From the NCBI GenBank assembly GCA_030620975.1, contig JAUXIO010000006.1:1-42880 (forward strand): a stretch of DNA of 42,880 nt. Reading direction: 5' to 3'. Position numbers and translations under genes: made by a program. Source of the DNA: Dehalococcoidia bacterium (lineage in GTDB: Bacteria; Chloroflexota; Dehalococcoidia; GIF9; JAUXIO01). Shown here piece after piece: positions 1 through 42,880 of the stretch. Under the pieces are notes generated by a model, which was given only the letters and a program-made list of their open reading frames with translations, had not been told where the DNA came from and did not search any database. Position 1 is the first letter of the stretch, and each line of letters begins with the position of its first letter.

Positions 1-1
1 A

Positions 2-508
2 ATAGTTAACCCGGTTCCCGTAGATGTTCTTAAAAATATGGGGGCGAGTTTCATCATAGCAGTAAATGTGAACCCCAAGCCGCAAAAAAGAAGCGCCGCC
101 AGCCCCTCCAAGAAAAGAGAAACGCCCGAAGAAATATCAAATCCACAAATAAAAAGTGCGCGCCTATCAGCTTTCAATAAGAAGCTTGATAAACTTGTTC
201 AGGACAGTAAAGACAGATTCAAGCTCTTCGAGAAATTTTCCAATATTGTAGAAGCCAAAATTTACCAAGGTAAACACAGAATAGAGCCCGACACCCCAAA
301 TATATTTGATGTGCTGGTGCAATCAATTTATGCCATGGAATACGAGATAGCAAAGTCAAAAATGAAGGGGGCGGATGTAATCATAAGTCCCGATGTCAGC
401 CATATCGCGCCATTTGAATTTCACAGAGGGAAAGAGGCCATATTGATAGGCTATGAGGCTACAAGGAGTATCCTGCCACAACTGCAACAAATGGCAAGGA
501 GGAAATAA
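2..508 (+). CDS. Patatin-like phospholipase family protein, C-terminal part (5' truncated by window edge)
   Basis: Open frame runs from base 2 upstream of the listed Met (IVNPVPVDVLKNMGASFIIAVNVNP...), matching the NPVPV..R.MGAD.VIAV segment of RssA/patatin proteins; late DVSHIAPFEFHRGKEAILIGYEA segment. Confidence 0.75.
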   Translation: MVNPVPVDVLKNMGASFIIAVNVNPKPQKRSAASPSKKRETPEEISNPQIKSARLSAFNKKLDKLVQDSKDRFKLFEKFSNIVEAKIYQGKHRIEPDTPNIFDVLVQSIYAMEYEIAKSKMKGADVIISPDVSHIAPFEFHRGKEAILIGYEATRSILPQLQQMARRK

Positions 509-573
509 CCGCTCTCAGCTCAAATCTGAAATCTCTTTACCACACTCCAACACCACAAACTCCACCAAGTCCA

Positions 574-603
574 TTGTCCACGAGTTAACGCCTATGCTAC
601 AAT
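574..603 (+). promoter_or_regulatory. Putative sigma70-type promoter for dprA (TTGTCC-18-TACAAT)
   Basis: Hexamers at 574-579 and 598-603, 18-nt spacer; ATG of dprA at 616. Confidence 0.4.
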
Positions 604-615
604 GGTTCAACTCTA

Positions 616-1749
616 ATGGTAAATCCGGATGAATTGAAGTACTGGGTGAGCCTCTCCAGAATACCAGGCATTGGGCGGGTAAAAATTTCCCACCTAAAAG
701 AGCATTTCGGCAGTCTCAAGTGTGCCTGGAAAGCTCAATCCAGTGAGTTAAAAGAGGCGGGGCTCGATTCATCAAGCATAAATAGAGTAGCAAGTTTGCG
801 TCCCAGGATATCTCCAGATGCCGAGATGGAAAAACTGATACGCTATAAAGTGGAAGTAATTACCTGCGAAGATTCCAATTACCCACCACAATTGAGGGAA
901 ATATATGATTACCCGCCAATGCTTTATGTTAGAGGTAGGCTCCTGCCCCAAGATGAATGTTGTCTAGCTGTGGTTGGTACTCGCAGAGCTACCATTTATG
1001 GAAGACAGGTAACTGAGGAGATTGTAGCAGATTTGGCTCAGAATAATATTACCATCGTCAGCGGCCTGGCCAGAGGGATTGACACTGCAGCTCATCGGAC
1101 TGCACTGGAAGTCGGAGGTAGAACCCTTGCCGTTTTTGGCTGCGGATTGGATATCGTTTATCCCGCAGAGAATGCCAAACTGGCTCGCCAGGTCATGGAG
1201 TGTGGGGCCCTAATAAGTGAATACCCCCTGGGTACCAGACCAAAGGGCGAGAATTTCCCTCGACGTAACCGAATCATGAGCGGGATGAGCCTGGGAGTGC
1301 TGGTAATAGAAGCCGGGGAAAGAAGCGGAGCACTGCTCACCGCCTATCATGCTCTCGAGCAAAATAGAGAGGTCTTTGCCATCCCCGGTAGCATCCTCTC
1401 ACCAGCTAGTAAAGGAACCAATCATCTTATTCAAGAAGGAGCCAAGTTAGTCCAGAACTGTGCTGATATCCTCGAGGAGCTAAATGTGACTATGATAGCC
1501 CAGCAGCTAGAGATGAAGGAGTTTTTGCCCGCTGACCAGACTGAGTCCCTAATACTGAACCAACTAACTACTGAACCAACCCACGTAGATGAGCTCTGTC
1601 GCCGCAGTGGCCTACCCATGGCTACGTTAAACAGCACCTTAGCCATGCTGGAACTCAAGGGCGCCGTAAAACAGCTTGGGGGGATGAACTATGTGCTGGC
1701 TCGAGGAGTAAAAGAAGAATATCATGCTAAAGAAATTAGTCATAGTTGA
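616..1749 (+). CDS. dprA: DNA processing protein DprA/Smf
   Basis: GTRRATIYGRQVTEEIVADLAQNNITIVSGLARGIDTAAHRTAL, GCGLDIVYPAEN, SEYPLGTRPKGENFPRRNRIMSG motifs and C-terminal winged-helix-like region. Confidence 0.96.
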   Translation: MVNPDELKYWVSLSRIPGIGRVKISHLKEHFGSLKCAWKAQSSELKEAGLDSSSINRVASLRPRISPDAEMEKLIRYKVEVITCEDSNYPPQLREIYDYPPMLYVRGRLLPQDECCLAVVGTRRATIYGRQVTEEIVADLAQNNITIVSGLARGIDTAAHRTALEVGGRTLAVFGCGLDIVYPAENAKLARQVMECGALISEYPLGTRPKGENFPRRNRIMSGMSLGVLVIEAGERSGALLTAYHALEQNREVFAIPGSILSPASKGTNHLIQEGAKLVQNCADILEELNVTMIAQQLEMKEFLPADQTESLILNQLTTEPTHVDELCRRSGLPMATLNSTLAMLELKGAVKQLGGMNYVLARGVKEEYHAKEISHS

Positions 1750-3865
1750 ATCTCCAGCCAAGGCAAGAACACTAAACAGAATACTGGGCAACAATTATAC
1801 CATTAAGGCATCTTCGGGACACGTGCGTGACTTGCCCCAGAAGACTTTGGGAATAGATATAGCAAGGGATTTTAAACCCGAATATGTTCTCATCCCCCAG
1901 AAAAGAAAGCTCATCCGCGAGCTTAAAGAAGTAGCTAACAGCGCTGCTGCAATTTATTTAGCCACTGACCCTGACCGTGAAGGTGAGGCAATTGCCTGGC
2001 ACCTGGTAGAAGCAGCTAAACTAGATAAAGACAAAATACCCATCCGCCGGGTTACCTTCCACGAAATAACTAAAGATGCCGTTGAGCAAGCTTTCAGTAA
2101 TCCCGGCTCTATTAATATGCATTTGGTCAATGCTCAGCAGGCTCGGCGTATCTTGGATAGGCTGGTCGGCTACAAATTAAGTCCACTATTATGGCGAAAA
2201 GTGCAAAGAGGGCTTTCCGCAGGCAGAGTCCAGTCAGCAGCAGTAAGAATAGTTGTTGACCGCGAGCGGCAAATTGAAGGTTTTAGCCCCACAGAATATT
2301 GGACCATCGAGGCTGAATTAATAAGAACTCTGCCCCAAAATCACGAGTTGAGTTTTAGAGCAACTTTAGTGGGACTCGGCGATGGCACAAAGCTCGCCAT
2401 TCCAAATCAATCTGAAGCGGAGAGAATCACCGCCGAGTTAGATAAAGCCAGTTATGCCGTTAAGATGATACAGGCTAAAGAGGTAGCCCGCCAACCGGTG
2501 CCACCTTTCATCACCAGCACTCTACAACAGGAAGCTTGGCGAAAGCTGCGCTTTAGCGCCAAACAGACCATGGCCATTGCCCAAGGGCTTTATGAAGGTC
2601 TACCCATTGGTGATGAAGGTTCAGTTGGACTTATTACTTATATGCGCACCGACTCTACCCATATAGCCGCTGGCGCCATAGCGGAAACCAGAGACTTTAT
2701 CGCCCATAAGTATGGCACTAATTTTCTCCCGCCGCAGCCACGCACTTTTGTCAAGAAGAGCAAATGGGCACAGGAGGCCCATGAGGCAATCCGCCCCACC
2801 AAGATTTACCGAGAGCCAAGCCAGCTTCATCCTTTCTTGAATGATCAGCAACTAAAGCTCTATGAGCTTATCTGGAAACGTATGGTTGCAAGTCAGATGT
2901 CAGCAGCTCTATTCGACACTATCACTATAGATATAGAGGCAAGCTGTACACTACCTAAAAAAGAATATCTATTGAGAGCAACCAGCTCTTCAGTCAAATT
3001 CCAAGGTTTCATGGTCATTTATACTGAGGGTAAGGATGAGAGCGAACCAGATAAAGCAGCCGCAGCTCCCCTGCCCAAACTGGAAGCGGGTGACAAATTA
3101 GAGCTCTTGGGGCTTTCCCCGGAACAGCATTTTACCCAGCCACCAGCTCGCTACACCGAAGCCACATTGATAAAGGCGCTGGAACAAAAGGGAATCGGCC
3201 GCCCCAGCACTTATGCCCCCACCCTTTCAACAATCCAAGATAGAAACTACGTGCAGAAATCAGGTGGCAAGTTTTATGTCGATGAACTGGGATTTATCGT
3301 TAATGACCTTCTGGCTAAACATTTCCCCAGAATCATCGACTTAGATTTTACGGCACAGATGGAGACAAAATTGGATAAAATAGCTCAAGGCAAAGAGGAA
3401 TGGGTGCCCCTACTACAAAAATTCTACTTCCCCTTTGAAAAGACCCTGCATAAGGCTTCGGAGCAAATAGAGAAGATCAACATTGCCAAAGTAACCAGTG
3501 AAATCTGCCCCAACTGCGGTCGGGCTATGGTGATAAAAGTTGGCCGCTATGGTAAATTTTTGGCCTGCAGTGGTTACCCGGAATGCAAAACGACCAAGCC
3601 TTTAATAGTTAAAACTGGTATTCCCTGCCCTGAATGTGGCAGTGAGCTAGTGGAAAGAATCAATAGAAGAAAACGAATTTTCTACGGTTGTAGCAATTTC
3701 CCACATTGCCAATTTGCTACCAGCCATAAACCGGTTCCCCAACCCTGCCCCCATTGTGGCAAACTGCTTATCTCATATAGTAAGGAGCGGGTAAAATGCA
3801 TAACATGTGGGTATGAGAACGAACTAAGTGAATTAGAATCAGCAAGAATAAAGGTGGCATCATGA
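1724..3865 (+). CDS. topA: DNA topoisomerase I
   Basis: TOPRIM LVIVESPAKARTL, GLITYMRTDS active-site Tyr motif, three C-terminal Cys4-type zinc motifs; overlaps dprA by 26 nt. Confidence 0.98.
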   Translation: MLKKLVIVESPAKARTLNRILGNNYTIKASSGHVRDLPQKTLGIDIARDFKPEYVLIPQKRKLIRELKEVANSAAAIYLATDPDREGEAIAWHLVEAAKLDKDKIPIRRVTFHEITKDAVEQAFSNPGSINMHLVNAQQARRILDRLVGYKLSPLLWRKVQRGLSAGRVQSAAVRIVVDRERQIEGFSPTEYWTIEAELIRTLPQNHELSFRATLVGLGDGTKLAIPNQSEAERITAELDKASYAVKMIQAKEVARQPVPPFITSTLQQEAWRKLRFSAKQTMAIAQGLYEGLPIGDEGSVGLITYMRTDSTHIAAGAIAETRDFIAHKYGTNFLPPQPRTFVKKSKWAQEAHEAIRPTKIYREPSQLHPFLNDQQLKLYELIWKRMVASQMSAALFDTITIDIEASCTLPKKEYLLRATSSSVKFQGFMVIYTEGKDESEPDKAAAAPLPKLEAGDKLELLGLSPEQHFTQPPARYTEATLIKALEQKGIGRPSTYAPTLSTIQDRNYVQKSGGKFYVDELGFIVNDLLAKHFPRIIDLDFTAQMETKLDKIAQGKEEWVPLLQKFYFPFEKTLHKASEQIEKINIAKVTSEICPNCGRAMVIKVGRYGKFLACSGYPECKTTKPLIVKTGIPCPECGSELVERINRRKRIFYGCSNFPHCQFATSHKPVPQPCPHCGKLLISYSKERVKCITCGYENELSELESARIKVAS

Positions 3866-4302
3866 AATTCCTAATCATTCACGGGCCAAATCTCAATATG
3901 CTGGGCAAGCGAGAAAAGATAATTTATGGAGAAAAAACTTTGGCTGAAATTAATTCCCTGCTAAAAAAGCAAGCCGAAGAGCTAGAGGTAGAAATAATTA
4001 GCTTTCAATCCAATAGCGAGGGAGCGATTATAGATTTCATTCAAGAGCAATCCCCTAAAGCTGATGGAATGATTATCAATCCAGGGGCGCTCACTCACTA
4101 CAGCTTTTGTTTGCGAGATGCTTTGCTCGACACCAAATTGCCCATTGTGGAAGTCCATTTGTCCAATATCTACGCCAGGGAGGAATGGCGAGCAAAATCG
4201 GTGATTGCCCCCATTGCTAAAGGGCAAATTAGCGGATTGGGATGGAGAAGCTATGTTTTTGCCTTACAAGCTTTGGTGAGTGAATTGAGAGACAAAACCT
4301 GA
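3862..4302 (+). CDS. aroQ: Type II 3-dehydroquinate dehydratase
   Basis: HGPNLNMLGKRE, SNSEGAIIDFIQ, NPGALTHYS, VEVHLSNIYAREEWR motifs; ATGA-type 4-nt overlap with topA. Confidence 0.95.
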   Translation: MKFLIIHGPNLNMLGKREKIIYGEKTLAEINSLLKKQAEELEVEIISFQSNSEGAIIDFIQEQSPKADGMIINPGALTHYSFCLRDALLDTKLPIVEVHLSNIYAREEWRAKSVIAPIAKGQISGLGWRSYVFALQALVSELRDKT

Positions 4303-4304
4303 GG

Positions 4305-5375
4305 ATGAATCGACTGCAAAAGCTACGGCATAAGCTCATAGAGGAAGAATTAGAGGCTCTTTTAGTTTCTCAACCAGAAAATTACCGCTACCTTTCCGGC
4401 TTTACTGGTTCTTCAGGATGGCTATTTATCTCTAACGACAGCGCTCTTTTAGCCGTTGATTTCCGCTATACAGAGCAAGCTAGTAGAGAAACGGCAGATT
4501 TCGAAGTCATTCAAGTTGAGGGTGAACTGACCGATTGGTTCCCCAAATTAGCCCTAAATTCAGGAGCCAAAGGCATAGGCTTTGAAGCGGAGCACCTTTC
4601 TTTTGCCACCTACCAGCAGCTTGCTGAAGTAGTAATTGTTAATCAATATCAACTCCAACTCATTCCAACCTCCGGCTTGGTAAAATCAATGCGGATAATA
4701 AAAGAACCGCGGGAGATAGAACTTATTACTAGAGCGGCAGAGTTGGCTGATGCCGCCATCGACTATGTCAAATCAATAATTCATCCTGAACTAACAGAGC
4801 GGGAAATAGCCTGGGAAATAGAGAGGTTTCTTCGCGAAGGCGGTAGCGAAGCTGTCCCCTTTGACCTCATTGTAGCTTCAGGTCCCAATGCAGCTTTACC
4901 TCACGCTAAACCCACTGGGCGGATTATTTGCCCCGGAGAGCCGATAATAATTGATATAGGAGCCCGGGTTGGTGGTTATTGCAGTGACTTAACCCGTACT
5001 CTGTGTTTGGAAAAGCCGAGTGAAACATTCTCTAAGATTTACGATGTCGTTTTGGAGGCGCAATTTACCGCCATAAACAGCATGAAAGCAGGTATGAGCG
5101 GCAGCCAGGCCGACCAGCTAGCCAGAACAATTATCAACCAAGCTGGCTATGGGGAAGCCTTTGGGCATGGTTTGGGACACGGTATTGGATTAGCAGCACA
5201 TGAGTCGCCGCGACTCAGCGCCAATTCTTCAGATTTACTAAGCAGCGGCATGATTTTTACCATAGAGCCCGGAATTTACATCAGCGGTTGGGGCGGTATT
5301 AGAATCGAGGACATGGTGACACTGGAAAGGGATAAAATTAAAGTGCTCAGCAAAGCATCGAAAATATTAAGCTGA
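4305..5375 (+). CDS. M24 family Xaa-Pro peptidase
   Basis: Creatinase N-domain plus FGHGLGHGIGLAAHESPRLS and IEPGIYISGWGGIRIEDMV metallopeptidase motifs. Confidence 0.94.
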   Translation: MNRLQKLRHKLIEEELEALLVSQPENYRYLSGFTGSSGWLFISNDSALLAVDFRYTEQASRETADFEVIQVEGELTDWFPKLALNSGAKGIGFEAEHLSFATYQQLAEVVIVNQYQLQLIPTSGLVKSMRIIKEPREIELITRAAELADAAIDYVKSIIHPELTEREIAWEIERFLREGGSEAVPFDLIVASGPNAALPHAKPTGRIICPGEPIIIDIGARVGGYCSDLTRTLCLEKPSETFSKIYDVVLEAQFTAINSMKAGMSGSQADQLARTIINQAGYGEAFGHGLGHGIGLAAHESPRLSANSSDLLSSGMIFTIEPGIYISGWGGIRIEDMVTLERDKIKVLSKASKILS

Positions 5376-5394
5376 TCACCTGGGAGGTATAGCT

Positions 5395-5955
5395 ATGATT
5401 GATGCCGGAGAGTTGAAAAAGGGAATCACAATAGAATTAGATAAGCAGCTATACCAAGTCACTGATTATCAGCACATTAAGATGGGACGGGGTTCAGCCC
5501 AAATTAAATTGCGACTTCGGGACATTCACGGCAGTCACACCATCGAACGAGTTTTTCAAGCTAGCGAGAAATTCAACCGGGTTTTCCTCGAGCACCGGCC
5601 CATGCAACATCTTTATAATGATGGTGACCTTTACTACTTCATGGATACCGAGACCTTCGACCAAATACAGCTCAGTGCCGATCGATTAGACAAAGCGGTA
5701 AATTATTTGAAAGAGGGACAAAGCCTAGAGATATTAACCTATAAAGGCAACGCCATAGGTGCGGAGTTGCCCGCCTCAGTAGAACTCAAAGTTTCAGAGA
5801 CGGGCCCCAGTTTTAAAGGAGACACAGCCACTGGGGGTAATAAACCAGCCAAATTGGAGACGGGTATCACTATCCGAGTTCCCCTATTCATCAATAACGG
5901 GGATGTTATTAAAGTTGACACGCGCACTGGCGAATACCTAGAAAGAGTGAGTTAA
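5395..5955 (+). CDS. efp: Translation elongation factor P
   Basis: KOW-like N-terminus, VELKVSETGPSFKGDTATGGNKPAKLETGITIRVPLFINNGDVIKVDTRTGEYLERV signature; SD GGGAGG upstream. Confidence 0.97.
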   Translation: MIDAGELKKGITIELDKQLYQVTDYQHIKMGRGSAQIKLRLRDIHGSHTIERVFQASEKFNRVFLEHRPMQHLYNDGDLYYFMDTETFDQIQLSADRLDKAVNYLKEGQSLEILTYKGNAIGAELPASVELKVSETGPSFKGDTATGGNKPAKLETGITIRVPLFINNGDVIKVDTRTGEYLERVS

Positions 5956-6624
5956 TTGTTGAGAGCCGACCTCCACATCCACACTTGCTATTCTATGGAT
6001 TGCGCCACATCTCCAGAGCAAATAATTGCCCGCTGTCTTAAGACCGGCATAAACTGCATTGCCATAACCGACCATGGCACTACAGCTGGCGCTCTAAGAT
6101 TAAAAGAAATAGCTCCTTTCCCCGTGATTATCGGCGAAGAAATTCTAACGCCCTTCGGTGAAATTATGGGACTTTTTCTCAGCAAGGAAATCACCAGTAA
6201 AATATCTCCCGAGGAAGCTGTATCTCAAATTAAATCTCAGAACGGATTAGTATGTATTCCCCACCCCTTTGACCGTCTGCGCCCGTCTGCGCTTAAAAAT
6301 CACATACTAGAAGAGCTTCTACCCCAAGTTGATATCATCGAGGCTTTCAACTCACGCAGCCTCTCTCCAAACAGTAATTCCAGAGCCTGGCAACTTGCTC
6401 AAAAATATGGACTCGCAGCCAGTGCCGGCAGCGATGCTCACACCGTCTCCGAAATTGGCAACGCCTATGTGGAGATGCCCGAGTTCAATAATAAAGATGA
6501 ATTCTTACAATCTCTAACTCAAGGCAAGATCTTCGGACACAGGACAAATCCACTGGTTCACGTTGCCAGTACTTGGTCAAGATTAAGAAAAAGTAACATC
6601 TTGGGAGGTAAAGTCACCTGCTAG
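5956..6624 (+). CDS. PHP-domain phosphoesterase (TTG start)
   Basis: HxH (DLHIHT), TDHGT, GEEI, PHPFD and GSDAH metal-ligand motifs all intact. Confidence 0.88.
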   Translation: MLRADLHIHTCYSMDCATSPEQIIARCLKTGINCIAITDHGTTAGALRLKEIAPFPVIIGEEILTPFGEIMGLFLSKEITSKISPEEAVSQIKSQNGLVCIPHPFDRLRPSALKNHILEELLPQVDIIEAFNSRSLSPNSNSRAWQLAQKYGLAASAGSDAHTVSEIGNAYVEMPEFNNKDEFLQSLTQGKIFGHRTNPLVHVASTWSRLRKSNILGGKVTC

Positions 6625-7430
6625 CTATCGGTTGGTTTTCCACGGGCAGAGACGAAGCAGCTCGCCTGCTCCTACAAACTACGCAAAGGAGCATCCAAGA
6701 CAGTGAGCTTGAAGGCAGAATTATCTTCGTCTTTAGCAATAGGGAGCCGGGCGAATCGGGAGAGAGTGACCTTTTCTTTGAATTAGTTGATAGCTATCAT
6801 ATTCCTCTCATCTGCTTCTCATATAAGAAATTCAAACTTCTAAAGGGAATAGAAACTGAAGAAGAAAATAAAAGGGAACAAACTTTACCACTATGGCGTT
6901 TGGAATATGATAAAGAGGTAATGAAAAGACTCCAGAACTTCAGCCCAGACTTGTGCCTTCTTGCCGGCTACATGCTCATTATTGGCGAAGAAATGTGTCA
7001 AAAATATGACATGATTAATCTTCATCCAGCCCTCCCCGGTGGACCTGTAGGTAGCTGGCAGGAGGTAATCTGGACATTAGTGAAGAATAAAGCCAAAGAA
7101 ACCGGTGTAATGATACACCTGGTAACCCCCGAATTGGATAGAGGTCCAGTAGTAACTTATTGCACTTTTCCCATCGAAGGTGAACCCTTTGACCGCTATT
7201 GGCGTGAAATGGAGAAGGGAGAGCAAAACAAGAGAGATACTCTATTTCAGCTCATCCGCCAGTATGAGCTAGCTAGAGAGTTTCCACTTATAACAGCAAC
7301 GCTTAAAGCTTTTAGCCAAGGCAAAATCAAGATACAAAATGGGGAAGTGGTGAATGCTGAGAAAAAATCCATCAGCGGTTATAATCTTACTAATGAAATA
7401 AACCAAATAGTAAAGGCTAAACTGAAATGA
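6618..7430 (+). CDS. Formyltransferase-family protein (PurN/Fmt fold), probable CTG start
   Basis: Open frame 6612-7430 encodes LAIGWFSTGRDEAARLLL...GRIIFVFSNREPGES...INLHPALPGGPVGSW...TPELDRGPVV, with the formyltransferase N-x-H-P and ELDxGP motifs. No ATG/GTG/TTG exists in frame before codon 95 (TTG at 6900). SD GGGAGGT at 6603-6609 precedes CTG 6618. Confidence 0.75.
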   Translation: MLAIGWFSTGRDEAARLLLQTTQRSIQDSELEGRIIFVFSNREPGESGESDLFFELVDSYHIPLICFSYKKFKLLKGIETEEENKREQTLPLWRLEYDKEVMKRLQNFSPDLCLLAGYMLIIGEEMCQKYDMINLHPALPGGPVGSWQEVIWTLVKNKAKETGVMIHLVTPELDRGPVVTYCTFPIEGEPFDRYWREMEKGEQNKRDTLFQLIRQYELAREFPLITATLKAFSQGKIKIQNGEVVNAEKKSISGYNLTNEINQIVKAKLK

Positions 7431-8416
7431 ATGTAATTTGCTTTGATCTGGAAGGTCCACTATCTCCTCAGGATAACGCCTACGAGCTGATGAAACTTTT
7501 CCCTAATGGCGATAAGGTCTTCGAAGTCATTAGTCGCTATGATGACCTATTAACCTTGGAGGAAAGAGAAGACTATGAACCCGGAGACACCCTGGCCCTC
7601 ATCGCTCCCTTCCTCGTATACCATAAGTTGAAAGAGAGGGACATAATTAGCCTAGCAGAGAAAGCAAACCTGACACCGGGTGCCTTTGAACTCATTTCTC
7701 AAGCTAAATCACGAGGATGGCAAGTTTTTTGTATCAGTACTAGCTACGAGCAATATGCCCTGCGCATTACTCAAAGGCTGGACATCCCCACTCAAAATGT
7801 TAAGTGCACTCGCTTCCCTTTAGACCGATTTTCTCAATTGTTATGTAAAGAGGACTTCGCCCTATTAGAGCAGACAGAGGGGGAAATCTTGGGCATGCGC
7901 CCCTTCAGCGATGATAGCAAAATAAAGAAAAATCTTGACAACTTCTACTGGGAGAAACTACCACAGGGCAAATTGGGCACGATAATAAAACAAGTGAAAC
8001 CAATAGGTGGGCAGCGCAAAGTGGAGGCTTTGGAGCAATTTGCCCAAACTCAAAAGCAACCTTTATCTCGCTGGGTGATAATCGGCGATAGCATCACTGA
8101 CTTCAAGATGCTTCAAAGAGTTAACGAGGCTGGAGGTTTAGCAATCGCCTATAATGCCAACGAGTATGCCCTTCCCTACTCAACTATGGGACTGGCATCC
8201 GTTGACCTCACAGACCTCAGCGAAGTTCTGGAAACCTGGGAGACAGGCAAGCGCCCAGCTACGGAAAAGCTGGTCAGGAGCAAAGAAAAGGTTGGCGGTA
8301 GCGGCGATAGAGCATACTTCCACTGGCTAGCTGATACCAAAAATATTGCTGCTCCCCTTGAAATTCACAAGGGGATCCGCCGCCTAGCCAGAGAAGAAGC
8401 TGCTAAGTTAGGTTAA
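7427..8416 (+). CDS. HAD-superfamily hydrolase-like protein (resembles archaeal COG4030 family)
   Basis: N-terminal FDLEGPLSPQDNAYELM motif I variant, WVIIGDSITDFKML motif IV; ATGA overlap with preceding gene. Confidence 0.7.
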   Translation: MNVICFDLEGPLSPQDNAYELMKLFPNGDKVFEVISRYDDLLTLEEREDYEPGDTLALIAPFLVYHKLKERDIISLAEKANLTPGAFELISQAKSRGWQVFCISTSYEQYALRITQRLDIPTQNVKCTRFPLDRFSQLLCKEDFALLEQTEGEILGMRPFSDDSKIKKNLDNFYWEKLPQGKLGTIIKQVKPIGGQRKVEALEQFAQTQKQPLSRWVIIGDSITDFKMLQRVNEAGGLAIAYNANEYALPYSTMGLASVDLTDLSEVLETWETGKRPATEKLVRSKEKVGGSGDRAYFHWLADTKNIAAPLEIHKGIRRLAREEAAKLG

Positions 8417-8441
8417 TTGATTAACTACCTCGGAGATTATC

Positions 8442-9389
8442 ATGTCTGTGCTTGAAGTAGTCGGATTCGGGGCAATGAATATGGACTACTTGTATCAGGT
8501 AACAAAAATTACCACCGAAGGCGAGCAAGTAGTTGAGGATTTCAAGCTAATGCCAGGCGGGTCAGCCGCCAATACCATCTACAGGTTAGCCAAGCTAAAA
8601 ATAAACACCGGCTTCGTTGGCGTTGTGGGTGAAGATGAAAATGGCAAAGCTCTGCTTGAAGATTTTGAAGTCGTAGGTGTAGATACCAGCCAAATTCAAA
8701 TTAAAAAGAGAGCAAAGACGGGCTCTACCCTGTGTCTTAGTGACAAATCAGGTAAACGCGCACTTTACGTTCTGCCTAACGCCAACAGCCTGCTTAACAC
8801 AAAAGATATAAATTTAGCTTATTTGAAACAGGCTAAGATAGTCCACCTATCTTCTTTTGCAAATGACGAGCAATTTAATGTGCAGATCAACATGGCAAGG
8901 GAATTAACAACATCAATAAAGATTGCCTTTGCTCCGGGAATGCTCTACGCGCTTAAGGGACTGGGAACATTAGCCCCATTAATCAAAAGAACTCATATTC
9001 TCTTTACCAATAAACCAGAAATAGAGCAACTGACCGGTAAGGATTTCAAAGCGGGAGCAAAGGACTGCCTTAGCCAAGGTTGCCATATAATAGTGATTAC
9101 CTTAGGTAAAGGTTCCACCACAAAAAAAGGTGACATCATCACAAGCTATATTTGCAGTGACAGTGAGGAATGTAAGATTAAGGCTGAAGCACCAGCTTCA
9201 AGGTTACAACTAGAAACCACTGGTGCTGGAGATGCTTTCGCCGCCGGTTTTCTGTTCGGCTTCCTCAAGGGAAGGAAACTTGAAGAGTGTGGGCTATTGG
9301 GCAATATCATGGCACAATCCGCCATCGGCAATTTAGGAGCCAGAGAAGGAGCTCTATCCCTGGCTCAAATACCACCAAGATACCGATAG
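8442..9389 (+). CDS. PfkB-family carbohydrate/nucleoside kinase
   Basis: GGSAANTIYRLAKL, GVVGEDENG, C-terminal TTGAGDAFAAGFLFGFLKG motif. Confidence 0.93.
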   Translation: MSVLEVVGFGAMNMDYLYQVTKITTEGEQVVEDFKLMPGGSAANTIYRLAKLKINTGFVGVVGEDENGKALLEDFEVVGVDTSQIQIKKRAKTGSTLCLSDKSGKRALYVLPNANSLLNTKDINLAYLKQAKIVHLSSFANDEQFNVQINMARELTTSIKIAFAPGMLYALKGLGTLAPLIKRTHILFTNKPEIEQLTGKDFKAGAKDCLSQGCHIIVITLGKGSTTKKGDIITSYICSDSEECKIKAEAPASRLQLETTGAGDAFAAGFLFGFLKGRKLEECGLLGNIMAQSAIGNLGAREGALSLAQIPPRYR

Positions 9390-9399
9390 CATGCATCAC

Positions 9400-10767
9400 T
9401 TACGGCCAGTACAATTCTCGTGCCGTTTTCTTCAAATCATCCCTAAAATCAGGGCGGGCAACGACAGTAAGCTCCTCAGCTCTCTCTCGCTGCGACTTCC
9501 CTCTGAGCCGAGCAATGCCATACTCAGTAACTACAATATCGGCTAGCGTATGAGGCACTGTAATCTTTGACCCACATCTCAGCATGGGCACAATGCGAGA
9601 AATAGCTCCATCTTTAGCCGTTGATGGAAAAACGATGATGAATCTTCCGTTTTTAGATAGGTAACTGCCTATAGAAAAAGCAAGTAAGCCTCCGGCACCA
9701 CTAAGCATCTGAGGCCCCATAGACTCGGCATTAACTTGTCCAGTCAAATCTACTTCTAAAGCATTATTAATTGTCACCATGTTATCCAGTGCCCCTATTG
9801 TCCTGGGGTCATGTGTATACTCAATATCACGCAATTCAAACATCGGGTTCATGTGGACAAAGCTCATGTCTTCAGTCGTTCCCCCGCCGATAGCAGTAGC
9901 CACAGCCTTACCTCTATCCAAAGTCTTGTATTTGCCCGTAATCACTCCCGCTCTTACCAATCTTATGATGCCTGCGGGAGTTACCTCAGAATGCCAGCCA
10001 ATATCACATCTATCATCAAGCAAACCGGCGCGAATGAGAGTTTCGCTCGTACTGCCCTGACCAACTTGAATGGTATCGCCATCATGAATCAAAGTGGTAA
10101 CATAAGCACAAATTTGCTTCTGCTCCTCTGTAACCGCCGTCAGTGGTTTCCCATCTAAACGAACCTCACCCGGCTTTCTGCCAGTGTGTGGATGCTCCAC
10201 AAAGTAATCTATTTGCGAAACGTGAACAAAATTATCACCACAAGTTCTAATCAGCCGGTCATTAACTTCAGCTAGAACTAATTTGGCTTTGGCCACCCAG
10301 TGCCTTTTATCATATACTGAAGCACCGAAGCTACAAAAACCATCGCCATCAGGGGGTGAGACTTCAACAAAAAGGACGTCCGCATCCCATTTATCCGGAA
10401 GTTTACCTGTAATACACAAACCGCCTATTACGGCATCTCCCCTCCTTTGGGCCAGGTGATCACTGGCAACTCCTCCAGAAGCAGCAAAGCCAATTTTAAC
10501 CATAAAAGAATCTTCCCACCCCACATCCCACCAGCCAAAATCAACCGTGGGAGAGCCCATAAATATATGTACCCCTCTGAGTTCTTCCTTCCGACTTGCC
10601 AAAGCAAGACACAATGCTAAAGGGTCTCTGCCTATGGGACAAACGACATTATCTCCAGATTTAACCTTCCTAACAGCTTCCTCAGCCGAAATCTTCTTTC
10701 GCTCATACTCCTGTCGCCAATTGGGGTCCAATTTTACTTTCCCTATATATTGCTTTGTCCAATCCAT
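9400..10767 (-). CDS. Acetyl-CoA hydrolase/transferase (Cat1/4-hydroxybutyrate CoA-transferase-like) family protein
   Basis: AEEAVRKVKSGDNV, GWHSEVTPAGI (candidate catalytic Glu), IGGGTTEDMSFVHMNP, VDLTGQVNAESMGPQMLSGAGGLLAF, VTEYGIARLRGKS motifs; paralogous to 38399-39727. Confidence 0.85.
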   Translation of the reverse strand: MDWTKQYIGKVKLDPNWRQEYERKKISAEEAVRKVKSGDNVVCPIGRDPLALCLALASRKEELRGVHIFMGSPTVDFGWWDVGWEDSFMVKIGFAASGGVASDHLAQRRGDAVIGGLCITGKLPDKWDADVLFVEVSPPDGDGFCSFGASVYDKRHWVAKAKLVLAEVNDRLIRTCGDNFVHVSQIDYFVEHPHTGRKPGEVRLDGKPLTAVTEEQKQICAYVTTLIHDGDTIQVGQGSTSETLIRAGLLDDRCDIGWHSEVTPAGIIRLVRAGVITGKYKTLDRGKAVATAIGGGTTEDMSFVHMNPMFELRDIEYTHDPRTIGALDNMVTINNALEVDLTGQVNAESMGPQMLSGAGGLLAFSIGSYLSKNGRFIIVFPSTAKDGAISRIVPMLRCGSKITVPHTLADIVVTEYGIARLRGKSQRERAEELTVVARPDFRDDLKKTARELYWP

Positions 10768-10833
10768 GACTAGTTTGCCACTCTACAACTCAAACAAACT
10801 ACATCTAAAATCATTACCACATACTCAAAAACT

Positions 10834-10892
10834 AGTATACGGCATGAACCTATCTAGCACGTTAAACTCAGAAATAACTTCTCAGGTTTAAC
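10834..10892 (-). promoter_or_regulatory. Candidate -10 (TATACT, minus strand) with upstream imperfect inverted repeat GTTAAAC...GTTTAAC
   Basis: Inverted repeat 10861-10892 (gttaaactcagaa-ataac-ttctcaggtttaac) lies 21 bp upstream of TATACT (10834-10839, minus), ahead of the CoA-transferase gene. Confidence 0.3.
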
Positions 10893-10952
10893 TAAAACCC
10901 AACCTTCAGCGGAGGTAACAAAAAGCCTTAGAATAGAATCACGAACTTTTTA

Positions 10953-11558
10953 CTATTTAGTAGGTGGTGCACTGAGCACTTCGTCAACGAGGCCGTATTC
11001 CACAGCTTGCTCAGCGCTAAGATAGAAATCACGGTCAGTATCATGAGCAATTTTCTCAACCGTTTGACCAGTGTGCTTAGACAAAATATTGCGAATTTTC
11101 TCCTGCATTCGCATGATTTCTCGAGCGGCAATTTCAACATCAGCAGCTTGCCCCTGAGCCCCACCGACCGCTTGGTGAAGATGTATAGTAGAGTTGGGTA
11201 AAGCATAACGTTTACCCTTGGCCCCGGCGCAGAGAAGAAGTGTACCCATACTCGCTGCCAAGCCAACACAAATAGTGGAAATATCAGGACGAGCAAGTTG
11301 CATAGTGTCATAAATGGCAAGACCAGCGCTGATAATGCCGCCGGGGCAGTGAATATAGAGGTTTATATCCTTCTCCGAGTCCTCACGCTCTAGATAAAGT
11401 ATCTGGGCAATAACAAGATTGGCTACTTGGTCGTTAATGGGTGTACCCAAGAAAATAATTCGCTCTTTTAGCAAGAGAGAGTATATATCAAAAGCTCGTT
11501 CTCCTCGTGCACCACTCTCCACTACCGTGGGGATTATGTTTTGAGCAAAACCTTTCAT
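10953..11558 (-). CDS. clpP: ATP-dependent Clp protease proteolytic subunit
   Basis: [31 protein letters not shown] with Ser/His catalytic motifs. Start moved to 11558 ([14 protein letters not shown]) because AAGGAGG sits just upstream of that ATG. Confidence 0.96.
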
Positions 11559-11587
11559 GCTTACCTCCTTATCACAGACTTTCATTA

Positions 11588-12880
11588 TTAAGTCGATCCC
11601 TCGGCTATTTGCTCCAATCGTTCCTCAGTTTTCCGAATAAGTATGAACTGCTGAATAGACTTGCGGGTTTGGGATAATTCAAGGAGTTTCCGCACCTCCC
11701 CAGCCTTCTCACCAGCATCCTTCAAGATTCTTTCCACTTCATTATCCACCTCCGAATCAATAACTTCAATCTTCTCAGCCTCAGCTACTTTATCGAGTAC
11801 GAGTGAGCGAGCAAGATGTCGAGCAGCTACAGGGCGTAACTCCTCGCGGTGCTCTTCTACGGTTCGCTCCATCCTCATCAAATAATCTTCAAGCTCTTTC
11901 ATGCCCCCTGGAAAATTTCCGGCTTCCTTACCAATAAGCCTGTCAATTTCCATCTCCTCCAGAACGGGAGGGTATTCCACCTCACTAAGTTCAACAACGG
12001 CGTCTACTACCTTCTGCCTGAAGTCTGAGCGAGCTCTCTCCTCAGCTCTAGCTCTTAAATCGCTACTTATTCGCTCTCGCAGGGAAGCTAAGTCGCCGCT
12101 GCCGACGCTCCTGGCAAGCTCATCATTCAACTCAGGCAATCTCCTCTCCTTTATCTCAGCAATCACAACACTAAAAGCACATTCCTTTCCAGCAAATTCC
12201 CTTATTGCGTAGTCGCCAGAAAAGGAAAGGGTAAAGTTCTTCTGTTTATTTTTCTCCATTCCCTCCAGCTTCTCAGTAAATCCAGGGAAGGGCAATGAGG
12301 AGTGCTCAACCACTTCACATACGGCGCCTTTATAATTCAGAACGGGTTTCCCCTGAATACTGGCATCCACGTCTAATGTTACTGCATCACCAAACTGAAC
12401 AGAACGCTCTACAGGTAACAGTACCGCTCGCTGGTAGCGGAGTTGCTCAATAGCTGCGCCAACTTCCTCGCCGGTAATTTCCACGGACTCGGACTCAAGT
12501 CTTATGTCATAGTAATTACCAAGCTTGACCGTGGGGCTAACGGGAACAATAGCCTTAAGGATTACTGGCTCAGTTTGAATAACTTCTATTTGTGGCTGAG
12601 CGATGGCCTCAATGCCCTCAGACTTAACTGCCTGCTCATAGACTTGCGGGATTAGTTGCTCCAAAGCCTTCTGGAAAAAAGTTTGCCTGCCTATATGGCG
12701 TTCAAGAACAGGTCGTGGTGCCTTCCCCCGCCGAAACCCGGGAATAGAAAGCTGATTGACAAGACGATGATAGGTTTCATCCAAAGACTTCTCTACCTCA
12801 GAAGTCCCCACCTCTATATCAAGCACTACCTGACTATTTTCGATTTTCTTCGCAGCTACTTTCATTTTCCCTAGATACAC
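11588..12880 (-). CDS. tig: Trigger factor (start GTG 12880 or ATG 12865)
   Basis: [24 protein letters not shown] signature, PPIase and C-terminal domains; directly upstream of clpP. Confidence 0.93.
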
Positions 12881-12900
12881 TCACAATGGTTAACAAATCT

Positions 12901-12928
12901 AATTGGTAAAGGTGTTGCTTCACCAATT
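12901..12928. repeat. Imperfect hairpin between aspS and tig
   Basis: aattggtaaag-gtgttg-cttcaccaatt, 11-bp arms with one mismatch. Confidence 0.4.
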
Positions 12929-12935
12929 GCAAGCT

Positions 12936-14741
12936 CTATTCCAAATTCTCCTCCTTCAACTTAAGATGTAACTCCTTAAGCTGCTCTTCCGATACAGTCG
13001 AGGGAGCATCACTCATTAAATCCGTAGCACTTTGGTTTTTGGGGAACGCGATTACATCCCTAATATTCTTTTCCCCAGCCAATAACATTACTAATCGGTC
13101 AATGCCAGGAGCAATGCCGCCGTGAGGCGGTGCTCCATACTCCAAAGCTTCTAAGATGTGCCCAAAGCGCTCTTTCATCTCCTCCTCTCCATAACCCAGT
13201 AATCTAAATATCTTCTCCTGAAGCTCACGAGTATGGATTCTGATACTTCCGCTGGAAAGCTCACAGCCGTTACAAACGACATCATAATGGCGAGCGTGAA
13301 CCTTCGTTGGGTCTACATCAAGCAGTGGCATGTCCTCTTGCCGAGGTGCAGTGAAGGGATGATGCATGGGCTCCCAGCGATGAGTACCCTCATCCCACTC
13401 CAAAAGAGGGTAATCAACTACAAAGACAAAAGCTAAAAGATTAGGGTCAGCTAAGCCAAGACGATATCCCATTTCACAGCGCAATTCACTAAGCACTTTA
13501 TCCGCCAGCTTTGGTTTCCCAGCTACAATAAGTATAAGATCGCCTAGTTTCGCCTCAAGTCTCTGGGCTATAGCTATTGCCTGCTCTAATGTCAAATACT
13601 TAGTAACTACCGATTTAACTTCGCCAAGAGTTAATTGCTCAAGGCTGCTACCTGCCCTTCCACTTAAAGCTATAGTTATTAAACCTTCAGCCCCATAGCT
13701 TTTAGCTAGCTCAATAAGCTCATCAAGCTGCTGCCGAGAGTAATTAGCACAGCCGGGTACGCATATCCCCTTTACTTTTCCCCCCGCTTGAATAGTAGAG
13801 CAAAAGATAGCAAATTCGGACTGTGCAGCAATGTCAGATAAATCCCTGATTTCCAGTCCAAAACGCACATCTGGCTTATCTGTACCATAACGCTCCATTA
13901 CCTCGGCATAAGAAAGCCGTGGAAGAGGCATTAATAGCCGCATTTCAGGCTTAACTGCCTTTACGAGAGAAGTAAACAATTCCTCAAGAAGGTTAAGTAT
14001 GTCGTCCTCATCCACAAAGCTCATTTCTAAATCAAGCTGTGTAAATTCAGGTTGACGGTCAGCACGTAAATCCTCATCTCGGAAGCAACGAGCTATCTGA
14101 AAATACCTCTCAAAGCCGGCTACCATCAGTAATTGCTTAAGTTGCTGAGGAGATTGAGGAAGAGCATAAAACTTGCCTGGATGAAGACGACTGGGTACGA
14201 GATAATCACGTGCTCCCTCAGGGGTGCTCTTAATTAAAATGGGAGTTTCAATTTCAACAAAACCTTTAGCATCCAGAAAATCTCGGATAAACTTTATCAC
14301 TCGATGACGGAGTAGAATGTTATCTCTCATTCTAGGTCGCCTCAAGTGCAGATAGCGATATCTAAGGCAAAGGCTTTCTGCAACTTCTACATCCTCATTT
14401 ATATAAAAGGGTGGCTCTAACGAAGGATTAAGAATTGTCACATGTTGAGCAATAACTTCAACATCTCCAGTGGCTAACTTGGGATTTTCCGTACTGGGAG
14501 GACGCTGAACAACCTCGCCAGTAACTTGAATGACATACTCATTGCGCAGCTCATTGGCCAGCTCGTGTGCCATGCTTGATATTTGCGGGTCAAAAACTAC
14601 CTGAACTATACCCTCGCTATCCCTGAGGTCAACAAATACTAAACCCCCATGGTCGCGGCGGCGATGTACCCACCCCCCCAGAGTCACATTACAACCAATA
14701 TGTTCCTTCCTTACAGCTCCACAGCTATGGCTCTTAAGCAA
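12936..14741 (-). CDS. aspS: Aspartyl-tRNA synthetase (TTG start)
   Basis: GWVHRRRDHGGLVFVDLRD, FEIETPILIKSTPEGARDYLVPSR, QSPQQLKQLLMVAGFERYFQIARCFRDEDLRADRQPEFTQLD, GIAPGIDRLVMLL. Confidence 0.98.
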   Translation of the reverse strand: MLKSHSCGAVRKEHIGCNVTLGGWVHRRRDHGGLVFVDLRDSEGIVQVVFDPQISSMAHELANELRNEYVIQVTGEVVQRPPSTENPKLATGDVEVIAQHVTILNPSLEPPFYINEDVEVAESLCLRYRYLHLRRPRMRDNILLRHRVIKFIRDFLDAKGFVEIETPILIKSTPEGARDYLVPSRLHPGKFYALPQSPQQLKQLLMVAGFERYFQIARCFRDEDLRADRQPEFTQLDLEMSFVDEDDILNLLEELFTSLVKAVKPEMRLLMPLPRLSYAEVMERYGTDKPDVRFGLEIRDLSDIAAQSEFAIFCSTIQAGGKVKGICVPGCANYSRQQLDELIELAKSYGAEGLITIALSGRAGSSLEQLTLGEVKSVVTKYLTLEQAIAIAQRLEAKLGDLILIVAGKPKLADKVLSELRCEMGYRLGLADPNLLAFVFVVDYPLLEWDEGTHRWEPMHHPFTAPRQEDMPLLDVDPTKVHARHYDVVCNGCELSSGSIRIHTRELQEKIFRLLGYGEEEMKERFGHILEALEYGAPPHGGIAPGIDRLVMLLAGEKNIRDVIAFPKNQSATDLMSDAPSTVSEEQLKELHLKLKEENLE

Positions 14742-14772
14742 AATGCTCTCCGTTCAAGTAACCCATTTTGCG

Positions 14773-14801
14773 ATTATAGCTTACAGAGGGTCTTAATTCA
14801 A
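14773..14801 (-). promoter_or_regulatory. Sigma70-type promoter for aspS (TTGAAT-17-TATAAT)
   Basis: Minus-strand reading TTGAAT taagaccctctgtaagc TATAAT, ~30 bp upstream of aspS. Confidence 0.6.
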
Positions 14802-14930
14802 TTTGGCAGCCAGTCCAACCTGCCCAAATGTAGCTCAAGATAAAAAGTACAAACTTCAGAATGCGCCAAGAGTCCAGACTAAAAATTGTGAGAGGCAAGC
14901 GTGCTTAAAACGACGCCAAGAGCTCAGAAA

Positions 14931-16103
14931 TTACTGGCATCCTCGCGATGAATCCAGCCATTTTTGCTTTTGAGAAAGTCTAACTTCCTCATCGGTAGTC
15001 CGATACCTGGCAAGAAACTCAGCCCTGAAGCTGGCAAAAGTCCCTCTGCGAATACTGTCTTGAGTTTTATGTATGAGCCTGGCAATGAATCGCAAATTGT
15101 GAAGAGTGGCTAACCTGTAAGCTAGCAATTCCTCACATTTAAACAGGTGATGGAGATAAGCTGACGAGAAAGTACGACAGGTATAGCAATCGCAATCAGC
15201 ATCAATCGCATCCTCTTTTGTTCTGTAATACGAATTCCTTATATTGCATCTTCCATCAGGCGTTAATAAAGCACCGTTACGAGCTATCCGAGTAGGCAGA
15301 GCGCTATCAAAGAGGTCTATACCTCTAGCTACACCTTCAACGATATCTTCAGGAGAGCCTACACCCATTAGATAACGAGGTCTATCCCGAGGCAGAAAAG
15401 TTACCGTCTCTTCTACCACAGTCCAAGTTGTCTCCTTAGTTTCCCCCAGGCTCAAACCGCCGATAGCATAGCCGGGGAAATCCAAGGAGGTGAGAGTAGC
15501 TGCCGATTCTCGCCGCAATTGGGGAAAGCTACCTCCCTGGACAATCCCATAAAGGAGCTGATTTTGAGATTGATGATGTTTAAGGCATCTCTCTGCCCAT
15601 CGGTGAGTCCTTTCCATCGCTTCACGCACCTGAGCTATATCGGTGGTATAGGGTGGACACTCATCCAGAACCATAATGATGTCAGCACCGAGTGCCTCTT
15701 GAAACTCAATCACCAATTCTGGGGTCAGAAAATGGTCACTGCCGTCAATGTGAGAGCGAAAAAGAATTCCCTCATCGCTAATTTGACGTAAACTTGCCAA
15801 GCTGAAAACCTGATATCCACCGCTATCCGTCAATATGGGGCCATCCCAACATATAAATTTGTGTAGTCCACCCAGCTTTTCAACAATTTCTATACCCGGC
15901 CTCAGATAAAGATGGTAAGTATTGGCCAACAACATAGTTGCCCCTATATTCCTCAATTCCTCCGGGGTCAAAGCCTTAACTGTCCCCTGACTACCCACCG
16001 GGATGAAGACGGGCGTAAGCACCACACCATGAGGGGTAAATATCTCCCCCGCCCTCGCCTCTGTGCCCGGACAAGTTGTCACCAATGTAAAGCTATTATT
16101 CAC
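14931..16103 (-). CDS. tgt: Queuine/archaeosine-type tRNA-guanine transglycosylase (GTG start)
   Basis: TDSGGYQVFSL, GGLSLGE, LMGVGSPEDIVEGVARGIDLFDSALPTRIARNG, zinc site CDCYTC...H. Confidence 0.97.
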   Translation of the reverse strand: MNNSFTLVTTCPGTEARAGEIFTPHGVVLTPVFIPVGSQGTVKALTPEELRNIGATMLLANTYHLYLRPGIEIVEKLGGLHKFICWDGPILTDSGGYQVFSLASLRQISDEGILFRSHIDGSDHFLTPELVIEFQEALGADIIMVLDECPPYTTDIAQVREAMERTHRWAERCLKHHQSQNQLLYGIVQGGSFPQLRRESAATLTSLDFPGYAIGGLSLGETKETTWTVVEETVTFLPRDRPRYLMGVGSPEDIVEGVARGIDLFDSALPTRIARNGALLTPDGRCNIRNSYYRTKEDAIDADCDCYTCRTFSSAYLHHLFKCEELLAYRLATLHNLRFIARLIHKTQDSIRRGTFASFRAEFLARYRTTDEEVRLSQKQKWLDSSRGCQ

Positions 16104-17245
16104 TCTCCACCTTGGCGCAGCAAATGGGTCGCAATGATTACTCTTTGTATTTCAGAAACTCCCACGTACACTTCGGCCATCTTGGCATCCCGATACAGCC
16201 GCTCCACGGGCGAAGTTTTTACAAGTCCATACGAGCCGTGGACCTGTATCGCCATACGGGTGACCTCAACGGACATCTGCGAGGCAAATAGTTTAGCTAT
16301 GGCAGATTCACAGCGGATATTTAGCCCTCTATCTCGAAGAAAAGCAACTCTGTAGGTCAACCACCTCGCCGCCTCTATTCTTGACGCCATCTCTGCCAGA
16401 AGCCACTGAATGGTAGGTAGCTCGGCGATAGACTTGCCCAAGGCTTTTCTCTGGCGAGCATAATCAATGGACAGGCCAAGGGCTGCTTGAGCTACACCTA
16501 AACTCTGAGCGGCAACCCCAAGCCTCTCCACACTTATGGCTTCCAAGAGAATCTCAAAGCCATTCCCTTTTTTACCCAGAAGATTCTCCTCGGGCACGGA
16601 AAGGTTATCAAGATATACTTCCGAGGTTCTTAAGCCTCTCAGCCCCAGAGTTTCGTAAGGTTCATGCACTATGAACTCATCAGAGGAGGTATCAGCAATA
16701 AAAGCACTCACTCTACCCGTGTCATCCTTGGCAAAAATGATTGCCAACCGGGCTATCGGCGAAAGTGAAACAAAATTTTTGGTGCCGGTGATGAAATAAT
16801 TCTTGCCCTCAAGCCTTGCCGTGGTGGAAATAGCTCTAGGGTCAGAACCCGTAGCCGGCTCAGTAAACCCAAAGCAACCAAGACACTTGCCCGAAGCTAA
16901 TGGAAAAAGAAACTTCTCCTTCTGCTGTTCATTACCAAAGCGGAAAAGCGACTCCTCGGCGAGGGAATTTACAGCTATGACAGCCCCCGTCACCATTGCA
17001 GCACAACAAAGCTGCTCAATCAGCAAACTATAATTAACATAGCCAGCAGCACCACCACCATACTGATTGGGATAGGGCACCCCAAAATAGCCCAAGCTGG
17101 CCATCTCCTCAATGAGTTCAAGGGGAAATTGCCCAGTGCGGTCAATTTCAGCAGCCCGCGGCTTAATTCGAGCTTCAGCAAATTTCCTGACCGCCGCTTG
17201 AAACATTTTTTCCTGTTTCGTAAATTCGAAATCCACTTGGCCCAC
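16100..17245 (-). CDS. Acyl-CoA dehydrogenase
   Basis: CFGFTEPATGSDPRAISTTA, ARQRKALGKSIAELPTIQW, IQVHGSYGLVKTSPVERLYRDAK motifs; GTGA overlap with tgt. Confidence 0.93.
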   Translation of the reverse strand: MGQVDFEFTKQEKMFQAAVRKFAEARIKPRAAEIDRTGQFPLELIEEMASLGYFGVPYPNQYGGGAAGYVNYSLLIEQLCCAAMVTGAVIAVNSLAEESLFRFGNEQQKEKFLFPLASGKCLGCFGFTEPATGSDPRAISTTARLEGKNYFITGTKNFVSLSPIARLAIIFAKDDTGRVSAFIADTSSDEFIVHEPYETLGLRGLRTSEVYLDNLSVPEENLLGKKGNGFEILLEAISVERLGVAAQSLGVAQAALGLSIDYARQRKALGKSIAELPTIQWLLAEMASRIEAARWLTYRVAFLRDRGLNIRCESAIAKLFASQMSVEVTRMAIQVHGSYGLVKTSPVERLYRDAKMAEVYVGVSEIQRVIIATHLLRQGGE

Positions 17246-17263
17246 TTTCTCCCGAATTAATTG

Positions 17264-19027
17264 CTATGCTTTACGATTAGAATCCCTCCCAACTGCTGCG
17301 CTGGTATAAGCTCCAATAATATCGTGTCGGCGCAATACCCCCAATAATTTCTTGGGTGCTTGGCGATCAACTACGGGAATACGCCCCACATCACGACCGC
17401 CAAACTGCGCCAAGACATCGTGTATATTCTGGTCTGGATAAGCTACGATTGGAGACTTAGTAGCAATATCTCCAGCAGTCAGCTTGGCAGCATCCCGCAA
17501 TGCCGAGCTTTCAACATCTTCTAGGGTAACCACGCCATAAAGACGACCATCTCCATCAATTACTGGAAAACCATGATGACCAGTCTCGGTAAATTTGGTG
17601 CTCAGCTCACTGATAGGCATTTCAGGCGAAACGGTGGGGAAATTTCGCGTCATAACTTCGCTTACGCGAATGGTCCTCATTATATCTGCTCGTAAGTGCT
17701 GCCGAATGTCCACGCCTCGCCGCCGTAGTTTAAGAGTATAGATGCTCTCACGGTTAAGGCTATAAGCAATAAAAGTGCTGATAACCACAGCAATCATCAA
17801 GGGCAAAATAAGAGTATAGTTCCTAGTCATTTCAAAAAGCATGATAATCGCCGTAATGGGAGCCCGCGCCGCCCCTGCGAAGAATGCACCCATAGCCACT
17901 AAAGCATAAGCTCCCGAGGAAGCGGTAATCGCCGGATAAAGTTGGTGTACAACAGTGCCAAAGGCACCACCCAACATCGCGCCAATGAACAAAGAGGGCG
18001 CAAAAACCCCACCGCTACCACCGCTGCCAAGGGTGGCTGAAGTAGCTAACATCTTCAAGACCGCCATTATAAGGAGAGCGCCAAGTCCTATCTGCCCAGC
18101 CAAGGCGTAATCAACACTCATACGGCTCACCCAGCAAGTCTCCCCATAGCCGACCCCAAAGACGTCATAGGAATATAAACCAATGAATCCAACCAGAATG
18201 CCGCCAAAGATAGGCTTCAGATAATCAGGAATTCGCCACGCATTAAAGATATCTTCACATCTATACAACACAAATATAAAGGCTACAGCAGCCAAGCCAC
18301 AAACGATACCCAAGACAAAGTAAGGCACCATCTCCCAGTAGTTAATTACCGCGTATGGAAATATACTAAACGCTGGACTATCCCCCAAAAATCTGAGCGC
18401 GATGGCATCAGCCACAACTGAGCTAATTACCACGGGAGCCAAATTGCGTACCACAAATCTTCTCTGGATCACTTCAAGGGCAAAGAAAACGCCGCCAATT
18501 GGGGCATTGAAGGTGGCCGAGATGCCACCAGCCACTCCACAGAGCATTAGCGTCCTCAGCCAGTCCTCAGGCAGTTTAAGCCATTGTCCTATAGCTGAGC
18601 CCGCTGAGGCACCAATCTGAACAATGGGGCCTTCTCGCCCTGCAGAACCACCGCTGCCAATACATATTGAAGATGCCAATGACTTAACTGCTGCCACTCG
18701 AGGTCGAATGCGACCACCACCAACGGCAAAAGCCTCCATGACCTCGGGAACACCATGCCCCTTGGCCTCCCGAGCGCCGAAATAGACGAGGAGTCCCACC
18801 AGGAGCCCACCCGCGGCTGGCAGAAGAATCACGTAATATTGCCCCATAAAACTCAAAACATCGGCACCACCAAGAAAGAAGGAAGACTGAAAAGTCTTAA
18901 TCAGCCATCTGAAGACCATCGCTCCAAATCCAGCAATAGCCCCGACCACAACCGACAGGCCTATTCCCATAAACATCTCTGAAGAACGTAGTAAGCTTAA
19001 AAAATGCCTTAACCTTGTCATTCTCAA
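17264..19027 (-). CDS. CLC-family chloride channel/transporter with C-terminal CBS pair
   Basis: GHGVPEVM, GSGGSAGREGPIVQIGA, FNAPIGGVFFALE, GGVFAPSLFIGAMLGG motifs; two CBS-like repeats at C-terminus. Confidence 0.95.
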   Translation of the reverse strand: MRMTRLRHFLSLLRSSEMFMGIGLSVVVGAIAGFGAMVFRWLIKTFQSSFFLGGADVLSFMGQYYVILLPAAGGLLVGLLVYFGAREAKGHGVPEVMEAFAVGGGRIRPRVAAVKSLASSICIGSGGSAGREGPIVQIGASAGSAIGQWLKLPEDWLRTLMLCGVAGGISATFNAPIGGVFFALEVIQRRFVVRNLAPVVISSVVADAIALRFLGDSPAFSIFPYAVINYWEMVPYFVLGIVCGLAAVAFIFVLYRCEDIFNAWRIPDYLKPIFGGILVGFIGLYSYDVFGVGYGETCWVSRMSVDYALAGQIGLGALLIMAVLKMLATSATLGSGGSGGVFAPSLFIGAMLGGAFGTVVHQLYPAITASSGAYALVAMGAFFAGAARAPITAIIMLFEMTRNYTLILPLMIAVVISTFIAYSLNRESIYTLKLRRRGVDIRQHLRADIMRTIRVSEVMTRNFPTVSPEMPISELSTKFTETGHHGFPVIDGDGRLYGVVTLEDVESSALRDAAKLTAGDIATKSPIVAYPDQNIHDVLAQFGGRDVGRIPVVDRQAPKKLLGVLRRHDIIGAYTSAAVGRDSNRKA

Positions 19028-19033
19028 GAAACC

Positions 19034-20695
19034 CTATGAATCTTTAAGCAAGCTCTCAATCACGGTTGACACAACTTCCCTAGGTACGTCTTTTTTAACT
19101 GTCACCTTGCCAATATCATCAAGTAGCACCCAGCGTATCTCCCTTCCCTCCACTTTTTTATCCAGCTCCATTGCCCTCAATACCGCTGTTACATCCACTC
19201 CAGGGCAACTGACAGGTAAACCAAATCGGCAAATAAGCTCCTGCTGGCGTCGTGCAGCCTCAGCAGGCAAGAGTTCTAACCGCTGGCTGAGCCTAGCTGC
19301 TCCCGTCATACCAATAGCTACCGCTTCACCATGGAGAAAACGCTCATACCGAGTGGCTGACTCCAACCCATGGGCAATAGTATGCCCATAATTTAAAATG
19401 ATGCGCCTTCCTCTTTCCTTTTCATCCTCACTGACAAGTCTCGCTTTAATGCTGGCGCTGCGGGTAATTGCTTTGCTGACAACATCCGGTGCTAACTTAA
19501 CCAGTTTATCCACATTGGCTTCAAGAAAACTAAAGAGTTTCGTATCAAGGATCAAGCCATACTTGATAACTTCAGCCCAGCCCGAGGTCAGCTCACGCTG
19601 GGATAAAGTGGTCAGGGTTTGAATATCGATAAGGACAAGGCGTGGCTGATAAAAGGCACCGATAAGATTCTTCCCTCGGGGGTGATTGACGGCTACCTTG
19701 CCACCGATGCTGGCATCAACCATCGCCACTAAGCTGGTGGGCACCTGTAGCCAAGGCAAGCCCCTCAAGAAAGTAGCTGCCACAAATCCAGCCAGGTCGC
19801 CGACCATGCCACCACCCAAGGCAACAACAACATCGTCTCTCTCCACACGATGTTCTACCAGGAAATCATAAATTCTCACTGCATAGTCCATGCTCTTTGT
19901 CATCTCACCCGGTGGCACTACAAAGGAATTAACTTTAAAGCCGGCGCCCTCTAGAACCTTTATTACTCGATTTCCATAAATGGAGAAAACAGTTTCATCG
20001 CCGATCAGGTTAGCCACACCAGATAAACCCAGCTGCCTCATTTTCTCTCCAAGTGTATCCAATAGACCCCAGCCGACATAAATGGGATAGCATTCGGTAG
20101 CCGTTCTTACCTTACAGGCAAGGTCGGGCTGGCTCTTATCTTCCCAATAGCAGCTTACACAACGCCAGCCCCTTATCACCTCCTCAGCTACTTCACTAAC
20201 GGCCAAGTTATCGGTATGAACCGTCCAGTCAGCCATAGCATAGTAAGACTGACGTGAACTCTTAAGCTGTTCAATGCGCTCCAAGGGCTTATTGCCAGAC
20301 AGAAGAGGACGAACCACAGGATTAGAGCTATAAACAGTGTCTTCAAGCAGACGATGATAAATGGTCTCCGCTTTAGCCTCAAGGCAAATGACTACCCCGC
20401 TTTCAATAAGTAAGCTGCGATTTACCGGGTCAAGAATAGCACCGCCGCCAGTAGCGATAACAGCTTGCTTCTGCTGACAAGCCTTTGCTATTGCCTGCCG
20501 CTCCAGCTCCCGAAAAGCACTCTCGCCTTGCTGCTCAAAGATCTCAGGGATAGTTTTGCCACTCGCCTTAGCTATTTCATCATCGCTATCGATGGGGCTC
20601 CAATTCAAACGATTAGCCACTTCCCTAGCTACTAATGATTTGCCAGTAGCTGAAAAACCTATGAGAAAAATATTATCAACCCGCCGCTCAGTCAT
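19034..20695 (-). CDS. aroKB: Bifunctional shikimate kinase/3-dehydroquinate synthase fusion
   Basis: N-terminal P-loop LIGFSATGKS, DSDDEI, FRELERQ, TGGGAIL (AroK). C-terminal GGGMVGDLAGFVAATFLRG, PTSLVAMVDASIGGKVAVNH, LNYGHTIAHGLE (AroB). Single uninterrupted frame. Confidence 0.95.
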   Translation of the reverse strand: MTERRVDNIFLIGFSATGKSLVAREVANRLNWSPIDSDDEIAKASGKTIPEIFEQQGESAFRELERQAIAKACQQKQAVIATGGGAILDPVNRSLLIESGVVICLEAKAETIYHRLLEDTVYSSNPVVRPLLSGNKPLERIEQLKSSRQSYYAMADWTVHTDNLAVSEVAEEVIRGWRCVSCYWEDKSQPDLACKVRTATECYPIYVGWGLLDTLGEKMRQLGLSGVANLIGDETVFSIYGNRVIKVLEGAGFKVNSFVVPPGEMTKSMDYAVRIYDFLVEHRVERDDVVVALGGGMVGDLAGFVAATFLRGLPWLQVPTSLVAMVDASIGGKVAVNHPRGKNLIGAFYQPRLVLIDIQTLTTLSQRELTSGWAEVIKYGLILDTKLFSFLEANVDKLVKLAPDVVSKAITRSASIKARLVSEDEKERGRRIILNYGHTIAHGLESATRYERFLHGEAVAIGMTGAARLSQRLELLPAEAARRQQELICRFGLPVSCPGVDVTAVLRAMELDKKVEGREIRWVLLDDIGKVTVKKDVPREVVSTVIESLLKDS

Positions 20696-21861
20696 AATCT
20701 ACGAGAGGGAATAGAATTTAGGTAGTTATGATAATTGGCTAAAGCCTCATCAAGGCAATCTCCGCCAAACTTCTCAAGTAAGGCATCAGCCAAAACAATG
20801 GCCAGCATCGCCTCAGCAATTATTCCTGCTGAAGGGACAACACAAATATCGCTGCGCTCATAATGAGCTTTAGTTACTTCTCCGCTATGAAGGTCTACAG
20901 AAGGTAGCGGTTTGCCAAGAGTGGCAATAGGCTTAACCACAGCCCGAACCACAATGGGTTCCCCATTGCTCATGCCACCTTCGATTCCCCCAGCTCGATT
21001 AGTAATGCGCCGCCACAGAGACCCCGCTTTTTCTGAATTGGTTTGAATTACATCGTGAGCTTGAGAACCTTTAAGTTTAGCTAAACTGAAGCCAGCGCCA
21101 ATCTCCACTCCCTTTACCGCATTAATACTCATTATTGCCTGTGCGATTTTGCCGTCAAGGCGGCGATCCCACTGGACATGACTCCCCAATCCAATGGGCA
21201 CACCGGCAGCAATCACTTCAAAAATGCCACCAAGGGTATCTCCGTTAGCTTTGGCCATATCAATAGCCTTCATCATTTCCTTTCCAACTTCAGCATCAGC
21301 ACAGCGAACCGGTGAAACTTCCACCCGCTGCCAATCAACGGGTCCGCCACTTCTTATCCGATGACTGCCGATAGCTAATGTATGACTATAAATGGCAATG
21401 CCAAACTCACTGAGAAATCTTCTAGCTACGGCTCCAACAGCTACCTTAGCTGCCGTCTCTCGAGCACTAGCCCGTTCCATAATTGGTCGGATATCCCCAA
21501 CACCATATTTAACTACCCCGGCTAAATCGGCATGCCCCGGGCGGGGGGTAGTTACAGGTTCCACCCTCCTTTCCACAGGGGCAACGCTCATAGCTTCCCG
21601 CCAATTTTCCCAGTCGCGATTCCATATCAAGAGAGCAATGGGACTGCCCATAGTAAGTCCATGGCGTACCCCCGAGATAATCTCGACTTCATCCCGTTCT
21701 ATTTCCATACGAGAGCTGCGTCCATAGCCCATCTGACGACGCTTGAGGTCCCGGTTTATGTATTTCTCATCAATGGGCAAACCAGCCACTATCCCATCTA
21801 CTATAGTCACCAAGCCCTTCCCATGAGATTCACCAGCGGTAATAAAACGAAATTGTCCCAT
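20692..21861 (-). CDS. aroC: Chorismate synthase
   Basis: AGESHGKGL, RRQMGYGRSSRMEIE, RPGHADLAGVVKYG, ASARETAAKVAVGA, GGMSNGEPIVVRAVVKP. Confidence 0.97.
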   Translation of the reverse strand: MGQFRFITAGESHGKGLVTIVDGIVAGLPIDEKYINRDLKRRQMGYGRSSRMEIERDEVEIISGVRHGLTMGSPIALLIWNRDWENWREAMSVAPVERRVEPVTTPRPGHADLAGVVKYGVGDIRPIMERASARETAAKVAVGAVARRFLSEFGIAIYSHTLAIGSHRIRSGGPVDWQRVEVSPVRCADAEVGKEMMKAIDMAKANGDTLGGIFEVIAAGVPIGLGSHVQWDRRLDGKIAQAIMSINAVKGVEIGAGFSLAKLKGSQAHDVIQTNSEKAGSLWRRITNRAGGIEGGMSNGEPIVVRAVVKPIATLGKPLPSVDLHSGEVTKAHYERSDICVVPSAGIIAEAMLAIVLADALLEKFGGDCLDEALANYHNYLNSIPSRRL

Positions 21862-21882
21862 AGCACATCTCCTTCTGCCCCT

Positions 21883-22797
21883 TCATTGATAGCAAGGCTC
21901 AGGATAGGTACAGCCTAAAGTCTCCAAAAGAAAGTAATTTTCTGCTCCCAATAAGCGCATTTGAATAAGACTGTACCACTCGTCCAATGTCATACCCAGA
22001 AGTGACCATAAGGACGGAGCCTCAAGTTTATAATATTCTACCTGTGGTTGCTCAATGCCAGCTAATTGTGCCGCTAAATCTATAGCCTTCTGAACTCCGC
22101 CTAATCCATCAACTAGCCCCAGCTTCTTAGCCTGAATGCCGGTATAAAGTTGACCTGTGGCTAAACTCCTGACCTTTTCTCGGCTCAAACCTCTGCCCTC
22201 AGCCACTACTTCAATAAATTGCTCATAATACTGGTCAACTAGTTCTTGCATAATCTCCTTCTCTTCAGGAGTTAATTCTCTCAATCCAGCATACATATCT
22301 TTATATTTACCACCTTTAAAGGTCTGCATTTCAATTCCCAATTTATCATACAGTCCCTTAATATTTGGTATCTGGCTAATAACACCAATACTCCCAGTCA
22401 ATGTGCCGGAAAGAGCTACAATCTTATCAGCTCTAGCTGAAATATAATAACCGCCCGAGGCTGCCATATCCCCCATGCTAACTACAATGGGTTTTTCCTT
22501 TTTAACCCTATCCATCTCATTCAGAATCTCCTGGCAAGCGGCTACGGTACCTCCCGGGCTCTCCACCTGAATGACGATTGCCTTCACGGTTCCATCCCGT
22601 TCTGCCTTGGTCAATTGCTCTCGAACTAACTCTGGGGTGATGGCACTGCCCAGAAAAAAGCTAGATTTCGCTTGAATGGGACCACTTAAGGAAATCACGG
22701 CAATTTTACCTCCCCCCGATATACAGCCAAGAGGAACTAACATAACTAGGAGTAGCAACATAGCCAAACCAACAACTGCTACTTTTCTCTTTTCCAT
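21883..22797 (-). CDS. sppA: Signal peptide peptidase SppA (short form)
   Basis: N-terminal hydrophobic anchor; VESPGGTVAACQEI, MGDMAASGGYYISARADKIVALSGTLTGSIGVI; 19-nt overlap with aroE. Confidence 0.94.
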   Translation of the reverse strand: MEKRKVAVVGLAMLLLLVMLVPLGCISGGGKIAVISLSGPIQAKSSFFLGSAITPELVREQLTKAERDGTVKAIVIQVESPGGTVAACQEILNEMDRVKKEKPIVVSMGDMAASGGYYISARADKIVALSGTLTGSIGVISQIPNIKGLYDKLGIEMQTFKGGKYKDMYAGLRELTPEEKEIMQELVDQYYEQFIEVVAEGRGLSREKVRSLATGQLYTGIQAKKLGLVDGLGGVQKAIDLAAQLAGIEQPQVEYYKLEAPSLWSLLGMTLDEWYSLIQMRLLGAENYFLLETLGCTYPEPCYQ

Positions 22798-23675
22798 TTT
22801 CCCTCCCCTTTTTCGTTTAATGACCGTGCTGCCACCTTAAACATTATGTCAAGCGGTGCCTGCCTACCCGTCCATAACTCAAAAGAGGCCGCGCCTTGAT
22901 ACACCAACATGGGCAAGCCGCCGAGGGTACGAGCCCCTACTCCTTTGGCTAAGGTCAGTAGCGGCGTTTGTGGTGGATTATACACCAAGTCATAGACTAA
23001 GCTGTCCTCGGGAATCAAGTGGGCCGTTAAAGGTGATTCTCCCTCCTCCGAGCCGTATTTCATTCCCATCACGGTGCAATTGACTACTAAACGACAGCGA
23101 CTAAGCATTCTAGCAAGCGGTGCTTCTTGCCATGGGATAGCAACCAGCTCTAATTCCAACCCCGCCTTATCAGCATAGTTTCCTAAAGCAGCTACTAAGG
23201 ACTGAGCTCGCTCGAAAGTACGGTTAGCAATAGTAAGCGAAACCACCTCTTCCTTCAGCAAGGCGAAGCTTACCGCCTTGGCCACCCCACCAGCACCTAG
23301 GATTACCACCCGCTTGCCTCTAGGCCTAAATCTTCCTTCACCGTGTAATGCCCTGAGAAAACCATGAGTATCAGTATTAAAACCTACAAGCTTGTTATTA
23401 CGTTTAGCTACGGTATTAATGGCACTAACTAAGCCAGCCCACTCGTCAATCTCATCCACTAAAGGGAGAACCGCCTCCTTATAAGGTGCAGTTACATTTG
23501 CCCCTAAATTCTGAGGTTGTCGCAACTTACTTACTGTAGCTTTCAATGCCTCTGGTTTTGTTTCCCACGTCTCATAGCAAATATCAAGCTGATGGTAATC
23601 CAAAGCAGCTTGCTGAAACTCGGGAGAAACCGAATGTTCTAGGGGGTAACCAACAAGACCGATGAATTTTGTCAT
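22779..23675 (-). CDS. aroE: Shikimate dehydrogenase
   Basis: GYPLEHSVSPEFQQAAL, GANVTAPYKEAV, AINTV, VILGAGGVAKAVSFAL. Confidence 0.95.
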   Translation of the reverse strand: MTKFIGLVGYPLEHSVSPEFQQAALDYHQLDICYETWETKPEALKATVSKLRQPQNLGANVTAPYKEAVLPLVDEIDEWAGLVSAINTVAKRNNKLVGFNTDTHGFLRALHGEGRFRPRGKRVVILGAGGVAKAVSFALLKEEVVSLTIANRTFERAQSLVAALGNYADKAGLELELVAIPWQEAPLARMLSRCRLVVNCTVMGMKYGSEEGESPLTAHLIPEDSLVYDLVYNPPQTPLLTLAKGVGARTLGGLPMLVYQGAASFELWTGRQAPLDIMFKVAARSLNEKGEGKWKREK

Positions 23676-24094
23676 TAATCGGAAACTTTTAGACTATCTA
23701 GGAATCCTTGTAAAATAAGAGCGGCGGCGGCGGCATCACATTGGGCCTTCCTTTTACTCCTCTTCTTTCCGGCGTTTATCATTAACCTTTCAGCAGCCAC
23801 GGTAGACAGACGTTCATCCCACATCTCTACGCTGATTCCACCACATTCGGGAAATTTACTAATAAAAGCCTTCACCTTCTCAACTTCTTTACCAGCTCTA
23901 CCATCCAAAGAATACGGCAAACCGACCACGATACGCTCTACCTGATACTGCTGGACAAGCTCAAAAATAGCTTCTATGCTCATCTCATCGTCATCCCCAC
24001 TAATAGTAGTCAGAGGAGTAGCCAAGATCCCATCAGCATCACTCACCGCTACCCCTATTCTTTTCCCGCCAATGTCCAGCCCCAAATTGCGCAT
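23675..24094 (-). CDS. ruvX: Putative pre-16S rRNA nuclease YqgF/RuvX
   Basis: LGLDIGGKRIGVAVSD, VVGLPYSLDG, WDERLSTVAAER, DAAAAALILQGFLD. Confidence 0.93.
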   Translation of the reverse strand: MRNLGLDIGGKRIGVAVSDADGILATPLTTISGDDDEMSIEAIFELVQQYQVERIVVGLPYSLDGRAGKEVEKVKAFISKFPECGGISVEMWDERLSTVAAERLMINAGKKRSKRKAQCDAAAAALILQGFLDSLKVSD

Positions 24095-24095
24095 A

Positions 24096-26714
24096 TTAAG
24101 TCCCTTGAATTAACCTCTTTACCGTTCTCAGGGCCTCATCAAGCTTATTCTTATCTCTACCGCCAGCTTGAGCCAACCCCGCTTTGCCCCCACCACCACC
24201 ACCAGTGATTTTAGCTACCTGCTTAACTATCTCAGCGGCATGAAAGCCCCTAGCTACAAGGTCGGGAGTAACTACAGCCAAAAAATTTGGCTTATCGCCA
24301 TAAACCGTCCCCAAAACCACCACAGCACTTCTTAATCGGTCACGCAATAAATCTCCCATCTCCCTGATAACGGGCATGGTAAGTGGTGGCACTCTGGCAG
24401 ACAGAACGGTTATCCCCATAACCTGCTCCGTTTGACCAAGCAATGATTCTGCAACTCTTCGAGATAACTCTTTTTCCAACGATAAAGAGCGTTTGTGCTC
24501 CGCCTCCAATTCAGCGACAGCAGCTCTTACTTTACTGGAAACTTCAGCTAATGAACTGCCTACGTCTTGAGCGATGTCTTCCAAAGCAGAAAAACGCTTC
24601 TCAACTAGGCTTAAAGCACTTCTTCCAGTAACCGCTTCAATACGACGCAAGCCAGACCCGATGCTGCCCTCACTAACTACAAGAAAAATGCCAATTTCCC
24701 CAGTTGATTCAACATGAGTACCACCACAAAGCTCAGCACTTATCGGAGGTTCACCAATTTCCACCACCCTAACCACCTCCCCGTACTTCTCTTCAAAAAG
24801 AGCAATAGCGCCTTCATCTATAGCTTGTTTATAAGGAATAATCTTACCTTTCATAGGTAAGTTCTGGCGCATCTTCTCATTAACCCAATCTTGGATGTTT
24901 ACAAGCTGCTCTTTAGTAATCACGGCTAGATGAAAGAAATCAAATCTGAGCCGTTCTGGAGCTACCAATGAACCCTTCTGATGAACATGGCTTCCCAATA
25001 TCTGGCGTAGAGCCGCTTGAAGAAGATGGGTAGCAGTATGATTGCGAGCAATATCAAGCCGACGCTCAATATCAATCTCTGCCTCAACTTCATCGCCAAC
25101 AGAAATACTGCCTTCAACAACCCGCCCCTGATGAATAATCGCTTCTAAAGGACCCCTAATTGTATTTGAAATAATTGCCTTGCCCTTAGAGCACCGTATT
25201 TCCCCGGTATCCCCCACTTGCCCTCCCATGTCACCATAAAATGGAGTCTTATTTAATATTATGTCAACATCATCACCTTTTGCAGCTGTTACTGCCGGTT
25301 GAGTTTTTATTCTCAAATCAAGAACCTTCGACTTGGAATTATTTAGTTCATAGCCTACAAACTCCGTCTCAAGCTTCGGTCCCAAGCCAGTCGCCGTGCT
25401 AAGAGTAACGCTGAACTTCCGACTTTCCCTAGCCCGCTGCCGCTGCCGCTCTATTTCAGCTTCGAAGCCCTTAAGGTCAATAGATAGACCTCTTTCCTTA
25501 GCAATCTCAGTGGTTAACTCTACAGGGAAACCATAGGTATCATAAAGCCTAAAAGCCTCCTCCCCAGAAATCCAATCCTGCTTTCGGCTGATTGCCTCAT
25601 TCATGAGTTTATCCAGCAGGTTAAGCCCGACATCTAGAGTAGTAATAAACCTTTCCTCTTCCGTTTTAGTGATTCCCCCGATGAGCTTTCGGTTGGTTAC
25701 TAACTCAGAATATACATGCCCCATTTTATCAACGGTAGTCTCAGCAACTTCAGAAAGAAAGGGCTTCTCCAATCCCAATCTCCTGCCAAAAAGAGAAGCC
25801 CGACGTAATACTCGGCGCAATACGTAACCTCTACCTTCATTGGCTGGTAAAACGCCATCGGCAATGAGAAAGGCAATACTCCGACTATGCTCAGCTACAA
25901 TTCTAATAGCCCGGTCAACCTCCCCACTGTCTCCATAGCATTTTCCAGCCAGTTTACAAATCTCCTGCACCAGAGGCAAAAAAAGTTCGGTATCGTAAAC
26001 TGAAGGTCTGCCCTGAGTGGCAGCCAAGGTTCTTTCTAACCCCATCCCAGTATCAATATTAGGCTTAGGCAGGGGAGCGCGTTTCCCATCACTATCCTGA
26101 TTGTATTGAGTGAACACCAAATTCCAAATTTCAGAAAACCGCCCACAATCACAGCCGGGATTACACTCAGGCTTACCACAACCGACTTCCTCACCAAAGT
26201 CATAGTGAATTTCACTGCAGGGCCCACAAGGCCCCGAATCCCCAGCCGGACCCCAAAAGTTATCTTCCTCACCAAATCTCAATATTCTTTCCTCGGGAAC
26301 TCCGTTCTCCCGCCAGTAGTTAAAAGCCTCATCATCATCAAGATAAACAGTTACCCACAAGCGCTCTGGCGAGAGTTTTAAACGCAGGGTAACAAATTCC
26401 CACGCCCAAGAGATAGCCTCCCGCCTAAAGTAATCGCCAACGCTAAAATTGCCCAGCATCTCAAAAAAAGTAAGATGCTTATTATCACCTACCAAATCTA
26501 TATCGGTGGTGCGAAAGCATTTCTGACAGGAAGCCAAGCGCGGATTTTCAGGAACGGCTAACCCTAAGAAATAAGGCTTAATTTGTACCATACCAGCACT
26601 GGTTAGCAATAAGGTTGGATCATCGTGAGGAATTAAAGAAGAGCTGGGAATAACCTTATGTCCCTTCTCCTGGAAAAAATGAAGGTAGTTTTGCCTGATT
26701 TCATCACTGGTCAA
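24096..26714 (-). CDS. alaS: Alanyl-tRNA synthetase
   Basis: SSSLIPHDDPTLLLTSAGMVQIKPYF, NHTATHLLQAALRQILGSHVHQKGS, CGGTHVESTGEIG, GGGGGGKAGLAQAGG. Confidence 0.98.
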   Translation of the reverse strand: MTSDEIRQNYLHFFQEKGHKVIPSSSLIPHDDPTLLLTSAGMVQIKPYFLGLAVPENPRLASCQKCFRTTDIDLVGDNKHLTFFEMLGNFSVGDYFRREAISWAWEFVTLRLKLSPERLWVTVYLDDDEAFNYWRENGVPEERILRFGEEDNFWGPAGDSGPCGPCSEIHYDFGEEVGCGKPECNPGCDCGRFSEIWNLVFTQYNQDSDGKRAPLPKPNIDTGMGLERTLAATQGRPSVYDTELFLPLVQEICKLAGKCYGDSGEVDRAIRIVAEHSRSIAFLIADGVLPANEGRGYVLRRVLRRASLFGRRLGLEKPFLSEVAETTVDKMGHVYSELVTNRKLIGGITKTEEERFITTLDVGLNLLDKLMNEAISRKQDWISGEEAFRLYDTYGFPVELTTEIAKERGLSIDLKGFEAEIERQRQRARESRKFSVTLSTATGLGPKLETEFVGYELNNSKSKVLDLRIKTQPAVTAAKGDDVDIILNKTPFYGDMGGQVGDTGEIRCSKGKAIISNTIRGPLEAIIHQGRVVEGSISVGDEVEAEIDIERRLDIARNHTATHLLQAALRQILGSHVHQKGSLVAPERLRFDFFHLAVITKEQLVNIQDWVNEKMRQNLPMKGKIIPYKQAIDEGAIALFEEKYGEVVRVVEIGEPPISAELCGGTHVESTGEIGIFLVVSEGSIGSGLRRIEAVTGRSALSLVEKRFSALEDIAQDVGSSLAEVSSKVRAAVAELEAEHKRSLSLEKELSRRVAESLLGQTEQVMGITVLSARVPPLTMPVIREMGDLLRDRLRSAVVVLGTVYGDKPNFLAVVTPDLVARGFHAAEIVKQVAKITGGGGGGKAGLAQAGGRDKNKLDEALRTVKRLIQGT

Positions 26715-26773
26715 TTTTTAGTCACCTTTGCCGATTTTAAAGGATGCCAGTGTAGCTGTCAATTTGCAGTAGC

Positions 26774-26803
26774 TTAACATTGAGAGCCAAAGTAATGTAT
26801 ATT
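26774..26803 (+). promoter_or_regulatory. Putative promoter for lepA (TTAACA-18-TATATT)
   Basis: Hexamers 26774-26779 and 26798-26803 with 18-nt spacer. Confidence 0.45.
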
Positions 26804-26818
26804 AGCATGGATGTTAAA

Positions 26819-28645
26819 ATGAGGCAGAATCATATTAGAAACTTCTGTATTATCGCTCACATTGACCACGGTAAATCAACACTAGCTGACCGCTTACTAG
26901 AGCTTACCGGCACCATCCCCAAGCAACAAGTACGAGAGCAAATCATGGATCAGATGGAGCTAGAAAGGGAAAGGGGCATCACCATCAAAGCTAAAGCAGT
27001 GCGGATGAATTATAAAACCGATGGTAAAGAATACCAGTTAAACCTTATCGATACACCAGGACACGTTGATTTTACCTATGAAGTATCACGTAGTTTAGCA
27101 GCCGTCGAAGGAGCCATCTTGGTGGTTGATGCTACCCAGGGCATTCAAGCTCAGACCCTAGCCAATGTTTATATCGCTCTTGAACATACACTCCAAATAA
27201 TTCCCGTAGTTAACAAGATCGATTTAGCCAATGCCGAACCAGATAGAGTAGCTAAAGAGTTGAAAGACACATTGGGCTTTGCCCCCAACGAAGTCATCTT
27301 TATTTCAGCCAAAAAGGGTAAAGGGATAGAGAAGGTCTTAGAAGCTATTATTCAACAAATACCTCCTCCTCGAGGTGAATCCAATGCACCATTGCGAGCT
27401 TTAATTTTTGACTCCAAATATGACCCATATAAGGGAGTTATCGCCTTTGTTCGAATCATTGATGGCACTGCCCAAGTGAATCAACAATTGCAGCTAATGT
27501 CCAGCAGTAGGCTCATAGAAGCCTTGGAAGTCGGTATTCTTAGGCCAGAAATGACCCAACTACCTGCTCTGAAAACCAGCGAGGTGGGTTATATTGCCAC
27601 TGGCCTTAAGAATGTAACTGACTACCAAGTAGGCGATACCATCACTTGCGCTGAACAGCCAGCCTCTCGATCCCTTCCCGACTACCGCCAGGTGAAGCCC
27701 ATGGTCTTTGCCGGCCTTTATCCCATTGAAAACAAGCACTATCCACTCCTCCGCAATGCACTTGGCAAGCTTAAGCTAAGTGATGCTTCCCTGACCTATG
27801 AGCCGGAGAGCAGCATCGCTTTAGGCTTTGGCTTTCGCTGTGGTTTTCTTGGTCTGTTACACATGGAGATAGTACGTGAGCGCCTAGAGAGAGAATACGG
27901 CTTGAACTTATTAACTACAGCTCCAAATACAGCTTATCAGGTGCTTAAAAGAGATGGCGCAGTGGAGATGATAGATAACCCGGCAAAATTGCCGCCTGTC
28001 AACGAAATTGCTGAAATGCGCGAACCATGGATGTCTATCAGCATTATTACCCCAAGCAAATATATTGGCGCCGTGATGGAGTTAGTATCCCGCTATCGGG
28101 GAGAATACCAACAAATGGAATATTTAGGGGGAGCCGGCGAGGAAAAACCACTAGTCTGGCAGCGAGTCCTGCTTAAGTATGAAATCCCTTTAAGCTCCAT
28201 ATTGATTGATTTCCATGACAAACTCAAGTCATGCACCCAGGGTTATGCTTCACTGGACTACACCTTGTCAAACTACAAGCCAGCTCATCTGGTGAAACTG
28301 GAAATGCTGGTTAATAATCAGCCCGTAGATGTCCTTTCTCGCATCATCCCCGCTGACAAAGCATTTCAGGAGGGAAAAGCCACAGTAAACAAACTGAGAA
28401 GTCTCATCCCAAGACAACTCTTTGATGTAGCTATTCAAGCAGCTGTAGGACAGAGAGTGATCGCTCGGGAAACAATTAAAGCTTTGCGAAAGAATGTGCT
28501 AGCCAAATGCTACGGAGGCGACGTCACTCGTAAGCGCAAATTACTGGAGAAGCAGGCCGAAGGGAAAAAGCGACTCAAAAAGATAGGGCAAGCAGAAATT
28601 CCCCAGGAGGTTTTTACTGCAATGCTGAGGTCTGACAATCTTTAG
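26819..28645 (+). CDS. lepA: Elongation factor 4 (LepA); probable start at M14 of the listed ORF
   Basis: [59 protein letters not shown]; upstream ORF extension lies over the putative promoter. Confidence 0.96.
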
Positions 28646-28657
28646 AAGATTATGCCT

Positions 28658-29635
28658 CTAGTTATGTCGCTTTTCAAAAACGAAGGCAGCGGCGCCAATT
28701 ACTCCGGCATCATCTCCAAGCTGAGCGGGAACAATGTTTACTCTCCCAGCTGGCAACTGGAAAGCTCTCTCCCCTACCACCCGTCGAGCTGGTTCAAGGA
28801 GCATGTCTCCCATATGAGCCATACCCCCACCAACAACAATCTTCTCAGGATTGAAAATGTTGACCAGATTTGTCATGCCTATGCCTAAATAATTGGCCGC
28901 CTTAGCTACAACTTCACAAGCTAGATGATCCCCATTCCGCGCTGCCACACCAACAATTTCAGCCGTAATATTCTCAAATCTACCCTCAGCAAGTTCGGCA
29001 AGAGAACTCTTCTCCCCTCGGTTAATGCGACTTACTGCCTCATTAGCCACGGCTGTACCCGAAGCTAAAGCTTCCAGACAACCAAAATTACCACAGTTAC
29101 ACCGCGGTCCATCAGCCTCTATGATCATATGGCCTATCTCCCCAGCGCAGCCATCAACTCCAGAATAAAGTTCACCACCAATAATAATCCCACCGCCAAT
29201 TCCCGTACTCACAGTGAGGTAGATCAAATTATCCACGTCTCTACCCGCTCCGTAACGATGTTCACCCAAAGCCGCAGCGCTAGCATCATTAATGAGGTAA
29301 ACAGAAACGCCCAATTTACTCTTCACAATATCTCGCAAGGGAATATTGTGCCAACCAGGGAGGTTGGGAGAGGCAGTCACTAATCCCCTCCTTGCATCTA
29401 AGATTCCAGCAGTAGCAATACCCACCCCCACCAACTGAGAAATTCCTAGTTTAGCTTTATCCAAAATATAGCTAATCGTAGCCAATAACCTATTTATTAC
29501 TGACTCTGGCCCCTCCTTGGCTAAAGATAAGCAGTATTCTCGTTGTATTATGTCACCTTGGGCTGAAACTAATGCAGCAAGAACCTTAGTGCCACCCAAA
29601 TCTACAGCCAAAACTGGTGATTTATTTCTTGACAT
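28658..29635 (-). CDS. ROK-family glucokinase-like protein
   Basis: AVDLGGTKVLAAL, GHMIIEADGPRCNCGNFGCLEALASG ROK zinc motif. Confidence 0.93.
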   Translation of the reverse strand: MSRNKSPVLAVDLGGTKVLAALVSAQGDIIQREYCLSLAKEGPESVINRLLATISYILDKAKLGISQLVGVGIATAGILDARRGLVTASPNLPGWHNIPLRDIVKSKLGVSVYLINDASAAALGEHRYGAGRDVDNLIYLTVSTGIGGGIIIGGELYSGVDGCAGEIGHMIIEADGPRCNCGNFGCLEALASGTAVANEAVSRINRGEKSSLAELAEGRFENITAEIVGVAARNGDHLACEVVAKAANYLGIGMTNLVNIFNPEKIVVGGGMAHMGDMLLEPARRVVGERAFQLPAGRVNIVPAQLGDDAGVIGAAAFVFEKRHN

Positions 29636-31061
29636 GCCCTCTTAGCTCTAATAGCCTGCGATATGCAGCTTCATATTTCTTAGCCGAAACTTGCCAGGAA
29701 AAATCCGCGACCATTATTCTGCGCATCACTTCTCGCCACGCCTGTCTATACCCAAAAGCACTTATAGCTCTCTTCATTACAGCTACCAGAGCTTCAACAT
29801 CATAGGCTTCAAAAACAAAGCCACTGCCTTTATCAAGATCGGGGGTCAAGTTCTGAACGGTATCAACTAAACCTCCGGTGTGGCGAACTATAGGTATAGC
29901 ACCATAGCGCATAGCAATAAGCTGCCCTAGTCCGCAAGGTTCAAAACGGGAAGGCATCAGAAACATGTCGCAACCAGCGTAAATGAGGTGAGCTAAAGTA
30001 TTATCAAAAGTTATAAATACAGCTATTTGTTCCGGGTATTTGGCCGCCATACGTCTAAGCATATCATGATAATGCTCACTACCCACCCCCAGTATAACTA
30101 GCTGGGCTCTCATCCCCTGGAATACGGGCTCAATGGCTTTCTCCACGAGGTCAAAGCCTTTCTGTTCAGCAAGCCGTGACACCACTCCAATGAGTGGAAT
30201 ATCAGCATCTTCAGGCAAATTAGCCCGTTTTTGAAGAGCTAATTTATTGGCAAGTCTGTTGCCCAGCGTTGCGAAATCGAAGTTAGCTGGAATATAAGCA
30301 TCAGTAGCAGGATCATACTCACCATAATCAATACCATTAATTATACCAATGAGCTGGTCTCGCCTATAACTCAGAACTGGGACAAGACTTCCACCGTATT
30401 CTGGCATCAGGATTTCCTGAGCGTAGGTCTCACTGACTGTAGTAACCAAATCAGCGCAGAGAATCCCCAGACTTATAAAGTTAAGCAGTGGCTTGGGAGC
30501 ACCTGCTGGATGATGCCTATAGTCCTCACTCAATCCAGAGGTAGCCAAAAAATTATTGTCAAAGGAGCCAAAATGAGCTAAGCTATGGATGGTAAATAGT
30601 GAAGCATAGGGATAATTAGCTTTTTTCAACCACAAAGGCACTAAACTTGTATGCCAATCATGACAATGAATTATCTCTGGCTGCCAATCCAATTTTGGTA
30701 ATACTTCACAGACAGCTTTAGAAAAGAATAAGAACCGCTGCAGCTGGCCTCTCTGATCTTTCCCATATATTTCGTCACCCCCAAAATAATTATCATTTTG
30801 TATCAAGTAAACCAAAATTCCATTCCCAAAGGTAGTAGTTTTTAAATCAAAGGACTCCAGCTTTGACATTAGTACATTAAAACTGCCACCCAGAGGTACC
30901 AAATGATGTTTAGCAATATCAATGCTGCCATATTTGGGTATGATTACTCGCACCTCATGCCCTAAGTCAGCCAAAGCTTTGGGTAGAGAGCCAATAACAT
31001 CGCCCAAGCCACCCACCTTGGCTAACGGGCTAATTTCGGCAGCCACAAACAAAATTCTCAC
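29622..31061 (-). CDS. glgA: Glycogen synthase (GT5)
   Basis: AEISPLAKVGGLGDVIGSLPKAL, HCHDWHTSLVPL, FLMPSRFEPCGLGQLIAMRYGAIPIVRHTGGLVDTV. Confidence 0.96.
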   Translation of the reverse strand: MRILFVAAEISPLAKVGGLGDVIGSLPKALADLGHEVRVIIPKYGSIDIAKHHLVPLGGSFNVLMSKLESFDLKTTTFGNGILVYLIQNDNYFGGDEIYGKDQRGQLQRFLFFSKAVCEVLPKLDWQPEIIHCHDWHTSLVPLWLKKANYPYASLFTIHSLAHFGSFDNNFLATSGLSEDYRHHPAGAPKPLLNFISLGILCADLVTTVSETYAQEILMPEYGGSLVPVLSYRRDQLIGIINGIDYGEYDPATDAYIPANFDFATLGNRLANKLALQKRANLPEDADIPLIGVVSRLAEQKGFDLVEKAIEPVFQGMRAQLVILGVGSEHYHDMLRRMAAKYPEQIAVFITFDNTLAHLIYAGCDMFLMPSRFEPCGLGQLIAMRYGAIPIVRHTGGLVDTVQNLTPDLDKGSGFVFEAYDVEALVAVMKRAISAFGYRQAWREVMRRIMVADFSWQVSAKKYEAAYRRLLELRGHVKK

Positions 31062-31145
31062 AGCCTAATAAAGTTCCTCACTACTCTGAAGGGGGATGAC
31101 TATACAGAACGAAATAGAAGAGCCCAAGCCTATAGCAGTTCACGT

Positions 31146-32417
31146 TCAGTAACGCTCAGAAAGTTTCCGATTAACACTTTCCCCGCTGGGAATGAAGTCA
31201 GAGGGAAAATCACTCTTTTCTGCCCAGCAACCAACCTTGCAATTGCGCCCAACTTTCAGTCCATTGGGCAACTTTGCTCCTTTACCTATCAAGGTAATAC
31301 CACTATCAAGACTCTCTGACTCTTCCTTATTAACTGTGAAATCGTCTCCATGGCCAATATAACAGTCGACACCAATCCAAACCTGTTTATCTATAATGGA
31401 ACGATCTACAACTGTACCTTCGCCCACAGTGGTGCCCTCAAGGATGATAGAGTTTTCCACTACGGCACCACTTTTAACAAATACCCCACGGGAAATAATT
31501 GAGTTTTCCACTCGCCCATTAATAATTGCACCATTTGTTATCAGACTTCTTGCCACTTGTGCCTCCGGGCCTAGCTTGACTGGGGGCATATTTTCGAAAA
31601 CACTGCGTACCTCAGCTTCCGGATTATAAAGATTTAGCTCGGGTAGATCCACAATCAAATCCATATTGGCTTTCCAGTAAGCTTCAATAGTGCCAACATC
31701 TCGCCAATAGCTGCGGAATCTGTAGCCGTATACCTTATACCTGCCTATGAGGTCTGGTAAAATATCACGCCCAAAATCATGCCCCCCTCTTCGAGCATTC
31801 TCTTCAAGAGAGTCAATAAGAATATCTCTATTAAAGATATAAATTCCCATGGAGGCAAGACTACTTGCGGCTTTTTGAGGCTTCTCTTCAAAGCTGACAA
31901 CATTATCATTATGGTCAAGAGTTATAATACCAAATCTTGAAACCTCGGCTGTCGGCACCTCCACCACACCCACGGTAACATCAGCCCGCCTAATGCGATG
32001 AGACCTAATCATATAATCATAATTCATAGTATAAACGTGATCTCCGGCGAGAATGAGGACCTCATCCACACGCTCCCGTTCCACAAAATAAAGATTTTGA
32101 TAAATGGCATCAGCAGTACCTTTATACCAATCTCGCCCTGAGCGGCTTAAGAAGGGTTGCAGAACAATGACCCCGCCTTTCTCTCTATCCAAACCCCAAG
32201 GTCTGCCAAAACCTATGTGGTGGGTTAAAGAACGCGGATTAAACTGGGTAAGTACAGCCACATTAGCAATCCCCGAGTTAGCACAGTTGCTTAAAACAAA
32301 ATCAATAATACGGTATTTGCCACCAAAGGGCACCGCTGGCTTCGCTCTCTCGCTGCACAGTATGCTTAATCTCTCACCAGCCCCACCAGCTAAAATCAAA
32401 GCTAGCACCCGATCCAC
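31146..32417 (-). CDS. glgC: Glucose-1-phosphate adenylyltransferase
   Basis: LALILAGGAGERLSILCSERAKPAVPFGGKYRIIDFVLSNCANSG, FLSRSGRDWYKGTADAIYQNL, AGDHVYTMNY. Confidence 0.97.
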   Translation of the reverse strand: MDRVLALILAGGAGERLSILCSERAKPAVPFGGKYRIIDFVLSNCANSGIANVAVLTQFNPRSLTHHIGFGRPWGLDREKGGVIVLQPFLSRSGRDWYKGTADAIYQNLYFVERERVDEVLILAGDHVYTMNYDYMIRSHRIRRADVTVGVVEVPTAEVSRFGIITLDHNDNVVSFEEKPQKAASSLASMGIYIFNRDILIDSLEENARRGGHDFGRDILPDLIGRYKVYGYRFRSYWRDVGTIEAYWKANMDLIVDLPELNLYNPEAEVRSVFENMPPVKLGPEAQVARSLITNGAIINGRVENSIISRGVFVKSGAVVENSIILEGTTVGEGTVVDRSIIDKQVWIGVDCYIGHGDDFTVNKEESESLDSGITLIGKGAKLPNGLKVGRNCKVGCWAEKSDFPSDFIPSGESVNRKLSERY

Positions 32418-32548
32418 GTTATCACCTCAATCAGCTTCACGCCCTATTCTAAACTAAACCGGAAGGCTTGTCGACCTATGCCTTTTGCTGATAAAATGCT
32501 ATCACAAAGTCAATTCAAAAACTACAAAGTAACTTTAGGAGGCGGAAA

Positions 32549-34321
32549 GTGCCTAACAAATGGGACGACTTCTTAGACAAGACCTTCACTCTAAAAGAGT
32601 ACGAGGGCGAGAATAAAGTTATCAACTTAAGCGAAGCCATCAAGCGCAATGTGGAGCCGGGTATGACGCTGTATCTGGGGGAGAGAGCTAATGCCCTAAT
32701 CTCTGAGCTCATCAGGCAGTTCTACGGCAGTCAACCCAACTTCACCATGGTTATGCTTTTCGTCATGGAACAGGCCTTAAACCTCGTTCATTGTGGGCTA
32801 GTTAAGAAGATCGTGACCGCCTCCTGTACAGAATTTTTCCCAACTTCAGGGCCAAGCCGCATAATCCGAAACGCCTTCAAAAATAAGACCGTTGAAATCG
32901 AAAACTGGAGTTTGTGTACCCTTAACCAGCAGTTGCTGGCTGGCGCCCTTGATGTGCCATTTATACCCACCAAGTCCATCGGCGGCAGCAGCATGGCTCA
33001 AGAAAACAAAGACTCTTTTTGCCAGCTACCAGACCCCTTCGGAAGCGGCAAACAGGTCAACTTGATGAAAGCGCTTAAGCCGGATATTGCCTTAATCCAT
33101 GGTTGGGCGGCCGACCCCGCGGGTAACACAATCGTGGCTCCCTGTGCAATTGGTGGTGAATATAGCCACGGAGCAAAAGCGAGCAAAAACGGTGTAATAG
33201 TAAGCGTGGAGCAAATCGTATCTACACAATTTATCAGAGAACATTCAGCCTTGGTTGGTATTCCAGCGGGCATAGTAAATTCAGTTTCACTGATACCATT
33301 TGGAGCACATCCCCACGGAATGGTAACCGATTACGGTGTAAAGGAATTTCAGCCCTATGCCGATGATTATGAGTTCACAAGAGAGCGCAGGCAAGCCTCT
33401 CGAGAGCCCCAAAACATGGACAATTGGATAAAAAATTGGGTGCTAGACTGCCCCACTCACAATGATTACTTACAAAAATTGGGCAACGACAAAATTTCAT
33501 TTCTTAAAGAAAAGGGAAATAAAAAGGACTGGAGAGATAACTTAGATATTAACGCTATATCTTACAGCCCCGAATATAATTCGCGGGAGATGATGGTTAT
33601 CGCCGCAGCAAGAAAAACAAAAGAGCTAATCTTAAAGAACAGTTATGATGGCGTACTCTGCGGTATAGGCACTTCGGGTTTGCCGGGATGGGTAGCTTAC
33701 TACGACTTAAGAAAGGAGAACTATGATGTTAATCTCTGGATCGGCTCAGGGATTTACGGATTCTCACCCTCCCCTGGCGACCCCCAACTGTGCAGCTTGC
33801 CCACAATAATGAGCGCCCGAATGCTAACCAACGGCTTAAACGCCTATGGTATATTCGTTGGCGGCAGCCACAAGGGAAAGTACATGAGTATTCTATCCGC
33901 AGCACAAGTTGACCAGCATGGCAATCTCAACTCCACAAAAACCTCGGAAACCTCGTATGTCATTGGCTCTGGCGGCGGTAATGACGCCAGTAATGCCAGC
34001 GAGGTACTAGTAGTGATCCCGCAATCGGCAAACCGCTTTGTGCCCCAGGTCTCCTACATTACTTGCCCCGGAGACAATATGACGGTGATAGTATCTGACA
34101 TGGGCATTCTTGAAAGGATAAACGGCGAATTTATCCTCACAACTTATTTCCCAAATCCCAAAATTCCCAATTCACAGGATATAATTAAACAAATACGCGA
34201 GAACTGCGGCTGGGAGCTTAAAATATCACCACAAGTTACAGAGGCACCATCACCTTCTCTAGAAGAGCTGGTTATGCTCAGGGCCTTTGATCCCCAAGGT
34301 TATTTCATTGGCGGCGATTAG
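32549..34321 (+). CDS. Single-chain alpha/beta CoA-transferase-fold protein (GctA/GctB- or IpdAB-like) lacking the canonical catalytic Glu
   Basis: N-half: IKRNVEPGMTLYLGERAN, NQQLLAGALDVPFIPTKS, MKALKPDIALIHGWAADPAGNTI (alpha). C-half: REMMVIAAARKT...DGVLCGIGTSGLPGWVAYY...NLWIGSGIYGFSPSP (beta). GTG start with AGGAGG SD. Confidence 0.8.
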   Translation: MPNKWDDFLDKTFTLKEYEGENKVINLSEAIKRNVEPGMTLYLGERANALISELIRQFYGSQPNFTMVMLFVMEQALNLVHCGLVKKIVTASCTEFFPTSGPSRIIRNAFKNKTVEIENWSLCTLNQQLLAGALDVPFIPTKSIGGSSMAQENKDSFCQLPDPFGSGKQVNLMKALKPDIALIHGWAADPAGNTIVAPCAIGGEYSHGAKASKNGVIVSVEQIVSTQFIREHSALVGIPAGIVNSVSLIPFGAHPHGMVTDYGVKEFQPYADDYEFTRERRQASREPQNMDNWIKNWVLDCPTHNDYLQKLGNDKISFLKEKGNKKDWRDNLDINAISYSPEYNSREMMVIAAARKTKELILKNSYDGVLCGIGTSGLPGWVAYYDLRKENYDVNLWIGSGIYGFSPSPGDPQLCSLPTIMSARMLTNGLNAYGIFVGGSHKGKYMSILSAAQVDQHGNLNSTKTSETSYVIGSGGGNDASNASEVLVVIPQSANRFVPQVSYITCPGDNMTVIVSDMGILERINGEFILTTYFPNPKIPNSQDIIKQIRENCGWELKISPQVTEAPSPSLEELVMLRAFDPQGYFIGGD

Positions 34322-34322
34322 A

Positions 34323-35321
34323 TCAAGTGGCAAGCTCAACAATCAGAAGGTCAAGAGCTAGCTCGCTATCGTACTTCCCAGTCTTGATAGCCAGATCAGT
34401 CTCCAAAAGTCCGCGATATAGATGCCTCAGCCGCTCCATCTTATATGCCCCGGCTTGCCTCAGCACCTTATCCAGAGCGTAATCCGAAGTTAAACCCAAC
34501 CTAGTTTGCAACTCACGCCGAGGCAACCCCTGGCGCAGTTCCTTGGCACAGACTACTAAGCGGAGCTGCCGGCCGAGCATAACCAAAAGGTAAGCTGCAG
34601 GAACTCCATCCTGAAGTAGTTGATGAAGTAACCTGTGAGCAGTCTTAGCTTCACCATCAAGGATGGCATCAACCAATGAAAAAACGCTGACTTCCCGAGC
34701 GTAACTCACGAGTTTCCCAACATCACTTTCTTCAATGGGACGCCCATAAGCGTAAAGCACCAATTTATCGATCTCGGCTTCCATTATCCACAGATTACCC
34801 CCCACCAGTTCAGCGAGCCAGTTTAGCGCCTGGGGAGTTATGGTACCACCCTTCTCAACCACCCGATTTTGTATCCACGCCCTTAAGCTCTTACCTCGCA
34901 ACAGGGGAAAGCGCATCACCTTAGCCAACGAAGAAAGCTCCTTCAGTAGCGGATTCCTATTATCTATCCTGCCATCAACTAATACCAGAGTTGTACTCGC
35001 TGGCATCTGTCCAATATAAACGCCAAGAGTTTGCCACTCTCCCAAACCACCCACTTTAGATTCAGCAATGTGACGGCCACCTCTTGACTGTCTCGGTCTC
35101 AACTCAAAGCGCTTTAATAAGCCGTTAACGATAACTAAGCGGGCCTGAGATAAAAAGGGAGCGGTACTGCAAATATCTTTAAGCTCACCCAAGTTTAATT
35201 GCTTAGCATCCAATGTCGCGGTATTAGCTGCCAGCATTTCTGAATTATCCAGACCCCTCTTAATCTTCCGCAACCCTTCATTAAGAGAGAAATCATCCAG
35301 TCCGTAAAGAATATAAAGCAA
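34323..35321 (-). CDS. holA: DNA polymerase III subunit delta
   Basis: LYGLDDFSLNEGLRKIK, NLWIMEAEIDKLVLYA, VFSLVDAILDGEAKTAHRLLHQLLQDGVPAAYLLVMLGRQLRLV. Confidence 0.9.
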   Translation of the reverse strand: MLYILYGLDDFSLNEGLRKIKRGLDNSEMLAANTATLDAKQLNLGELKDICSTAPFLSQARLVIVNGLLKRFELRPRQSRGGRHIAESKVGGLGEWQTLGVYIGQMPASTTLVLVDGRIDNRNPLLKELSSLAKVMRFPLLRGKSLRAWIQNRVVEKGGTITPQALNWLAELVGGNLWIMEAEIDKLVLYAYGRPIEESDVGKLVSYAREVSVFSLVDAILDGEAKTAHRLLHQLLQDGVPAAYLLVMLGRQLRLVVCAKELRQGLPRRELQTRLGLTSDYALDKVLRQAGAYKMERLRHLYRGLLETDLAIKTGKYDSELALDLLIVELAT

Positions 35322-35416
35322 AACTCACCCCTTTACTATTTTAACACAGGCAAAGCTCTCCTCCATTAGAGAGTAACAGTAAAGTTATGATAAAATTATG
35401 ACTAAGGGGGTCAGCA

Positions 35417-36517
35417 TTGCAAGTTGGTATCGTCGGGCTACCTAAAAGTGGCAAGACCACAATTTTTAATGCCTTAACTAAAGGTAAAGCCGAAGTTGCC
35501 ACTTATTCTTCAACTGCCCTAGCACCCAACATAGGTATAGCCAAAGTAGCCGATTCTCGGTTGCAAGCATTGGAGAGAATATTTCACCCCAAGAAAATAA
35601 CGCCTGCAGAAATAAAATATGCTGATATTGCCGGGGCATCCAAGGAATTTGGCAAAGGTGAGGGGATGGCTGGTCAGTTTCTAAACTACCTGAGTAATGC
35701 CGACGCTTTGCTCGAAGTAATTAGAGTTTTTGAAGGCGAGAAAACACCCCACATTGAAGGCAGTGTTGACCCAAAGCGAGACGTGGCCATACTCGATTTA
35801 GAGCTCGCTTTCTCCGACCTGACCATTATTGAGAGAAGACTACAGCGTCTAGAAACAACTCTAAAGGGAGCCAAGCCTTCAGAACGCGAACTTCTCCGAA
35901 GGGAACAGGCTTTGCTGCAAAAGATAAAGGCAGAGTTGGAAAAAGGCATACCGATAAGGCAGCAAGCTCTGAGCGAAGGCGAAATTAAACGCCTATCCAG
36001 CTACCAGTTTCTCACCGCCAAGCCCAGGTTAATCATCCTTAACCTCGGGGAAAATCAACTACCTCAAGCTTCTTCTCTGGAAGCTGAAACAGCTTCACTT
36101 TACCCACATTCTGATTCCGAGATAGCTGCCATGTGTGGCAAGCTAGAGATGGAGTTGGTGCAGCTTAATGATGCCGAGGCCAAGGAATTTCGCAATGCTT
36201 TAGGATTAGCTGAACCGGCACTTGACCGCGTCATTAGGCTTTCCTACAAACTCCTTGGAGTAATTTCCTTCTTCACCACGGTCTCTGCCGAATTGAAAGT
36301 CTGGACTATCCCCAAAGGCACTACCGCCTTAAAGGCGGCGGGCAAAATTCATTCCGACATTGAAAGGGGATTCATTCGAGCCGAGGTAATCGATTTTCAC
36401 GATTTGGAAAGATGCGGCAGCCTAGCTGAGGCGAGAAAGCGGGGCTTACTCAGACTCGAAGGCAAAAATTACACAGTACAGGATGGAGATGTAATCACCT
36501 TTCTATTTAATATTTAG
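35417..36517 (+). CDS. ychF: YchF/OLA1-type P-loop NTPase (TTG start)
   Basis: VGIVGLPKSGKTTIFNALTKG, DIAGASKEFGKGEGMAGQFLNYLSNADALLEVIRVF, C-terminal TGS-like domain. Confidence 0.95.
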   Translation: MQVGIVGLPKSGKTTIFNALTKGKAEVATYSSTALAPNIGIAKVADSRLQALERIFHPKKITPAEIKYADIAGASKEFGKGEGMAGQFLNYLSNADALLEVIRVFEGEKTPHIEGSVDPKRDVAILDLELAFSDLTIIERRLQRLETTLKGAKPSERELLRREQALLQKIKAELEKGIPIRQQALSEGEIKRLSSYQFLTAKPRLIILNLGENQLPQASSLEAETASLYPHSDSEIAAMCGKLEMELVQLNDAEAKEFRNALGLAEPALDRVIRLSYKLLGVISFFTTVSAELKVWTIPKGTTALKAAGKIHSDIERGFIRAEVIDFHDLERCGSLAEARKRGLLRLEGKNYTVQDGDVITFLFNI

Positions 36518-36604
36518 CTCATCAACCGGAGAGAAATGCTCCAAATTTCCCCCAGCTGAGGGCCAGAAACCAAACTCATGTGAGTATACAACCAAACAAA
36601 TTAC

Positions 36605-36634
36605 TTGACGCTAATTATGCGGTAATGCTATACT
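36605..36634 (+). promoter_or_regulatory. Sigma70-type promoter (TTGACG-18-TATACT) for the acyl-CoA operon
   Basis: TTGACG 36605-36610, TATACT 36629-36634; ~100-nt leader to ATG 36739. Confidence 0.65.
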
Positions 36635-36738
36635 TTTGCCGAACAGTCAAACACGGAGACCACAAAATAACAGAGGAACATAAGCCATTGCTCTAGCTAC
36701 CATTGGTATGAATGCCGAATTAATTAAAGGAGGATTAA

Positions 36739-38346
36739 ATGCCAGTCATAAAGTCGCGAATCAAGGTAGATAGTGATAAGTTCAAAGATAATAAAGCTTA
36801 TTATCAAACTCTAGTTAAGCAATTAGAGGAACGCGTCGAGCAAGCAAAGGTAGGCGGCTCTGAGCGGGCTAGAACGCTACATAAGGAAAGAGGCAGACTC
36901 TTCGTCAGGGAACGCATAGAGAAAGTTCTGGACCCGGGTAGCTTTTTCTTAGAATTTAACCCTCTGGCAGCTTGGGATATGTATGATAATGAAGTTCCCT
37001 GTGCTGGAATCGTCACTGGCATAGGAATTGTCAGCGGCAAAGAATGTATGCTCATCGCCAATGACCCCACGGTTAAGGGTGGAACATACCACCCTATGAC
37101 GGTTAAAAAGCACGTGCGAGCTCAAGAGATCGCACAAGAAAATCGCCTCCCCACCATATACCTCACCGATTCTGGCGGCGCTTTCCTACCACTACAAGAA
37201 GATGTCTTCCCAGACCATTATCACTTTGGTCGTTTCTTCTACAATCAGGCGCAAATGTCCGCGATGGGAATTCCCCAGATTTGCTTGGTTTTTGGTTTAT
37301 GTACTGCTGGTGGAGCTTACGTCCCAGCCATGTCAGATGATGTGGTACAAGTAAAGAAGTGGGGCTGCATCTTCATTGGCGGTCCGCCTATGGTCAAAGC
37401 GGCCACCGGTGAAGATATAGATGCCGAAGCTCTCGGCGGCCCTGATGTCCACTGCCGAATTTCAGGGGTTTCTGATTATTACGCTAGGGATGATGCCCAC
37501 GCCTGTGAGATTTGCCGAGACATCGTCGCCCACCTCAATTCAGTCAAACACAACCCGCTTGAGATGCAAGCTCCCGAAGAACCTGCTTATGACCCCGAGG
37601 AAATTTACGGAATTATTAACAAAAAACCACAGGAATTCTTTGACATGCGCGAAATTATAGCTCGCACCGTTGATGGCAGCCGATTTGACGAATTCAAAGC
37701 CCTTTACGGAACGACTCTTATCACCGGTTTTGCCCACATTAATGGCTACCCTGTAGGAATCTTGGGCAATAATGGGATACTTTTCCCAGACTGTGCCGTT
37801 AAAGGTGCCCATTTCATTGAGCGCTGCTGTCAGCGCCACATTCCTTTACTCTACATGCATAATGTTATGGGGTTCTCAGTAGGTAGCAAGGCGGAGCGCG
37901 AGGGCATACCCAAGCACGGTGCCAAGCTGGTTATGACTACGGCAAATGCAGCAGTCCCCAAGTTTACCGTCTTCGTTAGCGGTTCCATCGGAGCCGGAAA
38001 CTATGGCATGTGCGGTCGAGGTTATCAAGGACGCTTGCTATTTGTATATCCCAGTAGCTATTGCTCAGTTATGGGTGGTCAGGTAGCAGCGGGTATACTC
38101 ACCAGGATAAAAACAGATGCTCTAAAAAGAGCGGGCAAAACTGCTACTAAAGAGGAGCTGGATAAGTTAGCACAGGAAACCAGGGAAAAGTATGATTATA
38201 CCGCCGGCCCCTATTTCTCTACCGCCCACCTTTATGATGATGGCATCATTGACCCGGTTGAAACTCGCCAATATCTTACTGCTGGCATATCAGCTTCTGT
38301 AAATGCACCGATTCCGGACACCAAATTCGGCGTTATCCGCTTGTAA
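36739..38346 (+). CDS. Acyl-CoA carboxylase beta subunit (carboxyltransferase; MccB-like)
   Basis: ERARTLHKERGRLFVRERIEKVLDPGSFF, LTDSGGAFLPLQEDVFPDHYHFGRFFYNQAQMSAMGIPQI, GLCTAGGAYVPAMSDD, GPPMVKAATGEDIDAEALGG; SD AAAGGAGG. Confidence 0.93.
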   Translation: MPVIKSRIKVDSDKFKDNKAYYQTLVKQLEERVEQAKVGGSERARTLHKERGRLFVRERIEKVLDPGSFFLEFNPLAAWDMYDNEVPCAGIVTGIGIVSGKECMLIANDPTVKGGTYHPMTVKKHVRAQEIAQENRLPTIYLTDSGGAFLPLQEDVFPDHYHFGRFFYNQAQMSAMGIPQICLVFGLCTAGGAYVPAMSDDVVQVKKWGCIFIGGPPMVKAATGEDIDAEALGGPDVHCRISGVSDYYARDDAHACEICRDIVAHLNSVKHNPLEMQAPEEPAYDPEEIYGIINKKPQEFFDMREIIARTVDGSRFDEFKALYGTTLITGFAHINGYPVGILGNNGILFPDCAVKGAHFIERCCQRHIPLLYMHNVMGFSVGSKAEREGIPKHGAKLVMTTANAAVPKFTVFVSGSIGAGNYGMCGRGYQGRLLFVYPSSYCSVMGGQVAAGILTRIKTDALKRAGKTATKEELDKLAQETREKYDYTAGPYFSTAHLYDDGIIDPVETRQYLTAGISASVNAPIPDTKFGVIRL

Positions 38347-38398
38347 TGCAGAAAATAATAGAAACTTACAATACGAAGCAACAGGGGGTGAACAACTT

Positions 38399-39727
38399 AT
38401 GGTAGATTGGCAGGAGGAATACAAGAAAAAGTTAGTATCTGCAGAAGAAGCTATCAGCATTATCAAATCTGAGCAGCGGGTGGCTTTTGCTTATGGTGCC
38501 GAGCCCCAGGCTTTAGGACTGGCTCTGTGCTCCAGATTGGGCGACTTAGAGAATGTAAGGCTCGTGGTGCCAGCGCCGGGAAGGGATTTTGGCTGGTATG
38601 ACCCAGGCTGGGAAATGTCCTTTCAGATAGAGGTTGGCTTCATTCTACCCATGGTAAGAAACATGATAGAGGAAAGAAGGGGTGACTACATTATCAGCGG
38701 CTTGGTTTGGGCACAGCCACCTGGCGTAAGACCAAACCCAGATGTACTGCTTATGCAGCTATCAACCCCAGACGACCACGGCTTCTGTGGCTTCGGAAAT
38801 TCCCTCTGGGACAAGAAAGAAGCAGTCAGGGATGCCAAAATGGTCATAGCTGAAGCCAATCCAAGACTAATCCGAACTTACGGCGACAATTTCATCCACA
38901 TGTCAGAGATAGACTATTTTGTGGAGCATATCCCCACTGGGAAAACCCCCGGAGCTACGGACATACTGGGCAGAAAAAGCACCGGACCCGGGGAGGTGGA
39001 AAAGACAATAGCTGAGAGCATCGCCAGCATAATCAATGACGGCGATTGCCTGGAGATCGGCGTCGGCGGTGCTGCTGAATGGCTACCACTAATAGGAGTT
39101 CTGGATAATAAGCATGACCTTGGCTGGCATTCAGAGAATACCCCCAGAGGCATAGCGACTTTAATGCGCAACGGAGTAATCAACAGCAAGCGCAAGCAAA
39201 TTAAAACGGGCATACATGTCGCCACCGCGGTTGGCGGCGGTACCAGGGAGGAAATGGACTGGATCGCCAATAATCCACTGATTGAAGTGCACAGCTCCTT
39301 CTGGGTTCTAAACCCCGCTGTCATCTGTCAGAACGATAATGTGGTGGCTATCAACAGTTGTCTTTCCATAGACCTGACCGGTCAGATTGCCTCTGAGTCT
39401 TTGGGGCCCACCATGCTGAGCGGCACTGGCGGGCAACTAACCTTCGCCATCGGAGCTGCACTATCCAAAGGCGGCCGCAATATTACTTGCTGCCGCTCCA
39501 CGGCAAAAACCAAAGAGGGAACGATCTCACGCATTGTGCCACAATTGCCAGTGGGAACCATCATAACTGTACCCCGCGTGCTGGCTGACATGGTCATTAC
39601 CGAATACGGTATCGCCAGGCTTCGGGGAAAAACTCAGCGAGAGCGAGTTGAAGAACTCATCGCCGTTGCCCATCCCGACTTCCGCGCCGAGCTGAGAAAG
39701 GAAGCACAGAGGCTGTATTGGCCCTAA
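38399..39727 (+). CDS. Acetyl-CoA hydrolase/transferase (Cat1-like) family protein, paralog of 9400-10767
   Basis: AEEAISIIKSEQRV, GWHSENTPRGI, VGGGTREEMDWIANNP, IDLTGQIASESLGPTMLSGTGGQLTFAIGAALSKGG; AGGGGG SD upstream of ATG 38399. Confidence 0.85.
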   Translation: MVDWQEEYKKKLVSAEEAISIIKSEQRVAFAYGAEPQALGLALCSRLGDLENVRLVVPAPGRDFGWYDPGWEMSFQIEVGFILPMVRNMIEERRGDYIISGLVWAQPPGVRPNPDVLLMQLSTPDDHGFCGFGNSLWDKKEAVRDAKMVIAEANPRLIRTYGDNFIHMSEIDYFVEHIPTGKTPGATDILGRKSTGPGEVEKTIAESIASIINDGDCLEIGVGGAAEWLPLIGVLDNKHDLGWHSENTPRGIATLMRNGVINSKRKQIKTGIHVATAVGGGTREEMDWIANNPLIEVHSSFWVLNPAVICQNDNVVAINSCLSIDLTGQIASESLGPTMLSGTGGQLTFAIGAALSKGGRNITCCRSTAKTKEGTISRIVPQLPVGTIITVPRVLADMVITEYGIARLRGKTQRERVEELIAVAHPDFRAELRKEAQRLYWP

Positions 39728-39799
39728 ATCTTCCCAAGGTCAGGGCTCTAGCTTTTTAAATATTAAAAATAATAAAGTAAACTATTAAGGAGGCTGAGA

Positions 39800-39973
39800 A
39801 TGGATAAGGAAAGAAAATGTGCTTGGTGTGGGGAAACAATGTTACCTAAGGTAGACCGCAAGAAAAGCGATTTTGGAGACATAGTAGAGAGAAAATGTTC
39901 TAAGTGTGGCAAAGTGGTGGCGGTTTACCTTGAGTCAGAAGGGGAATTTCTCCCTAAGATGCGCTCATATTGA
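39800..39973 (+). CDS. 57-aa zinc-ribbon protein (not in supplied ORF track)
   Basis: MDKERKCAWCGETMLPKVDRKKSDFGDIVERKCSKCGKVVAVYLESEGEFLPKMRSY; two CxxC knuckles; AAGGAGG SD at 39787-39793. Confidence 0.75.
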   Translation: MDKERKCAWCGETMLPKVDRKKSDFGDIVERKCSKCGKVVAVYLESEGEFLPKMRSY

Positions 39974-40016
39974 ATTCTTGGAAGGATGCCCAAATCACAG
40001 AGAAAAGGAGAACTAA

Positions 40017-41240
40017 ATGGTAGAGAAAACTGAAACCAAAATGGCAGAAACATATATTACCGATGAACGGCTGACAGATTGGGAAAAAAGAATTGGGATG
40101 GATTTGCGCGTTGGCAATATTTACAACCAAAATGTGTCATACGAGGCAATAAGAAATTTTGCCAATGGAATAGGCGATGATAATCCATTATATCGAGACC
40201 CGGAGTATGCCAAGAAGACCAAATTTGGAGCGCTAGTAGCTTCTCCCGCTTGGCCAGGCAGCGTCTTTCCACATTGGGTGCTGCAGGGTTTGCCAGGAGT
40301 TCATGCTGACCACTCAGCTTCAGATTGGGAAAACCTAAAGCCAATATATGTCAACGACAAAATCACTCCAAAGTGCTACTTCGTGGGCTACGATGTAAAA
40401 AGCAGTAAGTTCGCCGGAAAGACTGCGTTTGAATACCAGAGGTTTGAGTACTGGAACCAGAAGAATGAACTAGTGTCCGTGGGACACAATTTGCTCGTAA
40501 GATATGAGAGGCAAACGGCAAAGAAAGCATCATCTGAAGGTAAGGGTAAATATGACGAGTTCCAGTTGCCTCATCCCTGGACCGAGGAAGAACTCAATAA
40601 GGTAGATGAAGATGCCCTGGCTGAGGAGATACGAGGCTCAAAGGTAAGATACTGGGAAGATGTGAAAGTTGGAGATGAGCTGAAGCCAGTGGTCAAAGGC
40701 CCCTTTGGCATGACAGATATAGTTGCTTACTGTGCTGGAGCAGCTCCAGTGCAGCTTGCCGCCCACGGCGTTCAACTTAAATTATATAAGAGGCACCCGG
40801 CGTGGGGCTTCCGGCATTCTGTAAACCATTCATGGGAACCCATCTACGCAGTTCACTACTTGCATGAGGCAGCTTGGGCTGCCGGCGCCCGCTATGCCTA
40901 CGATGTGGGAATTCAGAGGCATTGCTGGTTGGTCAATCTGCTCACTAACTGGATGGGCGACGAAGGCTGGATAAAATCATGCAATGCCCAGTACCGTCAG
41001 TTCGTATATCATTCAGATGTAGTATGGTTCACCGGCAAAGTCATCAAGAAATACGTTGATGAGAACGGGGAATACTGCGTGGATATCGAAACTCACGGCA
41101 TAAATCAGAGAAAAGCTGACACCATACCTGGTACTTCCACGGTAATTCTCCCATCGAGGGAGAAGGGAACCTGGCCCGTAGAGAAGAGATTGCCATCAAA
41201 GGAGTGGCGTGGCACAGGCAAGGGAGTTTACTTCGATTAG
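40017..41240 (+). CDS. MaoC/FAS1-like dehydratase-domain protein (double hot-dog)
   Basis: YEAIRNFANGIGDDNPLYRDPEYAKKTKFGALVASP N-terminal motif; second hot-dog-like half after RYWEDVKVGDELKPVVKGPFGMTDIVAYC. Confidence 0.8.
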   Translation: MVEKTETKMAETYITDERLTDWEKRIGMDLRVGNIYNQNVSYEAIRNFANGIGDDNPLYRDPEYAKKTKFGALVASPAWPGSVFPHWVLQGLPGVHADHSASDWENLKPIYVNDKITPKCYFVGYDVKSSKFAGKTAFEYQRFEYWNQKNELVSVGHNLLVRYERQTAKKASSEGKGKYDEFQLPHPWTEEELNKVDEDALAEEIRGSKVRYWEDVKVGDELKPVVKGPFGMTDIVAYCAGAAPVQLAAHGVQLKLYKRHPAWGFRHSVNHSWEPIYAVHYLHEAAWAAGARYAYDVGIQRHCWLVNLLTNWMGDEGWIKSCNAQYRQFVYHSDVVWFTGKVIKKYVDENGEYCVDIETHGINQRKADTIPGTSTVILPSREKGTWPVEKRLPSKEWRGTGKGVYFD

Positions 41241-41281
41241 TCTTGTCAATGCAGTAGTAAATTTTTAAAGGAGGGAACAGT

Positions 41282-42454
41282 ATGGAGCTTCGAGACATAA
41301 GGGATTTCGGTCTAAGCGAAGACCAAAAAATGGTAAGGCAGATGGCTATAGACTTCGGCGAGAAGGAGATATTGCCGGTCATAGAGGAATATGAAGCCGA
41401 GGGGCGCTACCCCAAAGACATCGTTAACAAGCTGGGTGAACTGGGCTTCCTAGGCCCTTTTGTTCCCCCGGAATATGGCGGCGCCGGCATGGACTTCCTG
41501 AGCTACGGTATAATCTGCGAGACAGTAGCTTATTACGACTGGGTATGCGCTTCAGCAATCTCAGTTCAAATGTCACTTGTGGGTTCCGGAATTCTGCGCT
41601 TCGGTACTGAGGAGCAGAAGCAAGAGTTCCTGGTACCTCTAGCCAGCGGGAAAAAGCAAGCTTCAGGTTCCCTCACTGAACCTAACGCTGGTACTGACCT
41701 AGCTAGCTTAACCACCAGGGCAGTGCGAGATGGTGATGACTATATCCTCAATGGCAATAAGACATACATCTCCCATGCCACCCACGCTGATATACTGCTT
41801 ACCTTAGCCACCACCGACCCAGCACTCAGGCACAAAGGTATCTGTGCCTTCTTGGTAGAAAACCCATCCCCAGGCATCAGCACCAGCAAGCTGCCTATAT
41901 GGGGCATGACCAGGGGTGATACCTGCGATGTGGCTTATGAAAATGTCCGCGTGCCAGCAAAGAATATGCTCCTCGGAGAAAACCGAGGCTGGACAGTCGT
42001 CATGGCAAACCTGGATACGGGAAGATACTCTGTGGCTTGTCGATGTATGGGGCAATCTCAATACTTCGTTGACCAGGCAATTGCCTATGCCAACCAAAGA
42101 GAAACATTTGGGACGTTAATACGCGAATACCAGATGGTCAAGGCAATGATCGCCGATATGGTGGTAAACACAGAGGCAGCCAGGTTGCTGTGCTACCGCG
42201 TTGGTCGTTTGAAGGATGCTGGAGAACAACGCACTGGCTTTGAGGCAGCTCAAGCTAAGCTCTTTGCCAGCGATACTGCAGTTAAGAGTGCCTTAGACTG
42301 CATCCAGATCCACGGCGGTGTTGGTGCGACCAAAGATTACTCCTTTGGACACAAGCTGCTCGAAGCGAAGGTGCTCCAGATCGGCGAGGGCACCAACCAG
42401 ATACAGAGAAGAATGATTGCCGACTACGCTTTAGGGATGCTAAAACAAAAGTAA
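41282..42454 (+). CDS. Acyl-CoA dehydrogenase
   Basis: GSLTEPNAGTDLASLTTRAV, YANQRETFGTLIREYQMVKAMIADM, IQIHGGVGATKDYSFGHKLLEAKVLQIGEGTNQIQRRMIA. Confidence 0.95.
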   Translation: MELRDIRDFGLSEDQKMVRQMAIDFGEKEILPVIEEYEAEGRYPKDIVNKLGELGFLGPFVPPEYGGAGMDFLSYGIICETVAYYDWVCASAISVQMSLVGSGILRFGTEEQKQEFLVPLASGKKQASGSLTEPNAGTDLASLTTRAVRDGDDYILNGNKTYISHATHADILLTLATTDPALRHKGICAFLVENPSPGISTSKLPIWGMTRGDTCDVAYENVRVPAKNMLLGENRGWTVVMANLDTGRYSVACRCMGQSQYFVDQAIAYANQRETFGTLIREYQMVKAMIADMVVNTEAARLLCYRVGRLKDAGEQRTGFEAAQAKLFASDTAVKSALDCIQIHGGVGATKDYSFGHKLLEAKVLQIGEGTNQIQRRMIADYALGMLKQK

Positions 42455-42495
42455 ATTGACTTAAGTGCTTGTAAAATAACTAGCCAATTAACGCC

Positions 42496-42530
42496 CTTAG
42501 AGGGCACTAGATAATCTAGTGCCCTCTAAG
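42496..42530. repeat. Perfect 17-bp inverted repeat (cttagagggcactagat-a-atctagtgccctctaag), stem-loop 3' of the acyl-CoA dehydrogenase
   Basis: Arms are exact reverse complements; no T-tract on either flank. Confidence 0.85.
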
Positions 42531-42870
42531 TTTGCAAAGCAAAAGCTCAAACTGCACTATTTGCAATATGCATTAAACAAGGCTGTCTTAAAATCCCCCC
42601 ATTACTTTATACAATATTTTGGCTTGCTGGATTGACTGCTGTAGATTCAAGGCCATTGGTTACCAACATAGCACTAAGCAATCCAACCATCAATTACAAC
42701 AGAAATATTTCTACATACGCAGGAGCCCCTCATCCCTCCCTGTCAGAACCACTTGTCGTTCCAAAGTTACGACTACATTCTGCACGGGCAGATATTTTGC
42801 TACTGCGGGCAATACAATTGCCAGTTAGTCAATAGTAAATATGAGCTGTTACATTTTGGAGAGAGTAAGA

Positions 42871-42880
42871 ATGAGATTAA
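42871..42880 (+). CDS. Possible start of a truncated downstream gene
   Basis: GGAGAGAG followed by ATGAGATTAA at window edge. Confidence 0.25.

Follow-up and report, generated by a model that had tools for sequence, protein, structure and literature searches.

The window analyzed here comprises 42,880 nucleotides, the full length of a contig in a 1.02-Mb Dehalococcoidia genome. At 32549..34321 on the forward strand it carries one intact frame of 590 amino acids with a GTG start, preceded by a Shine-Dalgarno-like AGGAGG read from the sequence (32537..32542, forward strand, 6 nt 5' of the GTG). Flanked by a glgC-type and a holA-type gene, both on the reverse strand, the gene is on its own, with a ychF-type gene near (these names were read from the translations). 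Past holA and ychF, 2.4 kb downstream of the gene, starts a run of acyl-CoA genes (window 36739-42454) that encode a carboxyltransferase, a Cat1-like protein, a 407-aa double-hot-dog protein, and an acyl-CoA dehydrogenase. Genes for Cat1-like CoA-transferases/hydrolases are found at 9400-10767 (-) and 38303-39727 (+) of the window, and both keep the HSE glutamate. A search with defence-system models gave no match. The gene under study is the sole full-length homologue in its genome, where one weak second match was also seen (E 3e-4).

The frame encodes a fused GctA-GctB-like protein. Among proteins of solved structure, GctAB of Acidaminococcus fermentans (PDB 1poi) was nearest in sequence to both halves: phmmer placed GctA on residues 83-320 and GctB on residues 363-508 of the one frame, and a family profile widened these matches to nearly the whole protein. 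The alpha (GctA-like) half thus covers residues 22-317 (32612..33499, +) and the beta (GctB-like) half covers residues 342-589 (33572..34315, +), the latter also matched by a profile of the beta halves of Gly-form proteins. The alpha half scored 148 bits to GctA (1poi_A) versus 65.5 bits to IpdA, and the beta half scored 82.8 bits to GctB (1poi_B) versus 13.8 bits to IpdB; by sequence, the protein is nearer to GCT than to IpdAB. Pfam CoA_trans, the model proposed for a search at the outset, matched residues 26-233 in the first half (E 1e-15). These matches bear out the original prediction that one 590-aa frame holds an alpha and a beta half. An AlphaFold2 model built from 23 sequences had a mean pLDDT of 88 and a pTM of 0.88, and Foldseek with this model returned fused SCOT and YdiF enzymes as well as GctA (rmsd 2.8, TM 0.80 normalised by target). 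The predicted fold is, with good confidence, of the family I CoA-transferase type, and since its sequence matches both subunits and its fold is theirs, the protein belongs, in fold and sequence, to the GCT group. The model was poor at residues 411-440 (pLDDT 54-68), so the geometry that it gives for Gly399 and Tyr433 is tentative.

What sets the protein apart from an ordinary GCT-group enzyme is its active site. The segment NLWIGSGIYGFSPSP lies at 33731..33775 (+), and its GGC codon at 33743..33745 encodes Gly399, both exactly where the original prediction had located them. In the profile alignment Gly399 falls on the glutamate of VESG in GctB, the beta-part residue that forms the acyl anhydride and by which an enzyme of the GCT group is recognized. 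The motif first used for comparison was of AtoA/SCOT type; VESG of GctB is the nearer reference. A survey of the domain fusion across genomes, as had been proposed, yielded 83 distinct fused proteins with a length of 480 aa or more, from Dehalococcoidia, Desulfobacterota, and other groups; column 399 is Glu in 58 of them, Gly in 25, and no other residue in any. The outgroup, six GCT-like pairs with separate subunits, has Glu at the aligned site throughout, and so do all four fused homologues that we examined from plasmids of cultured bacteria. The 25 Gly forms are diverse (pairwise identity, median 43%, minimum 36%), and only 40 of the 590 columns are invariant among them, column 399 being one. 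Their Gly399 codons are GGC (10), GGG (7), GGT (5), and GGA (3). With Gly in 25 of 83 proteins and all four Gly codons in use, chance or sequencing error is excluded, and four codons at a median identity of 43% indicate that the glycine is old and has been kept. As judged from these alignments, the loss of the catalytic glutamate that had been predicted is real and is not private to the window protein.

We then compared the alignment columns between the two forms. Those that best separate them are 399 and 433, the second being Tyr433 in the window protein (33845..33847, +). Column 433 is Tyr in 22, His in 2, and Gln in 1 of the Gly forms and Leu in 43, Met in 14, and Arg in 1 of the Glu forms. 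Gly forms have lost residues that are nearly fixed among Glu forms at positions 94, 103, 377, 415, and 423; Cys553, present in every Gly form, stands in a column of mixed composition in Glu forms. Column comparison of the 25 Gly forms with the 58 Glu forms revealed no newly conserved acidic residue in the Gly group; residues such as D179, H184, D189, N193, D455, N459, N461, and D479 are invariant in Gly forms and common to Glu forms.

Two places in the alpha half had been put forward as sources of a catalytic acid. The first is VEIENWS, found as described at 32891..32911 (+), whose E118 (codon 32900-32902) occurs in 25/25 Gly forms. Because 54/58 Glu forms keep E118 as well, it is neither diagnostic nor a hallmark of a hydrolase, and a role as stand-in for Glu399 is unsupported. 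The second is the position of the catalytic glutamate of IpdA, which we take to be Glu105. This residue is marked by the two IpdAB structures, since a Glu-to-Ala change at chain position 117 is the sole difference between 6coj and 6co6 in the aligned stretch. Aligned with 6co6_A and 6coj_A, IpdA Glu105 corresponds without gaps to Leu122 of the window protein (32912..32914, +), and the alignment runs on to a conserved PF motif. Across the Gly clade this column holds L, V, S, or I, with one D; the glutamate expected there is not present.

To follow the history of the replacement, we built two trees. In an 89-row tree with the motif columns removed, the 25 Gly rows grouped together as a clade (SH-aLRT, 95), and the Glu rows fell outside it. 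A more careful 50-row tree had a single Glu/Gly split among the fused proteins (support, 82/71) and a root inside the Gly rows, and an AU test did not reject Gly as one clade (p-AU, 0.43). These trees do not firmly establish the Gly group as monophyletic. One change between Glu and Gly forms among the fused proteins is the best reading, and its direction was likely, though not certainly, from Glu to Gly because the outgroup has Glu.

The two forms also differ in the genes around them. Class III CoA-transferase genes were found within 6 kb of 13/25 Gly genes versus 4/58 Glu genes (Fisher P = 1e-5). Double-hot-dog hydratase-like genes were found near 5/25 Gly genes versus 0/58 Glu genes (P = 0.002). 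The genomes counted are not independent of one another, and the flanks differ in length. Where class III enzymes are encoded near a Gly gene, intermolecular CoA transfer could be the task of another enzyme. Single Gly genes have as neighbours methylmalonyl-CoA mutase (locus L170), MeaB (L133), and methylaspartate mutase E (L081); the gene for the nearest relative of the window protein (L129; 58-59% identical) is followed by succinyl-CoA-ligase-like genes. Glu genes are often in clusters with ligase, dehydrogenase, MaoC, SDR, OB-fold, and thiolase genes.

Several loci hold more than one gene of interest. Two different Gly-form fused genes share one cluster in L080 (4787-6538 and 12053-13819) and in L094 (3403-5136 and 11057-12829); both clusters encode several class III CoA-transferases and enoyl-CoA hydratases, and that of L094 also encodes a double-hot-dog protein. 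On one Nitrospinae contig (L072), a Gly form (8049-9824) and a Glu form (16215-18020) lie 6 kb apart. A small DUF3786-like protein is regularly encoded 5' of Glu-form genes, in the order seen in the window genome, as at 8171-8584 of L047 and in the similar loci L046, L048, L086, L091, L134, L140, and L141.

One neighbourhood is common to both forms. In Dehalococcoidia, an operon encodes a P1-type peptidase (S58), a DUF2520 protein that we take to be ketopantoate reductase (PanG), and the products of panD, panB, and panC. The fused gene directly follows panD at five Gly loci (L033, L036, L037, L038, and L055) and at two Glu loci (L034 and L053). The operon with the fused gene spans 10447-14555 in L033, where it stops at the contig edge, 1-5364 in L034, 6622-12514 in L036, 3755-10220 in L038, and 29-4718 in L055. 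In L034, L036, and L055 the fused gene is followed by panB, as it is in L038 beyond a gap; the L053 genome has panB next to a fragment of a fused gene (L209). Five other Gly-form genomes, the window's included, have the same operon without the insert. In the window genome S58-PanG-PanD-PanB-PanC is complete and uninterrupted on another contig (L204, 2173-6146), and the operon does not explain the window gene. With the slot filled in some genomes and empty in others, the gene has shared this slot, joined it, or left it, and both forms occur there.

Can a protein of this kind still be a CoA-transferase? That 25 of 83 relatives carry Gly suggests that they probably do something other than ordinary CoA transfer, and we favor the reading, with somewhat better than even confidence, that the window protein is a non-transferase acyl-CoA enzyme of the GCT group. 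It would be a single-chain member of that group, from a subgroup lacking the Glu that forms the enzyme-bound acyl anhydride. As the fold keeps its other invariant columns, an acyl-CoA is presumably still bound; with no ping-pong transfer through an anhydride, the protein would perform non-covalent chemistry on one bound acyl-CoA. The most likely reaction would be one that cleaves or rearranges a beta-oxo or dicarboxylic acyl-CoA. If the protein is indeed a non-transferase, then by analogy with known enzymes hydrolytic C-C (retro-Claisen) cleavage, as in IpdAB with a different acid/base, would be the leading candidate at a little under even chance; intramolecular CoA transfer as in ThnP would be a clearly weaker one and decarboxylation as in AibAB weaker again, with the rest left to another reaction. 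We infer this ranking, with C-C hydrolysis ahead of the other two; we identified no substitute in the window protein for the missing catalytic acid of IpdAB. More tentatively, and short of an even chance, a family of single-chain GCT relatives may have exchanged Glu for Gly and gained Tyr433, with a resulting chemistry distinct from that of IpdAB, AibAB, and ThnP, and in some Dehalococcoidia may be part of the operon for pantothenate, the coenzyme A precursor, with Glu and Gly forms in one slot.

That same slot is an argument against a non-transferase. With five Gly genes and two Glu genes directly after panD, both forms could do the same job, and the Gly forms could still be intermolecular CoA-transferases in which another carboxylate or a ternary-complex route replaces Glu399. 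The full conservation of E118 and other acids in Gly forms would suit such an enzyme, as would the fact that nearly all other conserved columns are common to both forms. However, the Gly group has gained no conserved acidic residue, its genes often have class III transferase genes beside them, and the established family I mechanism requires the catalytic Glu (PMC5380842). We consider this explanation unlikely.

Less probable again, and about equal to each other, are two further explanations. If the protein had lost its activity and were a non-catalytic or regulatory CoA-ester-binding protein, the disappearance of the catalytic residue from the whole group and the varied gene contexts would be expected; the long full-length conservation with its invariant columns, the fixed Gly rather than random residues, and the coupled gain of Tyr433 would not. 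A plain acyl-CoA thioester hydrolase is suggested by GCT itself, which reportedly becomes an acyl-CoA hydrolase when its glutamate is mutated to aspartate, but Gly provides no base at the site, and no replacement base is evident. Membership in the IpdAB family proper, as a ring-cleaving hydrolase of steroid-type substrates, is very improbable: the fold group and the Glu-to-Gly replacement are the same, but the bit scores to IpdA and IpdB are the weaker ones, Leu122 stands at the Glu105 position, and the glgC-, holA-, and ychF-type neighbours form no steroid cluster.

The non-transferase reading matters for annotation. Tools label Gly-form proteins as CoA-transferases, and CoA transfer will be assumed in pathway models; should the Gly group carry out another chemistry, that annotation is wrong for a group found in Dehalococcoidia and in other lineages that are mostly metagenomic. 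A Glu/Gly pair in one family and one operon slot would offer a clean natural comparison of how a CoA-transferase fold becomes another enzyme.

Compared with GctAB, the window protein is one chain instead of two, has Gly399 where GctAB has its catalytic Glu54, and has Tyr433, whose equivalent position in GctAB is not Tyr. Among the fused Glu-form homologues annotated as CoA-transferases is WP_041813743.1 from plasmid pRHL3 of Rhodococcus jostii RHA1, a full-length homologue that is 34.6% identical to the window protein. It keeps the Glu (AEIG) and has Leu at 433, and its cluster encodes a ligase, a thiolase, an OB-fold protein, an acyl-CoA dehydrogenase, hydratases, and an SDR.

The original prediction had likened the protein to IpdAB (PDB 6co6 and 6coj), a steroid ring-cleaving hydrolase of two chains, whereas the window protein is one chain and its gene has no steroid gene cluster around it. 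The likeness fails in the alpha half, at Leu122, and in sequence affinity, which is to GCT. It holds in the beta half, where IpdB of RHA1 has Gly57 at the transferase Glu site (PMC5380842) and both proteins, which are of one fold group, have Gly for the lost glutamate. Of the two halves of the IpdAB active-site signature, the alignment shows one in the window protein and not the other.

ThnP is an intramolecular CoA-transferase in which the Glu is likewise replaced by Gly (Gly238), with E269 discussed as a possible substitute (PMC11659651), so Gly alone does not mean a hydrolase. Like the window protein, ThnP occurs in an anaerobe; it belongs to the Cat1-like subgroup, whereas the window protein belongs to the GCT group and matched CoA_trans and not the AcetylCoA_hydro models. 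AibAB, a two-chain GCT relative, also has a replaced catalytic Glu: Cys56 of AibB takes its place, and AibA/AibB is a 3-methylglutaconyl-CoA decarboxylase (PMC7756340). Its proton source is Glu72, 16 residues further along; the window protein has Cys415 there, in a column that is not conserved in the Gly group, and thus has Gly399 and an unconserved residue where AibAB has Cys and Glu. Together, Gly238 of ThnP and Cys56 of AibB indicate that loss of the glutamate also accompanies intramolecular CoA transfer and decarboxylation.
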